From assembly GCF_900635455.1 (NCBI RefSeq), contig NZ_LR134116.1:1302001-1366000 (forward strand): a DNA stretch of 64,000 nt, given 5' to 3'. The stretch's first letter is position 1. Each line of letters begins with the position of its first letter. The notes beneath the pieces were generated by a model. That model was not told where the DNA came from. It did no database searches and saw nothing but the letters and a program-made list of their open reading frames with translations. This document shows positions 1 to 64,000 of this stretch, in pieces. The stretch is from Yersinia intermedia. GTDB lineage: Bacteria; Pseudomonadota; Gammaproteobacteria; Enterobacterales; Enterobacteriaceae. Position numbers and translations under genes: made by a program.

Positions 1-196
1 GCAGCATAATAAATGTGAACTCCTCACCGAACATTGCCAGCCGGCTATCTTCAATATTACAACCGCAGCTACTGACATGGCGGGTGATGGTATTCACGAT
101 TCCTGGGCGGTCAGCACCCAGTGCGGTAATGACCAGATAATGTTCATCAAGCTGCGGCAAAATCGCTCTTCCTGTCATGCTCTTTGGGGTTACCAT
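1..196 (-). CDS. gcvR: Glycine cleavage system transcriptional repressor GcvR (N-terminal part, runs off the window)
   Basis: Reading leftward from an ATG at 196 gives MVTPKSMTGRAILPQLDEH, then a stretch matching enterobacterial GcvR (LVITALGADRPGIVNTITRH and CGCNIEDSRLAM). This is the first ACT domain of GcvR, which binds GcvA and represses the gcv operon when glycine is low. The gene is cut by the left edge, so only about 65 residues are visible. A second in-frame ATG at 178 could be the start; neither has a strong ribosome-binding site. It is divergent from dapA, as in E. coli. Confidence 0.9.
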   Translation of the reverse strand, partial: MVTPKSMTGRAILPQLDEHYLVITALGADRPGIVNTITRHVSSCGCNIEDSRLAMFGEEFTFIML

Positions 197-291
197 GGTA
201 AACATAAAAAAAACCTGCTGCCAAGCGCTTACAACACAGTTGTTTGCTTGCTTTTGGATAGAGGTCAAAAGTACCATGAGTAACTTGTTTA

Positions 292-342
292 AGGAGGGGG
301 TGGGCAATGTTTACGGGAAGTCCAATGTTTACAGGAAGCATA
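292..342 (+). promoter_or_regulatory. dapA ribosome-binding site and duplicated start region
   Basis: AGGAGG at 292-297 precedes two consecutive near-identical 18-bp units (307-324 and 325-342), each beginning ATGTTTAC, then G or A, then GGAAG. Each unit supplies an in-frame start for dapA. The strong Shine-Dalgarno is best spaced for the first ATG, while homology to E. coli DapA begins at the second. Confidence 0.75.
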
Positions 343-1206
343 GTTGCACTGGTAACGCCGATGGACGACCAAGGTGTGGTCGATCGTGCAAGCCTGAAGA
401 AACTTATTGATTACCATGTGGCCAGTGGTACGGCGGCGATCGTCTCCGTGGGCACAACGGGTGAGTCTGCAACACTGAACCATGACGAACATGTTGATGT
501 GGTCATGCAGACGCTCGAATTGGCCGATGGCCGCATCCCAGTTATTGCCGGAACCGGCGCTAATGCCACCTCCGAAGCAATTTCTCTCACACAACGGTTT
601 AATAATACCGGCGTAGTGGGGTGTTTGACTGTCACGCCATATTATAATCGGCCAATGCAGGAAGGGTTGTATCAACACTTCAAAGCGATTGCTGAAAGTA
701 CCGATTTACCCCAAATTCTCTATAATGTGCCTTCGCGTACCGGTTGCGATATGTTACCGCCGACCATTGCTCGCTTAGCTAAGATTAAAAATATTGTTGC
801 TGTTAAAGAAGCAACAGGGAACTTAAGTCGGGTTAGTCAGATCCAAGTGCTGGTTGATGATGAAGATTTCATCCTGCTCAGTGGTGACGATGCGAGCGGA
901 CTGGACTTTATGCAACTGGGCGGCAAAGGTGTTATTTCGGTGACGGCAAACATTGCTGCGCGCGAAATGGCCGAACTTTGTGCCTTGGCGGCACAGGGTA
1001 ACTTTGCAGAGGCACGCCGTTTGAATCAGCGCTTGATGCCGTTGCATCAGCATTTATTTGTAGAAGCAAACCCAATTCCGGTGAAATGGGCCGCGAAGAA
1101 GCTGGGATTAATGGCGAATGACACTCTGCGTCTGCCAATGACCCCACTGACTGACCCGGCTAAACGGGTTGTGGAAGACGCGCTGAAAAGCGCAGGTTTG
1201 CTGTAA
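325..1206 (+). CDS. dapA: 4-hydroxy-tetrahydrodipicolinate synthase DapA
   Basis: DapA condenses pyruvate with aspartate semialdehyde, the first committed step of lysine and diaminopimelate synthesis, in the cytoplasm. Counted from the ATG at 325 the protein is 293 residues, close to the 292 of E. coli. It keeps Thr44/Thr45 (SVGTTGES), Tyr133 and Arg138 ([10 protein letters not shown]), and the Schiff-base Lys161 (VKEATGN). An in-frame ATG at 307 would add six residues. That upstream ATG lies in an 18-bp tandem duplication of the start region, and a strong AGGAGG at 292-297 is spaced 9 nt from 307 rather than from 325. The 307 start may therefore be used here. bamC follows after 16 bp, so the two are likely co-transcribed. 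Confidence 0.96.
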
Positions 1207-1222
1207 CTCTTAGGGAAATTTG

Positions 1223-2281
1223 ATGGCAATAACATTGCAAAAGTCGACGGTGGTAACGGTTGTGGGTGTTTCGCTGGCAATGCTGCTGGCAGGTTGCTCC
1301 ACTGACCAACGCTACAAACGCCAGGTTGGCGGTGACGAGTCTTATCTTGAAGCTCCTGGGCTAAAGCCGCTTAACTCACCGGCAGGAATGATTCTGCCAG
1401 TGCAGAATGGTGAGTTTGATATCCGTTCCGTCAACTCTCAAGGCGCAGTGGGTAAACAGTTGGACATCCGTCCTCCGGTACAACCACTGGCATTGCTTAG
1501 CGGTTCTCGCGCTGAAAATGCTAACGATACCAGCAAGCTATTGTTAGAAAATAGCCCGCAAAATCGTAACCTTTGGGCACAAGTTACTCGCGTTCTTCAG
1601 GATAAAAACTGGACGATAGCCAGCCGTCAGGATGCCAGCCAAACGTTGACAACTGACTGGGTCAAATGGAACCGTGCAGATGAAGACGTGCAGTTTGAAG
1701 GCCGTTATCAGATAAGTGTGCAGGAACAAGGTTATCAGTTGGTGTTAGTGGTGAAATCCCTTGCGTTACAGCAAGGTGGGCAACCGGTCACCAGCTATAC
1801 CGAAATCCAGCGCTACAACGGCGCAATGCTGAATGCCATTATCGAAGGTCTGGATAAAGTGCGTTCTGATAGCGAAAGCAGTCAGGCTTCCCGTAAAGTC
1901 GGCACGCTGGATGTGCAAAGCGGCAGCGATGATACTGGTTTACCGCAACTGATTGTACGTGCCCCTTATGCTGTGTTGTGGGAACGTTTGCCAGCCGCCC
2001 TTGAGAAGATCGGCATGAAGGTTAATGATCGTAGTCGTCCGCAAGGTTCGATTAACGTTACCAATAAATCCATGAGTAGCAGTGGTTGGGATGCGTTGGG
2101 GGCCAAAGACCCTGAATTGCCAGAAGGCGATTATAAGTTACAGGTCGGTGATCTCGATAACCGCAGTAGCTTACAGTTCATCGGTCCGAAAGGGCACACT
2201 CTGACTCAGTCTCAGAACGATGCTCTGGTCGCGGTGTTCCAGGCAGCATTTAGCCAAACTGGTGCTACAAGTACCAAATAA
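1223..2281 (+). CDS. bamC: Outer membrane protein assembly factor BamC (NlpB lipoprotein)
   Basis: BamC is a lipoprotein subunit of the BAM complex that inserts beta-barrel proteins into the outer membrane. The product starts with a lipoprotein signal ending in the lipobox LLAGC, so the mature protein begins at that Cys. A flexible segment and two helix-grip domains follow, as in the family. At about 352 residues it is close to E. coli BamC (344). The ATG at 1223 is preceded by AGGGA at a suitable distance; a TTG one codon upstream is not needed. It lies 16 bp after dapA and ends at a tetraloop terminator, as in the E. coli dapA-bamC operon. Confidence 0.95.
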
Positions 2282-2285
2282 AACC

Positions 2286-2305
2286 AAAGGGGCTTCGGCC
2301 CCTTT
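2286..2305 (+). terminator. Hairpin terminator after bamC
   Basis: AAAGGGGC and GCCCCTTT pair around a TTCG tetraloop immediately after the bamC stop. The trailing T-run is short, but the hairpin is very stable. Confidence 0.8.
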
Positions 2306-2504
2306 AAACCCGTCATACTTCAAGCTGCATGTGTGTTGGCTACGTTCAATCACCCGAATCACTTACAACACAGTAAGCTCATCGGGATTATGAGCCTCAT
2401 CAAAGGCTCACCCTACAGGTCAGCGCAGGCGCTGTTCAAAATGGTTTATAACCAATTTGTCATTCACTTGCCGCCTTCCTGCAACTCGAATTATTTAGGG
2501 TTTA
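2306..2504 (+). repeat. ERIC element, long form with internal insertion
   Basis: Starts with ACCCGTCATACTTCAAGCTG, contains CACCCGAATCACTTAC and TCATCGGGAT, and ends CTGCAACTCGAATTATTTAG. These are the hallmarks of the ERIC repeat. About 70 bp are inserted before the right arm (2390-2460, beginning GAGCCTCATC), the long variant also seen at 34721 and 35928. It fills the bamC-purC gap. Confidence 0.9.
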
Positions 2505-2550
2505 GTCATTTTATGGCGAGTTATATTTTCACATTACTGGAGTAATTAAG

Positions 2551-3264
2551 ATGCAAAAGCTAGCTGAGTTGTATCGTGGGAAGGCGAAGACCGTCTATAC
2601 CACCGAAAATCCTGACCTATTGGTATTGGAGTTCCGCAACGATACGTCAGCACTGGATGGTCAGCGCATTGAACAATTCGATCGTAAAGGGATGGTAAAT
2701 AACAAATTTAACCATTTCATTATGACTAAATTGGAAGACGCCGGTATTCCAACGCAAATGGAACGCTTGTTGTCAGATACCGAAGTGTTGGTCAAAAAAC
2801 TGGAAATGATCCCAGTTGAGTGTGTTATCCGTAACCGTGCAGCGGGCTCGTTGGTAAAACGCTTAGGAATAGAAGAAGGTTTGCAACTGAACCCACCACT
2901 GTTCGACCTGTTTTTGAAAAACGATGCCATGCATGACCCGATGGTCAATGAGACTTATTGCAAAACCTTCGGTTGGGCAACTGAAGCACAATTGGCGCGC
3001 ATGAAAGAACTGAGCTATTTGGCTAATGACGTGCTGAGTAAGCTGTTTGATGATGCCGGTTTAATCCTGGTGGACTTCAAGTTGGAATTCGGCCTGTTCA
3101 ATGGCGAAGTGGTGTTGGGTGATGAGTTCTCTCCCGATGGTAGCCGTTTGTGGGATAAGAAAACCTTGAACAAGATGGATAAAGACCGTTACCGCCAGAG
3201 CCTGGGTGGTTTGATTGAAGCCTACGAAGAAGTTGCACACCGTATCGGCGTAAAATTAGACTAA
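2551..3264 (+). CDS. purC: Phosphoribosylaminoimidazole-succinocarboxamide synthase PurC
   Basis: PurC (SAICAR synthetase) joins aspartate to CAIR using ATP in purine synthesis. The 237-residue product has the same length as E. coli PurC. It shows the N-terminal [10 protein letters not shown] nucleotide-binding loop, [16 protein letters not shown] core ([12 protein letters not shown]) and the VDFKLEFG and [12 protein letters not shown] segments of the active site. The ATG is preceded by CTGGAG with 9 nt spacing. No PurR operator was recognised in the short region between the ERIC repeat and the start. It is followed by a strong hairpin. Confidence 0.97.
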
Positions 3265-3293
3265 CCGCGCAATCGATTACGTTTGTCTGGCGC

Positions 3294-3318
3294 AGGGGAG
3301 ATAGCTGCTATCTCCCCT
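3294..3318 (+). terminator. Hairpin after purC
   Basis: AGGGGAGATAGC is separated by one base from its perfect complement GCTATCTCCCCT. The downstream T-run is poor (CATTGTTCTT), so it may act as an RNA 3' end stabiliser or a weak terminator. Confidence 0.65.
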
Positions 3319-3581
3319 CATTGTTCTTACTCAACGCCACCGCGTTGTTAGCTATGCTCACCTCTCGGCCCATCTCTGCTGCGAGGCCGCTGCAAACCGC
3401 ATTCAGGTAGGCTCCAGACAGATTTGTCTCTCACTTGCCACCTGATTGTACCGCTAAGTACTTTGAGCATGTATGTGAATGCCAAATTCCCCGAATAGCA
3501 CCAATCATTTAAGCTTTTAATGGTATTAGCTAAACAGATTTCCTACGATAATATGTAAGGAAAATATCTGGGAGTATCGCT
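3319..3581. other. purC-ypfJ intergenic region with degenerate repeat
   Basis: No gene was found. Positions about 3331-3452 share blocks (CTCGGCCCA, GAGGCCGCTGCAA, TTCA) in the same order with the 133-bp inverted-repeat element at 29361-29493, so this looks like a decayed copy of it. The right part, 3480-3581, holds the ypfJ promoter region and a GGGAG ribosome-binding site. Confidence 0.5.
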
Positions 3582-4451
3582 ATGCGTTGGCAAGGTCGTC
3601 GTGAAAGTGACAATGTAGAAGACAGACGCGGGGACGCATCCGGTGGTGGTGGCGGGTTCCGCCCTCCGATTGGCGGTAAGGGCGGTATTGTTATCCTGAT
3701 TGTAGTGTTGGTGGCGGGTTACTACGGGCTTGACTTGACCCCGCTGTTAAATGGCGGTGATCCGATGTCACAAACTCAAACACAGCCACGTTCCCCAAGC
3801 TCAGTCAGCACCAAAGATGATCAATATGCCAAATTCACATCAGTCGTTTTGGCGGATACAGAAGACGCTTGGAAACCTATTTTCCAAAAAATGGGGCGCA
3901 CCTATCAGGAGCCTAAACTGGTGATGTATCGTGGTGCAACTCGTACGGGGTGCGGCACCGGTCAGTCCGTTATGGGGCCGTTTTATTGCCCGGCGGACAG
4001 CACGGTTTATATCGATTTATCTTTCTATGAAGATATGAAGAATAAACTGGGAGCCGGAGGGGACTTTGCTCAGGCCTATGTGATTGCTCACGAAGTTGGC
4101 CACCATGTGCAGCATTTGATGGGTATTGATACTAAAGTGCGTCAGCAGCAACAGGGTGCATCTCAGGCTGAAGCTAATCGCCTCTCGGTCAAAATGGAAT
4201 TACAGGCAGACTGTTTTGCTGGCGTGTGGGGCAAAGCCATGGAAGACCAGCAGGTGTTGGAAGTGGGGGACTTACAAGCGGCACTAAATGCAGCACAGGC
4301 GATTGGGGATGATCGCTTACAGCAGCAAAGGCAAGGGCGTGTCGTCCCCGATAGCTTCACTCATGGCACATCACAACAGCGTTATACTTGGTTTAAACGT
4401 GGCTTCGATAGCGGTGATCCCAATAGCTGCAACACGTTCTCAACCCGTTAA
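3582..4451 (+). CDS. ypfJ: Predicted neutral zinc metallopeptidase YpfJ
   Basis: 289 residues. A charged, glycine-rich N-terminus ([17 protein letters not shown], then a Gly run near 21-25) is followed by one membrane segment at about 34-50 ([17 protein letters not shown]). A large periplasmic domain then carries the zincin motif HEVGH at 170-174 in [11 protein letters not shown] and a downstream ELQADCFAG, which likely gives the third zinc ligand. This is the YpfJ/YggN-like putative neutral zinc metallopeptidase family. The physiological substrate is not known. It sits after purC as in E. coli, but here a YeaL-like gene is inserted between it and tmcA. Confidence 0.9.
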
Positions 4452-4471
4452 ATTGATCAGCTAAAATCATC

Positions 4472-4501
4472 GGCGTTACAGCGAACAGCGCTGTAGCGTC
4501 A
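4472..4501 (+). repeat. Short inverted repeat resembling ends of the 133-bp element
   Basis: GGCGTTACAGC here is identical to the end of the 29361-29493 element. It is followed almost at once by its approximate complement (GCTGTAGCGTC), as if only the two ends of an element remained. It could also simply be an mRNA 3' hairpin of ypfJ. Confidence 0.4.
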
Positions 4502-4531
4502 GGTACGAAAAGTATAAATAGATTATCATAA

Positions 4532-5044
<513 letters not shown>

Positions 5045-5045
5045 C

Positions 5046-7037
5046 GTGATCAATGAGATTGTGGTCAGTCAGCCGCTGATGGCGCGGCAGGGGATACGGC
5101 GTTTACTGGTCCTCAGTGGCTGCGCAGATTGGTCGCGCCAGCAGGCATTAAATCTGCGTCAGCAACTGCCAGGTGATTGGTTATGGATAGCAGAACAGGC
5201 ACCTGACACTTGCAACGCAATTCCCCCGACAGCGGCTAAAACCTTACTTGGGCAGGAAGGGTTACATGGCGTATTTGATGCCACAGAGGGTTTGAATAGC
5301 GAGGCGCTGGCGGTGCTGGCTGGCGCATTGCAAGCTGGGAGCTGGCTGGTGCTATTAGTGCCGCAGTGGGACAGGTGGCCATGTTTACCAGACGCTGATA
5401 GCTTGCGCTGGAGCGAGCAACTCACCCCCATCACCACGCCGAATTTTATTCGCCATCTCCAACGTCAACTTCAGGCTGATCCCGATGTTATTTTGTGGCA
5501 ACAGAATCAGCCGCTATCTATACCTATGGCGTACTCTCGCCCGGACTGGCAGCAGCCCGACGGTTCCCCTACCACGGAGCAGCAAACTATCCTTCAACGC
5601 CTGATGCAGGCAGACCGAGGGACTTGGGTGCTGACGGCAGCCCGTGGGCGTGGTAAATCGACGCTGGCCGGTATGCTGGTGGCACAATGGCCCGGTAGCT
5701 GCTGGGTTACCGGGCCGGGTAAAGCTGCCACACAAGTACTGAGCGAGCGGGCAGGAGAGCGGGCACGTTTCTGGGCACCAGATGCACTGTTAGACTACTG
5801 CCGGTTAAACGACGTTAGCGGGGTTGACTGGCTATTGATCGATGAGGCCGCGGCTATCCCTGCCGCACTACTATCGGCGTTATTGGTGTATTTCCCACGG
5901 GCACTATTAACCACCACGGTGCAGGGCTACGAAGGCACCGGGCGCGGTTTCTTATTGAAATTCTGTACAACACTACGCGATTGGCATCCTCTGACGCTAA
6001 CAGACCCTATTCGTTGGGCCAGCGGTGATCCGCTAGAGCGCATCGTGGATGAAGTTATGCTATTTGACGATGAGCTACCACACCGCGAATCTCTCTCAGC
6101 GCCAGTCGATATTATGCCCTGTAAGCAGCGCGATTGGTTGCACCACCCCGAATTGCTGCGACGTTTTTATGGTTTGCTTGCCAGTGCGCATTATCGCACC
6201 ACCCCTCTTGATTTGCGGCGTTTGATGGATGCGCCAGGGATGCATTTTTCTGCGGCTAAGGTGGCTGATTCAGTCATTGGTGCTCTGTGGCTGGTGGATG
6301 AGGGGGGGCTTAGCAGTGCATTAGCCCATGCCGTTTGGGCAGGGAAACGGCGGCCAAAGGGGAGTTTGGTGGCTCAATCACTGGCTGCTCATAGTGGGCA
6401 ATGGCATGCACCAACCCTACTGTCGCGGCGTATCAGTCGAGTCGCCGTCGCGCCATCGTGGCGGCGGCAGGGGATAGCCCGGCAGATGATTGCCGCCGAG
6501 CTTGCGTGTGGGCAGCGCGAGAGGCTTGATTATATTTCAGTCAGTTTTGGTTATACCCCCGAATTAGAATGCTTCTGGCGTGCCTGCGGCTTTCATCTGG
6601 TGCGTATTGGTAGCCATAAGGAAGCCAGTAGCGGCTGTTACGCGGCAATGGCGGTATCACCCTTGAGTCCGGCGGGGCAATCGCTCTGTGAGGCAGCACG
6701 GCAGCAATTAGAGCGTGATTGGTATTGGTTGCAACAATGGGTAGACATCCCAACGCCCTTATCGTTATCCCCGCCTCAACAACCTGACATTTCCTTAAAT
6801 GACGACGACTGGCGTGAATTGGCTGGTTTTGCCTTTGCTTTTCGGCCGTTAGAAGCGAGCTTACCCGCTCTACAGCGTTTGTTATTACGCAGTCAATTAC
6901 CCCTTCCCGCATTAAGGTATTATTTACAACAGGGTATTTCGCCCGCGCAGATTGTTAACAATCTAGCCCTCACCGGGCGAAAAGCATTAGTGGCGCGCTG
7001 GCGGCAAGAGGCAGCCGAGGGGATGGCAGAGGGTTGA
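5046..7037 (+). CDS. tmcA: tRNA(Met) cytidine acetyltransferase TmcA
   Basis: TmcA makes N4-acetylcytidine at the wobble base of elongator tRNA-Met, using acetyl-CoA and ATP/GTP hydrolysis. The 663-residue product is close to E. coli TmcA (671). It has an N-terminal segment ([16 protein letters not shown]), a P-loop ARGRGKST at about 199-206, a Walker B-like [10 protein letters not shown], and the family signature [19 protein letters not shown] acetyl-CoA site [18 protein letters not shown] lies near 470-485, with a C-terminal tRNA-binding tail. The start is GTG at 5046, almost touching the preceding gene, which fits coupled translation. Confidence 0.95.
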
Positions 7038-7150
7038 TGACAGTTATCTTTTATTGTCTTAAAACTCAATTTCTCATGATGTGTTGAAGAGGTTCTTAAG
7101 GTAAGGTATTCGCCATATTCAGGATGAGTATAGCGAGGATACCAGGCTAG

Positions 7151-7660
7151 ATGCACACGCACAGATTGGTCACTGAAGGATTAGTAAAAATTGAAGATGG
7201 CATGGGGTACATTGATATTGAATTTGTTTTTGCGGGAGATGAAAAACGTTCCATCACCGTGAGGCTAATGTTCTGTCCCCCCTCTTTAGATCCTGTGGCG
7301 GCAGCCACTATGCACAGTATGATTGGTAAAAAAATCAGAGGATTACTCGTTTTTGTTGTCAGTTTTTACAATAGGCAGCAGGAAGAGCTAAACCCGACAC
7401 AGATATTTGCAAAGCCTGAAGGCTCAATTGATCTACTGCTACATGAGTTACATTATCTCTATAGCGCGTTAGTTGACTTCATGCTCAGGGTGGCTGACAT
7501 TGAAAGCACACAACTTCTGTATTTCTCTGCCGAGAACGAAGCCTTAAATACGATATATCCAAGGTATGTTAAGCGGTTTGCCAGAGAGCGTAATCTCACC
7601 TACCTAAATGATGGAGCTTGTTATGCGATACGAACGCGGCACTACCCACACGAAGGGTAA
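7151..7660 (+). CDS. Hypothetical protein, first gene of an overlapping pair
   Basis: A 169-residue protein I do not recognise. No signal peptide or clear membrane span is present, although LLVFVVSF near residue 65 is strongly hydrophobic. The C-terminal third (LLYFSAENEALNTIYPRYVKRFARER) is helical and basic, and ends with YLNDGACYAIRTR. The start at 7151 is chosen by position only; another Met at about residue 18 is possible. It overlaps the next small gene by 38 bp. E. coli has no equivalent between tmcA and ypfH, so this pair is accessory. The overlap of a mid-size gene with a tiny basic one recalls toxin-antitoxin loci, but I see no motif to support that. Confidence 0.6.
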   Translation: MHTHRLVTEGLVKIEDGMGYIDIEFVFAGDEKRSITVRLMFCPPSLDPVAAATMHSMIGKKIRGLLVFVVSFYNRQQEELNPTQIFAKPEGSIDLLLHELHYLYSALVDFMLRVADIESTQLLYFSAENEALNTIYPRYVKRFARERNLTYLNDGACYAIRTRHYPHEG

Positions 7661-7769
7661 AATTGATTTTAAAGCGATTCATGATGGCAAAGTCGAAATG
7701 TTCAAACGATTTATGGCCGCTAAAGAAGTTGCTGAGCGCAAAGGCGAAGTGATAGTAAAACCGCTTTGA
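7623..7769 (+). CDS. Small basic hypothetical protein overlapping the previous gene
   Basis: 48 residues (MRYERGTTHTKGKIDFKAIH, then a Lys/Arg- and Glu-rich helix-forming tail ending GEVIVKPL). ATG at 7623 has a GGAG about 7 nt upstream inside the end of the upstream gene, and the frame is clean to TGA at 7767-7769. A good terminator follows. Translational coupling with the preceding gene is likely. Function is unknown; size, charge and coupling fit a small regulator or antitoxin-type partner, but that is inference. Confidence 0.6.
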   Translation: MRYERGTTHTKGKIDFKAIHDGKVEMFKRFMAAKEVAERKGEVIVKPL

Positions 7770-7793
7770 TCTCATCTCTTTATAATGATAATG

Positions 7794-7820
7794 AAAACAG
7801 GCTAATTGGCCTGTTTTGTT
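7794..7820 (+). terminator. Rho-independent terminator after the 7151-7769 gene pair
   Basis: AAAACAGGC and GCCTGTTTT form a 9-bp stem with a 6-nt loop, followed by GTT. It supports 7151-7769 being the end of a transcription unit. Confidence 0.85.
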
Positions 7821-7976
7821 GATAGGAAATTATTCGAGTAAATCGATTACCCATCGAGTCAGATCCCGCATCCGCCGTTACCTTCAATAATTCCCACCAA
7901 CTCCATCAATAAAACCCAATATCTCTCCGAAACCAGCGGCGTATAGTATTGTCATTTAATGATTAAAGGCCGCTTG

Positions 7977-8612
7977 ATGAATCAGACTTCTATCGTAGTG
8001 CAGCAACCTGCAACGCCAGAACAATTAATACTGTTGTTTCATGGTGTTGGTGATAGCGCCGCTGGAATGGCACCGGTTGGTAGCCATTTTGCACAAGCCT
8101 TTCCTCAGGCGCTGGTAGTCAGTATTGATGGTACATTCGCCAGTGGCATGGGGAGTGGACGTCAGTGGTTCTCAGTGCAAGGTATTACTGAGGATAGTCG
8201 CCAGGAACGTGTTGACGCCGTGATGTCGCAATTCATTGATATTGTACGTCATTGGCAACAGAAGAGTGGCCTTGGGGCACCACAGACCACTCTGGTCGGT
8301 TTTTCGCAGGGCACAATTATGTCACTAGAGGGTGTGAAAGCTCAGCCGCAGTTAGCCGGGCAGGTTATTGCGTTCAGTGGGCGTTTTGCGACGTTACCAC
8401 AACAACCCATCGCTGACGTGGTGATCCATTTTATTCATGGTGAGCAGGATGGCGTGATTCCTATGGGGTATGCCAAAGCGGCAACCAGTAGCTTACTGGT
8501 TTTGGGCAGTCGCGTAACATTGAATCTGGATGCCAATACTGGGCATGGTATTAATCAACCAATGCTCAAACTGGCTATCGACCATTTGCGTGATGATATT
8601 GCTGGGAGGTAA
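7977..8612 (+). CDS. ypfH: Esterase YpfH (alpha/beta hydrolase)
   Basis: Cytoplasmic carboxylesterase of the phospholipase/carboxylesterase family, about 211 residues from the ATG at 7977, which aligns with the E. coli YpfH start region. It shows LFHGVGD (oxyanion region), the nucleophile elbow GFSQGTIMS, an acidic residue in IHGEQDGVIP, and the catalytic His in NTGHGINQP. An upstream in-frame start at 7959 would add six residues without homology. The physiological substrate is unknown. It is convergent with ypfN across a bidirectional terminator. Confidence 0.92.
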   Translation: MNQTSIVVQQPATPEQLILLFHGVGDSAAGMAPVGSHFAQAFPQALVVSIDGTFASGMGSGRQWFSVQGITEDSRQERVDAVMSQFIDIVRHWQQKSGLGAPQTTLVGFSQGTIMSLEGVKAQPQLAGQVIAFSGRFATLPQQPIADVVIHFIHGEQDGVIPMGYAKAATSSLLVLGSRVTLNLDANTGHGINQPMLKLAIDHLRDDIAGR

Positions 8613-8621
8613 TTCACCCTG

Positions 8622-8646
8622 ACGAAGGGGGCTGGCCCCTTCGTTT
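8622..8646. terminator. Bidirectional terminator between ypfH and ypfN
   Basis: ACGAAGGGG pairs with CCCCTTCGT across a 5-nt loop in the gap between the two convergent genes. A T-run on the plus side (TCGTTT) is short. Confidence 0.75.
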
Positions 8647-8663
8647 GAGATATGAGTCGAGCT

Positions 8664-8861
8664 TTACTTATTTTTCTTGTTCTTATCCGGCCAGTCGTCA
8701 TCGTCGTCCCATTGCGCATTGTTATCGCGATGAGGCGGTAATTCCGGTTTGTTTTTTAAAAAACGTTTATGATCAAGGCGGCGTAATTCCTTTATACCGT
8801 TTAAGATAATCCCCGCAAGCAGGATAAGTATGATCCACCAATAATCTGCTAACCAGTGCAT
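8664..8861 (-). CDS. ypfN: Small membrane protein YpfN (UPF0370)
   Basis: 65 residues from the ATG at 8861. An N-terminal membrane span ([20 protein letters not shown]) is followed by a charged cytoplasmic tail with PELPPHRDN and the acidic run DDDDDWP, matching E. coli YpfN. The upstream in-frame extension to 8900 has no homology. Function is unknown. Confidence 0.93.
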
Positions 8862-8880
8862 GGTTAAGTTCCTTCCGTTG

Positions 8881-8955
8881 ATATACCCGTCATCTTTCAA
8901 ACTGCCGGTGTTGGCTGCCTAAGTTTGCCGCCTTCCTGCATCTTGAAATCTATAG
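8881..8955 (+). repeat. Internally deleted ERIC element
   Basis: Both ends are present (ATACCCGTCATCTTTCAAAC at left; TGCCGCCTTCCTGCATCTTG at right), but the central CACCCGAATCAC...CATCGGGAT part is missing. It overlaps the 3' end of the peptidase gene at 8950. Confidence 0.75.
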
Positions 8956-9627
8956 CGTATGAATAAATCGTGAAAAAATAATGGGTAAATGGCTTGCCAG
9001 CCACTCACTACCTGCCACATCCTGTGATTGCCAAGCTTCTAGTAGAATGTTGGGTGTCAGTAAATGTTCTGCCGCAGCAGCTAACGGGCGATAACTCAGG
9101 TGCCAAGGTTCTGCTGCAATACCGCCGTTGTCTTCGCTAAATGGCCGGTAAAAACCAAATTCAGCCATATGAACATCCAACCATTGGGTCAACGGATAAA
9201 AATAGCCGCCAGTATCGTATTCCCATGGCTCCAGTTGTAATTTTGTTTCTGCGGGCAACAGGGAGGGATCGTAAATATCCAGATCACTGCCCCAGTGGTG
9301 GCGGCTGGCCCCTGGCAGGGCAGACCAGCGCAAAATAGCTTCACAGCGGGCCTGAGCATCAAGTTGGCGAATGTCCATCGGCTGGCTGTCTTTATCTAAT
9401 ACTGGTCGCTCGCCGCGAAATTTACCATTCCAGATCGCTAATTGGCGGTCAAAATCGCGAAAAGTGCTGGCAGGCTGTAAATCGAACCCCGCCCGCGCAG
9501 CGGCTTGCTGCATGGCTTGAAAAGCGGCAACAGCCTGTGGTTGCAAACGATGGTTGCCGCTTAACACCGCCAGATGATCGGTTGAACGGCCGGTAAGCAT
9601 CTGTGGTGTTAATGTATTAGTTGTCAT
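8950..9627 (-). CDS. M15 family D-alanyl-D-alanine carboxypeptidase (VanY-like)
   Basis: 225 residues with the peptidase M15B signature. S-x-H-x-x-G-x-D-x-D appears as Ser108-Arg-His110-His-Trp-Gly113-Ser-Asp115-Leu-Asp117, and the third zinc ligand is His176 in EPWHLSY. Such enzymes trim the terminal D-Ala of peptidoglycan peptides. No signal peptide is evident at the N-terminus ([11 protein letters not shown]), unlike periplasmic VanY/VanX-type enzymes, so the site of action is uncertain. Its ATG overlaps the dapE stop by 4 nt, so it is the last gene of yffB-dapE-this gene. E. coli lacks it at this locus. Confidence 0.85.
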
Positions 9628-10751
9628 GCGATGAGCTGCTCCATAACTCGCTGATACATCCGGCTCAGTAGTTGCAAGTCAGCGGCGTGCACACATTCAT
9701 TCACTTTATGGATAGTGGCATTAACTGGCCCTAATTCCACCACTTGAGCGCCCATTAAAGCGATAAAACGACCATCAGAGGTACCACCGGTGGTTAACAA
9801 TTGCGGAGTGATTTCAGTGTAGTGCTCAACAGCATTAACCACTGCATCGACCAGCGCGCCCCTTGCGGTAAGGAAGGGTTGACCAGACAACACCCACTCG
9901 AGGGTATAATTCAGTTGATGGCGTTCCAACAGCGCCTCTACTCGCTGCTTAATCATGCTGTCGGTCAGTTCCGTACTGAAACGGAAGTTGAACTGCACAT
10001 AGAACTCACCAGGAATCACGTTATTGCTGCCGGTGCCAGCATGTAAATTAGCAATTTGCATACTGGTGGCAGGGAAGAACTCATTGCCTTCATCCCATTG
10101 CGTAGCAACCAGTTCATTCAGGGCTGGCATGGCACGATGAACCGGATTATCGGCTAAATGAGGGTAGGCCACATGCCCTTGAATTCCATGGATACGCAAG
10201 TTGGCGGTAATAGAACCTCGGCGGCCATTCTTCACCACATCCCCGACCCGGTCAGTACTGGAGGGTTCGCCAACCAGACAGTAATCCAACCGCTCATTGC
10301 GTGCCATCAACGCATTAACGACTTTGACCGTACCGTTAATGGCTTTGGCTTCTTCATCGGAGGTAATCATAAATGCCAACCGGCCTTTATGGTCTGGATG
10401 AACGGCAACAAAACGTTCGGCGGCGACCACCATCGCGGCCAGTGAGCCTTTCATATCGGCGGCACCACGGCCATACAGCATGCCATCACGAATGGTCGGT
10501 TCAAACGGTGGGCTGCTCCAATGGCTTTCATCACCGGTGGGAACCACATCGGTATGACCGGCAAATGCCAGTGTTTCACCTTCGCCGCGCCATGCCCAGA
10601 AATTAAGGGTATCGCCAAAATTCATGGGCTCTACCGTAAAACCAATAGCTTCTAAGCGCTTAATCATGATCGCCTGGCAGCCCGCATCAGAAGGGCTGAG
10701 CGACGGGCGTTTAATTAATTGTTGAGCCAGTTCGATTACCGGACAGATCAT
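9624..10751 (-). CDS. dapE: Succinyl-diaminopimelate desuccinylase DapE
   Basis: Zinc-dependent M20 family enzyme that releases LL-diaminopimelate in lysine and peptidoglycan synthesis. From the ATG at 10751 it has 375 residues, the same as E. coli. Metal and catalytic residues are visible as His66 in FAGHTDVVP, Asp99 in [10 protein letters not shown], the Glu pair in TSDEEA near 134, and the late His in [11 protein letters not shown]. An in-frame extension to 10844 lies over yffB and has no homology. It starts 1 bp after yffB and overlaps the next gene by 4 nt, so the three form an operon. Confidence 0.96.
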
Positions 10752-10752
10752 G

Positions 10753-11163
10753 TTATTGCACCTCGATAACGTGTTGTTTAATAATATGTTGTTGAATGAA
10801 TAGTTGATAGCTTTCAATTTTGAAGCCCAGCAGCATCTCGCCATTGGTGGCTTCCAGCAGCGGGCGTTTAATTATGGCTGGTTGTTCTAGCATCAGCGCT
10901 TTGGCGGCCAGAGCATCGGTGATTGCATCACGCTGGGCCTGCGGCAATTTACGCCAGGTGGTACCGCGCGTATTGAGCAATGGCTCCCAACCCAGTTTAT
11001 CGATAAAACCTTGCAGGCGTTCGTCACTCAATCCGTCCACACGATAATCGTGAAACTGATAGGCAATACCTTGCTCTTCCAGCCAGCGGCAGGCCTTTTT
11101 TATGGTATCGCAATTTTTAATGCCATAAAGGCGCAATGATGGGGTGGCTGGGCTATCTGACAT
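10753..11163 (-). CDS. yffB: ArsC/Spx family protein YffB
   Basis: 136 residues with a thioredoxin-like ArsC fold: [13 protein letters not shown] near the N-terminus carries the single conserved Cys, followed by [18 protein letters not shown] and the IIKRPLLE segment near the active site. E. coli YffB is 118 residues. This one carries about seven extra N-terminal residues and a C-terminal tail rich in Gln, Ile and His ([13 protein letters not shown]). The stop is 1 bp from the dapE ATG, so translation is probably coupled. Glutathione-dependent thiol chemistry has been proposed for the family; the substrate is unknown. Confidence 0.9.
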
Positions 11164-11321
11164 GGAAAAATAATACCTCGGCTAGAATGGCAAATCAGGC
11201 CAGCCGCGTAGACGGCTGCCCGGAGCAAGGGGCAATTTGCCCATAATGCGGGAAAATGTGATTTGAATCCAGACGGCTATGCGTAGTTTAGCGCGGCGGT
11301 AATCAGAACTGAGCTGTTGAT

Positions 11322-11795
11322 TTAACCAATACGGTCAAGGTCAGCGGCATAGTGGCGAATCGCTTTTTGGTAGAGGCTGATGTCCTGATAGTTTGAGGTT
11401 TCAGCCAGCAATATCAATAATGCAGCGACGGCCTCTTTGGTTTCACCGAGGTTATACAGCGTCATGGTACGGAATAAGGTTATCTCTTTCGCTTGCGGGA
11501 AATGAGCTAACGCGCGGTCAAATGTGTCCAGCGACTCTTGATATAGCCCCAGAGCGCGATAAGTGCTGCCCAGCCCCAGATAGGCCTCCTGCAACTCTTT
11601 ACCTACCAGATTGTGCTCAATCGCGGCACGGTAGAAAGGGATTGCCTGCAACTCCAACCCCTGCACATCATACAGTGAGGCAATCTTATATAGCAGGCTG
11701 GCGTTATCGGGTGAGCGACGCAGTAAGTCTAGCGCCAGTGCCACCGCATCATCATAACGGCCCAGCTCTTTTAATGAGTCGATGGAGTGTTTCAT
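11322..11795 (-). CDS. Tetratricopeptide repeat protein
   Basis: 157 residues from the ATG at 11795 (MKHSIDSLKELGRYDDAVAL). About three to four 34-residue TPR units are visible: LGRYDDAVALALDLLRRSP, SLYDVQGLELQAIPFYRAAI, LGSTYRALGLYQESLDTFDRA and LYNLGETKEAVAALLILL. No signal peptide or catalytic motif is present. It is likely a protein-interaction module; the partner is unknown. An upstream in-frame extension to 11834 is less likely because TPR homology starts at the second Met. Confidence 0.8.
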   Translation of the reverse strand: MKHSIDSLKELGRYDDAVALALDLLRRSPDNASLLYKIASLYDVQGLELQAIPFYRAAIEHNLVGKELQEAYLGLGSTYRALGLYQESLDTFDRALAHFPQAKEITLFRTMTLYNLGETKEAVAALLILLAETSNYQDISLYQKAIRHYAADLDRIG

Positions 11796-11936
11796 GGTTG
11801 TGCTCTGTCTTTTGCCAATAACGGGTTTTGTCAAAAACGGCGTTTACCCCTATATATCTGAGCACGCTACTCTCGAATGATAAAACAGGCAAGCGATGTA
11901 ATGCTTGCCCATAAAACTCAGCAACAGGGCAAAATT

Positions 11937-12008
11937 CAAGATCTCTGCTACAGATCCCATTTCAACAGATAGCAAGATCTCTGCTACAGATCCCATTTCA
12001 ACAGATAG
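11937..12008 (+). repeat. Perfect tandem duplication, 2 x 36 bp
   Basis: Two identical 36-bp units (11937-11972 and 11973-12008) start CAAGATCTCTGCTACAGATC and end TTTCAACAGATAG, followed by a further partial ATAG. There is no spacer, so it is not CRISPR. It lies about 70 bp upstream of ypfM. Confidence 0.95.
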
Positions 12009-12079
12009 ATAGCTTGCTTTCAATTTTGACTGTTCAAAAAACAGGCGTATAATGAACCGCGATAATTAGAGAGGATGTT

Positions 12080-12142
12080 ATGGTTGAATTTGAGTTAAGT
12101 ACGTGGAAAGAGTTTATCGATGCTATGCTGCGCAAGGCATAA
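12080..12142 (+). CDS. ypfM: Microprotein YpfM
   Basis: A 20-codon reading frame, MVEFELSTWKEFIDAMLRKA, that matches the E. coli microprotein YpfM (about 19 residues, containing WKDFIEVMLRK). The ATG is preceded by GAGAGG with about 6 nt spacing. Position between yffB and acrD is as in E. coli. Function is unknown. Too short for ordinary gene finders, but conservation across genera supports it. Confidence 0.85.
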   Translation: MVEFELSTWKEFIDAMLRKA

Positions 12143-12230
12143 GCGAATAAACCGGCAGTAAGAGTAACTATCTTTTTGTTGTTTTAACGATTGACTTATC
12201 AACACCCAGGGGCGAAAAATCGCTCGTCAG

Positions 12231-12262
12231 AAAGGCAGAGACCATGTTGGCTCTGCCTTTTT
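12231..12262 (+). terminator. Rho-independent terminator downstream of ypfM
   Basis: AAAGGCAGAG pairs with CTCTGCCTTT across a 10-nt loop, followed by more T residues. It closes the ypfM transcript; between ypfM and this hairpin about 90 bases could make a long 3' UTR. Confidence 0.85.
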
Positions 12263-12263
12263 T

Positions 12264-12381
12264 ATGCCCGTCATCTTTCAAACCGTAGGTGTGTTGGCTG
12301 CTCTCATTCACCCGAATCACTGACTTGATGTCAGCTCATCGGGATTCTCTTGCTTGCCGTCTTCCTACAGCTTGAAATCTA
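12264..12381 (+). repeat. ERIC element abutting acrD
   Basis: Left end GCCCGTCATCTTTCAAAC, centre CACCCGAATCACTGAC and TCATCGGGATTC, right end GCCGTCTTCCTACAGCTTGA then AATCTA. The right end overlaps the acrD stop codon (TAG, complement of 12379-12381). Confidence 0.85.
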
Positions 12382-15300
12382 CTCTTTCGCGCGCGGTGGC
12401 CTGCCTGGGAAGCGGCGACGCACCAGAACAAAGAACAACGGTACAAAGAAAATCGCCAGCACGGTAGCTGAAATCATCCCTCCCATCACGCCAGTACCGA
12501 CTGCGTGTTGGCTGCCAGAGCCTGCACCCTGGCTGATAGCCATGGGTAACACACCAAAGATAAATGCCAGTGAGGTCATCAAAATAGGCCGCAACCGCTG
12601 GCGGGAAGCCTCAAGAGTGGCTTCGACTAAATCTTTGCCTTTATTGTTTAATTCACTGGCAAATTCGACGATTAAAATGGCATTTTTGGCCGACAATCCA
12701 ATAATGGTTAGCAACCCGACCTGGAAATAAACGTCATTCTCCAACCCGCGCATCCAGGTGGCTGCCACCGCACCTATCACCCCGAGTGGCACCACCAACA
12801 TCACAGAGAAGGGTATTGACCAGCTCTCATACAATGCTGCCAAACACAAAAACACCACCAATAACGAGATAGCATAGAGCGCTGGGGCCTGTGAACCCGA
12901 TAGCCGCTCCTGATAAGACATGCCTGTCCACTCCAACCCAAAACCATTTGGTAGTTGTTTGACCAGCTTCTCCATGACATCCATTGCAGTACCGGTACTG
13001 ATACCCGGTGCCGCCTCACCGACAATTTCCAGTGCAGAATAACCGTTATAGCGCTCCAATCGTGGTGAGCCATATTCCCAGCGGGTGGTAGAGAACGCCG
13101 AGAAGGGCACCATGCTGCCGCTTTTATTACGAACATACCATTTGTTAACGTCTTCCGGCAGCATACGGGCGGTGGCCTCAGACTGTACATAAACTTTCTT
13201 CACCCGCCCGCGATCAACAAAGTCGTTAACATAAGTTGAACCCCAAGCCGTTTTCAGCGTGTTGTTAATATCATCCAGCGCTACGCCCAACGCTTGTGCT
13301 TTGCGCTGATCGATATCTATCTGCAACTGCGGACTATCGTCCAATCCATTATGTCGCACTCGGGTCAGTACGGGCTCTTGAGCGGCCATCTGTAATAACT
13401 GATCGCGAGCAGCCATCAATTTGTCATGGCCCAGACCGCCGTGATCTTGTAATTCCATATCAAAACCAGAGGAACCACCCAAGCCTGAAATGGCCGGTGG
13501 GCTACTGACCGACACTCTGGCTTCGGCAATTTTATTAAATACTTTGGTGGCGCGTTCAATAATGGCAAAAGAAGAATTATTACTCTCTTTACGCTGCTCC
13601 CAATCAGACAGCCGAATGAAGAGGCGCGCCACATTTTGGCCGTTACCGCCTGGGCCGGATCCCACCGTTGAGAATACCGATAACACATTATTTTTTTCTT
13701 CCGTCAGGAAATAGTTCTCCACTTTTTCAACCACTTTCAGTGTCTGTTGCTGGGTTGATCCCACCGGAAGTTGAACTTGTGCCATAAACACACCACGGTC
13801 TTCCAATGGTAAGAATGACGTTGGTAACTTGATAAACAACAGAGCCAGCCCGCCCAGCAGCAGAAAATAGAGCAACATATAGCGCAAACTATGATGTAAC
13901 ACCTGAGCCACGCCTTTCTCGTAACGGTGAGTATTACGATCGAACATGCGGTTAAACCAGCCGAAAAAGCCGCGCTTGGCGTGATGATGCCCCGGCTGAA
14001 TGGGTTTGAGCATGGTAGCGCAAAGTGCCGGGGTTAGAATCAAGGCTACCAGCACCGAAAGCACCATGGCGGAAACGATGGTAATGGAGAATTGGCGGTA
14101 GATGGCCCCGGTGGTGCCACCGAAAAATGCCATCGGGATAAACACGGCAGACAGTACCAGCGCTATACCCACCAATGCGCCCTGAATTTGCCCCATGGAT
14201 TTACGCGTCGCTTCGCGTGGGTCTAGCCCTTCCTCGCTCATCACTCGTTCGACGTTTTCCACCACCACGATGGCATCATCAACTAACAACCCGATAGCCA
14301 ATACTATGGCGAACATGGTTAGGGTATTAATACTGAATCCGAACGCCGACAGTACAGCGAACGTACCCAATAGCACTACAGGGACGGCGATTGTTGGGAT
14401 AAGAGTGGCGCGGAAATTCTGCAAAAATAGATACATCACCAGGAAAACCAATAAAATGGCTTCCAACAGTGTTTTTACCACATCTTTGATTGAGGCTTTA
14501 ACGAACGGGGTGGTTTCATAAGCAATCTTAGCTTCAAGCCCGTGCGGGAAGAACGGTGCCAGTTCTGCTATCCGTGCCTTAACCAACTCATCGGTTTGCA
14601 GTTCATTGGCCCCGGAGGCCAGCTTGATACTCATCCCAGAGGCGGCCTGCCCATTAAAGCGGCTCAGGTAATCATATCTTTCGGCACCCATCTCAATTTT
14701 AGCCACATCACCTAGCGTGACCAGCGATCCGTCCTGATTGACGCGCAGCGTGATCGCTCTAAATTGCTCCGGTGTTTGTAATTGAGATTGAGCATTAATC
14801 GTGGCATTCAAGGCTTGATTATCGACTGAAGGGGTACCGCCTAATTGGCCCACCGCTATCTGGCTATTTTGCGATTGGATAGCGCTGACAACATCTTGCG
14901 TAGTTAGTTGATAATTATTGAGTTTGTTGGGGTCCAACCAGATACGCATCGCATATTGTGAACCGAAAGCATCAATACTGCCGACCCCTTCGATACGGCT
15001 GAGTGGGTCTTGCAGATTACTGGCGACATAGTCGGCAATATCTTGTTTATCCATACTGCCATCGGTGGAGACAAAGGCCAGCATCATCAAGGTATTATCA
15101 CCGGATTTTGAAACTGAAACACCTTGCTGTTGTACGTCTTGTGGTAGTTTTTTGATGGCAGATTGCAACTGATTCTGTACTTGTTGCATGGCTTCGTTAG
15201 GATCAGTTCCGGCCTGGAACGTCAGGGTTATTGATGCACTGCCGGAGTTGCTGCTCTGCGACGACATATACAGCAGTTTATCAAGGCCGGTCATGCTTTG

Positions 15301-15498
15301 TTCGATAACCTGCGTGACGGTATTTTCCAGTGTTTGTGCCGAGGCTCCTGGATATGAGGCGCTGATGCGAACATTGGGCGGAGCCAGATTCGGGTATTGC
15401 TCAACAGGCAGTGTTGAGATTGCTAATGCCCCGGTAAGACACAAAATTATCGCCAATACCCAGGCAAAGATCGGGCGGTCGATGAAAAAGTTTGCCAT
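12379..15498 (-). CDS. acrD: RND multidrug efflux transporter AcrD
   Basis: 1039 residues, inner-membrane proton-driven pump of the HAE1 RND family. It has twelve membrane segments in two halves and two large periplasmic loops. The start [17 protein letters not shown] and TM4 [16 protein letters not shown] (proton-relay aspartates) are visible. Along its length it is closer to E. coli AcrD (1037 residues, aminoglycoside and bile-salt efflux) than to AcrB, for example [16 protein letters not shown] and [12 protein letters not shown]. AcrD normally works with AcrA and TolC encoded elsewhere. The last codons and TAG stop sit against an ERIC repeat. Confidence 0.95.
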
Positions 15499-15585
15499 GC
15501 AGTGCCAGCCTCTATAAATAAAAAATCAGATACAGCAGAATCTACTGTGCACTTTACGCGGGAATGCGGGGGGAAACGTGAAGAA

Positions 15586-15596
15586 AATATGGAGAA
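15586..15596 (-). promoter_or_regulatory. Possible BaeR-like box upstream of acrD
   Basis: The minus strand reads TTCTCCATATT about 88 bp upstream of the acrD ATG. It shares TTCTCCAT with the BaeR recognition sequence known for E. coli acrD; the right half does not match well. No BaeSR genes are in the window. Confidence 0.3.
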
Positions 15597-15770
15597 GCTG
15601 TAAAAAACCTCGATAAAGCTGAGTTAATCCGCCTCTGTGTAGAAAATAGTGATAAACAGGTGTTTTCTCTGACATCAGGTAAACTGATTATATCCCAAGA
15701 ATTTAGCGTGGCAGCCCGGTTGCAATGTTAAATAAGCAGGGAATAGCAGTCACTCAAAATAGGAATTTTT

Positions 15771-16049
15771 ATGGAGCTAAATCCGGTATTTGCCCGTCGT
15801 CTCTATCTCTGCTGGTTAATCAGCAGCGGTGACTCGCTTAATGTGCCGCGTTTAATGGAATTGACCGGTTGGCCACGGCGAACCTTGCAGGATGTCTTGA
15901 AGGCGCTGCCCGGTTTGGGCATCACTCTGACTTTTGTACAACATGGGGTGCGCAATAACGCAGGCTACTACCAGTTGGATAACTGGGGACCACTGAACAA
16001 AAAATGGATATATGACAACCATGATTTTATTTTAGCAGCCATTGAGTAG
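15771..16049 (+). CDS. Predicted winged-helix DNA-binding protein
   Basis: 92 residues. SLNVPRLMELTGWPRRTLQDVLKAL at about 20-45 has the shape of a helix-turn-helix. A beta-wing-like segment (GITLTFVQHGVRNNAGYYQL) and a short C-terminal helix follow. The start has AGGA 6-7 nt upstream. I recognise it only as a small enterobacterial winged-HTH family of unknown function. It is convergent with narP and separated from it by 49 bp. Confidence 0.7.
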   Translation: MELNPVFARRLYLCWLISSGDSLNVPRLMELTGWPRRTLQDVLKALPGLGITLTFVQHGVRNNAGYYQLDNWGPLNKKWIYDNHDFILAAIE

Positions 16050-16098
16050 CCTTACAGATAGCGAATAGTTTGGTCGCTATTAAATAATAGGGTGGTGG

Positions 16099-16728
16099 TT
16101 AGTACTTTTTATTTTCCAAAAACATGATGGTTGCCGCCACTCGCGAACGTACATTTAACTTACGTAATAAATTGCGGATATGCACTTTTACGGTTTCTTC
16201 TGAAATGTGTAACTCAAACGCCACCTGCTTATTGGACATCCCGCGCGCCACTTCTTGCAACACATCTAATTCGCGCTCAGTTAACTCAGCGAAAGGATTA
16301 ATTTCTTCATGGCGGGAAGATAAATACTGTGCAACCTCATTGCTGAATACATTCTCGCCATGTGCTGCCCGGCGGATATTTTCCAGTAATATTTCCGGTT
16401 CGCTGTCTTTGAGCAGATAACCATCAGCACCGGCATCAATCATGGCATATACATCGCTGCGAGCATCAGAAACCGTCAGCACGATAATCCGCGCATCAAT
16501 CCCGTCATGTCGCAATGCTTTGAGTGTATCCAGCCCGGACATTCCCTTCATATTTAGGTCGAGCAGAATCACATCCGGCTGACATTTGGCCGCTTCGGTA
16601 ATGGCCTCACTGCCGCAGTTAGCTTCAGCAACGACATCAAAGCTGTGGTCCATCTCAAGTAATTGCCTGATACCACGGCGCATCAGTGGATGGTCATCAA
16701 CGATCATAATAGTGTAACTATTGGTCAT
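16099..16728 (-). CDS. narP: Nitrate/nitrite response regulator NarP
   Basis: 209 residues. The receiver domain (DDHPLMRRG; phospho-acceptor Asp57 in VILLDLNMKG; LTVSDARSDV) is followed by a LuxR/FixJ-type HTH domain (LTERELDVLQEVARGMSNKQ, VKVHIRNLLRKL). It aligns better with E. coli NarP than NarL over the linker and receiver. NarP is phosphorylated by the nitrate sensor NarQ (not in the window) and activates nap in E. coli. Here it lies divergently upstream of napF with a 619-bp gap. Confidence 0.93.
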   Translation of the reverse strand: MTNSYTIMIVDDHPLMRRGIRQLLEMDHSFDVVAEANCGSEAITEAAKCQPDVILLDLNMKGMSGLDTLKALRHDGIDARIIVLTVSDARSDVYAMIDAGADGYLLKDSEPEILLENIRRAAHGENVFSNEVAQYLSSRHEEINPFAELTERELDVLQEVARGMSNKQVAFELHISEETVKVHIRNLLRKLNVRSRVAATIMFLENKKY

Positions 16729-16750
16729 ATAAGTAATGTCCCTGTAACCG

Positions 16751-16884
16751 ATATATACCTCTCATCTTACAAATTGCAGCGGCGTTGGCGGTTGGCGTTA
16801 CTCGCCCTGTAAACGGTGAGCAAATCTGCTCCCGACCGATTTATTGCTTGCCGCCTTCCTGCATTTTGCAATCTATTGGGCATA
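16751..16884 (+). repeat. Divergent ERIC-like element
   Basis: The right arm is typical (TTGCCGCCTTCCTGCATTTT, then CAATCTATTGGGCATA), and the left end is recognisable (ATACCTCTCATCTTACAAAT). The centre, however, is unrelated to the usual CACCCGAATCAC core. Confidence 0.65.
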
Positions 16885-17154
16885 GACGTTGAATATTTGG
16901 TTGTTGAATACAGATTATTTTCGATAGCCAATTTAGCTGGCTATGTTATCCATTATTGTTAGTAAAACTGCGATCTAAGTGTACCTCAAAACTGAGGCCA
17001 AACTCATTTAACCGCAAGAGTTTACCTGAAGAATTAATTACCAAAAACGCATTTTATTTGATAGCCATTCTCATTAGGTAAATCGTTATATAAAAAAGGT
17101 AATAACGCAAATAGATTTAACAGCGACAAACTGCGTAAATAACCACTAAATTAA

Positions 17155-17168
17155 TTGATCTTGCTCAA
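17155..17168 (+). promoter_or_regulatory. FNR-like binding site upstream of napF
   Basis: TTGATCTTGCTCAA matches the FNR consensus TTGAT-N4-ATCAA with one mismatch. It lies 180 bp upstream of the napF start codon. Anaerobic activation of nap by FNR is established in E. coli. Confidence 0.7.
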
Positions 17169-17192
17169 TATCTACTACTGATTAACCCTAAA

Positions 17193-17212
17193 GAGTAATT
17201 ATTTTATTACTC
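17193..17212 (+). promoter_or_regulatory. Inverted repeat in the napF promoter, possible NarP-related site
   Basis: GAGTAAT and ATTACTC are perfect inverted copies separated by 6 bp, 24 bp downstream of the FNR-like site. TACTCAT at the right side fits the NarL/NarP heptamer TACYYMT. However, the spacing is not the usual 7-2-7, so the assignment is tentative. Confidence 0.4.
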
Positions 17213-17347
17213 ATTATTCTGTATCTAATACCCCAACACTGGGGAATCTTTTTAATAAAAATAAGAATTATTATCATTCAGAGTATGAGCATCTGAGCTT
17301 TCTCTATCGCACATGCGGGCGCGCCAGTAGATGTTAAGGATATCAGT

Positions 17348-17840
17348 ATGACTGATTTATCACGGCGTAAATTGCTGACTGGCTTTTGGCAAGTAGATAA
17401 ACGAGAACTTTCAGCGCATAGACCCCCCTGGTCGGTGATGGAAGCGGATTTTATTGCTGGCTGTACCCGTTGTCATGCCTGTGTGACTGCCTGTGAAACC
17501 GGTGTATTAGGGGTGGGCAGTGGTGGATTCCCCGAAATAGATTTCCAACGTGCTGAATGTAGTTTTTGCCAAGCCTGTGTGCAGGTATGTGAAGCGGGGG
17601 TGTTTACCGCGACAGATCGCGTGCCGTGGCAGTTTAAAATCAACATTTCAGCGCACTGTTTACCTTTTCACAATATTGAATGCCGTAGCTGTCAGGATAG
17701 CTGTGAGACCTGGGCAATTCTATTTCGTCCGCGCTTAAACGGCATTGCTCAGCCCGAATTAGACCTCCCTGCTTGTAACGGATGTGGTGCCTGTGTATCC
17801 AGTTGCCCAGTTCAGGCAGTAACCCTTACCCGGAGTGAAG

Positions 17841-17851
<11 letters not shown>
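17348..17851 (+). CDS. napF: Ferredoxin-type protein NapF
   Basis: 167 residues, cytoplasmic iron-sulfur protein of the Nap system. Three CxxCxxC-type [4Fe-4S] motifs are visible: CTRCHACVTACE, CSFCQACVQVCE and CNGCGACVSSCP, with additional cysteines in CRSCQDSCE. NapF is thought to help mature NapA before export. The start ATG has AAGGA upstream. Its 3' end overlaps napD by 11 bp, and it opens the napFDABC operon. Confidence 0.95.
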
Positions 17852-20599
<2,748 letters not shown>

Positions 20600-20694
20600 T
20601 TGAGATTGCCTGCCCTGCGGGGTGGGCATGAGCAGCCAGTTATACCCCTCATCCAGGGATGCTCAGGAAAAGACGGTGTACTCAGGAGAAAATA

Positions 20695-21162
20695 ATGAAT
20701 AACACGATTTTTAAATCATTAAACCGCCGGTTTTTGTCAGTCATATCGCTGCTGGCGGTGTTGGTGATCGCCGGTGCAGCCACTGCTGCCAGCAATGTTG
20801 AAATGGACTTGACTCAATCACCAGAAGTCTCTGGCACGGCTGAAGGCAAAGTGAAAATGCCGAAACAGCAACAGCGCATGGCATTGAACTATGTTAACCA
20901 ACCCCCGCTTATCCCGCATAGCGTGGATGGCTATCAAATCAGTAAAAATACCAACCGTTGCCTGCAATGCCATGGTGTGGAGCACTATCGCACCACTGGA
21001 GCACCGCGTGTCAGCCCAACTCACTTTATTGACCGTGATGGCAAAGTATCGAGCGAAGTCTCACCACGTCGCTATTTCTGTCTGCAATGCCATGTGCCAC
21101 AAACCGATGCCGCGCCGATTGTCGGTAACAGCTTCCAGCCAGCCCCTGGCTTTGGCCAATAA
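20695..21162 (+). CDS. napB: Diheme cytochrome c NapB
   Basis: 155 residues from ATG 20695 with AGGAGAA just upstream. A Sec signal peptide (FLSVISLLAVLVIAGAATAA) is followed by two c-type heme sites, CLQCH (twice), and conserved distal histidines. NapB is the periplasmic electron-transfer subunit paired with NapA. The reading frame extends upstream to 20659 but without a signal-like sequence. napG and napH, which lie between napA and napB in E. coli, are absent here. Confidence 0.95.
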   Translation: MNNTIFKSLNRRFLSVISLLAVLVIAGAATAASNVEMDLTQSPEVSGTAEGKVKMPKQQQRMALNYVNQPPLIPHSVDGYQISKNTNRCLQCHGVEHYRTTGAPRVSPTHFIDRDGKVSSEVSPRRYFCLQCHVPQTDAAPIVGNSFQPAPGFGQ

Positions 21163-21190
21163 CCGAAATGAGCGATAAGCGAGATAAGTT

Positions 21191-21790
21191 ATGAGCGAAA
21201 CTAAAAAGCCCGGTGTTATCAGACGTACATGGCAGTGGTGGCGCAGGCCAAGCCGGCTGGCGCTCGGGACTTTACTGCTGATTGGCTTTATCAGTGGCAT
21301 CATTTTCTGGGGTGGATTTAACACCGGTATGGAGATGGCGAATACTGAGAAATTCTGTATTAGCTGCCATGAGATGAAAGATAACGTTTATCAGGAATAT
21401 ATGGGGACCATCCATTACAGCAACCGCAGTGGTGTGAAGGCGACCTGCCCGGATTGCCATGTTCCCCATGAGTGGGGGCCAAAGATGCTGCGTAAGATCA
21501 AAGCGAGTAAAGAGCTGTATGCCAAGGCCTTTGGTTTAATTGATACCCCGCAGAAGTTTGAAGCTCACCGCCTGACCATGGCCGAAAATGAGTGGGCGCG
21601 GATGAAAGCCAATGGCTCGCAAGAATGCCGCAACTGCCATAATTTCGACAATATGGATTTCACCGCCCAAAAAACGGTGGCGGCAAAAATGCACAGTCAG
21701 GCGATAACCGAAGGGAAAACCTGTATCGACTGCCACAAAGGGATCGCTCATAAGTTGCCGGATATGAAGGATGTTCCTACCGGCTTCTAA
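21191..21790 (+). CDS. napC: Tetraheme quinol dehydrogenase NapC
   Basis: 199 residues of the NapC/NirT family. One N-terminal membrane anchor (LALGTLLLIGFISGIIFWGG) is followed by a periplasmic domain with four heme motifs: CISCH, CPDCH, CRNCH and CIDCH. It oxidises membrane quinol and passes electrons to NapB and NapA. It is the last gene of the operon; a strong terminator follows 33 bp later. Confidence 0.96.
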   Translation: MSETKKPGVIRRTWQWWRRPSRLALGTLLLIGFISGIIFWGGFNTGMEMANTEKFCISCHEMKDNVYQEYMGTIHYSNRSGVKATCPDCHVPHEWGPKMLRKIKASKELYAKAFGLIDTPQKFEAHRLTMAENEWARMKANGSQECRNCHNFDNMDFTAQKTVAAKMHSQAITEGKTCIDCHKGIAHKLPDMKDVPTGF

Positions 21791-21823
21791 CCGACCTCTT
21801 TCGTCGTACTTTTCGCTGTTGAG

Positions 21824-21859
21824 ATGCCCTGTTGACGTTGTGTCGACAGGGCATTTTTA
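21824..21859 (+). terminator. Rho-independent terminator of the nap operon
   Basis: ATGCCCTGTTGAC pairs with GTCGACAGGGCAT (one mismatch) across a 5-nt loop, followed by TTTTAT. Confidence 0.9.
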
Positions 21860-21907
21860 TTGCTTTATTGTGTCACTGCTCGCATAATGAGACCTGTTAA
21901 CAGGTCT
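21860..21907 (+). promoter_or_regulatory. Promoter and palindromic operator of the toxin-antitoxin operon
   Basis: A possible promoter is TTGCTT (21860-21865), 17 bp, CATAAT (21883-21888). It is followed at once by the perfect 18-bp palindrome AGACCTGTTAACAGGTCT at 21890-21907, 13 bp before the antitoxin ATG. A palindrome at the start site is the usual arrangement for autorepression by a TA complex. Confidence 0.6.
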
Positions 21908-21920
21908 TTTTGAGGTGCCT

Positions 21921-22172
21921 ATGCCAAGTATAATTTTGACTGATACCAGTGCCAGCGTGAGCGAACTGAAAAAAAATCCAATGGCAACAGTGAACGCTGG
22001 GGCCGGTTTCCCCGTAGCTATCCTGAACCGCAATCAACCCGCATTCTATTGTGTACCCGCAGAACTGTATGAACAAATAATGGAAGCGCTTGATGATCAC
22101 GAATTAGCTGAGTTGGTTAACAGGCGGCGCCATCAACCCTTGCTTGATATCGATTTGGATAGCTATCTATGA
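21921..22172 (+). CDS. stbD: StbD-like antitoxin (type II toxin-antitoxin)
   Basis: 83 residues from ATG 21921 with GAGG upstream. The N-terminal segment TDTSASVSELKKNPMATVNA and the motif VAILNRNQPAFYCVP are characteristic of StbD/Phd-YefM-type antitoxins. The C-terminal acidic tail ([10 protein letters not shown]) would wrap around the toxin. An in-frame GTG at 21915 is a weaker start. It overlaps the toxin gene by 4 nt. Expected to bind the palindrome upstream and to neutralise the StbE/RelE toxin. Confidence 0.88.
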   Translation: MPSIILTDTSASVSELKKNPMATVNAGAGFPVAILNRNQPAFYCVPAELYEQIMEALDDHELAELVNRRRHQPLLDIDLDSYL

Positions 22173-22456
22173 CCTATGCCGTTAAGTTCAGAGAAGAAGC
22201 GCTAAAGGAATGGCACAAACTGGATAAGACGATACAACAGCAATTTGCCAAGAAATTAAAAAAGTGCAGCGATAATCCGCATATTGAAAGCGCTAAACTA
22301 CGTGGTATGAAAAACTGCTACAAAATTAAATTACGATCCTCTGGATTTCGATTAGTGTATGAAATTATCGATGATGTGTTGATCGTTGCTGTGGTTGCAG
22401 TAGGAAAAAGAGATCGTAGCGAGGTGTATAACCTTGCAAGTGACCGATTACGCTAA
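22169..22456 (+). CDS. stbE: StbE/RelE family mRNA interferase toxin
   Basis: 95 residues. [43 protein letters not shown] and [13 protein letters not shown] follow the RelE-superfamily fold. Basic residues (Lys, Arg, Arg) and the terminal Tyr in the last strand-helix are typical of ribosome-dependent mRNA cleavage toxins. It is translationally coupled to the antitoxin. The stop overlaps the ORF upstream extension of nudK but not the likely nudK start. Confidence 0.9.
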
Positions 22457-22485
22457 TGACTATTAACCAGATTAAAGAAGGGTTT

Positions 22486-23061
22486 ATGTCAGTCAAAATT
22501 GAAAATATTCAGAGTGAATTATTATCCAAGAACTGGTTCCAGCTACACAAATACACTTTTAATTTAATTACCGATAACGGAAAGTCAGTACAACAGGTTC
22601 GCGAAGTGTATGACCGGGGTAACGGCGCAACCATCTTGCTGTATAACCGCCAGAAGGGCACCGTGGTGCTGATTGAGCAATTTCGCATGCCAACCTATGT
22701 GAATGGCAATCCTGGAGGCATGTTGCTGGAAGCCTGTGCCGGTTTACTGGATAACGACTCACCGGAAGAGTGTATCCGCCGTGAAGCGATGGAAGAGACC
22801 GGCTACCAGGTTGATAAGGTGCAGAAGCTGTTTGAAGCTTATATGTCGCCGGGTGGCGTGACTGAAATCGTCTATTTCTTTGCGGCGGAATATCATCCAG
22901 ATCAGAAAATCACTGATGATGTCGGCGTGGAGGATGAGGTGATCGACGTGGTTGAATTGCCGTTCAGCGAAGCCATTACCATGATTGCTGATGGCCGCAT
23001 TAAAGATGGTAAGACGATCATGCTATTGCAATACGCCCAAATTCATAATTGGTTCAAATAA
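22486..23061 (+). CDS. nudK: GDP-mannose pyrophosphatase NudK
   Basis: 191 residues. Nudix hydrolase that splits GDP-mannose to GMP and mannose-1-phosphate. The Nudix box reads [20 protein letters not shown] then GY, fitting GX5EX7REUXEEXGU, and YMSPGGVTE is the family signature after it. The ATG at 22486 fits the E. coli start and has GAAGG upstream; the frame extends to 22456 but that part overlaps the toxin stop. Confidence 0.93.
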
Positions 23062-23396
23062 ATACCTTTCTTACCGATATTGCCGTGTTATTAGCGGCAT
23101 TTATTCCCCCTATTGTTGACCATCCTCTCTGATTGATAAGTAAATTCTTCAATTGAAGCAAAAATGTTATGCAGAGTATGGCCTGCTTCATAGATTGTGA
23201 TAAATCACTCACTATACTGGTTCTGTTATTGGTCATATATACCCTTCGACCTTGAAGTCGCTGTGGTGTTAGCGACGTTTATTCACCCGAATCACTTACC
23301 TGAGTAAGATTATCGGGATTCGTTTGCTTGCTGCCTGCCTGCGATTTCAAGTTCCTTGGGTATAACCTTGAATAATAAAAGCAAAGGGAACCTACA
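23062..23396. other. nudK-maeB intergenic region
   Basis: Holds a hairpin (TTGCCGTGTTATTAGCGGCA, about 23080-23099) after nudK, then AT-rich DNA, then an ERIC element (23236-23364) directly upstream of maeB. No gene was seen. Confidence 0.6.
23236..23364 (+). repeat. ERIC element with altered left arm
   Basis: ATATACCCTTCGACCTTGAA at left, the core CACCCGAATCACTTACC and TTATCGGGATTC, and a right arm ending TTCCTTGGGTATAA. The left arm carries GTCGCTGTGGTGTTAGCGAC, a self-complementary hairpin different in sequence from the standard ERIC arm. Confidence 0.8.
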
Positions 23397-25676
23397 ATGG
23401 ACGAACAGTTGAAACAGAGTGCGCTTGATTTTCACCAATATCCAACCCCAGGGAAAATTCAGGTGTCGCCAACCAAACCGCTAGCAACCCAACGGGATTT
23501 GGCGCTGGCCTACTCGCCTGGAGTGGCGGCACCGTGTTTGGAAATTGCCGCTGATCCTTTGGCTGCTTACAAATACACGGCTCGCGGTAATTTGGTCGCT
23601 GTGATTTCCAATGGTACTGCGGTGCTGGGGCTGGGTAATATCGGCGCATTGGCCGGTAAACCGGTCATGGAAGGCAAGGGCGTGCTGTTTAAGAAATTTT
23701 CAGGTATTGACGTGTTTGACATTGAAGTGGATGAACTCGATCCAGACAAACTGATTGATATTATCGCGTCTCTGGAACCGACATTCGGTGGCATTAATCT
23801 GGAAGATATCAAAGCGCCGGAATGTTTCTATATTGAGCAGAAATTGCGTGAACGCATGAAGATCCCGGTATTTCACGATGATCAGCATGGCACGGCGATT
23901 ATCTGTACCGCTGCGGTACTCAATGGTCTGCGGGTGGTGAAGAAAGATATCGGTGATGTGAAACTGGTGGTGTCCGGGGCAGGGGCGGCATCGATTGCCT
24001 GTTTAAACCTGCTGGTGGCGCTGGGATTAAAGCATCACAATATTACTGCATGCGATTCCAAAGGTGTGATTTATAAAGGCCGTGAAGCCAATATGGCGCA
24101 AACCAAAGCGGCGTATGCGATTGAAGATAATGGTCAGCGTACACTGGGTGATGCGATGCCAGGTGCGGACATCTTCCTCGGCTGTTCTGGTCCGGGCGTT
24201 TTAACTCAGGACATGGTGAAAACCATGGCACCTAACCCACTGATTTTGGCACTGGCGAACCCGGAACCCGAAATCCTGCCGCCGTTGGCGAAAGCGGTGC
24301 GCCCTGATGCGATTATTTGCACTGGCCGCTCGGATTATCCGAATCAGGTTAACAACGTACTGTGCTTCCCGTTCATCTTCCGTGGCGCGCTGGATGTCGG
24401 GGCCACCACTATTAATGAAGAGATGAAACTGGCTTGTGTCCATGCCATTGCGGATCTGGCGCTGGCTGAACAGAGCGATGTTGTGGCCTCCGCTTATGGT
24501 GAGCAAGATTTGTCCTTTGGCCCTGAGTACATAATTCCTAAACCATTTGACCCACGCCTGATTGTAAAAATTGCACCGGCAGTGGCTAAAGCGGCGATGG
24601 ACTCTGGTGTGGCAACCCGGCCAATCGCAGATTTCAGTGCTTACATCGAAAAGCTGTCTGAATTTGTCTACAAAACTAACCTGTTTATGAAACCTATCTT
24701 CTCGCAGGCGAAGAAAGAGATGAAACGGGTGGTATTGGCGGAAGGGGAAGAAGAGCGGGTGCTGCATGCCACTCAGGAGTTGATCTCGCAGGGGTTGGCT
24801 TATCCTATTCTGATTGGTCGCCCGAGTGTGATTGAGACCCGACTGAAGAAGTTGGGCCTACAAATTACAGCGGGTAAAGACTTTGAAGTGGTTAACAACG
24901 AATCCGATCCGCGTTTTAACGAATACTGGCAAGAGTATTATCAAATCATGAAACGCCGTGGCGTTTCGCAAGAGCAAGCCCGCCGCGCCGTGATTGGTAA
25001 TCCAACGTTGATTGGTTCGATCATGGTGCACCGTGGTGAAGCTGATGCGATGATTTGTGGCACTATCGGTACCTATCATGAACATTACGATGTGGTAGAG
25101 AAAGTGTTCGGTTTCCGTGAAGGTGCTCATGTGGCGGGTGCGATGAATGCACTGTTGCTACCCACCGGTAACACCTTTATTGCAGATACTTATGTCAACG
25201 ATGATCCGACACCTGAGCAGTTGGCTGAGATTACCTTAATGGCTGCTGAAACCGTGCGTCGCTTCGGGATTGAACCGAAAGTGGCACTGTTATCTCATTC
25301 AAGTTTTGGCACCTCAGACTGCCCAGCCGCACGTAAAATGCGCCGCACGTTGGAGTTGGTTAATCAGATGGCGCCAGAGCTGGAAATTGACGGTGAAATG
25401 CACGGTGATGCCGCGCTGGTGGAAAGTATTCGCCATAACCTGATGCCAGACAGCCCATTGAAAGGTGCTGCCAACGTGTTGATTATGCCGAATATGGAAG
25501 CGGCCCGTATCAGTTACAACCTGCTGCGGGTGACATCATCTGAAGGGGTAACGGTTGGGCCAGTGCTGATGGGCGTGGCGAAACCGGTGCATATTTTGAC
25601 GCCAATTGCTTCGGTGCGCCGGATCGTGAATATGGTGGCGTTAGCGGTGGTTGAAGCGCAGACCGAACCTTTATAA
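23397..25676 (+). CDS. maeB: NADP-dependent malic enzyme MaeB
   Basis: 759 residues, same as E. coli MaeB. Oxidative decarboxylation of malate to pyruvate with NADP. The N-terminal malic domain ([27 protein letters not shown]-binding [15 protein letters not shown]) covers about 1-430. The C-terminal phosphotransacetylase-like domain ([35 protein letters not shown]) covers 430-759 and is regulatory. The start is set by AAAGGGAACCTACA just upstream. Confidence 0.96.
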
Positions 25677-25691
25677 ATACGCTTTTTCCTT

Positions 25692-25720
25692 AGCATTGCC
25701 GCGTTGTTAGCGGCAATGCT
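25692..25720 (+). repeat. Hairpin left arm of a truncated ERIC-like element
   Basis: AGCATTGCCGC and GCGGCAATGCT form a perfect 11-bp stem with a GTTGTTA loop. It is followed by CACCCGAATTACTTACC, the ERIC core, after which the element is cut by a terminator. Confidence 0.7.
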
Positions 25721-25739
25721 CACCCGAATTACTTACCTC

Positions 25740-25760
25740 AACCCGCTTCGGCGGGTTTTT
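25740..25760 (+). terminator. Terminator after maeB
   Basis: AACCCGC, TTCG loop, GCGGGTT, then TTT. It may also serve the convergent gene yaiI. Confidence 0.85.
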
Positions 25761-25762
25761 GC

Positions 25763-26217
25763 TTATAGGCTTCTGGCCGCTTGCTGTAACCACTTATCCA
25801 GTTCGTTGGCAAATTGCTGGCGGTCACGCTGATTTAAAGTGTTAGGCCCACCGGTTTGAATACCGCTGGCGCGCATGGTATCCATAAAGTCACGCATATT
25901 CAGCCGTTCACGGATGGTATCTGGCGTATAGCGCTCACCCCGTGGATTCAGGGCGATACCGCCTTTTTCAATCACCTCTGCCGCCAACGGGATATCTGCG
26001 GTTATCACCAGATCATTTTTCTCCACCCGCTGCACAATTTCGTTATCGGCAACATCAAAACCGGAGGCGACTTGCAGGGTACGGATAAATTTTGATGGCG
26101 GGGTTTTCAATGGCTGATTAGCCACCAGCGTGACCATCATGCCGGTACGATCTGCGGCACGGAATAACACCTCTTTAATCACATTCGGACAGGCGTCCGC
26201 ATCAACCCAAATTTGCA

Positions 26218-26218
<1 letters not shown>
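25763..26218 (-). CDS. yaiI: UPF0178 protein YaiI
   Basis: 151 residues from ATG 26218. The N-terminus [20 protein letters not shown] and the internal [19 protein letters not shown] carry the Asp residues of a NYN/PIN-like fold. The family (YaiI/YqxD) has no established function. Its ATG overlaps the hemF stop (TGATG), so the two genes are coupled; in E. coli yaiI is elsewhere. Upstream in-frame extension to 26245 lies in hemF. Confidence 0.88.
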
Positions 26219-27273
<1,055 letters not shown>

Positions 27274-27382
27274 TCAAATATCATTACTCACTATCACAGT
27301 GGGAAATATCACTTTAATATTGCGTGATATAATATTGCCACGATAATCAGAATATCCATATTACTCAAGGGTGCGAACATCC

Positions 27383-27808
27383 ATGGAAATCCGCGTATTT
27401 CAGCAAGACGATTTTGAAGAAGTGATTCTGCTGTGGGAGCATTGCGACTTGCTGCGGCCTTGGAATGATCCAGAAATGGATATTGAGCGTAAGTTGAATC
27501 ACTCGCCCGAACTGTTTTTAGTGGCGGAAGTGAGCGGTGCCATTGTGGGTTCAATCATGGGCGGTTACGACGGTCACCGTGGCTCGGCTTATTATCTGGG
27601 GGTCCATCCTGATTTCCGTGGTCGTGGCTTTGCCAATGCGCTGATCAGCCGTTTGGAAAAGAAACTCATCGCCCGTGGCTGCCCAAAGCTCAACATTATG
27701 GTGCGCGAAGACAATGATGCAGTGATCGGCATGTATGAAAAACTTGATTATGAAACCCAAGACAGCATCATGCTGGGCAAACGGCTGATTGTCGATCAGG
27801 AGTATTAA
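27383..27808 (+). CDS. ypeA: GNAT family acetyltransferase YpeA
   Basis: 141 residues from ATG 27383, as in E. coli YpeA. Acetyl-CoA-binding motif [20 protein letters not shown] and the C-terminal [14 protein letters not shown] are typical of GNAT N-acetyltransferases. The substrate is unknown. The last codons overlap a perfect 10-bp inverted repeat (27803-27812 with 27819-27828). Confidence 0.93.
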
Positions 27809-27877
27809 GGTTGGTCTTAACCTTAATATGACAATAACCCTATCCCCAAAAGCTGATAAAGCAGCAGAGGATAGGGT
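27803..27877. terminator. Two hairpins between convergent ypeA and ygiW-like gene
   Basis: TATTAAGGTT/AACCTTAATA (27803-27828) and ACCCTATCC/GGATAGGGT (27837-27845 with 27869-27877) sit between the two convergent genes. Neither has a long T-run, so they may act as weak terminators or 3'-end stabilisers on either strand. Confidence 0.5.
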
Positions 27878-27886
27878 AAAGATTAA

Positions 27887-28300
27887 TTACTTAATCTTGG
27901 TAATACTTTTCACATCAACTTCTACCGAATTCCAGTCTTTATCAACTTTCCCTTCGATTTGTATTTTATCTTGTGGCGTGATGGTTTGGCCGTTCCAGCG
28001 TTTGTTATCAATATCAACGGTGATGGTACCGGTGCTGTCGCGGAAAGTATAAGTATCGTGACCTAAACGCTCAACGATATTCCCTTGCAGAGTGACACGA
28101 GTGTCATCACGCATCGTTTTGACTTTGTCTACCGTGGTATTGGTTACACTTGGGCCAGAGAACCCACCCTGAGTTGCTGGCTGTGTCTGTGTTGCTGCCG
28201 GGCCGTCGAAGCCCCCTTGCGCGGTATTGGTCGCACTTTGCGCCAATAACGGCGTGCCGCATAACATAATTAAGGTTGCCGCTAAGGTTAATTTCTTCAT
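27887..28300 (-). CDS. ygiW: YgiW/YdeI family periplasmic stress protein (BOF domain)
   Basis: 137 residues. A Sec signal (MKKLTLAATLIMLCGTPLLA) is followed by a repetitive low-complexity stretch (QGGFDGP, QGGFSGP) and a C-terminal bacterial OB-fold (VKTMRDDTRVTLQGNI through GKVDKDWNSVEVDVKSITKI). E. coli YgiW and Salmonella YdeI belong here and are linked to resistance to peroxide and cationic peptides. Which paralogue this is cannot be settled from sequence alone. Confidence 0.82.
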   Translation of the reverse strand: MKKLTLAATLIMLCGTPLLAQSATNTAQGGFDGPAATQTQPATQGGFSGPSVTNTTVDKVKTMRDDTRVTLQGNIVERLGHDTYTFRDSTGTITVDIDNKRWNGQTITPQDKIQIEGKVDKDWNSVEVDVKSITKIK

Positions 28301-28439
28301 TTTATTGCTCCTTCAATGAATGAATCATTACGTTTGAAAACAAAAACTGCACAAGCCTCTGTGGTACCCAATAGTAGACCAAATTTGCGTTAAGGCGTGC
28401 TGAAGTATTGCAATACCGTGGCCGCAAGTCTATTCGATT

Positions 28440-28566
28440 AGACCCGTCATACTTCAAGCTGCATGTGCGTTGGCTACACTAAATAACCCGAATCACTTAC
28501 GACAGTAAGCTCATCGGGACTCTCTCGCTTGCCGCTTTCCTGCAACTCGAATTATTTAGGGTATAG
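28440..28566 (+). repeat. ERIC element, standard 127-bp form
   Basis: ACCCGTCATACTTCAAGCTG at left; AACCCGAATCACTTAC, CTCATCGGGACTC in the centre; CTGCAACTCGAATTATTTAG then GGTATAG at right. Full-length without the internal insertion. Confidence 0.93.
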
Positions 28567-28607
28567 ACCTATTTACTGGTTATAACAATTAAAGCCGGTA
28601 GCGTTAG

Positions 28608-28635
28608 GGCACTTTTTTAACTGTGTGGACTCAAA
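28608..28635 (+). promoter_or_regulatory. Possible sigma-E promoter of yfeY
   Basis: GGCACTT, 16 bp, TCAAA resembles the sigma-E pattern GGAACTT-N16-TCTGA. It lies about 100 bp upstream of yfeY, whose E. coli orthologue is a sigma-E regulon member. Confidence 0.4.
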
Positions 28636-28735
28636 CCACTGGTTATCATTTTTAAACTGCGCATGTAGATGCCCTCTGTACCTTGTACAATGCAGAACAG
28701 CTTACCGGATGCGGTGGTTTTATAAGGAGCTTTAG

Positions 28736-29344
28736 ATGAATATTCGCCCACGGTTGTCTGGGGTGAGATTGTTATTACTGGGTGCCCCTTTGTTGTTAGC
28801 CGGGTGCTCAACCATGTCAGGTTTTTCCTGGTCTAGTCTGTCGCCACTCAATTGGTTTGGCAGCAGCAGTATGCAGGTGACTGATCAGGGTGTCGGCGGC
28901 GTTACCGCCACTACTGCGTTGACTGAGAGTGACATCAAAGAAGGGCTAAAAGGCGATTATCGGTTGCGTAGTGGTATGGCGACCAAAGACGGTAAATTGA
29001 TTTCCTTCTATCAGGCGATGAAAGAGGGCCAAATCAAGCTGGTTATCTCTGGGCAGCAGAAAGGCACGGTAGAACGCATTGATGTTATGGATAAGGCTAT
29101 TCCCAGCCAGTGGGGGGTGACGGTTGGCACACCATTTAGCGAGCTATATAAAAAAGCCTTTGGTGTTTGCCGTAAAGGCAGTGGTGATGATAGCGCACAA
29201 ATAGAGTGTGCGGCACCGGACAGCAAGCACGTCAGCTATTTGTTTGATGGCGACTGGCATGGTCCTGAAGGTTTAATGCCATCCGATGATACATTGCAAA
29301 GTTGGAAAGTGAGCAAGATTATCTGGCGAGCTAAAGGCGAGTAA
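28736..29344 (+). CDS. yfeY: RpoE-regulated lipoprotein YfeY
   Basis: 202 residues. Lipoprotein signal with lipobox LLAGC (LLLAGCSTMSG). Body matches E. coli YfeY at GDYRLRSGM, TPFSELYKKAFG, HVSYLFDG and the C-terminal GPEGLMPSDDTL, WKVSKIIWR. Outer-membrane lipoprotein of unknown function. The ATG is preceded by AAGGAG. It is followed by a repeat region and yfeX. Confidence 0.92.
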   Translation: MNIRPRLSGVRLLLLGAPLLLAGCSTMSGFSWSSLSPLNWFGSSSMQVTDQGVGGVTATTALTESDIKEGLKGDYRLRSGMATKDGKLISFYQAMKEGQIKLVISGQQKGTVERIDVMDKAIPSQWGVTVGTPFSELYKKAFGVCRKGSGDDSAQIECAAPDSKHVSYLFDGDWHGPEGLMPSDDTLQSWKVSKIIWRAKGE

Positions 29345-29677
29345 CCGCCTCTTCTTCCCTGGCGTTACAGCAGTGTTAGCGGCACGCATTACTCGGCCCA
29401 TTGCCTGGGCCTGCTAAGGTGAGGCCGCTGCAAGCCACGTTCAAATCGGCTTCTGGCAGTTTTATCCTTCGTTTGCTGTCTTGCTGTAACGCCAATAATG
29501 TAGGGCGGTATTGTTTATCATTGCTTTGGTTCTCTTTTGTGAATTAGCTAATAATATTCCCACCTGTGGTATCACTTCCTCTGCCTAAATTTATTTTGCG
29601 TTGTCGCAAGGTAATCCTAATCGGTTCCGCTATTATATTCGCCATAATCAACACCGATATTTTGTGAGGAACCAAAC
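29345..29677. other. yfeY-yfeX intergenic region
   Basis: Contains a 133-bp element with terminal inverted repeats (29361-29493) and the yfeX promoter region. No gene was seen. Confidence 0.7.
29360..29494 (+). repeat. MITE-like element with 13-bp terminal inverted repeats
   Basis: TGGCGTTACAGCA (29360-29372) and TGCTGTAACGCCA (29482-29494) are perfect inverted copies bounding a non-coding element of about 135 bp. A degenerate relative is at 3331-3452. The interior has an ERIC-like layout but different sequence. No target duplication is obvious. Confidence 0.75.
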
Positions 29678-30583
29678 ATGACTCAAGTTCAGAGTGGCAT
29701 TCTGCTGGAACATTGTCGTTTTGCCATCTTTATGGAAGCAAAAGTACAGGGCGAGCTAGATGCTATTCGTCAGGGATGCAAGCAATTCTGTCAATCATTG
29801 CAGGAATTACAGCAAGAATTTCCTAACGAGCATTTAGGCGCTGTCATTGCTTTTGGTTCTGATATTTGGCATGACCTATCCGGCGGTAAAGGGGCTAATG
29901 AGTTAAAACCCTTTGTGCCATTAGGCAAAGCGCCAATCGTCGCCCCCGCAACACAACGCGATTTGTTGATTCATATTCAGTCATTGCGTCAGGATATCAA
30001 CTTTACTTTAGCGCAGGCTGCGGTGGCCGCTTTTGGTGATGCGATTACCGTTGAAGAAGAGACACATGGCTTCCGCTGGGTAGAAGAACGTGATCTTACT
30101 GGTTTTATTGATGGCACCGAAAACCCGCAAGGGGATAGCCGCCCGGAAGTGGCGGTGATTGCGGACGGTGAGGAAGATGCCGGTGGCAGCTATGTGCTGG
30201 TACAGCGTTATGAGCACGACCTGAAAAAATGGCAGCGCATTCCTGAACACAAGCAAGAGCAAATTATCGGGCGTACCAAACATGGCAGCGAGGAGTTGCC
30301 GTCGGATCAGCGCCCGGAAACTTCCCATGTCAGCCGCGTCGATTTAAAAGAAAATGGCAAAGGGCTGAAAATTTTGCGCCAAAGCTTGCCTTACGGTACC
30401 GCCAGTGGCAAACACGGGTTGTACTTTATTGCTTATTGCGCGCGCTTACATAATATCGAACAGCAATTATTAAGTATGTTTGGCTCAATAGACGATAAGC
30501 ATGATCTGTTATTAGGTTTCAGTAAGCCGGTGACCGGCAGTTATTACTTCGCCCCGTCGCTGACTCAATTATTATCGCTGTAA
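29678..30583 (+). CDS. yfeX: Dyp-type heme peroxidase YfeX
   Basis: 301 residues, cytoplasmic. Family motif GFIDGTENP (distal GxxDG Asp) and proximal His region [14 protein letters not shown] are present; the C-terminal [21 protein letters not shown] is the heme-pocket closing segment. E. coli YfeX (299 residues) is a porphyrinogen oxidase and has been proposed to release iron from heme. The ATG lies after GAGGAACC. Confidence 0.95.
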
Positions 30584-30863
30584 GTACGTAAGGCTGGGCG
30601 TCAGGGGTTTGGCAACCGACAATATTTACCCATAAGTCTTTTCTATCACCCGGTGCAGGTTGGCCGGGTTTTCAATGGGCAAAAGGGAGTGGCTGGCGAC
30701 CAGCGCGGTTGCTGGCTTAGAGCATTTGATACTTGAACATCACTAAACGGTATATAAAAGCATTATAGGTATGCACCTAGTTATAAATACACTGAACATA
30801 TTACAGGCACTGCTCACATTTAATGACATGCCTGTCGGATGAACTCAGTGAATAAGGTGCAGC

Positions 30864-31901
30864 ATGAAACAGACTTCAGTGAAGAGCGCTACGCATAAAG
30901 GATGGCACCGTGTTGCCTTATTAAGCGCGTTAATTTTCGGCAGTGCAACTGCCTCTGCCACTGAGTTACTTAACAGCTCTTATGATGTTTCCCGCGAGTT
31001 ATTCACGGCACTCAATCCAGGCTTCCAGCAACAGTGGGAGCAGCAGAATCCCGGCGACAAGCTGACCATCAAACAATCTCATGCCGGGTCGTCTAAACAG
31101 GCTTTGGCTATCTTACAGGGCTTGAAAGCAGATGTAGTGACCTATAACCAGGTCACCGATGTGCAGATCCTACATGACCGCGGCAATCTGATCCCGGCAG
31201 ACTGGCAGGCGCGTTTACCTAATAACAGCTCACCGTTCTATTCCACCATGGCGTTCCTGGTACGTAAGGGCAATCCAAAGAATATCCACAACTGGGATGA
31301 TTTGGTGCGTGAAGACGTCAAACTGGTGTTCCCGAATCCAAAAACTTCTGGCAATGGCCGTTATACCTATCTGGCAGCCTGGGGCGCTACCCAACAAGCG
31401 AATGGCAAAGATGAGGCCAAAACCCGCGACTGGATGAAGCGTTTTCTGACCAATGTGGTGGTGTTTGATACCGGTGGCCGTGGTGCTACCACCACCTTCG
31501 TCGAACGCGGGTTGGGTGATGTGCTGATCAGTTTTGAATCGGAAGTTAACAATATCCGCAAAGAGTATGGCAGTGATAAATACGAAGTAATTGTCCCGCC
31601 GGTAGATATTCTGGCTGAATTCCCAGTGGCCTGGGTGGATAAGAATGTCGAGAAAAATGGCACTGAGAAAGCGGCTAAAGCTTATCTCAACTATCTCTAC
31701 AGCCCGCCAGCGCAGCAAGTGATCACCAGCTTCAATTATCGGGTTTACGACAAAGCGGCAATGGAAGCAGCTAAGTCCCAATTCCCACAAACCAAACTAT
31801 TCCGTGTTGAAGATCAATTCGGTAGCTGGCCGCAGGTGATGAGCACCCATTTTGTGACTGGCGGTGTGCTGGATAAATTGTTAGCGCAAGGGCATCAGTA
31901 A
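30864..31901 (+). CDS. cysP: Thiosulfate/sulfate-binding protein CysP
   Basis: 345 residues. Periplasmic binding protein of the sulfate/thiosulfate ABC importer. The signal peptide ([18 protein letters not shown]) is followed by the mature start [15 protein letters not shown] and the PROSITE-like sulfate-binding segments [12 protein letters not shown] and [17 protein letters not shown]. Opens the cysPTWAM operon; cysT begins immediately at its stop. CysB regulation is expected from E. coli but no site is confidently visible. Confidence 0.96.
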
Positions 31902-32734
31902 TGTTGTCGGCATCCAGTAAACGGGTTCTGCCCGGATTTACCCTCAGTCTTGGGAGCAGCCTGCTTTACACCTGCCTGATCTTATTATTACCGCTCAGCG
32001 CGTTAGTCATGCAGGTTGCACAGATGAGTTGGGCCCAGTACTGGGAGGTGATTACTAACCCCCAAGTGGTCGCTGCTTATAAGGTGACCTTACTGGCCGC
32101 AGGCGTTGCCAGCATATTTAATGCGGTTTTTGGCATGTTGATGGCATGGATCTTGACCCGCTATCAGTTCCCTGGCCGCAGTTTGCTGGATGGTTTGATG
32201 GATTTACCGTTCGCCTTACCCACGGCAGTGGCGGGTTTGACACTGGCAACGCTGTTTTCTACTACGGGCTGGTACGGTGCCTGGTTAAACGAACTAGGGA
32301 TTAAAGTTTCCTTTACCTGGTTGGGGATTGCCGTAGCGATGGCATTCACCAGTTTGCCGTTTGTGGTGCGCACCGTACAACCGGTGTTGGAAGAATTGGG
32401 TCCCGAATATGAAGAAGCCGCAGAAACTCTCGGTGCCAGCCGTTGGCAGAGCTTCCGGCTGGTGGTGATGCCAGAACTGGCTCCGGCGTTACTGGCAGGC
32501 ACTGCTTTATCCTTTACCCGCAGTCTGGGGGAGTTTGGCGCAGTTATCTTTATCGCCGGTAACATTGCCTGGAAGACAGAAGTCACCTCGCTGATGATCT
32601 TCATCCGGCTACAAGAATTTGATTACCCGGCTGCCAGTGCCATTGCTTCCGTTATTCTGGCTGTTTCACTGGTATTGCTGTTTGGTATTAACACGTTACA
32701 AAGCCGCTTTGGTCGGCGGATAGGCGGGCACTGA
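31901..32734 (+). CDS. cysT: Sulfate/thiosulfate ABC permease CysT (CysU)
   Basis: 277 residues with about six membrane segments (GSSLLYTCLILLLPLSALVMQ; VTLLAAGVASIFNAVFGMLM; ALPTAVAGLTLATLFS; WLGIAVAMAFTSLPFVV; GTALSFTRSLGEFGAVIFIAG; ASVILAVSLVLLFGI). The EAA loop (EEAAETLGASRWQSFRLVVMP) contacts CysA. Its ATG overlaps the cysP stop by one base, and cysW begins at its stop. Confidence 0.96.
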   Translation: MLSASSKRVLPGFTLSLGSSLLYTCLILLLPLSALVMQVAQMSWAQYWEVITNPQVVAAYKVTLLAAGVASIFNAVFGMLMAWILTRYQFPGRSLLDGLMDLPFALPTAVAGLTLATLFSTTGWYGAWLNELGIKVSFTWLGIAVAMAFTSLPFVVRTVQPVLEELGPEYEEAAETLGASRWQSFRLVVMPELAPALLAGTALSFTRSLGEFGAVIFIAGNIAWKTEVTSLMIFIRLQEFDYPAASAIASVILAVSLVLLFGINTLQSRFGRRIGGH

Positions 32735-33609
32735 TGGCTGATATCACTGAATTTAACGGCGTGGCCCGCCCACCCATCAATTGGGGCAAATGGACCCTGA
32801 TCGCCATTGGCGCGGTGTTCTCATTTTTACTGTTAGTGATCCCGATGGCGTGGATCTTTATCACCGCTTTTTCCAAAGGAATTGCGGTGGTTGGGCAAAA
32901 TTTATTAGACCCAGACATGCTGCATGCCATTTGGCTGACTGTGCTGGTGGCACTGATTACGGTGCCGGTGAATTTGGTGTTTGGTGTAGTACTGGCATGG
33001 TTGGTGACGCGGTTTGTATTTCCCGGCCGCCAGTTATTGATGACCCTAATTGATATCCCGTTTGCGGTCTCACCGGTAGTTGCCGGCCTGATGTACCTGC
33101 TGTTTTACGGTTCAAATGGTGTGGTGGGCGGCTGGTTAGATTCTCACGATATTCAATTGATGTTCTCCTGGCCCGGTATGGTGCTGGTCACCATTTTTGT
33201 CACCTGCCCATTTGTGGTGCGTGAACTGGTGCCGGTAATGATGAGTCAGGGCAGCCAGGAAGATGAAGCCGCAGTATTACTTGGGGCATCTGGCTGGCAG
33301 ATGTTCCGTCGGGTGACGTTACCGAACATTCGCTGGGCGTTGTTGTATGGCGTGGTGTTGACCAACGCCCGCGCTATTGGCGAGTTCGGGGCCGTCTCGG
33401 TGGTATCCGGTTCTATTCGTGGCGAAACCTACACCTTGCCACTGCAAGTTGAGTTGTTGCATCAGGATTACAACACCGCAGGGGCATTTACCGCCGCCGC
33501 GTTACTGACCCTGATGGCAATATTGACCCTTTTTCTGAAAAGTGGCCTGCAATGGCGCTTAGCGCGTCAGGTTGTTCGTCTCGAACAGGAGCAAAAGCAT
33601 GAGCATTGA
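32734..33609 (+). CDS. cysW: Sulfate/thiosulfate ABC permease CysW
   Basis: 291 residues, paralogue of CysT, with matching membrane segments and the EAA loop ([22 protein letters not shown]). It forms the heterodimeric channel with CysT. The start overlaps the cysT stop (TGATG), and the 3' end overlaps the cysA start by 11 bp. Confidence 0.96.
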
Positions 33610-34690
33610 GATTGATAATATCAGCAAGTATTTTGGTCGTACCAAGGTACTGAATGACATCCGGCTTGATATTCCTTCTGGTCAGATGGTGGCCTTGCTT
33701 GGTCCTTCCGGTTCGGGGAAAACGACCCTGCTGCGCATTATCGCCGGGCTGGAGAACCAGAACGCCGGGCGTTTAAGTTTCCATGGCACTGACGTTAGCC
33801 GCCTGCATGCCCGTGATCGACGTGTCGGGTTTGTTTTCCAGCATTACGCCCTGTTCCGCCATATGACAGTGTTCGATAACATTGCATTCGGTTTGACAGT
33901 GTTACCGCGCCGCGAGCGGCCGAATGCGGCAGCCATCAAGCAGAAAGTAGAACAACTGTTAGAAATGGTGCAGTTAGGGCACCTTGCCAGCCGTTATCCA
34001 TCACAACTTTCTGGTGGGCAGAAACAGCGTGTGGCCTTGGCGCGTGCGTTGGCCGTCGAACCCCAAATCCTGTTACTGGATGAGCCATTCGGTGCGCTGG
34101 ATGCACAGGTGCGTAAAGAGTTACGTCGCTGGTTACGCCAGCTACACGAAGAACTGAAATTTACCAGCGTATTCGTTACCCACGATCAGGAAGAAGCAAT
34201 GGAAGTTGCTGATCGGGTGGTAGTGATGAGCCAGGGTAATATCGAGCAGGTCGGGACACCAGATGAAGTGTGGCGCTACCCTGCGACCCGCTTTGTGTTG
34301 GAGTTTCTGGGTGAAGTTAATCGCTTGAGTGGGGAGATTCGAGGCTCACAACTCTATATTGGCGCGCACCACTGGCCGCTGGATTTGGCACCGATGCATC
34401 AGGGCAGTGTTGATTTATTCCTGCGACCGTGGGAGATGGAAGTCAATACACACGCCAGTGCTCGTTGCCCGCTACCGGTTCAGGTGCTTGAAGTCAGCCC
34501 GCGTGGGCATTTCTGGCAATTGACGGTGCAACCTATTGGTTGGCATCAGGATCCTATCAGTGTGGTACTGCCGGAAGGCGAAATTGACGCCCCGGTGCGC
34601 GGTAATCGTTATTATGTGGGCGGGTTAAATGCACGCTTATATTCTGGCGACCAATTATTACAACCCATTGCGTTAGCGCAAAGCGCCTGA
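33599..34690 (+). CDS. cysA: Sulfate/thiosulfate ABC ATPase CysA
   Basis: 363 residues from ATG 33599, with CAGGAG just upstream inside cysW. Walker [10 protein letters not shown], signature [15 protein letters not shown], Walker [13 protein letters not shown] and switch His in [11 protein letters not shown] are complete. A C-terminal TOBE-like regulatory domain follows. The frame extends upstream to 33572, but homology starts at [13 protein letters not shown]. Confidence 0.96.
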
Positions 34691-34720
34691 TAAGTTTTTC
34701 TTCTTTTGGTAAACATAGAA

Positions 34721-34919
34721 TTATACCCAACGTCATTGGAGTGGCAGCAAGGCAGCTAACGAGCGATAAATTGGTTGTAAACCATTTTGAACAGCGCTTG
34801 CGCTGGCCCGTAGGGTGAGCCTCAATAAGGCTTATAATCCCGATGAGCTTACATAAGTAAGTGATTCGGGTTCGTGAGAGCAGTGAACATAGCTGCCGCT
34901 TCAAGGAGAAAGGGTATTG
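34721..34919 (-). repeat. ERIC element, long form, reverse orientation
   Basis: Reads ERIC in reverse: CCCGATGAGCTTACATAAGT, then AAGTGATTCGGGT, and TATACCC at the far end. It carries the same about 70-bp insertion (AATTGGTTGTAAACCATTTT) as the copies at 2306 and 35928. It separates cysA from cysM. Confidence 0.9.
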
Positions 34920-34933
34920 AATAGGTATTTACA

Positions 34934-35815
34934 GTGACAACCCTCGAACACTGCATTGGCAACACCCCACTCGTCAAACTGCAACGTTTAAGCCAAGGGC
35001 TGGATGCGCAGATTTGGGTCAAACTGGAAGGCAATAATCCGGCAGGCTCGGTCAAAGACCGCGCGGCACTGGCAATGATCCAACAGGCCGAATTACGTGG
35101 TGAAATAGCACCGGGTAATGTGTTGATCGAGGCAACCAGCGGTAATACCGGTATTGCGCTGGCGATGATCGCGGCCATGAAGGGCTATAAGCTAAAGCTG
35201 CTGATGCCAGAAAACATGAGCCAAGAGCGGCAGGCTGCAATGCGTGCCTACGGTGCGGAGCTAATTTTGGTTAGCCGTGAGCAAGGAATGGAAGGCGCGC
35301 GCGATGAAGCGCTGAGGATGCAGGCTCAGGGGTTGGGCAAAGTGTTGGATCAGTTTAATAATATCGACAACCCCTATGCACATTTCACCGGTACCGGGCC
35401 GGAAATCTGGCAACAAACTGCGGGGAAAGTGAGCCATTTTGTGTCCAGCATGGGAACGACAGGGACGATTACCGGCGTTAGCCAATATCTGAAAAGCCAA
35501 AACCCACAAGTTACCATTATCGGCCTGCAACCGGCGGAGGGCAGCAGTATTCCTGGTATTCGCCGTTGGTCACCGGAATACATGCCGGGGATTTTCCGCC
35601 CTGAGTTGGTTGATCAGGTACTGGATATCACGCAGCGTGAAGCCGAGGTAACGACACGAAGACTGGCCACGGAAGAGGGGATTTTTTGTGGTGTCAGTTC
35701 TGGTGGTGCGGTTGCTGGCGCGCTGCGGGTGGCTGCTGAGAATCCCGGTGCGGTGATCGTGGCGATTATCTGTGACCGTGGTGACCGATATTTATCGACA
35801 GGGGTTTTTGAGTAA
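34934..35815 (+). CDS. cysM: Cysteine synthase B CysM
   Basis: 293 residues with a GTG start at 34934. PLP enzyme that makes cysteine (or S-sulfocysteine from thiosulfate) from O-acetylserine. The PLP Lys lies in PAGSVKDRAA; the substrate loop TSGNTGIAL, the glycine-rich GTTGTI and the late SSGGAVAG are present. It resembles E. coli CysM more than CysK (CysK is at 60039). In E. coli cysM is followed at once by crr; here a 21-kb block with capsule and macAB genes intervenes. Confidence 0.95.
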   Translation: MTTLEHCIGNTPLVKLQRLSQGLDAQIWVKLEGNNPAGSVKDRAALAMIQQAELRGEIAPGNVLIEATSGNTGIALAMIAAMKGYKLKLLMPENMSQERQAAMRAYGAELILVSREQGMEGARDEALRMQAQGLGKVLDQFNNIDNPYAHFTGTGPEIWQQTAGKVSHFVSSMGTTGTITGVSQYLKSQNPQVTIIGLQPAEGSSIPGIRRWSPEYMPGIFRPELVDQVLDITQREAEVTTRRLATEEGIFCGVSSGGAVAGALRVAAENPGAVIVAIICDRGDRYLSTGVFE

Positions 35816-35836
35816 ACCGACTGCTGGTTACCCTAG

Positions 35837-35880
35837 CCTATCAAGCCCATCTGAACACACTGTCAGTTGGGCTTGATAGG
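35837..35880 (+). terminator. Strong hairpin after cysM
   Basis: CCTATCAAGCCCA (35837-35849) and TGGGCTTGATAGG (35868-35880) form a perfect 13-bp stem with an 18-nt loop, followed by ATATTT. Confidence 0.8.
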
Positions 35881-35927
35881 ATATTTGCGCCTCCCTTTCA
35901 ATGCTTCAACTTTTATAGTCTTGAATC

Positions 35928-36127
35928 TATACCCGTCATCTTTCAAGTTGCAGGTGTGTTGGCCGCGTTCAACCACCCGAATCACTTACCGTCGTGCGCT
36001 CATCGGGATTATGAACTTCATCAGAGGCTCACTCTACGGGCCAGCGCAAGCGTTGTTCAAAATGGTTTACAACCAATTTGTCTTTCGCTTGCCGCCTTCC
36101 TGCATTTTGAAATCTATTGGGTTTATA
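35928..36127 (+). repeat. ERIC element, long form
   Basis: TATACCCGTCATCTTTCAAG, CACCCGAATCACTTACC, CTCATCGGGATT, an insertion of about 70 bp (from AACTTCATCAGAGGCTCACT), and right end CCTTCCTGCATTTTGAAATC then TATTGGGTTTATA. It stands at the left border of the capsule island. Confidence 0.92.
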
Positions 36128-36959
36128 CGTTATAAAACTGAGCGGATTTTTGGCGCCAGAGATTTTGATTTATAACTAATCATATTTAAGCACATTAGAA
36201 CTCTGTTGTTGTCCTTTCCCTCCAGCCAAATTGCCTGCTGATGTTATCTATTGGTAAATGATATTTATGCAATTAATTGTGGGCTATTAGAAAAACCTAT
36301 TTTGTAAATATAGCCAATTCGCATCACATAGTTAAAATAAATATTGTAGGAATATTCATACAGTCAGCTTCATTGATTAGCCGTTTAATTTAAGTGGTCG
36401 TTATTTACTGCTATGAGTTGTAAGGGTATTTTAGTTTGTTTTTGAGAAAATTCTTATAAATCAACTTACTATGCCAGATTTATTTGGCTGCGTATTGTTA
36501 CATTCTGTAACATTTAACCAATTGGTGTTGGTTGTCTATTCTTTCTATACTGCTGCTGTTCGTGTTGGTCTTATATTCTCTATTGAAAGTGCATATATAT
36601 TTTATTTGATGCTCTATTTTTGTGAATGTTTATTTTCAATGACTTAAGTAAGTTAAAGGGTTGTAATATTTATTAAAATCCTTTAAGTGTAAAAAATATA
36701 ATAATCAACAGTGTTGTAGCCGCAATTTTTATTGATTTACCCCTTCACTTAGAGTTTTGCTGGCAAAACGTCTGTATTTCAGCCCAACATGGGCTTATCC
36801 CTCTGGGCTAATCGTATGTTGCTACATCTGTTGATTGAACATAATACCTACTATCGGCGAGTTTAATTTACCTAAGCTGGGTAATGGTTATTTTATTACT
36901 CGAATTTTCCGCTGATATTTGCATTAGAAGTGATGGGGAAATGCCCGCGCAAATAACAA
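36128..36959. promoter_or_regulatory. AT-rich upstream region of capsule region 1
   Basis: About 830 bp without a gene. Strongly AT-rich, with two adjacent small hairpins: GTTTTGC/GCAAAAC at 36764-36779 and AGCCCA/TGGGCT at 36781-36795, about 165-195 bp before kpsE. No JUMPstart/ops sequence was seen on this side. The AT content would suit H-NS silencing, as for E. coli group 2 capsule promoters (inference). Confidence 0.5.
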
Positions 36960-38132
36960 ATGATGAAACCCATGTTTATTGAAAAAATAAAGTCGGCTTG
37001 GCCTGGTGATATGTTGAAGCGCGTGCGCATGTCACACTTAACTCTGTCCAAGGTACAGCGCCATTTAGGTAAGATTATGATTCTGATACCGATGTTGCTG
37101 CTGATTCTCTATTTATTGATTTTTAGCCAGCCACGCTATCTCAGTGAATCTAAAGTTGCCATCAAACATTCCAACGATCTCAATGGCAGTAATCTGAACG
37201 TAGCTTTGCTGATGGGCGCTGGTAACCCAAGTTCTGCCGAAGATGCCTTATATCTGAAAGAATATATTAATTCTCCTGATATGTTGGCGGTCTTGGATAA
37301 ACAGCTCGATTTTCGTCAGGCTTTCGGTCACAGCGGTTGGGATTTTTTCTATCATTTGTCTGATAGCGCCACTCGTGAGCAATTCCTTAATTATTACCGT
37401 AACCGTATCTCTGTTTCTTACGATGATAAAACCGGTTTGCTCACCATTGGTACACAGGGGTTCTCACCTGAATTTGCCCAAAAATTCAATCAGGCTGTTT
37501 TGAAAGAATCCGAACGATTTATCAATGAGATCTCACACCGCATTGCCCGCGAGCAGTTGCTGTTTGCTGAAAACGAAATGCAGGACGCGCGCACGCGGTT
37601 AAATAGCAGCAAAACCGAGCTACTCACTTATCAGAACAGCAATAATATTCTTGACCCTGAAGCTCAGGCTTTGGCTGCGACCTCATTGATTAATACGTTG
37701 GTAAGCCAGCGCATCCAGATGGAAGCGGAATTGCGTAACCTACTGACTTTCTTGCGTGAAGATGCACCTCAGGTGGTCAGTGCACAAAACGCACTCAAGT
37801 CACTCGCCAGCCAGATTGATAATGAAAAAAGCAAAGTCACCGCACCCGATGGGCTCAAATTAAACCGTATGGCGGTGGATTTTGAAGAGATTAAAGCCAA
37901 GGTGCAGTTCGATACTGATATCTACAAATTGACCCTGACATCAATTGAGAAAACCCGCGTTGACGCGGCAAGAAAGCTGAAGATGTTATCGGTGATCAGC
38001 TCTCCTCAGTTACCGCAGGAATCAAAGTTCCCCAGCAGTTTGTATCTGCTTATCAGTTGGTTACTGGTTTGTTGCTTACTTTTTGGCACTGTCAAATTAT
38101 TGCTGACGGTGATTGACGATCATAAAGATTGA
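36960..38132 (+). CDS. kpsE: Capsule polysaccharide export inner-membrane protein KpsE
   Basis: 390 residues of the polysaccharide co-polymerase (PCP-3) type. N-terminal membrane segment at about 38-55 (GKIMILIPMLLLILYLLIF), a long periplasmic region with coiled coil (EQLLFAENEMQDARTRLNSS; LRNLLTFLREDAP), and a C-terminal membrane segment LYLLISWLLVCCLLFG. E. coli KpsE is 382 residues. It links the KpsMT transporter to KpsD. First gene of region 1 here; kpsF, which leads region 1 in E. coli, is not present upstream. Two ATGs in a row at 36960 and 36963 are possible starts. Confidence 0.93.
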   Translation: MMKPMFIEKIKSAWPGDMLKRVRMSHLTLSKVQRHLGKIMILIPMLLLILYLLIFSQPRYLSESKVAIKHSNDLNGSNLNVALLMGAGNPSSAEDALYLKEYINSPDMLAVLDKQLDFRQAFGHSGWDFFYHLSDSATREQFLNYYRNRISVSYDDKTGLLTIGTQGFSPEFAQKFNQAVLKESERFINEISHRIAREQLLFAENEMQDARTRLNSSKTELLTYQNSNNILDPEAQALAATSLINTLVSQRIQMEAELRNLLTFLREDAPQVVSAQNALKSLASQIDNEKSKVTAPDGLKLNRMAVDFEEIKAKVQFDTDIYKLTLTSIEKTRVDAARKLKMLSVISSPQLPQESKFPSSLYLLISWLLVCCLLFGTVKLLLTVIDDHKD

Positions 38133-38196
38133 CGCTGTTTTAACGCTATTTCTAGCTTGTCGGAATGATACCGCAGGCAGTAACTCAGAGCATGCT

Positions 38197-39873
38197 ATGA
38201 AATTATTGAAATCTGTTCTTCTGATTATTGCCATACAGGCAACATCCGCTCAGGCCGTTGATCTGAATGCCGATCCCAATATGACGGGGGCGGCACCGTT
38301 GCCGTCGATTATTTCTGGTCAAAGCCAGCGGTCTTATAACGACAGTCAGTTTGACGATACCCCCCCACCGGTGATCCCGGTGGTGATGAGCCGCATGTTT
38401 GGTGCGCAGCTCTTTACTTCGGTCTCTGCGGCGGATAGTGGTTCCAGTATCGGTTTTAATCCAAACTACGTGGTGAGTTTGGGGGATCAGATCCAGGTAC
38501 GGTTATGGGGAGCATTTAACTTTGAAGGTGCGCTGAGTGTGGACCCGAAAGGTAATATCTTCTTGCCAAACGTTGGCCCGCTGAAAGTGGTTGGCATCCC
38601 AAATAGCCAGATAAACAGCGTGGTGACGGCCAAAGTCAAACAGGTCTATCAGTCGAATGTGAATGTCTACGCCTCTTTATTGCAGGCTCAACCGGTCAAG
38701 GTGTTTGTCACCGGTTATGTTAATAACCCTGGTTTGTACGGCGGGGTGGCATCTGACTCGTTACTCTCCTATCTCAGTAAAGCCGGTGGCGTCGATACCC
38801 AGAGCGGCAGCTATGTGGATATCAGCATCAAACGTGGTAACCGCGTGCGCTCACAGGTTAACTTGTACGATTTTCTCCTCAACGGCAACTTGGGGCTATC
38901 ACAGTTTTCTGACGGCGATACTATCGTGGTCGGCCCACGCCAACACACTTTCAGTGTGGAAGGCGAAGTGTTCAACAGCTACGACTTTGAATTCCGCAAT
39001 AGCACTATTCCGGTGAGTGAAGCGCTGAGTTGGGCACGCCCTAAGCCGGGGGCCACCCATATGACCATTATTCGCCAGCAAGGTACGATTAAGCGCAGTG
39101 AATACTATCCGCTTAGCTCTGCACCGGGGCGCTCATTACAAGATGGCGATAAGCTGATTATCAGTACGGATCGCTACTCAGGAACCATTCAGGTTCGGAT
39201 CGAAGGTGCGCATTCTGGCGAGCATGCCATGGTACTGCCCTATGGTGCGACCATGCGTCAGGTTCTGACAAAAATCCGCCCAAATAGCATGTCGCAAATG
39301 GACTCGATCCAACTGTATCGCCGCTCGGTCGCGCTGCGTCAGAAAGAGATGCTTGACCTATCACTGCAAAAACTCGAAGAAGCCTCTTTATCTGCACAGT
39401 CTTCCACCTCAGAAGAGGCCCGCTTGCGGATGCAAGAAGCACAGCTTATCAGCCGCTTCGTTAACAAAGCCCGCAACGTGGTACCTAAAGGCGAAGTGGT
39501 GCTCAATGAAAGCAATCTTGATCAGGTGATTTTGGAAGACGGTGACGTGATTAAGATCCCTGAAAAGACCTCACTGGTCATGATCCATGGCGAAGTGATG
39601 TTCCCGAATGCGGTGAGCTGGCAGAAAGGGCTTAGCCCGGATGATTACATCACCAAGGTTGGCGGTTATACGCAAAAAGCCAGTAACACCAAAGTCATTC
39701 TGATTAAACAGAATGGTGAAGCGCTGAATGCTGAAGACGTTAAGACGCTGCAACCGGGTGACGAACTGATGGTATTACCGAAGTTTGAATCGAAAAACAT
39801 CGAAGTAACGCGGGGGATTTCGACCATTCTTTACCAGTTGGCAGTTGCCGCTAAAGTGGTGCTAACACTCTGA
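38197..39873 (+). CDS. kpsD: Capsule polysaccharide export protein KpsD
   Basis: 558 residues from ATG 38197, exactly the length of E. coli KpsD. Sec signal ([20 protein letters not shown]) and a mature start [16 protein letters not shown] are close to E. coli, as is the whole body ([46 protein letters not shown]). Periplasmic/outer-membrane exporter of the OPX family with SLBB domains. The frame is open back to 38113, overlapping kpsE, but that part has no homology. Its stop overlaps the kpsC start (TGATG). kpsU, normally after kpsD, is missing. Confidence 0.95.
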
Positions 39874-41909
39874 TGATAGGCATTTTTTCGGCAGGGATCT
39901 ATCGCATCGAGCATCTGGAAAACTTTCTGGCTGAGCCATGCTGCAAGCTGTCATCGTTGCGATCAATTCCGCCGGGGATAAGTGCGGTGGCGGTGTGGGG
40001 CCATCGTCCGAGCGGTGATAAAGCTGTCGCGTTAGCGCGTGCTGCCAGCTTGCCTGTTGTGCGTCTGGAAGACGGCTTCATCCGGTCGCTGGGATTGGGT
40101 GTGTCCGGTTGCCCGCCGTTGTCGATGGTGGTGGATACTCAGGGTATCTATTACGACGCCAGTGGTGCCAGTTCACTGGAATCGCTGATTCTTGACCAGG
40201 CCGGTAACCAACCACTTTATGCCGACGCCCGAGAGGCAATGCAGTTAATTGTTGATGCTGACTTGTCGAAATATAACCTGGCACCGGCATTCAGCGGCGC
40301 GCCAGCGCAAGGTGATGCGGTATTGGTCGTGGACCAGACTTTTGGTGACATGGCTGTTAAGTACGGCAATGCCAGTGCGGCGGACTTTGAGGCTATGTTA
40401 GATGCCGCGCTGAATGAAAACCCACAGGCAGAGGTTTGGCTGAAAATTCATCCCGATGTTTTACAGGGTAAGAAAGCAGGCTACTTCAAGGCAATACCAA
40501 AAAATCCACGCATCAAGTTGCTGGCAGAAAATGTCAGCCCGCAGTCGTTATTGCGCCAGGTCAGCCGTGTGTATGTGGTGACTTCGCAATATGGTTTTGA
40601 AGCGTTGCTGGCGGGCAAATCTGTCACGGTATTTGGTCAGCCTTGGTATTCCGGTTGGGGATTGACTGACGATCGCCACCCACAGGCTGGTGGGTTATCG
40701 GCCCGGCGTGGGCAGGCCAGTTTGCTGGATTTATTCAGCGCCGCCTATCTGCGATACAGCCGTTATATCGATCCCTGTAGTGGGCAGTCGGGGACATTAT
40801 TTGATGTGTTAGACGGCCTGTTGATGCAAAAAAATCATCAGCTACAACGCCAGGGGCAGTTATGGGCACCGGGATTAACACTCTGGAAACGCAGTATTTT
40901 TTTACTGTTTTTAAAGACCACACTGAACAACGTCTCTTTCAGAGAACGTAAAACATCGAACACGGCTTGTGTGGTATGGGGCAATAAAGGCGAACAGCGC
41001 TGGCAAGCAAAGGCTCAGGCGCAAAACGTGCCGGTATGGCGTATGGAAGATGGGTTTATACGCTCATCGGGGCTGGGTTCTGACTTGCATCCGCCGCTGT
41101 CGCTGGTACTGGATAAAAGCGGCATTTACTACGATGCCACCCGGCCGAGTGATCTTGAGTCGTTACTCAATAGCAGCCAGTTAACTGACCTACAGCGAGT
41201 GCGGGCCGCAAAACTTCGCCAGCGGTTGGTCAGCGCCAAAATCAGTAAATACAACATTGGCGCGCCATTCAGTCTGCCGCCGCAAGCCAGTGGCAAACGC
41301 ATTCTGCTGGTATCCGGCCAGGTGGAAGACGATGCATCCATTTTGAGCGGAACAATCAGTATTCGTACCAATAGTGAACTGCTGAAAACGGTGCGCCAGC
41401 GTAACCCGGACGCTTTCATTATCTATAAGCCGCACCCGGACGTATTGGTTGGCAACCGGCAAGGGCATATCCCTGCCGCTGATATTGCGCGTTGGGCTAA
41501 CACTCAGGCGCAGGATGCCGACATCATCCAATGCATTCAGGCTGCGGATGAGTTGCATACTTTGACGTCGCTTTCGGGCTTTGAAGCGCTGTTGCATGGG
41601 AAGCAGGTATTTTGCTACGGCATACCTTTTTATGCGGGTTGGGGGCTGACACAGGACGAACATCCAGCACCACGTCGGCAGCGCATATTGACGCTGGATG
41701 ACTTGGTCTATCAGGCGTTGATCGCTTACCCGACGTATGTTGACCCTCTTCGGCGTGAAGCAATAACCGCAGAACGGGCGTTAGACATATTGGCGACTCA
41801 GCCACGTGCCGAAATGCAATTTAGTAAAAGAATATCGGACAGGATTATGCGTAATTATAGAAAACTGCTCATGCTAACTAAAGTAATTATAAATCAGTCT
41901 ATTAAATAA
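39873..41909 (+). CDS. kpsC: Capsule polysaccharide beta-Kdo transferase KpsC
   Basis: 678 residues (E. coli KpsC 675). Two homologous halves are obvious: [29 protein letters not shown] in the first, and [29 protein letters not shown] in the second. KpsC builds the poly-beta-Kdo linker on phosphatidylglycerol that anchors group 2 capsules, adding Kdo with the two glycosyltransferase modules. CMP-Kdo would have to come from kdsB, as kpsU is absent. Translationally coupled to kpsD. Confidence 0.95.
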
Positions 41910-41925
41910 TAATGGTGGCGTGTTT

Positions 41926-43173
41926 ATGCTTACAGATTGCCGTGCACTGACAACACTTCTTGCTGGGAAGAAATACCTGCTGTTACAAGGCCCGATGGGA
42001 CCTTATTTCAGTGATACCGCTGAGTGGCTCGAATCTCAGGGGTGCGAAGCGATGAACGTGGTATTCAACGGTGGCGACAAGTTTTATTGCCGTAAGCGCG
42101 ACTATTTGGTGTTCAGGCAGACGCCGAAAGAGTTCCCCACCTGGTTGAAAGATACCTGGCAAGATTACCACTTCGACACTATCTTGTGTTTTGGCGATTG
42201 CCGCCCGCTGCATCAGGTTGCCAGGCTTTGGGCGCAGACCAAAGGGGTGCGTTTTCTGGCGTTTGAGGAAGGCTACCTCCGCCCGCATTTTATTACCCTC
42301 GAAGAGGGCGGGGTGAATGCGTTTTCCGCCTTGCCACGTAATCCTGATTTCTACCGTAAGTTGCCAGAAATTAAAGCACCGGTCGCCAAAAAATTGACAT
42401 CATGCTTTAGTCTGCGGGTGCGCCGTTGCATAGGTTATTATCTGGCGGGCTGGTTTTACCGCCACCAATTCCCACAATATCGTCACCATAAATCCTTTTC
42501 ACCCTGGTATGAAGCCCGTTGCTGGATACGTGCTGCCGCGCGTAAACAGTGGTACCGATTCTTGCAACGAAAAGTGCTGAGCCAACTACAGGGTGAGCTT
42601 GACCAGCGCTACCATCTGGTGGTTTTACAGGTCTACAATGATAGCCAGATCCGCAACCACAGCCCATACAACGACGTGCGTGATTACATCAACGACGTAA
42701 TGTATTCATTTTCAAAAAAAGCCTGTAGTGACCAGTGGTTAGTTATCAAACATCACCCTATGGACAGGGGGCATCGCCTGTACGGGCCATTAATCCGTAA
42801 ACTCGGTAAGCAATACAACATCAGCGAGCGAGTAAAATATGTACACGATTTGCCGATGCCGGAACTGCTGACTCACGCCAGGGCGGTGGTCACGATTAAC
42901 AGCACGGCTGGGTTATCAGCCCTTATTCATAACAAGCCGTTGATCGTTATGGGTAACGCGCTGTATGACATGAAAGGGTTAACGTTTCAGGGGCATCTTA
43001 ATCAATTTTGGCAGTCTGATTTCAAGCCAGATATGAAGTTATTCAAAAAATTCCGGCTATATATACTGAGAAATACCCAGATTAATGCAGTTTATTATGG
43101 TGATAACCAGCTTGAACTGATACCTACGGTAAAGACTGAATATAAAGACGAATATTACCGGATCCCGGTTTAG
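41926..43173 (+). CDS. kpsS: Capsule polysaccharide beta-Kdo transferase KpsS
   Basis: 415 residues from ATG 41926 (a GTG two codons upstream is also possible). Adds the first beta-Kdo to lyso-phosphatidylglycerol before KpsC extends the linker. Clear KpsS landmarks are KYLLLQGPMGPYFSDTAEWL, VVFNGGDKFYCRKRDY, FDTILCFGDCRPLH, FLAFEEGYLRPHF, HHPMDRGHRLYGPL and VTINSTAGLSALIHNKP. Last gene of region 1; the transcript runs toward the minus-strand region 2. Confidence 0.95.
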   Translation: MLTDCRALTTLLAGKKYLLLQGPMGPYFSDTAEWLESQGCEAMNVVFNGGDKFYCRKRDYLVFRQTPKEFPTWLKDTWQDYHFDTILCFGDCRPLHQVARLWAQTKGVRFLAFEEGYLRPHFITLEEGGVNAFSALPRNPDFYRKLPEIKAPVAKKLTSCFSLRVRRCIGYYLAGWFYRHQFPQYRHHKSFSPWYEARCWIRAAARKQWYRFLQRKVLSQLQGELDQRYHLVVLQVYNDSQIRNHSPYNDVRDYINDVMYSFSKKACSDQWLVIKHHPMDRGHRLYGPLIRKLGKQYNISERVKYVHDLPMPELLTHARAVVTINSTAGLSALIHNKPLIVMGNALYDMKGLTFQGHLNQFWQSDFKPDMKLFKKFRLYILRNTQINAVYYGDNQLELIPTVKTEYKDEYYRIPV

Positions 43174-43893
43174 TGAGTTTGAGGAATTAACCAGTTCACA
43201 ACGACATAAAGGTTTTTATGAGTAAATTATAGGGTGAAGTATAGTCTTAAAATATTAAGTCAATGATTATTGATCACAACAAGTGTGATGTAAAATTAAT
43301 GGGAGTAGGGGATTTTTAAAAATAACCATCTTTAAATATGCAACTAGTTAATGTGAGTTAGTGTTTAAAACTATAAATGGATAAATAATCATTCTAACAA
43401 GAAGAGCAATTTTGAATACTATAATTTCTAAGGTGCTTGTTATGTTGTCAGCATCAAAAAATTCTTATCAAATAAAAGTGTTGAAACTGGTGAAAATAAC
43501 CTGACACAATAAAATATTAATCAAGTATATAAGTTACTGAGAAGTTTGGAAAATGCAACATTAATAAAAACTAGTAAAATATAATGATAGAGAATTCCCT
43601 TAGCGTGATAGATGCTAGAATATCCAAGTCAAACATGGTGTAATGAGATATAGCTTCAAGGAAGCCAGATTATTAATAGTGGCATCTATGAGATATTAGC
43701 TAAATATGATGGTGGTAATATTTCCGCAAGACATATCAAGATAAATTTTCTAGGGATATTTACTGGTATGCAACATCAGAAAGTGGAATTGATATTAATA
43801 ATTGCAGGGCCGCTAGTAGGAGTTAGTTTGACTTATGGGAATATAATAGTGAAGTTAATATGGTGATATTTTATAAAGTGATTTCTTAACGCG
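43174..43893. other. Non-coding, probably decayed DNA between capsule arms
   Basis: AT-rich with no intact gene. From about 43640 to 43870 two adjacent frames give short coding-like pieces: MRYSFKEARLLIVASMRY in one frame, and SQIINSGIYEILAKYDGG, NISARHIKINFLGIF and QHQKVELILIIAGPLVG in the next. This suggests a frameshifted remnant. I cannot assign the parent family. Confidence 0.4.
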
Positions 43894-43927
43894 AAAAAAC
43901 AGGCGTTCTAAGTTAATTAAAAACGCC
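43894..43927 (-). terminator. Terminator of the minus-strand capsule operon
   Basis: Read on the minus strand: GGCGTT, 14-nt loop, AACGCC, then TGTTTTTT. It lies 34 bp after the stop of the alpha/beta-hydrolase gene. Confidence 0.8.
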
Positions 43928-43961
43928 AGGATTTTAAAATGTAGTGAATCCTAATGGCTGT

Positions 43962-44753
43962 TCATTTAAAAAAGTTAACTTTCTTGAGTTCAGACAGTTC
44001 ATAACTTAATATTGTTAATATTTCGTTCATTGAGTTTTTTACAACATTATTATGCCGCGTTACAAAATATTCATCATTATGAAAAACCTTCAATATACTA
44101 TCCCCTCTGCTAGTAATAGAGTTAATTAATGGAGGGATATGGTCTGTATAGGTATCGTCATTATGCGATGTGATAATATATATTCTCTTGGGTGAGTGCA
44201 TGGAGTTTTTAATTATGTCTTTTAGGTATTCAGAATATATTATTTTTTGACTTTCGGTTGCATCTTTAGGATATATATAAGAAAGATGTTTTTTGAATTT
44301 ATCGATCCATTTAACTAAGTCGAACTGAGGAACAGCACAAATAACTGCGCCTACATTAATCTCATGACCAAATAATAAAGACGCATAGCCACCTTTGGAT
44401 AACCCAAATAGAGTCACGTTTTCGGAAAGTATTTTATATTCTTTTATCTTGCTAGTTATAAATTCTACTACGGCCTCCTTTTTTTCAAATCCACCATTTG
44501 TACCAAGATAATAATCGCCTACTAATCCTTTATCATCTTTGACATAAATTTTACGACAGTTAAAATATCTTAGCCCAGCCAAAAGAGTATAAGGATATCT
44601 TTTAATTGGGTCTTCAGATTTCTCATCGCCTAAAGATTGGAATATTACTAGGAGCTTACTTTCCCCAACACTATTTTCAAATGGATATGGATCTTCAATA
44701 TAAGTCAATTCAACACTATTACTGCATATAAATAACTTTTCTGAAAAACTCAT
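43962..44753 (-). CDS. Alpha/beta-hydrolase-fold capsule modification protein (possible O-acetyltransferase)
   Basis: 263 residues with no signal peptide. Nucleophile elbow Gly-Leu-Ser119-Lys-Gly-Gly in VTLFGLSKGGYASLLFG; a late His at about 234 (VTRHNN) and acidic residues in SHNDDTYTDH around 199-204 could complete a Ser-Asp-His triad. The capsule O-acetyltransferase CsaC of Neisseria meningitidis serogroup A has this fold and similar size, and works beside a Stealth-type polymerase as this gene does. O-acetylation is therefore a reasonable guess; a depolymerase or esterase is possible too. Last gene of the kpsMT-region 2 operon, 79 bp after the Stealth gene. Codon use is AT-rich. Confidence 0.6.
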   Translation of the reverse strand: MSFSEKLFICSNSVELTYIEDPYPFENSVGESKLLVIFQSLGDEKSEDPIKRYPYTLLAGLRYFNCRKIYVKDDKGLVGDYYLGTNGGFEKKEAVVEFITSKIKEYKILSENVTLFGLSKGGYASLLFGHEINVGAVICAVPQFDLVKWIDKFKKHLSYIYPKDATESQKIIYSEYLKDIIKNSMHSPKRIYIITSHNDDTYTDHIPPLINSITSRGDSILKVFHNDEYFVTRHNNVVKNSMNEILTILSYELSELKKVNFFK

Positions 44754-44832
44754 TTTAAACCCTTATTGACTTAGTTCAATATTTTAATTATTTCATCATC
44801 TATTAGTAGTCAGATGAAAGTAAACTATAAGA

Positions 44833-45933
44833 TCAATGGCTATAGTATTTATCAAGAAAGGCTATAAGCTCGAAATGATAGTTGTTATTGTTTTTGAAAT
44901 CATTTGAGTTGAAATCATTAGCACAGAATGAATGCGGAGCGTTAGAGGTGTTTTTTACGGATAACAGATTTTTATAAAGTGACTTTGCATTGGGTGACCT
45001 TATATTAAAATAATAGCTTATATCTAAATGTGGAGTAGAAAGGCCATTGAGATATTGGACATAAGGAACTAAAAAAGTTGCCATATTTAAGTCGATCCTA
45101 CTCCTAAACTTATTAGATGAGAATTTTTTAATATGGACTTCAAAAAGTTCAAATGTTTTGACATACATGCTCTTTTTCAATGGCACATAAGTATGAGTTA
45201 AAGGTTTATCAAATGAAATATTTAGCTTATTTAATAATAAACTGTTGCAATTATTCGAAGCTGTCAATGTTGCTGTCGATACACCTATTTTGTTCATGGT
45301 TTCTAAACTTTTACTGCTAATAAATAAACTACATAGTCCATTCGAACGAAAAAAATGAGATGGCATTATAGGCCTAGATACAAAAAAATCATCATTAAAA
45401 TAAATGAAATTTTCACTTAAATTTGGAATTTTATAAAGATAACTTTCTATTACATGTGAATTAAATGTTGGTAGATATTCATCAGGAATTATTTGCTGAT
45501 GGTCAATTATTATTACTTTGTCTTTTAATAAATTTGGTATTTCAGGTGTTTGTTTATCAGTGACAATGAATATATTTCTAACCCATGGCATAAAAACAGC
45601 CACACTTAATAAAGAATAATATATCTCATTATGGCTCTTAAACCTTGCTTCGTCAGTTGAAAAAAACTCTATATCTGAGTGGCATAGATTAACATGGGCA
45701 TTTTTATTACCTTGCCATATTTTATCCTCAGAGTTTACCCAAGTGTAAACGATGTCAATTTCAAAGATTGGATTGAAATCTGATAATATAACCTCTTCAT
45801 TATCTAACAAGATTTCTTCACTAAGGTATTTTATGTTATTCTGGTTGGTTACTATTGGGTATTTTTTTATTAAAATATCACGAAAGAAACAACCTGGATT
45901 TAAAAAAAATTTTTTTATTTTTCTCAGATTCAT
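44833..45933 (-). CDS. Stealth family capsule sugar-phosphate transferase
   Basis: 366 residues. Conserved regions of Stealth proteins are visible in order: CR1 EIDIVYTWVNSED at about 58-70; CR2 ARFKSHNEIYYSLLSVAVF, PWVRNIFIVTD.QTP at 96-130; CR3 ENFIYFNDDFFVSRP at 174-188. Stealth enzymes move hexose-1-phosphate from UDP-sugar to a sugar hydroxyl and make phosphodiester-linked polymers, as with meningococcal CsaB. The N-terminal basic segment (MNLRKIKKFFLNPGCFFRDI) is typical of group 2 capsule synthases. AGGAA with about 8 nt spacing supports the start. Probably a capsule polymerase, or one of two alternating activities. Confidence 0.85.
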   Translation of the reverse strand: MNLRKIKKFFLNPGCFFRDILIKKYPIVTNQNNIKYLSEEILLDNEEVILSDFNPIFEIDIVYTWVNSEDKIWQGNKNAHVNLCHSDIEFFSTDEARFKSHNEIYYSLLSVAVFMPWVRNIFIVTDKQTPEIPNLLKDKVIIIDHQQIIPDEYLPTFNSHVIESYLYKIPNLSENFIYFNDDFFVSRPIMPSHFFRSNGLCSLFISSKSLETMNKIGVSTATLTASNNCNSLLLNKLNISFDKPLTHTYVPLKKSMYVKTFELFEVHIKKFSSNKFRSRIDLNMATFLVPYVQYLNGLSTPHLDISYYFNIRSPNAKSLYKNLLSVKNTSNAPHSFCANDFNSNDFKNNNNYHFELIAFLDKYYSH

Positions 45934-45948
45934 GTGAATTATTCCTAC

Positions 45949-46845
45949 TTAGATAGCTGAGAGTACTGCTTCTCTATTACTAGAGTGTGGGAATAAACTT
46001 TCTAGAAATTCGAAATAAAGACTTTCATTAGATGTGCTTTCATCAAAGGTTATTGCTAGAGGGCAACGATTTGAACCATGCACTGATTGTATCCATACGA
46101 ATTTCTCAATAAATCCATAGTCAAGACGAGCATATTGAATTGGTGACTCTAATATTGAGTTTTGCAACAAAATAGTTCCTGCTATAGGAAGGAATTTGAA
46201 AATATATTCATTGCTTGATAGTTTGTTTGTATTTTTCTTATCTAAATAAATCAGGCTAATTGTATTGCAAATACTGATGTTTTCCATTGGGGTAAAATTA
46301 TAAGACACACCTTCCATTATATTATTTATATCTGAATCAAAATTAATTATTTTATTTTTATTCTTTTTGATATAATTTATTACTTTTCCATTATCACCAA
46401 TGAAATCGGAATGGTTTATTTTTTTAAGGAAGAAGAAGTTTATATTAATAAATACAAAAACTTCATTTCTATGAGAGTTAGGTAATATTCTTTTTTTGAA
46501 AAAATCATCATAATTTTCATACGTAAGAATTTCTTTGTGGGCGATTTTTATATCCTTAGATATATAACTAACACTAGAGAAGTTACCATATTTTTCTATG
46601 CTCCTATATTGTAATTTTAGAATGTTATTTTTAATTTTGTATTCTTCTAATATGTTATCAATAATTACCAAATTGACTTTTATTTTTTTTATGTCAACTT
46701 TATATCTTTCAACATTCATTTGTACTATTTCTTTATGTTTAGGTTGTGCTTTTTTTATATTTATGCTTTTTTTATTTAGGCGTTTTTCAATGGCATCTTT
46801 TAAATACAAATTTGGTGTTTTTATTAGCTTTGATAGCTTGGACAT
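45949..46845 (-). CDS. Capsule cluster protein of unknown function, possible glycosyltransferase
   Basis: 298 residues from ATG 46845, which overlaps the upstream stop (TAATG) and has AGGAG 8 nt before it; a GTG at 46854 is a weaker start. The N-terminus SKLSKLIKTPNLYLKDAIEKR has the basic-amphipathic form seen at the start of many group 2 capsule synthases. NEVFVFININFFFLKKINHS recalls the CR3 block of the neighbouring Stealth protein but lacks its Asp pair. WIQSVHGSNRC near residue 260 resembles a motif of some rhamnosyl-type transferases. The very high Lys, Asn and Ile content fits foreign, AT-rich origin. I do not recognise the family. Confidence 0.55.
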   Translation of the reverse strand: MSKLSKLIKTPNLYLKDAIEKRLNKKSINIKKAQPKHKEIVQMNVERYKVDIKKIKVNLVIIDNILEEYKIKNNILKLQYRSIEKYGNFSSVSYISKDIKIAHKEILTYENYDDFFKKRILPNSHRNEVFVFININFFFLKKINHSDFIGDNGKVINYIKKNKNKIINFDSDINNIMEGVSYNFTPMENISICNTISLIYLDKKNTNKLSSNEYIFKFLPIAGTILLQNSILESPIQYARLDYGFIEKFVWIQSVHGSNRCPLAITFDESTSNESLYFEFLESLFPHSSNREAVLSAI

Positions 46846-49247
46846 TAGTTGCACTCCTGCAAAAATCTAGTCATTACCTTGGAAATTTCATAGTTATTTA
46901 AATACGTATTTCTAGCGTTTATTCCTAGTTTTTCTAATAAAACTTCATCAGTGATTAGTTTTTCTAAACACTCTGAAAAATGCTCTATTGAAAAACATTC
47001 TGCGACTAATGAGTTGTATCCATTGACTAAGAACTCTTTTGGCCCATAACCAATATCAAAACTTACTACAGGTTTTGCCATGCTAAAACTTTCAATATAC
47101 ACCATGCCAAAACCTTCCTTGAGTGTTGTCAATGCGCAGAATGAACTATTATAGATCTCTTCATAAACTAATGATGTTGCAGTATGAATTGATATTTGTG
47201 ATGCCATATCGTTTTCATTTATTAGTGCAATAAGACTATCTTTTTCTTCACCATCACCATAAATATCCACATGCCATAGAGGGTGTTTTTTTGCAATAAG
47301 AGAGAATGACTTTATAAGTAAATCAAATTGTTTATCTTTAACAAGTCGCCCAAAAGAAACAATTCTATTGGGTTTGTGGTTAATTAATGCTCTCTGTAGG
47401 AGAGGGAGGCGATCTGGTATTCCATTCGGAATGTTGGTTACGTTGTTTATTCCTTTATCTCTATATTCTATATTTTGGAATTTTGTCAAGCCAATCACTT
47501 TATTAGCTTTATTATAGTGTTTAAGTATATCATTTTGAATTTCAAGACTATGGGAGCTAAATTCTTTGTGCTCTTGTAATATCAGAGTGTTATTATTATT
47601 CGCATATTTTATAATATTAACGCATAGCCCCGGGAAAGAACCGATAATCATTGTGTTATTAATTGTTTTTAATATTTTGTATAGCTTTATATCCGTAAGT
47701 AGAGAAAGTCCTTGATATAAGTCTTCTGTCTTTCTAAATAACTTAGATGGAAATTGTGCTAATGAATTCTCCCATTTTGATCTGTATTTTCCTTTACTTC
47801 TTACATCATTCAGATATTCAAGTCTTACACTAGGATCAAGGTGTGACTTAGGAGTATAATCTGTTCTGCGTAGCGATATAATTGTTACTTGATAGCCAAT
47901 TGAAACTAAATAGTTTGCTTGGTTGATTATAGTTTGTACCGTACCACCTATGCCATAAGCATTATAGCAAAAGTAAGTTATTTTTTTTTGTCTATCTTTC
48001 AACTGATTATCTAAAATAGTATTTGTTTTATTAAAATTTTCATAGTCATGTCTAACAATTTTAAAGTTTTTTGTTGCTTCGCTTTTTAAAGAAGACCTGA
48101 TTTTTTTTCTATTAAGTATTTTTTCTAACCCTGAAATACTGTTAACTGTAATTCCCAAAAAGTCACACGGCGAATTTAAATAATGTCCTCTCTCAAATTT
48201 ATATTCGTCATAATCAAATTGTAAAAATACAACTGGAGTTTTTAATAAATTAAATTCAAAAGCTATGGATGAATAGTCAGTTATACAAAGTGCTGTTTCA
48301 TTCAAAACAGTATCGAAATTATCTTGTCCAACAAATGCAACATTTCCGTTAAAAATGGTATCAATATTATTTTTCAAATGTAATAATTTTTCATGAAGAT
48401 AAAATACTATCTTTAAATTTTCATTTTTAGCGTAATTAATAATTCCCTTGCTTTCGAATATTTCTTTAATAAGTTTGATAAATTTATTATCTGCCATTCC
48501 ATTTATCCATTCATCTCGCCAGGTAAAGAAAAATAGAAGGTTATTCTTTCTAACTTTGCTACTACTTAAATTAGCATGTCTTGATAGTCCACTATTTATT
48601 ACTCTGCAGTCCAAAAACCCAATATTAGTTATTAATCTTTTTAGTGTTTGCAAATCAGAAAAATCAACATCTCCATTTGAATTATAATAATTTGATAGCA
48701 AAGTTATATAGAAAGTCTCTAAGTCTTTTTTGGATGCATTGCTTTTTAAATGTGGGAAATTATATTTTTTTATTATTTTATAAGTATCTACCAAATCTTT
48801 TTTTTGTTGTAAAATATTACATACTATTTCTTTCTCGCTACTTAATGATGTATGGAAGAATCTTATCCTTCCATTATAGTGCCCTCTGTGGAAATGTACT
48901 CTTTTATAAGTTATAATACCGTGTTGAAGATATACAATCGATGCCCAACCCTTTGATAGTGGCTTGTTTTTGAATGATGGAAATACATCCATATATCCAT
49001 CGTTTAGTAGCAGATAATCAGCTTTATAAAACTTCGATATGTGTTCTCTACTATCTTTTAGGATGATATTTTTTCCGTGGGATACTAGTTTCACTAAGTC
49101 TATATTGTCTTTGGTATATATGTAAAAAGTGTTCTTATATCCTTGATGCATTCTATGTTGAAAATAAGCAAAACCATTATCTCTGGCTTGCTTTCCGCCT
49201 TTCTCGCTTATGAGAATTGTTAGATCGCCCAGTGTATTTATTTTCAT
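46845..49247 (-). CDS. Bifunctional capsule synthase: TagF-like phosphotransferase domain fused to GT4 glycosyltransferase
   Basis: 800 residues. The first half (about 1-410) looks like a CDP-glycerol:polyol phosphotransferase (TagB/TagF type): IVYLQHGIITYKR at 104-116 with the motif His, and ALCITDYSSIAFEFNLL, TPVVFLQFDYDEY at 319-349. The second half (about 421-800) is a GT4 glycosyltransferase: GIGGTVQTIINQANYL at 432-447, VSFGRLVKDKQFDLLIKSF at 630-648, and the E-x7-E donor motif EGFGMVYIE at 711-719. TagF-like capsule polymerases making polyol-phosphate polymers are known in meningococcal serogroups H and Z and in Actinobacillus. No cytidylyltransferase gene for CDP-glycerol is in the cluster. 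No good ribosome-binding site precedes the ATG. Confidence 0.8.
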   Translation of the reverse strand: MKINTLGDLTILISEKGGKQARDNGFAYFQHRMHQGYKNTFYIYTKDNIDLVKLVSHGKNIILKDSREHISKFYKADYLLLNDGYMDVFPSFKNKPLSKGWASIVYLQHGIITYKRVHFHRGHYNGRIRFFHTSLSSEKEIVCNILQQKKDLVDTYKIIKKYNFPHLKSNASKKDLETFYITLLSNYYNSNGDVDFSDLQTLKRLITNIGFLDCRVINSGLSRHANLSSSKVRKNNLLFFFTWRDEWINGMADNKFIKLIKEIFESKGIINYAKNENLKIVFYLHEKLLHLKNNIDTIFNGNVAFVGQDNFDTVLNETALCITDYSSIAFEFNLLKTPVVFLQFDYDEYKFERGHYLNSPCDFLGITVNSISGLEKILNRKKIRSSLKSEATKNFKIVRHDYENFNKTNTILDNQLKDRQKKITYFCYNAYGIGGTVQTIINQANYLVSIGYQVTIISLRRTDYTPKSHLDPSVRLEYLNDVRSKGKYRSKWENSLAQFPSKLFRKTEDLYQGLSLLTDIKLYKILKTINNTMIIGSFPGLCVNIIKYANNNNTLILQEHKEFSSHSLEIQNDILKHYNKANKVIGLTKFQNIEYRDKGINNVTNIPNGIPDRLPLLQRALINHKPNRIVSFGRLVKDKQFDLLIKSFSLIAKKHPLWHVDIYGDGEEKDSLIALINENDMASQISIHTATSLVYEEIYNSSFCALTTLKEGFGMVYIESFSMAKPVVSFDIGYGPKEFLVNGYNSLVAECFSIEHFSECLEKLITDEVLLEKLGINARNTYLNNYEISKVMTRFLQECN

Positions 49248-49367
49248 TTTATATTTTACTTTGTTTTTATTTGTATACTGTAAAATTCAAGTATTTTTAC
49301 TATGAGATTTAATTTCTCTGAGATTATTTTATCTTTTTAAGATAAATACATTTTGAGTATATTGCTA

Positions 49368-50033
49368 TTATAGATTTTCATCCTTTTTGTACATATCGAT
49401 AGCTTCCTCGACTGATTCTATAAATTTAACTTTGTTATCACGTCCTATAAATAATGCTACATCACAAAATTCCTTAAGTGAACCGAGGCTATGCGATACC
49501 ATCAAAAAACTAGCCTCTTCATGACGGGATTTGAATAGCTCCGCACATTTTTGCTTAAAGCGTGCATCACCTACGGCAGTGACCTCGTCCACCAGATAGT
49601 AATCAAACTTAAATGCCATGCTCAGGCCAAAACCCAGGCGGGATTTCATGCCGGAAGAGTAGGTTTTGATTGGCATATCAAAGTATTTGCCAAGCTCGGC
49701 GAATTCCTCAACAAAGGCTACTTTCTCTCGTAATTCACGGTCTGTTGCATACAGGCGGGCGACAAACTTAACGTTTTCACGCCCGGTTAAACTCCCTTGG
49801 AATCCACCCGCCAGCCCTACTGGCCAGGAGATCGTTTTATCGGTAATAACTTTGCCGCTATCAGGCCGATCGATACCACCGATAACCCGTAATAGCGTGG
49901 ATTTACCGGACCCATTGCGTCCAATCAGGGCCACACTTTTATTAGTAGGGAACTCAACATTTAGATTTTTAAAAACGTAATGGCGGCCAGCCGGGGTACG
50001 GTAAGATTTGGTTAGATTTTCAATTCTGATCAT
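49368..50033 (-). CDS. kpsT: Capsule ABC exporter ATPase KpsT
   Basis: 221 residues. ATP-binding subunit of the capsule exporter. Walker A GRNGSGKSTLLRVI, signature YSSGMKSRLGFGLSMAF, Walker B YYLVDEVTAVGD and switch His in MVSHSLGSL are present, with the family N-terminus MIRIENLTKSYRTPAGRHYV. It overlaps kpsM by 4 nt (ATGA). After it comes a 120-bp AT-rich gap with a weak palindrome (49329-49345) before the region 2 genes. Confidence 0.95.
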   Translation of the reverse strand: MIRIENLTKSYRTPAGRHYVFKNLNVEFPTNKSVALIGRNGSGKSTLLRVIGGIDRPDSGKVITDKTISWPVGLAGGFQGSLTGRENVKFVARLYATDRELREKVAFVEEFAELGKYFDMPIKTYSSGMKSRLGFGLSMAFKFDYYLVDEVTAVGDARFKQKCAELFKSRHEEASFLMVSHSLGSLKEFCDVALFIGRDNKVKFIESVEEAIDMYKKDENL

Positions 50034-50806
50034 GAGGTTAGCATCGCCTCTTCACCGTTACGGTACAGCACTAACCCGACAAACAGACTGACAAGTGCAC
50101 ATAATGTCAGATAACTCAAGCTTACTCCGTCACTGCTATAGCCTGGAACGATGGCTGCACGGCTTAACTCGACCACATGTACTATGGGATTCCACAGCAG
50201 ATACGGCCAGTACTCTTTGGGAATCGTATGCAGTGAAAACATAATGCAGGAAATAAAGTAGAGCGGTTTTAACAGAATGGGTAGAAACTTCTCGGTTTCG
50301 GGGAAGGTCTTTCCTATAACCATAAAAATTAGGCCGATGCCACAGGAAAAAATGATTAGCATTAACCAAACCAGAACCAGTGAAATAAGGTTAACGACTT
50401 CAAACTCTTCGCCAAGCAAGCCGACGATCGCCATCAGTAAAACGTAAACTACCGCATAAATCAGTGCTTCTAAAATAGTGCGGGCAATGATGGTGTCTAT
50501 CGGCCTTACCGGGCGATAGTTAAATAAGCCTTGGTTGGCTTCTATGGCACCAATTGAACGGTTAGTGATGTTACTGAACATAAAAAAGGGGACAATCCCG
50601 TTAATCAGAAAAACCGGGAAGGAGATGTCTGGCATGGTGCGCTGCATAATGTAGCCGAAAATGCCTAGCAAAATGAGCATGTGGGCCATAGGTTCTAGCG
50701 CCGCCCAAAGATAACCCAGCCGATACTTGCCAAATCTGGTTTTAATTTCCCTCAGAAACAAAGCATTAACGGCAGCTTTTTGTACTTCGAAACCACTACG
50801 AGCCAT
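50030..50806 (-). CDS. kpsM: Capsule ABC exporter permease KpsM
   Basis: 258 residues of the ABC-2 transporter family with about six membrane segments (LEPMAHMLILLGIFGYIMQ; FPVFLINGIVPFFMFSNI; ALIYAVVYVLLMAIVGLLG; LISLVLVWLMLIIFSCGIGLIF; LPILLKPLYFISCIMFSL; LSYLTLCALVSLFVGLVL). It exports the lipid-linked polymer across the inner membrane. The first gene of the leftward operon, 34 bp downstream of the JUMPstart element. Confidence 0.95.
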   Translation of the reverse strand: MARSGFEVQKAAVNALFLREIKTRFGKYRLGYLWAALEPMAHMLILLGIFGYIMQRTMPDISFPVFLINGIVPFFMFSNITNRSIGAIEANQGLFNYRPVRPIDTIIARTILEALIYAVVYVLLMAIVGLLGEEFEVVNLISLVLVWLMLIIFSCGIGLIFMVIGKTFPETEKFLPILLKPLYFISCIMFSLHTIPKEYWPYLLWNPIVHVVELSRAAIVPGYSSDGVSLSYLTLCALVSLFVGLVLYRNGEEAMLTS

Positions 50807-50839
50807 CTGTTGTTGTCCAAAAAGTTAATTTGGTTTGTC

Positions 50840-50877
50840 CACGCTACCGCCTCTGGTTTACAGCGCCCAGTATGCTG
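50840..50877 (-). promoter_or_regulatory. JUMPstart with ops element upstream of kpsM
   Basis: The minus strand from 50877 to 50840 follows the 39-bp JUMPstart consensus at most positions and ends with the ops core GGCGGTAGCGTG (50851-50840). RfaH is recruited at ops to transcribing RNA polymerase and prevents premature termination in long capsule and LPS operons. This predicts RfaH control of kpsM, kpsT and region 2. Confidence 0.92.
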
Positions 50878-50953
50878 AAAAACAAAAATAGAGTATGGAA
50901 TACCAATATGGCGAAAATAACTACGCCAAAAGGATAGAAGTATTTATAAGTGT

Positions 50954-50981
50954 ATTATAAAAAATAGATAATACTTGCCAT
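50954..50981 (-). promoter_or_regulatory. Possible promoter of the kpsM operon
   Basis: On the minus strand a perfect TATAAT (50959-50954) is preceded by ATGGCA (50981-50976) with a 16-bp spacer. It would place JUMPstart within the 5' leader, as needed for RfaH loading. Confidence 0.4.
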
Positions 50982-51328
50982 GTGCTGTCTGGATTTTAAA
51001 CATGTATATCCACACATTACCGCAGGTAATTAGATGTGTAAAGGTTCTTCAGGTTATTGGCTTAATTTTAAGAATGTTATTTGTTATTTATAAGACCATT
51101 CTCATGAAAGCAAGAAAAGTCTTATAAATAACCGGTGGCACTCATTGGTATTATATGGCCTGTCTGTTGGGGTGTGATTTATTATATTCTAATAAATGTA
51201 TGGTTGTTTATTTTATTATTTTATATTTTTTGATTAATAATATCGAGATTGTATTTTTGTTAGTCTATTTAAGGGGGGCATAGCGAATATAGATGATGAT
51301 AATCCTATGCTTAAGCCCCCCGAATTAT

Positions 51329-53311
51329 TCACTCCCGCTCTAAAGCCCTGATGGGGTCCATTTCGGCGGCCCGTTTGGCGGGGAAAAAACCAAAAATCAC
51401 CCCAATCAAACTAGAACAAATAAACGCCATCATGATAGAGGTGGTTGAATAAACCATTGAAAAGTTACTGCTGAACTGACTGAATATCAGGCCGATTGCT
51501 AGCGATAATATTACCCCCAGGCAACCACCTAGCAGGCACACTAGCACCGCCTCAATCAAAAACTGCTGCATAATATCGCTGGCCCGTGCGCCGACCGCCA
51601 TCCGCACACCAATTTCTTTGGTGCGCTCGGTGACTGATACCAACATGATATTCATCACCCCAATACCACCTACCACCAATGAAATAACGGCAATCATTGA
51701 TACCAGCAAAGTCATGGTTGAGGTGGTCTTCTCAATGGTTTGACGGATACTGTCGGTATTCATCACGAAGAAATCCAGTGTCCCGTGACGTTGAGTGAGC
51801 AGTTTTGTTACACCTTGCTCAGCATTCGCCAGGTCAATATCATCATTCACCCGCACGGTAATACTCTTTAGATAAGATTGCCCGAGCATGCGCTTCATCG
51901 CGGTAGTATAAGGGATCCACACGTTGAGGTTCTCGTCACTACCAAAGCCACTTTGCTTCTTGGCGGCTATACCAATCACGCGGCAGGGCAAGGATCCGAG
52001 CAAGATAACTTTACCAATGGGATTTTCACCTTGGGCAAACAGCTTATCGCGGGTGTTTTCATCAATGACGGCTTCTTGCATCAGGCCATCGACACTGGTG
52101 CGGTTAAAGGCCATCCCTTGGTTAATACTGTAGCCGCGCACCAAAAAATATTGCTCACCGACCCCATTGACGGTGCCACTGACCGATTTATTGCCATAAC
52201 GCAGCGTGGTACTGGTAGAAACCGCCGGGGTCACGCTGTGAATATAACCCTGCTGTGCCAGTGCATCGGCATCGGTCGCTCGTAGGGTATGGATCGCCGC
52301 TGAGCGCATATCACCAAAGTCCTTGCCGGGGAAAATCTCAAGCGTACTGGTTCCCATCGCGTTGATATTCGCCAAAACCTGTTGCTGCGAGCCTTTGCCT
52401 AATGCAACCACCGATACCACTGAGGCAATACCAATAATAATCCCCAGCATGGTCAGTACGGTGCGCAAACGTTGTGCCGCCATCGCCAGTATCGCCATTT
52501 TAAACGCCTCTTGTAGGCGGTCACGCTGCGCTTTCCATGCGGTGAGTGGTGGTTTGCTGGTAATGCTTGATTCTTGTTCAACCGTTGCTGTACTTACCGA
52601 TTCCGCTGATTGCATTTGCCGGTCAGTAATGACTTCACCATCTCTCAATTCGACAATTCGCTGTGCATGTTCTGCAATCGACATATCGTGGGTGACAATC
52701 ACCACCGTGTGGCCCTGTTGATGTAAGTCTTTCAGGATATTTAAGACGTCATTGCCACTGTGAGTATCAAGTGCCCCGGTGGGTTCGTCGGCCAGAATGA
52801 CTTCACCGCCGTTCATTAGCGCCCTGGCAATACTGACCCGTTGCTGTTGCCCACCGGAAAGCTGACTGGGACGATAATCCAGCCGCTCGGCCAGACCAAG
52901 GCGAGACAACAGGCTGGCGGCGCGTTGCTTGCGCTCTTCTCGATTGATACCGGCGTAAATCGCCGGAATTTCCACATTTGCCTGCGCACTTAAATCATTT
53001 AGCAGATGGTAGCGTTGAAAGATAAAGCCAAAATGTTCACGGCGCAGTTCGGCGAGCGCATCGCTGTCCAAATGTCGCGGGATGCGTCCAGCGACCAGAT
53101 ATTCCCCTGAGCTGGGTTTATCCAAACAACCGAGGATATTCATCAGCGTTGATTTGCCGGAGCCTGATGCCCCAACAATCGCCACCATTTCGCCGCTGCA
53201 AATGGTTAGATTGATATTTTTCAGTACCTGAACCGTCTGTTCGCCATTTATAAATTCACGGCTGACATTATCAAGCTGAAGTAAGATCTTACTGTGGTTG
53301 AGGTCTGGCAT
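51329..53311 (-). CDS. macB: Macrolide export ATP-binding/permease protein MacB
   Basis: 660 residues. The N-terminal ABC domain has Walker [39 protein letters not shown] and VTHD. After a linker at about 235-275 comes the membrane part with one TM ([22 protein letters not shown]), a large periplasmic domain, and three C-terminal TMs including [21 protein letters not shown]. MacB works with MacA and TolC to extrude macrolides, enterotoxin and other substrates. It begins 3 bp after macA. Confidence 0.94.
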
Positions 53312-53314
53312 CAG

Positions 53315-54520
53315 TTACATCCCCATCTGCGGCCCCATGCGTTGGGCCTTATTGTTGGTGGTGGTAGTGCTGCCTTGGCTGACGATCACCTGTTCTCCGG
53401 CTTGCAAGCCAGAGAGGATCTGCGCATCAACATTATTATTTAATCCAACAGCTACTTCACGCCAGCGGATGCTGCCGTTGTCGCTTACCACTTGAACCTG
53501 ATACTTTCCTTTCACATTTTCTAATGCGGTCGCTGGGATAACGACGGCGTTCTCGGCTTTGTTGAGCACAATGTAGACCTGCGCGGTCATTGAAATACGT
53601 AAAGCGCCGTTCGGGTTAGCAACATCAAACAGGCCGTTATAATAAATGGCAGTGCTGCTGGTGCTGGAACTGGATGATGATGAGGTGGTGGTGGTGGTTT
53701 CATCGTTGATCGAATCAGGGGCCGGTTCTATTGCCCGCAGCGTGGCACTGAATCGTTGTTCCGGCTCACCTAAAATGGTGAAGTAAACGGGCATACCCGC
53801 TTTGACTTTCACCACATCAGCTTCAGAAATTTGGGCTTCTATCGTCATCGTATCGAGTTGAGCGACTTTGATAATCGTCGGTGCACTTTGTACTGCGTTG
53901 ACGGTTTGCCCTTCTTCAACTGGGATAGCCACCACGGTGCCGGTGATTGGGGAACTGATTTTGGTGTATCCAAGATTGAGTTTGGCGGTATTGACGGCAA
54001 TTTCTGCTTGTGCAATCTGGGCATCAAGCGCAGTAATTTCCGCCTGAGTACTTTCTAATGTGGCTTTGGCACTATCAAAATCAGCGCGCACGCCGAGACC
54101 TTTGGCCAGAATTTGCTGCTGCCGTTGGTAGGTTAATTGATTGTTTTTCTGCGTTGCCACTTTTGCCGCACGTTGGGCGAGCACATTTTTCAGCGCTTCC
54201 TCGGCATCTTTCAGGGCATTCTGCTGAGTTAGGTCATCAATTTCAGCCACTAATTGGCCTTTCTCAACCTGTTGTCCCAGAGTGACATGGAGCGCTTTGA
54301 TTTGCCCTGAAACCTGAGCACCAACAGTGACTTGCTTTTGTGCTTTGATGGTGCCATCAGCCAGAACAGTTTGTTCCAGAGTGCGAGTTTCTGCGGCGGC
54401 GGCAATGTAAGCGGGTTTATCCGCCGGTGAAATCAATCTAAATAGTAGTACGCCGCCCGCTATCAGCAGCAGTACGGCCAGCCCGATAATGCGTCGTTTC
54501 GACCTTGTAACCTGTTGCAT
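53315..54520 (-). CDS. macA: MacA-like periplasmic adaptor protein
   Basis: 401 residues from ATG 54520; a TTG at 54526 has better spacing from an upstream AAGGA, so the start is uncertain. N-terminal anchor (IIGLAVLLLIAGGVLLF), biotinyl-lipoyl halves (VTVGAQVSGQIKAL; KISSPITGTVVAIPVEEGQTV), an alpha-hairpin coiled coil at about 100-170, and a beta-barrel domain. A low-complexity Thr/Ser tract near residue 265 (about 53655-53705) makes it longer than E. coli MacA (371). Pairs with MacB and TolC. Confidence 0.92.
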   Translation of the reverse strand: MQQVTRSKRRIIGLAVLLLIAGGVLLFRLISPADKPAYIAAAAETRTLEQTVLADGTIKAQKQVTVGAQVSGQIKALHVTLGQQVEKGQLVAEIDDLTQQNALKDAEEALKNVLAQRAAKVATQKNNQLTYQRQQQILAKGLGVRADFDSAKATLESTQAEITALDAQIAQAEIAVNTAKLNLGYTKISSPITGTVVAIPVEEGQTVNAVQSAPTIIKVAQLDTMTIEAQISEADVVKVKAGMPVYFTILGEPEQRFSATLRAIEPAPDSINDETTTTTSSSSSSSTSSTAIYYNGLFDVANPNGALRISMTAQVYIVLNKAENAVVIPATALENVKGKYQVQVVSDNGSIRWREVAVGLNNNVDAQILSGLQAGEQVIVSQGSTTTTNNKAQRMGPQMGM

Positions 54521-54707
54521 AATCAATCAAAGATCCTTGAACCACAATGAAGAAAATAGTGAAACCAAATGCAGGGGGGTAATTTACCGCCAACACCGCT
54601 GAGTGTGAGTTAAGTGAGATTCAAGAATATGTAAGGATTGAGTAAAACCGGCTGCGCGCGAGTCAAATAGGCATGAAAATAGCCGAAATCAGGCAGGAGA
54701 GTTAAAA

Positions 54708-55391
54708 ATGAAGATTTTGTTAGTCGATGATGATGTGGAATTGGGCACGATGCTGAGGGAATACTTGGGCGGCGAGGGGTTTAATGCCGAATTGGTATTA
54801 ACCGGCAAAGCAGGTATTGCCGCAGCCTTATCAGGAGACTATACCGCCTTAATTCTCGATATTATGTTGCCTGATATGAGTGGCATTGATGTCTTGCGGC
54901 AAGTGCGTAAAAAAAGTCGCTTACCGATCATTATGTTAACCGCCAAAGGGGATAATATTGACCGGGTTATCGGTCTGGAAATGGGGGCGGATGACTACAT
55001 GCCTAAACCCTGTTACCCCCGCGAGCTGGTAGCCCGCTTGCGTGCGGTATTGCGCCGTTTTGATGAACATCCTGATGTATCGTCAGCCGATGACAGTATC
55101 ATCAGCCATGGCGACCTCACGCTCAACCCGTCAACACGCAGCAGCGAATGGCAGGGTAAAGCGTTTGATCTGACTGCATCAGAATTTAATTTGTTAGAAC
55201 TGCTGTTGCGTTCACCCGATCGCGTGGTCACCAAAGATGAATTATCCGATAAAGGATTAGGCCGACCACGGGAAGCCTATGACCGCAGTGTTGATGTGCA
55301 TATCAGTAATATTCGTCAAAAACTTGCAGCCTTGGCGGGGAATAAGCTGAATATTGAAACGGTACGTAGTATTGGCTACCGCATCAGATAA
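54708..55391 (+). CDS. OmpR-family response regulator (CpxR-like)
   Basis: 227 residues. Receiver domain with acidic pocket LLVDDDVELG, phospho-acceptor Asp in ALILDIMLPDMSG (about 53) and Lys in MPKPCYPRE. A C-terminal winged helix follows (LTASEFNLLELLLRSPDRVV; RSVDVHISNIRQKL; IETVRSIGYRIR). It resembles CpxR, but cpxRA proper is expected elsewhere in Yersinia, so I leave the symbol empty. Divergent from macAB with a 181-bp shared promoter gap; control of macAB is plausible. Confidence 0.88.
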   Translation: MKILLVDDDVELGTMLREYLGGEGFNAELVLTGKAGIAAALSGDYTALILDIMLPDMSGIDVLRQVRKKSRLPIIMLTAKGDNIDRVIGLEMGADDYMPKPCYPRELVARLRAVLRRFDEHPDVSSADDSIISHGDLTLNPSTRSSEWQGKAFDLTASEFNLLELLLRSPDRVVTKDELSDKGLGRPREAYDRSVDVHISNIRQKLAALAGNKLNIETVRSIGYRIR

Positions 55392-55417
55392 TAGCCTTGG
55401 GTGGAGTGACATTGCTT

Positions 55418-56785
55418 ATGCGCGGACGGCTGTTCTGGAAAATCCTGCTAGGGTTTTGGTTTACCTTTATTTTAATGACTCAGATGTTGTGGGTGGTGTT
55501 TTCTTTTTACGGCAATCGCCATGAACCCCCTGAGCGTGAAATGGTGCGGCAAATTGCTAAATTGCAGGTTGCTTCGGCGGCATCGGTATTACAATCCGGT
55601 GGTTTGCCTGCGCTGAATACCATGACAGCGAACTGGTCAGCGGCAGACAAAACTCATTTTTCTGTATTACCGGTGGCGGCGCTGCCACCGCTGGCCGAAG
55701 AAGTGCCCACCACAAAGGCCGCTTCCCAAGGCAGTGAACCTGAATTTTACCGTCGTGAGGTGACCACTTGGGCCCAAGACCCGGATGGGCAAAACTACCG
55801 CGTTAGCTACGACATTGATGGTTTACGTCCCGTTAATCAGCGGGGTGGGCCGGATGAAAACCGCCATGAAATACTGAATATACCTATTCCTATGATTTGG
55901 ATGGGAGTATTAGGCGGGTTGTTCTTCAGCGCGTTATTAGCCTGGAACCTAACGCGGCCAATGCGCCAGCTACGTGCCGGTTTTGAACGGGTGGCACAGG
56001 GGGATTTGTCGGTACGATTGCTGCCGGTAATGCGGCGGCGTCATGATGAGTTGACCGAAGTTGCGCGCGACTTTGACTCAATGGCCGAGCGCCTTGAAGC
56101 GCTGGTCAGTGCGCGGGAGCAATTACTGCATGATGTTTCCCATGAATTGCGCTCCCCGCTGGCGCGTTTGCAACTGGCGATTGGGTTAGCGCATCAGAAT
56201 CCGGGCAATGTTGAAAGCTCATTACAGCGCATTGAACATGAGTCGGAGCGGCTGGATAAGATGATTGGCGAGCTGTTGGCGCTATCACGGGCTGAAAGCC
56301 ACCATCTGGCTGATGATGATGAGTATTTCGATTTACACGAACTGGTCAACGTGGTGGTAAACGATGCCCGCTTTGAGGCGCAAGTTCCGGGGGTTGAAAT
56401 CTTGCTACAGGTGTCACCACTAATTGAGTATACCGTTAGGGGTAATGCTGAGTTGATGCGGCGGGCTATTGATAACATTGTCCGTAACGCGCTGCGCTTC
56501 TCCGTTCATGGGCAACAGGTCAACGTCGCACTTTCACTGGTGGATAAGAGTTATCAGATTCAGGTTGCTGACCAAGGGCCAGGGGTTGAGGAGAGTCTGT
56601 TATCCAGTATTTTCGACCCGTTTGTGCGCGTTAAGTCTGCAATGTCTGGTAAAGGTTATGGTTTGGGATTAGCCATTACACGTAAAGTGATTCAGGCCCA
56701 TGGCGGGCAGGTTGAAGCTCGCAATGGTGAGCAGGGGGGGTTGGTGATTACACTGCGGGTTCCACGTTGGCTTGCTGTGGCGTAG
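55418..56785 (+). CDS. CpxA-like sensor histidine kinase
   Basis: 455 residues from ATG 55418; TTG codons at 55397 and 55412 are alternatives, GGAG lying at 55403-55406. TM1 (ILLGFWFTFILMTQMLWVVFSFY), a short periplasmic sensor, TM2 (IPMIWMGVLGGLFFSALLAWNL), a HAMP domain (TRPMRQLRAGFERVAQGDLS), phospho-acceptor HDVSHELRSPLARLQLA, N box DNIVRNALRFS, and G boxes DQGPGV and GYGLGLAI. It starts 26 bp after the regulator. Signal unknown. Confidence 0.88.
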   Translation: MRGRLFWKILLGFWFTFILMTQMLWVVFSFYGNRHEPPEREMVRQIAKLQVASAASVLQSGGLPALNTMTANWSAADKTHFSVLPVAALPPLAEEVPTTKAASQGSEPEFYRREVTTWAQDPDGQNYRVSYDIDGLRPVNQRGGPDENRHEILNIPIPMIWMGVLGGLFFSALLAWNLTRPMRQLRAGFERVAQGDLSVRLLPVMRRRHDELTEVARDFDSMAERLEALVSAREQLLHDVSHELRSPLARLQLAIGLAHQNPGNVESSLQRIEHESERLDKMIGELLALSRAESHHLADDDEYFDLHELVNVVVNDARFEAQVPGVEILLQVSPLIEYTVRGNAELMRRAIDNIVRNALRFSVHGQQVNVALSLVDKSYQIQVADQGPGVEESLLSSIFDPFVRVKSAMSGKGYGLGLAITRKVIQAHGGQVEARNGEQGGLVITLRVPRWLAVA

Positions 56786-56825
56786 TTTTTTAGTCACGGC
56801 AATAGCGATAAGGTTATAGCAGAAA

Positions 56826-56854
56826 ACAAAAACGGCACCCTTAGGCGCCGTTTA
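56826..56854 (-). terminator. Terminator of the ptsHI-crr operon
   Basis: Minus strand: AAACGGCGCC, short loop, GGGTGCCGTTTTTG then TTTT. It lies just after the crr stop. Confidence 0.85.
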
Positions 56855-56870
56855 TTTTATTCGTAGAAGA

Positions 56871-57380
56871 TTACTTCTTGATACGAATAATCGGTGTTTC
56901 ACCAACGATGACACTACCGGACAGCTTAATCAGTTCTTTGATCTCGTCCATATTGGAGATAACAACCGGCGTCAATGTAGACTTGGCTTTCTCTTCCAGC
57001 AGGGCCAGATTGAACTCAATAACCACATCACCTTTCTTGACGCGTTGGCCTTCTTCAGCGATGCGTTTAAAGCCTTCGCCTTTCAGTTCAACAGTGTCAA
57101 TACCGAAGTGGACGAACAGCTCAATGCCGCTGTCTGATTCGATAGAAAAAGCATGGTTAGTCTCGAAAATTTTACCGATGGTGCCGTCAACAGGAGCAAC
57201 CATTTTATTGCCTGAAGGCTTGATAGCAATACCATCACCAACGATTTTCTCTGCAAAAACAACATCAGGAACATCTTCAATGTTGACGATTTCACCAGAC
57301 AATGGTGCAACGATTTCAATAGTACCGCTGTCTTTTTTATCATCTGAAACCAATGATTTCAGTTTATCGAACAAACCCAT
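56871..57380 (-). CDS. crr: Glucose-specific PTS enzyme IIA (EIIA-Glc)
   Basis: 169 residues as in E. coli. Soluble phosphocarrier between HPr and glucose permease, and regulator of adenylate cyclase and inducer exclusion. Active-site histidines His76 ([11 protein letters not shown]) and phosphorylated His91 ([11 protein letters not shown]) are conserved, and the N-terminal amphipathic helix [10 protein letters not shown] is present. An ERIC element separates it from ptsI. Confidence 0.97.
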
Positions 57381-57398
57381 GATCTTCTCCTAAGTATT

Positions 57399-57530
57399 TA
57401 TACTCGTCATACTTCAAGCTGCATGTGCGTTGGCTGCGTTCAATCACCCGAATCACTTACAACACAGTAAGCTCATCGGGACTCTCTCACTTGCCGCCTT
57501 CCCGCAACTCGAATTATTTAGAGTTTATAT
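57399..57530 (+). repeat. ERIC element between ptsI and crr
   Basis: ACTCGTCATACTTCAAGCTG at left; CACCCGAATCACTTAC, CTCATCGGGACTC in the middle; CGCAACTCGAATTATTTAGA then GTTTATAT at right. Standard length. It lies within the transcribed pts operon, so it would be present in the ptsI-crr mRNA as a long hairpin. Confidence 0.92.
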
Positions 57531-57555
57531 CGGGCAGCGTTCCAGTATCGTGGAA

Positions 57556-59283
57556 TTAGCAGAGTGTTTTTTCTTCGATGAATGTGGTAATCAAATCCAT
57601 CAATTCCTTCGCTGTTGGTTGAGCTAATGCCTGCTCTGCCAACACCTTCACATCTTCGAAATTCGTGTTACGGATAATTTTCTTGATGCGTGGGATCGAA
57701 ATCGCACTCATGCTGAACTCATCCAGCCCCATGCCCAATAGCAACAGTGTAGCACGTTCATCACCAGCAAGTTCACCGCACATACCGGTCCACTTACCTT
57801 CAGCGTGAGACGCATCAATAACCTGTTTGATCAGGCCCAATACCGATGGCGACATTGGATTATAGAGATGAGAAATCAGCTCATTACCACGATCTACTGC
57901 CAGAGTATACTGAGTTAGGTCGTTTGTCCCAATACTAAAGAAGTCAACTTCCTTAGCTAAATGATGAGCGATGACTGCCGCTGCAGGTGTTTCAACCATT
58001 ACGCCGACTTCGATCGTTTCATCGAAGGCCTTGTTTTCTTCACGTAATTGGCCTTTCAGCAGCTCAAGTTCAGCTTTCAGTTCACGTACTTCTTCAACCG
58101 AAATAATCATCGGGAACATGATACGCAATTTGCCAAATGCCGAGGCTCGCAAGATTGCGCGCAGTTGTGCGTGCAGAATCTCTTTACGATCCATCGCAAT
58201 ACGGATGGCGCGCCAGCCCAGGAATGGGTTTTCTTCTTTCGGCAGGTTCATGTACGGCAAATCTTTGTCGCCGCCGATGTCCATGGTACGCACGATAACG
58301 GCCTGAGAACCCATGGCTTCTGCAACGGCTTTATAAGCCTGGAACTGCTCTTCTTCCGTTGGCAAAGAATCGCGATCCATAAACAGGAATTCGGTACGAT
58401 ACAGGCCAACACCTTCAGCGCCATTACGTTCAGCACCGGCGATATCACGCACAGTACCGATGTTGGCAACCACTTCAACCTGATGACCATCAAGGGTGAT
58501 AGCAGGCAGGTCTTTTAATTTGGCCAGATCATTTTTCTCGGTGATGTATTGAGTATTCACCGCTTTCAACTGCTCAATAATATCGGCAGTCGGGTTTAAA
58601 TAGACTTTGTTGTTTACCGCATCGAGGATCAAATAGTCGCCATTCTGGACTTGTTTGGTCACATCAGAGGTACCGACAATCGCCGGGAGTTCCAACGAAC
58701 GAGCCATAATCGAGGTGTGAGAGGTACGGCCACCTAAATCGGTGATAAACCCTAACACTTTATCCAGATTAAGCTGTGCGGTTTCTGACGGCGTCAAATC
58801 GGTGGCAACCAGAATAACTTCTTCCTGAATGGCACTCAGATCAACAATTGTCAGGCCGAGAATGTTCTTCAGCAGGCGTTTACCGATATCACGCACGTCA
58901 GCCGCGCGCTCTTTCAGGTATTCGTCATCCAGTTCTTCCAAGGCTTTTGCTTGCCCTTCAATCACTGAATAAGCGGCTGCATCAGCAGAGGCATGCTCAT
59001 CTTTGATGAGGGCTATGATTTCCTGCTCAAGCTCTTCGTCTTCCAACAGCATGATATGCCCTTCGAAGATGGCAGCTTTCTCTTCGCCGAGGCTTGCTTC
59101 AGCTTTGGTCTTAATCGCTTCTAACTGCTCAGACGCTTTGGCCCGCCCAGATTTGAAACGTTCGACTTCCTGCTCCACTTGGTCAGCAGAGATCTTTTTC
59201 CGGTTGATGACAATCTCATCTTCTTTCAGCAAAAGTGCTTTACCAAAAGCGATACCCGGTGATACTAAAATGCCTGAAATCAT
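57556..59283 (-). CDS. ptsI: PTS enzyme I (phosphoenolpyruvate-protein phosphotransferase)
   Basis: 575 residues, same as E. coli. Takes phosphate from PEP and passes it to HPr. The active His lies in [18 protein letters not shown], and the PEP-binding domain has [38 protein letters not shown] and the catalytic Cys region [10 protein letters not shown]. It follows ptsH by 47 bp. Confidence 0.97.
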
Positions 59284-59330
59284 AACCCTACCTTACTCTT
59301 GACTGGTGTTAACTAAAAAAGCGTGCGTGA

Positions 59331-59588
59331 TTACTCAAGCTCAGCCATCAGTTTTACCAGATGCTCAACAGCTTTCTTCTCATCTTCGCCTTCGGCAGAG
59401 ATCGTAACAACAGTACCTTGGGTCAGGCCCAGAGTTTGTAGTTTGAACAGGCTTTTGGCGCTGGCGCTTTTACCGTTAGAAATCACAGTAATTTCAGACG
59501 TAAAACCTTTTGCTTCTTTTACGAACTGGGCAGCAGGGCGGGTGTGCAGACCGTTTGGTGCAGTAATGGTAACTTCTTGCTGGAACAT
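59331..59588 (-). CDS. ptsH: Phosphocarrier protein HPr
   Basis: 85 residues. His15 in [10 protein letters not shown] is the phosphorylation site; Ser46 lies in [15 protein letters not shown]. First gene of ptsH-ptsI-crr. The upstream gap contains a perfect 16-bp palindrome at 59745-59760. Confidence 0.97.
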
Positions 59589-59990
59589 TGTATTTCCCCA
59601 ACTTATTGGATTTATGTTGTGGAGCTAAAGTTTAGTGTAAAACCCAAACTTTAGCCTGTATTGGTGCGCGTGTAACAAGACGAATTAGACTTGCGCATGA
59701 CTATGCCTCAACCACCGGCAAGTCACAAAGACAGTTTCTGATGCGACCCGAATTCGGGTCTAAAATCGCCACTGTCATATCTAACAATAATGCTCTCTTT
59801 GCGTTATGTCTTCAATCTGCGTTCAGTGATGACATTTTTTGCCGCATTGCATAATTGATAAATCGATTCAGCCAGAGATGCACTCAAGATACGATTAATT
59901 TCGCGTATCAAAATAATTGACCGGTTAAATACTAAACCCAGAGGGTAAAATCAATCTTTATGTAGTGAAAACTTTGAAGTAGGCCACAAA
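59589..59990. promoter_or_regulatory. ptsH upstream region
   Basis: About 400 bp without a gene. It includes GACCCGAATTCGGGTC (59745-59760), a perfect 16-bp palindrome about 160 bp upstream of ptsH. TGTGAC half-sites on the minus strand near 59725 could belong to a weak CRP site; E. coli ptsH is CRP-regulated. Confidence 0.4.
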
Positions 59991-60018
59991 AAAAGCACCC
60001 ACGGGGGTGCTTTTTTAG
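59987..60018 (-). terminator. Terminator after cysK
   Basis: GCACCC (59996-60001) pairs with GGGTGC (60006-60011) and is flanked by A- and T-runs on both sides, so it can terminate on either strand; cysK reads into it with a seven-T tail. Confidence 0.9.
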
Positions 60019-60038
60019 CATTTAGTGCGACAGCGTGA

Positions 60039-61007
60039 CTATTGTTGCAGCTCTTGCTCTGTGAACAAATCTGCAAACAATGCTGTGCTTAAATAACGCT
60101 CACCCGAGGAAGGAAGAATAACCACAATTGTTTTGTCAGTAAAGCCATCTTCTTCGGAAAGTTTGACTGCTGCCGCAACGGCTGCACCGGAAGAAATACC
60201 GGCCAAAATACCTTCTTCGTCCATCAAACGACGCGCCATTGAGATAGCTTCGTCATTGGTTACCAACGCTACGCGGTCAACCAAACTCAGATCGAGGTTG
60301 CCGGGAATAAAGCCAGCACCGATACCCTGGATTTTATGCGGGCCGGGTTTGATTTCCTGCCCAGCCAAAGCTTGAGTGATAACGGGGGAATCGGTCGGTT
60401 CAACCGCCACCGTGGTAATCGCTTTGCCTTTGGTATTTTTAATATAGCGGCTAACACCTGTCAGGGTGCCACCGGTACCGACACCAGCGATAAAGACGTC
60501 TACTTCACCATCGGTATCTTCCCAGATTTCCGGGCCGGTGGTTTGCTCATGAATTGCCGGGTTTGCCGGGTTACTGAATTGCTGCAAAATCAGATAACGG
60601 TTAGGGTCAGTTGCTTGAATTTCTTCCGCTTTGGCAATGGCCCCTTTCATGCCTTTGGCCCCCTCGGTCAGTACCAGATTGGCCCCAAGCGCTTTCAATA
60701 ACTTGCGGCGCTCAATGCTCATGGTTTCCGGCATAGTAAGGGTTAATTTATACCCGCGCGCGGCGGCAACAAATGCTAAAGCAATGCCGGTATTACCGCT
60801 GGTAGGCTCTACCAGTTCTTTGCCAGCGGTCAGAATACCGCGCTTTTCGGCATCCCAAATCATATTGGCACCGATACGGCATTTAACGCTGAAACTTGGA
60901 TTGCGTGATTCAACCTTCGCCAAAATGCGCCCGTTACCGATACGGTTCAGACGAACCAGCGGCGTATGGCCGATTGTTAAAGAGTTGTCTTCATATATCT
61001 TGCTCAT
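60039..61007 (-). CDS. cysK: Cysteine synthase A CysK
   Basis: 322 residues. O-acetylserine sulfhydrylase A. The PLP Lys lies in [11 protein letters not shown], substrate loop [14 protein letters not shown], phosphate-binding GTGGTLTG and SSGAAVAA are present. E. coli CysK is 323 residues. It transcribes leftward toward ptsH, as does cysZ upstream of it, in the E. coli order. Confidence 0.97.
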
Positions 61008-61176
61008 AGCCCGTCCTTTAACTCTATGAAAATGTGGGAAACGTTCAAAGCATACGCTAACAGTATGGCTATGGAAGTAAGTAATTAGTATATCGATATG
61101 TTATTAGGAAATAAGTTTTAATCCCAATAGCTTTTGATCTTAGTCACGAGGGCGTGACTGGCACGCCCAGAGGACA

Positions 61177-61944
61177 CTAACGCGTTGGTTGAGTAAACTG
61201 GTCTCGATAGCGGTCTACCCACATTGCAGTGGCCCCGCAGACGGCAACCGGTAGAATCACCAGATTAAGGAATGGGATCATGGTAAACAAGCTCACCAGT
61301 GCGCCAAATTGCAGGTTATCGACTTTATTCTGGCGCAGCGCGCTGCGCATCTGCTGGAAACTCACCTTATGGTTATCAAAGGGATAATCGCAATATTGAA
61401 TCGACAGCATCCAGGCGCTGAATAAGAACCACAATACCGGAGCAACCGTCTGACCAATGCCAGGGATAAAGTAGAGCAGCAGTAGTCCTAATGCCCGGGG
61501 CAGGTAGTAAGCCAGCTTCTGCCATTCGCGCGCCATAATGCGGGGCAAATCTTTAACTATTCCCCATATGCCCGTGTCTGGCAGTGGTTTACCCGTCAGG
61601 CTGGCCTCCAGTTGTTCAGCCAGCAAACCGCTAAAAGGGGCGGCGATAATATTGGCGAGGGTACTGAACAGGTAACTGAATACCAGTAGCACTGAGATAA
61701 CCATTACTGGCCATAGCAAATAACTCAACCACTGCAACCAGTCGGGAACATGGCTCATCAACTGAGGCACCCAGTCGCCTATACGGTTGAATAACCACCA
61801 GAAAGCGCCCCCCATCAGCAGAATATTCACCAATAAAGGCAAAATAACAAATCGCCGGATACCCGGACGGGAAATTAATTGCCATCCTTGGGCAAAATAA
61901 TGGACACCACTTACCTTTTTTACCGCTTTTTGCGTATACGCCAT
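61177..61944 (-). CDS. cysZ: Sulfate transporter CysZ
   Basis: 255 residues, inner membrane sulfate permease. Hydrophobic segments ([90 protein letters not shown]) and the family pieces [10 protein letters not shown] and [12 protein letters not shown] are visible. Lies upstream of cysK in the same direction and divergent from zipA. Confidence 0.95.
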
Positions 61945-62163
61945 GCCATTCAGTTCTCTGTAAGTCTATTGACCCGCGTATCATATCGGTATGATTTCCC
62001 ACTGCATAGTCACATATTGTGCAAAAAGTAAGCGAAACATCTAGCATAATCATCTTTCTTCGAAGAAAATTGAGCACGGACTTGCACTTGTGTTCGTTGG
62101 CAAATAGAGTTAAAGGGTGAATGTTTGCCGCGGTGGCAATGTATTGGAACAACAGAGATAGTA

Positions 62164-63147
62164 ATGATGCAGGATTTGCGTCTGATATTAATCGTTGTTG
62201 GCGCGATCGCCATAATAGCGTTGTTATTGCATGGTTTATGGACCAGCCGTAAAGAACGCTCTTCACTTTTTCGCGATCGCCCAGTTAAACGTCCGAAACA
62301 AGAACGTGTTGAAACCCCGATCGAGAGTCTCGATGAAGGGGTAGGAGAAGTGCGCGTCCGCACTGCTCATCCACAGGAGAAGCCTTCGTTTAGTCATATT
62401 GATGACGACGACGGAGAAATGCCGGTTATTCAGCATACTGATACCAAACCGGCTCAGGTCAAGGCGGAACCTCGTCAGAAACCTTTTGCTTCAGTGCCAA
62501 CAGACTATGACGACCCTCTTTTGGGTGGGCTATCGGCTGAGCAACCACCGCATGCATCACCGCGTGATCCTTTGCTTGGAACGGTTGACGAGTCTTATTC
62601 ACAACCGCGACACGCAGAGTCACCGCATGTGGCAGAACCTGCACCTCGTGTGGCACCACAACATGTGGCATCACAACCAGAGCCTGTGGCTCCGGCATCC
62701 GAGGTGAAACCACAGAAACTGAAAGAAACCGTTCTGGTGTTGCATGTTGCCGCGCATCACGGTGGTGCTCTTGGTGGCGAGGTGCTGCTACAGAGTGTTC
62801 TTCAGTCTGGTTTCCAATTTGGTGAGATGGGTATTTTCCATCGTCATCTTAGCCCGGCAGGCAGTGGCCCAGTATTATTCAGTCTGGCGAATATGGTAAA
62901 ACCGGGTTCTTTCGACCCTGATACCATGTCTGATTTCTCAACGCCGGGTGTTTCAATGTTTATGATGGTACCGTCTTATGGCGATGCAAATCAGAACTTT
63001 AAGTTAATGCTGCAATCTGCCCAACGCATTGCCGATGATGTCGGTGGTGTGGTGTTGGATGATGACCGCCGCATGATGACCCCGCAGAAGCTGGAAACGT
63101 ATAAAGCGCGTATCCGCGAAGTGCTGGATGCAAACGCAAGCGCCTGA
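62164..63147 (+). CDS. zipA: Cell division protein ZipA
   Basis: 327 residues from the ATG at 62164 ([20 protein letters not shown]), which matches E. coli ZipA. N-terminal membrane anchor, a charged segment ([17 protein letters not shown]), a Pro/His/Gln/Ala-rich flexible linker at about 60-185, and the C-terminal FtsZ-binding domain ([56 protein letters not shown]). ZipA tethers FtsZ to the membrane. The frame is open upstream to 62125 without homology. Confidence 0.96.
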
Positions 63148-63182
63148 TAACGTCGCCTCGCAATGAATCGAATTAACCCGAA

Positions 63183-63206
63183 CCCCCGCATGCCGGGGGT
63201 TTTTTA
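63183..63206 (+). terminator. Terminator after zipA
   Basis: CCCCCG, CATGC loop region, CGGGGG, then TTTTTTA. Confidence 0.9.
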
Positions 63207-63219
63207 TCTTTGATGGTGA

Positions 63220-64000
<781 letters not shown>

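Follow-up and report, generated by a model that had tools for sequence, protein, structure and literature searches.

LcbA, encoded by the lcbABC (cslABC) genes of Neisseria meningitidis serogroup L, is a Stealth protein, and one of the Stealth matches listed here (P0066) bears the name lcbA. According to a table of PMC3647402 and passages of PMC5974469, the serogroup L genes encode a TagF-like polymerase and an acetyltransferase, the capsule phosphotransferase gene measures 1,101 bp and no precursor genes occur among the three; these traits recur in the four-gene cassette described here, which lies in a 64,000-nucleotide stretch of Yersinia intermedia DNA (the window). CslB was placed in the TagF-like set and consists of a GT-A domain followed by a GT-B-like (TagF-like) half (PMC5974469, in part), whereas the cassette polymerase displays its TagF-like half first and a GT4 domain thereafter. 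The three serogroup L genes include no counterpart of orf301, the second gene of the cassette, and the likeness is one of description rather than of direct sequence comparison.

Cps3D and Cps7D of Actinobacillus pleuropneumoniae share with the cassette polymerase the order of TagF-like and GT-B domains and the catalytic residues of both halves. They differ by a WHG motif where the cassette polymerase has QHG, by chain length (1,149 aa for Cps3D versus 800 aa) and by TPR, of which a Pfam scan found none in the cassette polymerase; neither TagD nor LicD is encoded among the four cassette genes. For most systems, PMC11666461 (in part) still regards it as unsettled how structurally variable capsule polymers become linked to a conserved glycolipid.

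The four open reading frames of the initial annotation proved real and correctly placed on the minus strand (Table 1), orf301 being read there as 45949-46854 (301 aa). Its likely start was the ATG at 46845, which is consistent with relatives and gives, within a TAATG, a one-base overlap with the polymerase stop.

Table 1. Features of the capsule locus, in positions of the window.
Feature	Position	Strand	Evidence or remark
kpsE	36960..38132	+	TIGR01010, 434 bits (cut-off 437.5)
kpsD	38113..39873	+	Pfam, NCBIfam; listed start TTG, true start may lie further in
kpsC, Kdo transferase	39873..41909	+	PF05159
kpsS, Kdo transferase	41920..43173	+	PF05159; NF050054, 380.3 bits (cut-off 600)
AT-rich gap, 788 bp, between convergent kpsS and acetyltransferase genes	43174..43961	.	
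Gene 4, probable alpha/beta-hydrolase-type capsule O-acetyltransferase	43962..44753	-	NCBIfam, PDB 9hvz, SacC 6yuo
Stealth phosphotransferase, 366 aa, LcbA/CslA-like	44833..45933	-	Pfam, CpsY 8j2n alignment, invariant columns
orf301, 298 aa from ATG 46845	45949..46845	-	Predicted Stealth fold
Putative bifunctional capsule polymerase, 800 aa	46845..49247	-	Pfam, motif columns, AlphaFold2 model, fold match
kpsT, ABC transporter ATPase	49368..50033	-	Pfam, NCBIfam
kpsM, ABC transporter permease	50030..50806	-	NF050053, 191.4 bits (cut-off 300)
JUMPstart element, upstream of kpsM	50840..50877	-	Rfam RF01707

Flanking kpsMT, kpsE, kpsD, kpsC and kpsS genes bore out the designation of the cassette as a capsule region 2. 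The whole agreed with a group 2 (kps) locus, with several NCBIfam scores below E. coli-type cut-offs. Between kpsE and kpsM, the ORF list contained no spare frame of at least 100 aa for kpsF or kpsU. The JUMPstart element scored 33.3 bits in Rfam (gathering 35, E 3.4e-4), although a search with the full JUMPstart-like pattern returned no match.

GC3 was 0.22-0.25 in the four cassette genes versus 0.42-0.56 in six kps genes. The cassette was probably acquired horizontally as region 2 of a group-2-type (kps) capsule; background on the transfer of kps loci is given in part of PMC7305143. Within the family, two genomes out of 295 (own genome included) matched the TagF-GT4 polymerase at E 1e-60 or better; the gene had no match in E. 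coli in a distant DNA search and no place in plasmid records covered 80% of it. Low GC and the gene-free gap of 788 bp, where the largest ORF was at most 32 aa and a search for gene remnants gave nothing convincing (best E 0.009), could also announce decaying or silent DNA. This is very improbable, given that the four frames were open with their catalytic columns kept, that JUMPstart was present and that gene order was identical in all five loci read (window included).

Membership of the polymerase in the TagF-like family was confirmed by Glyphos_transf PF04464 (73.6 bits, cut-off 22.1). A GT4 domain was likewise present (Glycos_transf_1, 94.7 bits, cut-off 26.4), but as the C-terminal half of the same 800-aa protein and not as a separate gene. 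The N-terminal domain displayed the QHG motif (QHGII), H109, H285 and DYSS (324-327), and the C-terminal retaining domain R634, K639 and E711x7E719. The two catalytic histidines of TagF and the R/K and EX7E residues of the GT-B half occurred in 27 of 27 aligned sequences, as matched by motif and spacing rather than by superposition from residue lists in passages of PMC5974469 and PMC11666461. The AlphaFold2 model (pLDDT 90.8) had Cps3D (8qoy) as best fold match (E 1.8e-27). The TagF-like capsule polymerases of Litschko 2018 join PF04464 to either a GT-A or a GT-B domain; here PF04464 was fused to one of GT-B type. The ORF (2,403 bp) fell under the 2,500 bp search criterion of that study; length above 2,500 bp and TPR (in the majority) are search and majority traits rather than defining ones (PMC5974469, in part). 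No biochemistry on this polymerase was found in the literature searched.

With TagF-like and Stealth family members both present, the phosphate-containing backbone first predicted was upheld, and a phosphodiester polymer is well supported as a prediction. The initial annotation went further and had the TagF-like half transfer polyol phosphate from a CDP-polyol, yielding a teichoic-acid-like capsule. PF04464 is indeed named for CDP-glycerol, and the tested GT-B-type members Cps3D (the nearest solved structure) and Cps7D use it (PMC5974469, in part), which also runs counter to a hexose-phosphate donor. However, the motif was QHG in place of WHGTP, QHG being the hexose-phosphate form of WHG according to one figure legend of PMC11666461, and QHG was also encountered in all four TagF-like polymerases of the other kps loci of the genus. 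Moreover, the genome was without a glycerol-3-phosphate cytidylyltransferase (TagD, the only CDP-polyol enzyme searched) above cut-off, the best TIGR01518 match, from a frame of 477 aa, reaching 54.5 bits against a cut-off of 165.4, and TagD was not nearby in 15 of the 16 QHG loci surveyed (window included). On account of QHG and of the absence of TagD, the teichoic-acid-like reading was set aside, and a polyol donor appears unlikely. That the cassette holds no CDP-glycerol genes was correct, but is better read as none being needed than as precursors coming from elsewhere. The remark that a Yersinia capsule of this type had not been described was weakened by the Y. enterocolitica homologues of Cps1B/Cps7D reported in PMC5974469 (in part).

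In the preferred hexose-phosphate reading, the TagF-like half (QHG class) would transfer hexose-1-phosphate, putatively from a UDP-sugar, and the GT4 half would add a second hexose with retention, resulting in an alpha-linked poly(disaccharide-phosphate). The capsule backbone predicted from sequence would differ from the one first proposed. Counter to this reading, QHG adjoined TagD, with a WHGTP neighbour, in locus L164, and many Gram-positive loci displayed QHG and TagD together, mostly alongside WHGTP domains. The rule by which QHG and WHG distinguish hexose-phosphate from glycerol-phosphate polymerases gained some genomic support.

The survey comprised the window and 25 fetched loci, namely five loci of the genus with kpsC and twenty with a PF04464 frame >700 aa among the matches listed; it did not extend to genome G289 or, in some genomes, to a second place. 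L144 was without a TagF-like gene, and L150, L158, L159, L160 and L162 were uncounted, as the pattern used revealed in them no fused polymerase with QHG or WHG[TI]P. TagD was called from phmmer matches to one Bacillus TagD (E 1e-6 or better, ORFs of 90 to 229 aa). Among the uncounted loci, TagD was present in L150 and absent from L160, where WHGLG frames occurred; a WHGLG frame was likewise seen in L156, one of the loci counted as QHG.

The 366-aa protein was confirmed as a Stealth family member by Stealth_CR2 (122.2 bits, cut-off 39.4), with CR1 (25.1 bits, cut-off 27.2) and CR3 (13.9 bits, cut-off 24.2) below cut-off and no Pfam match for CR4. CAND, read as the CR4 tetrapeptide, was invariant in 36 of 36 aligned sequences, as were the four positions of catalytic E163, N180, D182 and R277. 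The protein aligned with CpsY of Mycobacterium tuberculosis (8j2n) over residues 57-347 and kept the positions of E305, N322, D324 and R419, of which E305A, N322A and D324A cause a 200- to 500-fold loss in CpsY (PMC10668966, in part).

Two roles were considered for this protein. As main polymerase, it would form a poly-sugar-1-phosphate, as MenX does, leaving the linker to the TagF-GT4 protein. Stealth enzymes do polymerise some capsules (PMC10299916, in part), and in genome G015, from the same genus, region 2 showed no enzyme of Stealth or TagF type other than a Stealth protein of 503 aa. Against this, the 366-aa protein has the size of LcbA/CslA, a Stealth protein of 360-373 aa adjoined the TagF-like polymerase in 10 of the 16 QHG loci (window included), and the polymerase described for serogroup L is the TagF-like CslB (PMC5974469, in part), so that a polymerising Stealth protein seems improbable here. 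An association of Stealth with QHG was rejected as not significant (10/16 versus 0/4, p 0.087), the surveyed loci being related by descent and p values indicative only. The protein is proposed as a priming (transition) enzyme of LcbA/CslA type, which would most likely start the chain on the Kdo glycolipid from KpsS/KpsC. Counter to this explanation, CslA assayed as transition transferase was inactive under the conditions used in PMC11666461 (in part).

The orf301 product displayed no Pfam match over cut-off and its profile no match among PDB sequences. Its model was weak (pLDDT 56) and showed a predicted Stealth fold. Among the 11 members, CR2 matched in four (best E 0.0075) and CR4 in two (best E 0.0032), none over cut-off; the matches stood in the expected order and some other families matched as weakly. 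The full profile matched Stealth with Prob 94.8 (E 5e-8; unrelated profile A1, Prob 0.2), but residues 1-40 alone gave Prob 97.4, while cutting the first 55 residues reduced it to 2.5, the remaining score of 23.6 being reached by three of 100 column shuffles (best 26.3). The profile match was rejected as sequence proof because it was carried by the shared N-terminal motif, and the assignment to Stealth therefore rests on the predicted fold and the weak CR2 and CR4 matches. Among 394 genomes from the order (the own one counted), five matched the orf301 profile; in the four others, the match did not extend beyond the first 42 to 83 positions of the profile.

The fold is shared with CpsY and Stealth by prediction, whereas their alignable catalytic residues were absent. 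The aligned position of the Mg-binding Asp was Asn in 11 of 11 members (window included), the N-D of the CR4 motif C-x-N-D was absent by eye and no counterpart of R419 could be located. In appearance, orf301 is a sugar-phosphate enzyme copy that has gone out of service and travels with the polymerase, whose stop codon its start overlapped in five of five loci read. We propose a non-catalytic polymerase partner, which would be coupled to the polymerase in translation and serve to dock or activate it. An active enzyme, e.g. a transition transferase whose active site has been rebuilt, is a serious possibility that falls somewhat short of even chances: the C-terminal stretch around W251-VHGS-C261-P262 was nearly invariant in 11 aligned members, beyond the needs of a scaffold, while the missing residues, costly to CpsY when replaced (see above), plead against catalysis.

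More tentatively, and with odds clearly against it, the proposed non-catalytic orf301 might found a new class of Stealth-derived pseudoenzymes, a translationally coupled subunit that would provide in trans the missing N-terminal motif for docking, as well as a role like that of TPR, and would thereby link the short polymerase with the export complex and the Kdo glycolipid. The polymerase was without the N-terminal motif present in some related polymerases; nine further QHG polymerases also lacked it and orf301 was not seen at their loci, so this docking argument is limited. Literature searches on pseudoenzyme-type (dead) Stealth capsule proteins and on Yersinia kpsC/kpsS or Stealth, which covered few subscription papers, showed no title describing the cassette among the papers listed.

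The putative O-acetyltransferase of the initial annotation was retained as probable, gene 4 keeping the Ser and Gln of CsaC. It matched NF033892 XcbB/CpsF (2.7e-19, 69.6 bits) below the curated cut-off of 125, and was distant from CsaC (SacC), the O-acetyltransferase of N. meningitidis serogroup A, and from XcbB/CpsF (9hvz), with E of 0.003 and 4e-6. CsaC uses a Ser-His-Asp triad and an unusual Gln (PMC7501274); its GxSxG Ser (S114) and Gln (Q138) aligned with gene 4, in which S119, Q143, D199 and H234 were invariant in three of three aligned sequences. D198 of CsaC aligned to D200 (Asp or Glu), one residue off the invariant D199, H201 had no aligned His and the alignment stopped before H228. 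The C-terminal His of gene 4 was conserved and is assigned by position only. Gene 4 would probably O-acetylate the polymer.

The analysis shows protein families, fold predictions, motifs, gene swaps and a gene order that is conserved; the model, with its donor sugars and order of action as predictions, is one that we consider rather probable as a whole: a poly(disaccharide-phosphate) polymerase, primed by Stealth, partnered by orf301 and followed by gene 4 acetylation, whose product KpsMT/ED would export. The polymerase, Stealth and orf301 offer a small set in which the initial steps and a candidate scaffold can be assayed. Partners were swapped around one polymerase type, which stands with Stealth and orf301 in the cassette and, in L164, with two PF04464 proteins and TagD; this amounts to a natural experiment on the joining of polymer to glycolipid.

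The four ORFs of the cassette proposed in the initial annotation were all open at exactly the positions assigned. Pfam and NCBIfam searches confirmed PF04464, GT4 and Stealth_CR2 (the latter in a protein of 366 aa), while the product of the fourth gene, 263 aa long, was XcbB/CpsF-like, with an NCBIfam score below the family cut-off. Since PF04464 and, behind it, GT4 were found in one chain of 800 aa (TagF-GT4), the GT4 assignment held for a domain and not for a separate protein, which left one gene unassigned. This overlooked third gene, orf301, is the most interesting part of the cassette; its 301-aa product displayed no Pfam or NCBIfam family over cut-off. GC3 values were 0.22-0.25 in the cassette versus 0.42-0.56 in the six kps genes. 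Cassette and kpsMT shared the same direction, with a JUMPstart element upstream of kpsMT scoring just under the Rfam gathering value; kpsE, D, C and S ran toward the cassette from the opposite side. The gap between the convergent genes measured 248 bp at its counterpart in the Citrobacter locus L002.

Within the genus, kpsC was present in 6 out of 25 genomes, the window's included, the other five copies being 82-95 % identical to that of the window. All five other loci were read. Their kps genes were closely related to those of the window, and macAB-like neighbours were the same in four genomes (G008, G014, G013 and G015), G005 differing on that flank. Region 2 is the exchangeable part and differed among these loci. 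Among these genomes, the full-length TagF-GT4 type was restricted to the window's own, and all four TagF-like polymerases of its relatives displayed QHG. The Stealth protein of locus L144, the sole Stealth/TagF-type enzyme found in that region 2, is perhaps a MenX-like polymerase. The same four-gene cassette occurred in locus L166, with kpsMT downstream rather than upstream; kpsEDCS were absent from the 19.5 kb read there.

Features of the window and of compared genomes (G) and loci (L)
Feature	Position	Content
Gap between convergent genes	window 43174-43961	788 bp, AT-rich, no ORF >32 aa
Region 2 of G008 and G005		Stealth + 1,271-aa TagF-like polymerase
Region 2 of G014		Stealth + 292-aa protein + 766-aa TagF-like polymerase
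Region 2 of G013		330-aa GT2-type protein + 1,266-aa TagF-like polymerase + 296-aa protein
Region 2 of G015		330-aa protein + 503-aa Stealth protein
Stealth protein	L144 8918-10429	503 aa
Four-gene cassette	L166 3456-10712	
Wall-teichoic-acid-like gene set adjoining TagF-GT4 fusion	L164 4611-11441	QHG
Wall-teichoic-acid-like gene set adjoining TagF-GT4 fusion	L146 4389-11560	WHGTP
XcbB-like protein	L163 11521-13161	546 aa, long C-terminal extension; locus with Stealth and 1,276-aa QHG polymerase
Protein with C-terminal motif	L158 6281-10036	1251 aa; weak motif match (E 0.015) at 1204-1220

The AlphaFold2 model of TagF-GT4 was confident (pLDDT 90.8, pTM 0.88). Its best solved-structure match was Cps3D, the polymerase of A. 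pleuropneumoniae serotype 3, and the GT4 half was matched by TarM, a teichoic-acid alpha-glycosyltransferase. H109, H285, DYSS, R634, K639, E711 and E719 were invariant in an alignment of 27 polymerases, namely the window's and 26 of 39 matches (identical P0008, two partial and ten distant ones omitted). The window motif was QHGII, and Q was found in 24 of the 27. A figure legend in PMC11666461 assigns WHG to glycerol-phosphate TagF-like polymerases and QHG to hexose-phosphate transferases, and PMC5974469 ties alpha linkages to the GT-B type of TagF-like polymerase; taken together, these predict an alpha-linked poly(disaccharide-phosphate) as the expected product. In L005, L006, L018 and L021 (records of Exiguobacterium, Salinibacillus and, twice, Bacillus) and in L007, a MAG of the Lachnospiraceae, these two parts were encoded separately by adjacent genes, the QHG protein first and the GT4 protein behind it, which suggests that both halves act together.

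A capsule containing phosphate was upheld, whereas its polyol, teichoic-acid-like reading was not, given QHGII and the lack of any TagD above cut-off in the own genome, which carried one PF04464 gene and one Stealth gene. Among 25 fetched loci and the window, fused QHG polymerases (16 loci) had TagD nearby once (L164) and Stealth nearby in ten; fused WHG[TI]P polymerases (four loci) had TagD in all four and Stealth in none (Fisher p = 0.001 and 0.087, respectively, indicative values as the loci are related by descent). However, many Gram-positive loci combined QHG with TagD, mostly together with WHGTP domains, which speaks against a simple motif rule. In L164 (genome G233), a QHG TagF-GT4 protein (31 % identity over 827 columns) neighboured TagD, a KpsT-like ATPase and two more, stand-alone PF04464-type proteins; neither Stealth nor orf301 gave a match in this locus. 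In L146, a WHGTP TagF-GT4 protein had neighbours similar to these. Both genomes belong to the same order as the window. Such a natural swap is in keeping with a polymerase module that does not depend on the start module.

The Stealth protein aligned with M. tuberculosis CpsY across residues 57-347. CpsY residues E305, N322, D324 and R419, which matter according to mutations reported in PMC10668966, corresponded to E163, N180, D182 and R277, invariant in all 36 aligned sequences (selected from protein matches, loci and the window). Size and gene company resembled those of meningococcal serogroup L cslA/lcbA as described in PMC3647402. We infer a priming role and go no further, since CslA, proposed as transition transferase, was inactive in the assay of PMC11666461, although its authors do not treat this as exclusion.

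S119, Q143, D199 and H234 of gene four were invariant in 3/3 aligned sequences. S119 and Q143 fell on S114 and Q138 of SacC (CsaC), an enzyme reported in PMC7501274 to lose 96.8 % of its activity without the unusual glutamine Q138. For Asp and His the assignment is less secure, because CsaC D198 fell on D200, not on invariant D199, and the alignment stopped before H228. In Kluyvera and Pantoea, the same slot held a hexapeptide protein whose best NCBIfam matches, below cut-off, were WbbJ, WcaF and galactoside O-acetyltransferases. Two unrelated acetyltransferase-like proteins sharing one slot provide good evidence for O-acetylation.

When a profile built from residues 1-27 of the Stealth alignment was searched against 440 entries (locus ORFs plus A1 and A3 sets, some duplicated) at E <0.5, it matched Stealth proteins, the 503-aa one of L144 included, 11/11 orf301 members and six long QHG polymerases (L140, L141, L143, L152, L161, L163). 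At this threshold it matched none of the 27 TagF-GT4 proteins. The motif was likewise missing from nine more QHG polymerases (L142, L149, L151, L153, L154, L155, L156 and two in L157), which counts against a strict reading of the motif argument. Four polymerases were scanned for TPR, which was present in the 1,271-aa one of L140 and absent from those of the window, L146 and L164; PMC11666461 describes the TPR domain as essential to elongate the poly(glycerol-phosphate) linker in App3/App7. These observations led to the idea that orf301 would bring the docking part missing from TagF-GT4. The orf301 start codon overlapped the polymerase stop codon by one or four bases in all five loci read (window, L002, L003, L004, L166), which was counted as support. 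In L158, the motif lay near the C-terminus, as if the docking piece were movable.
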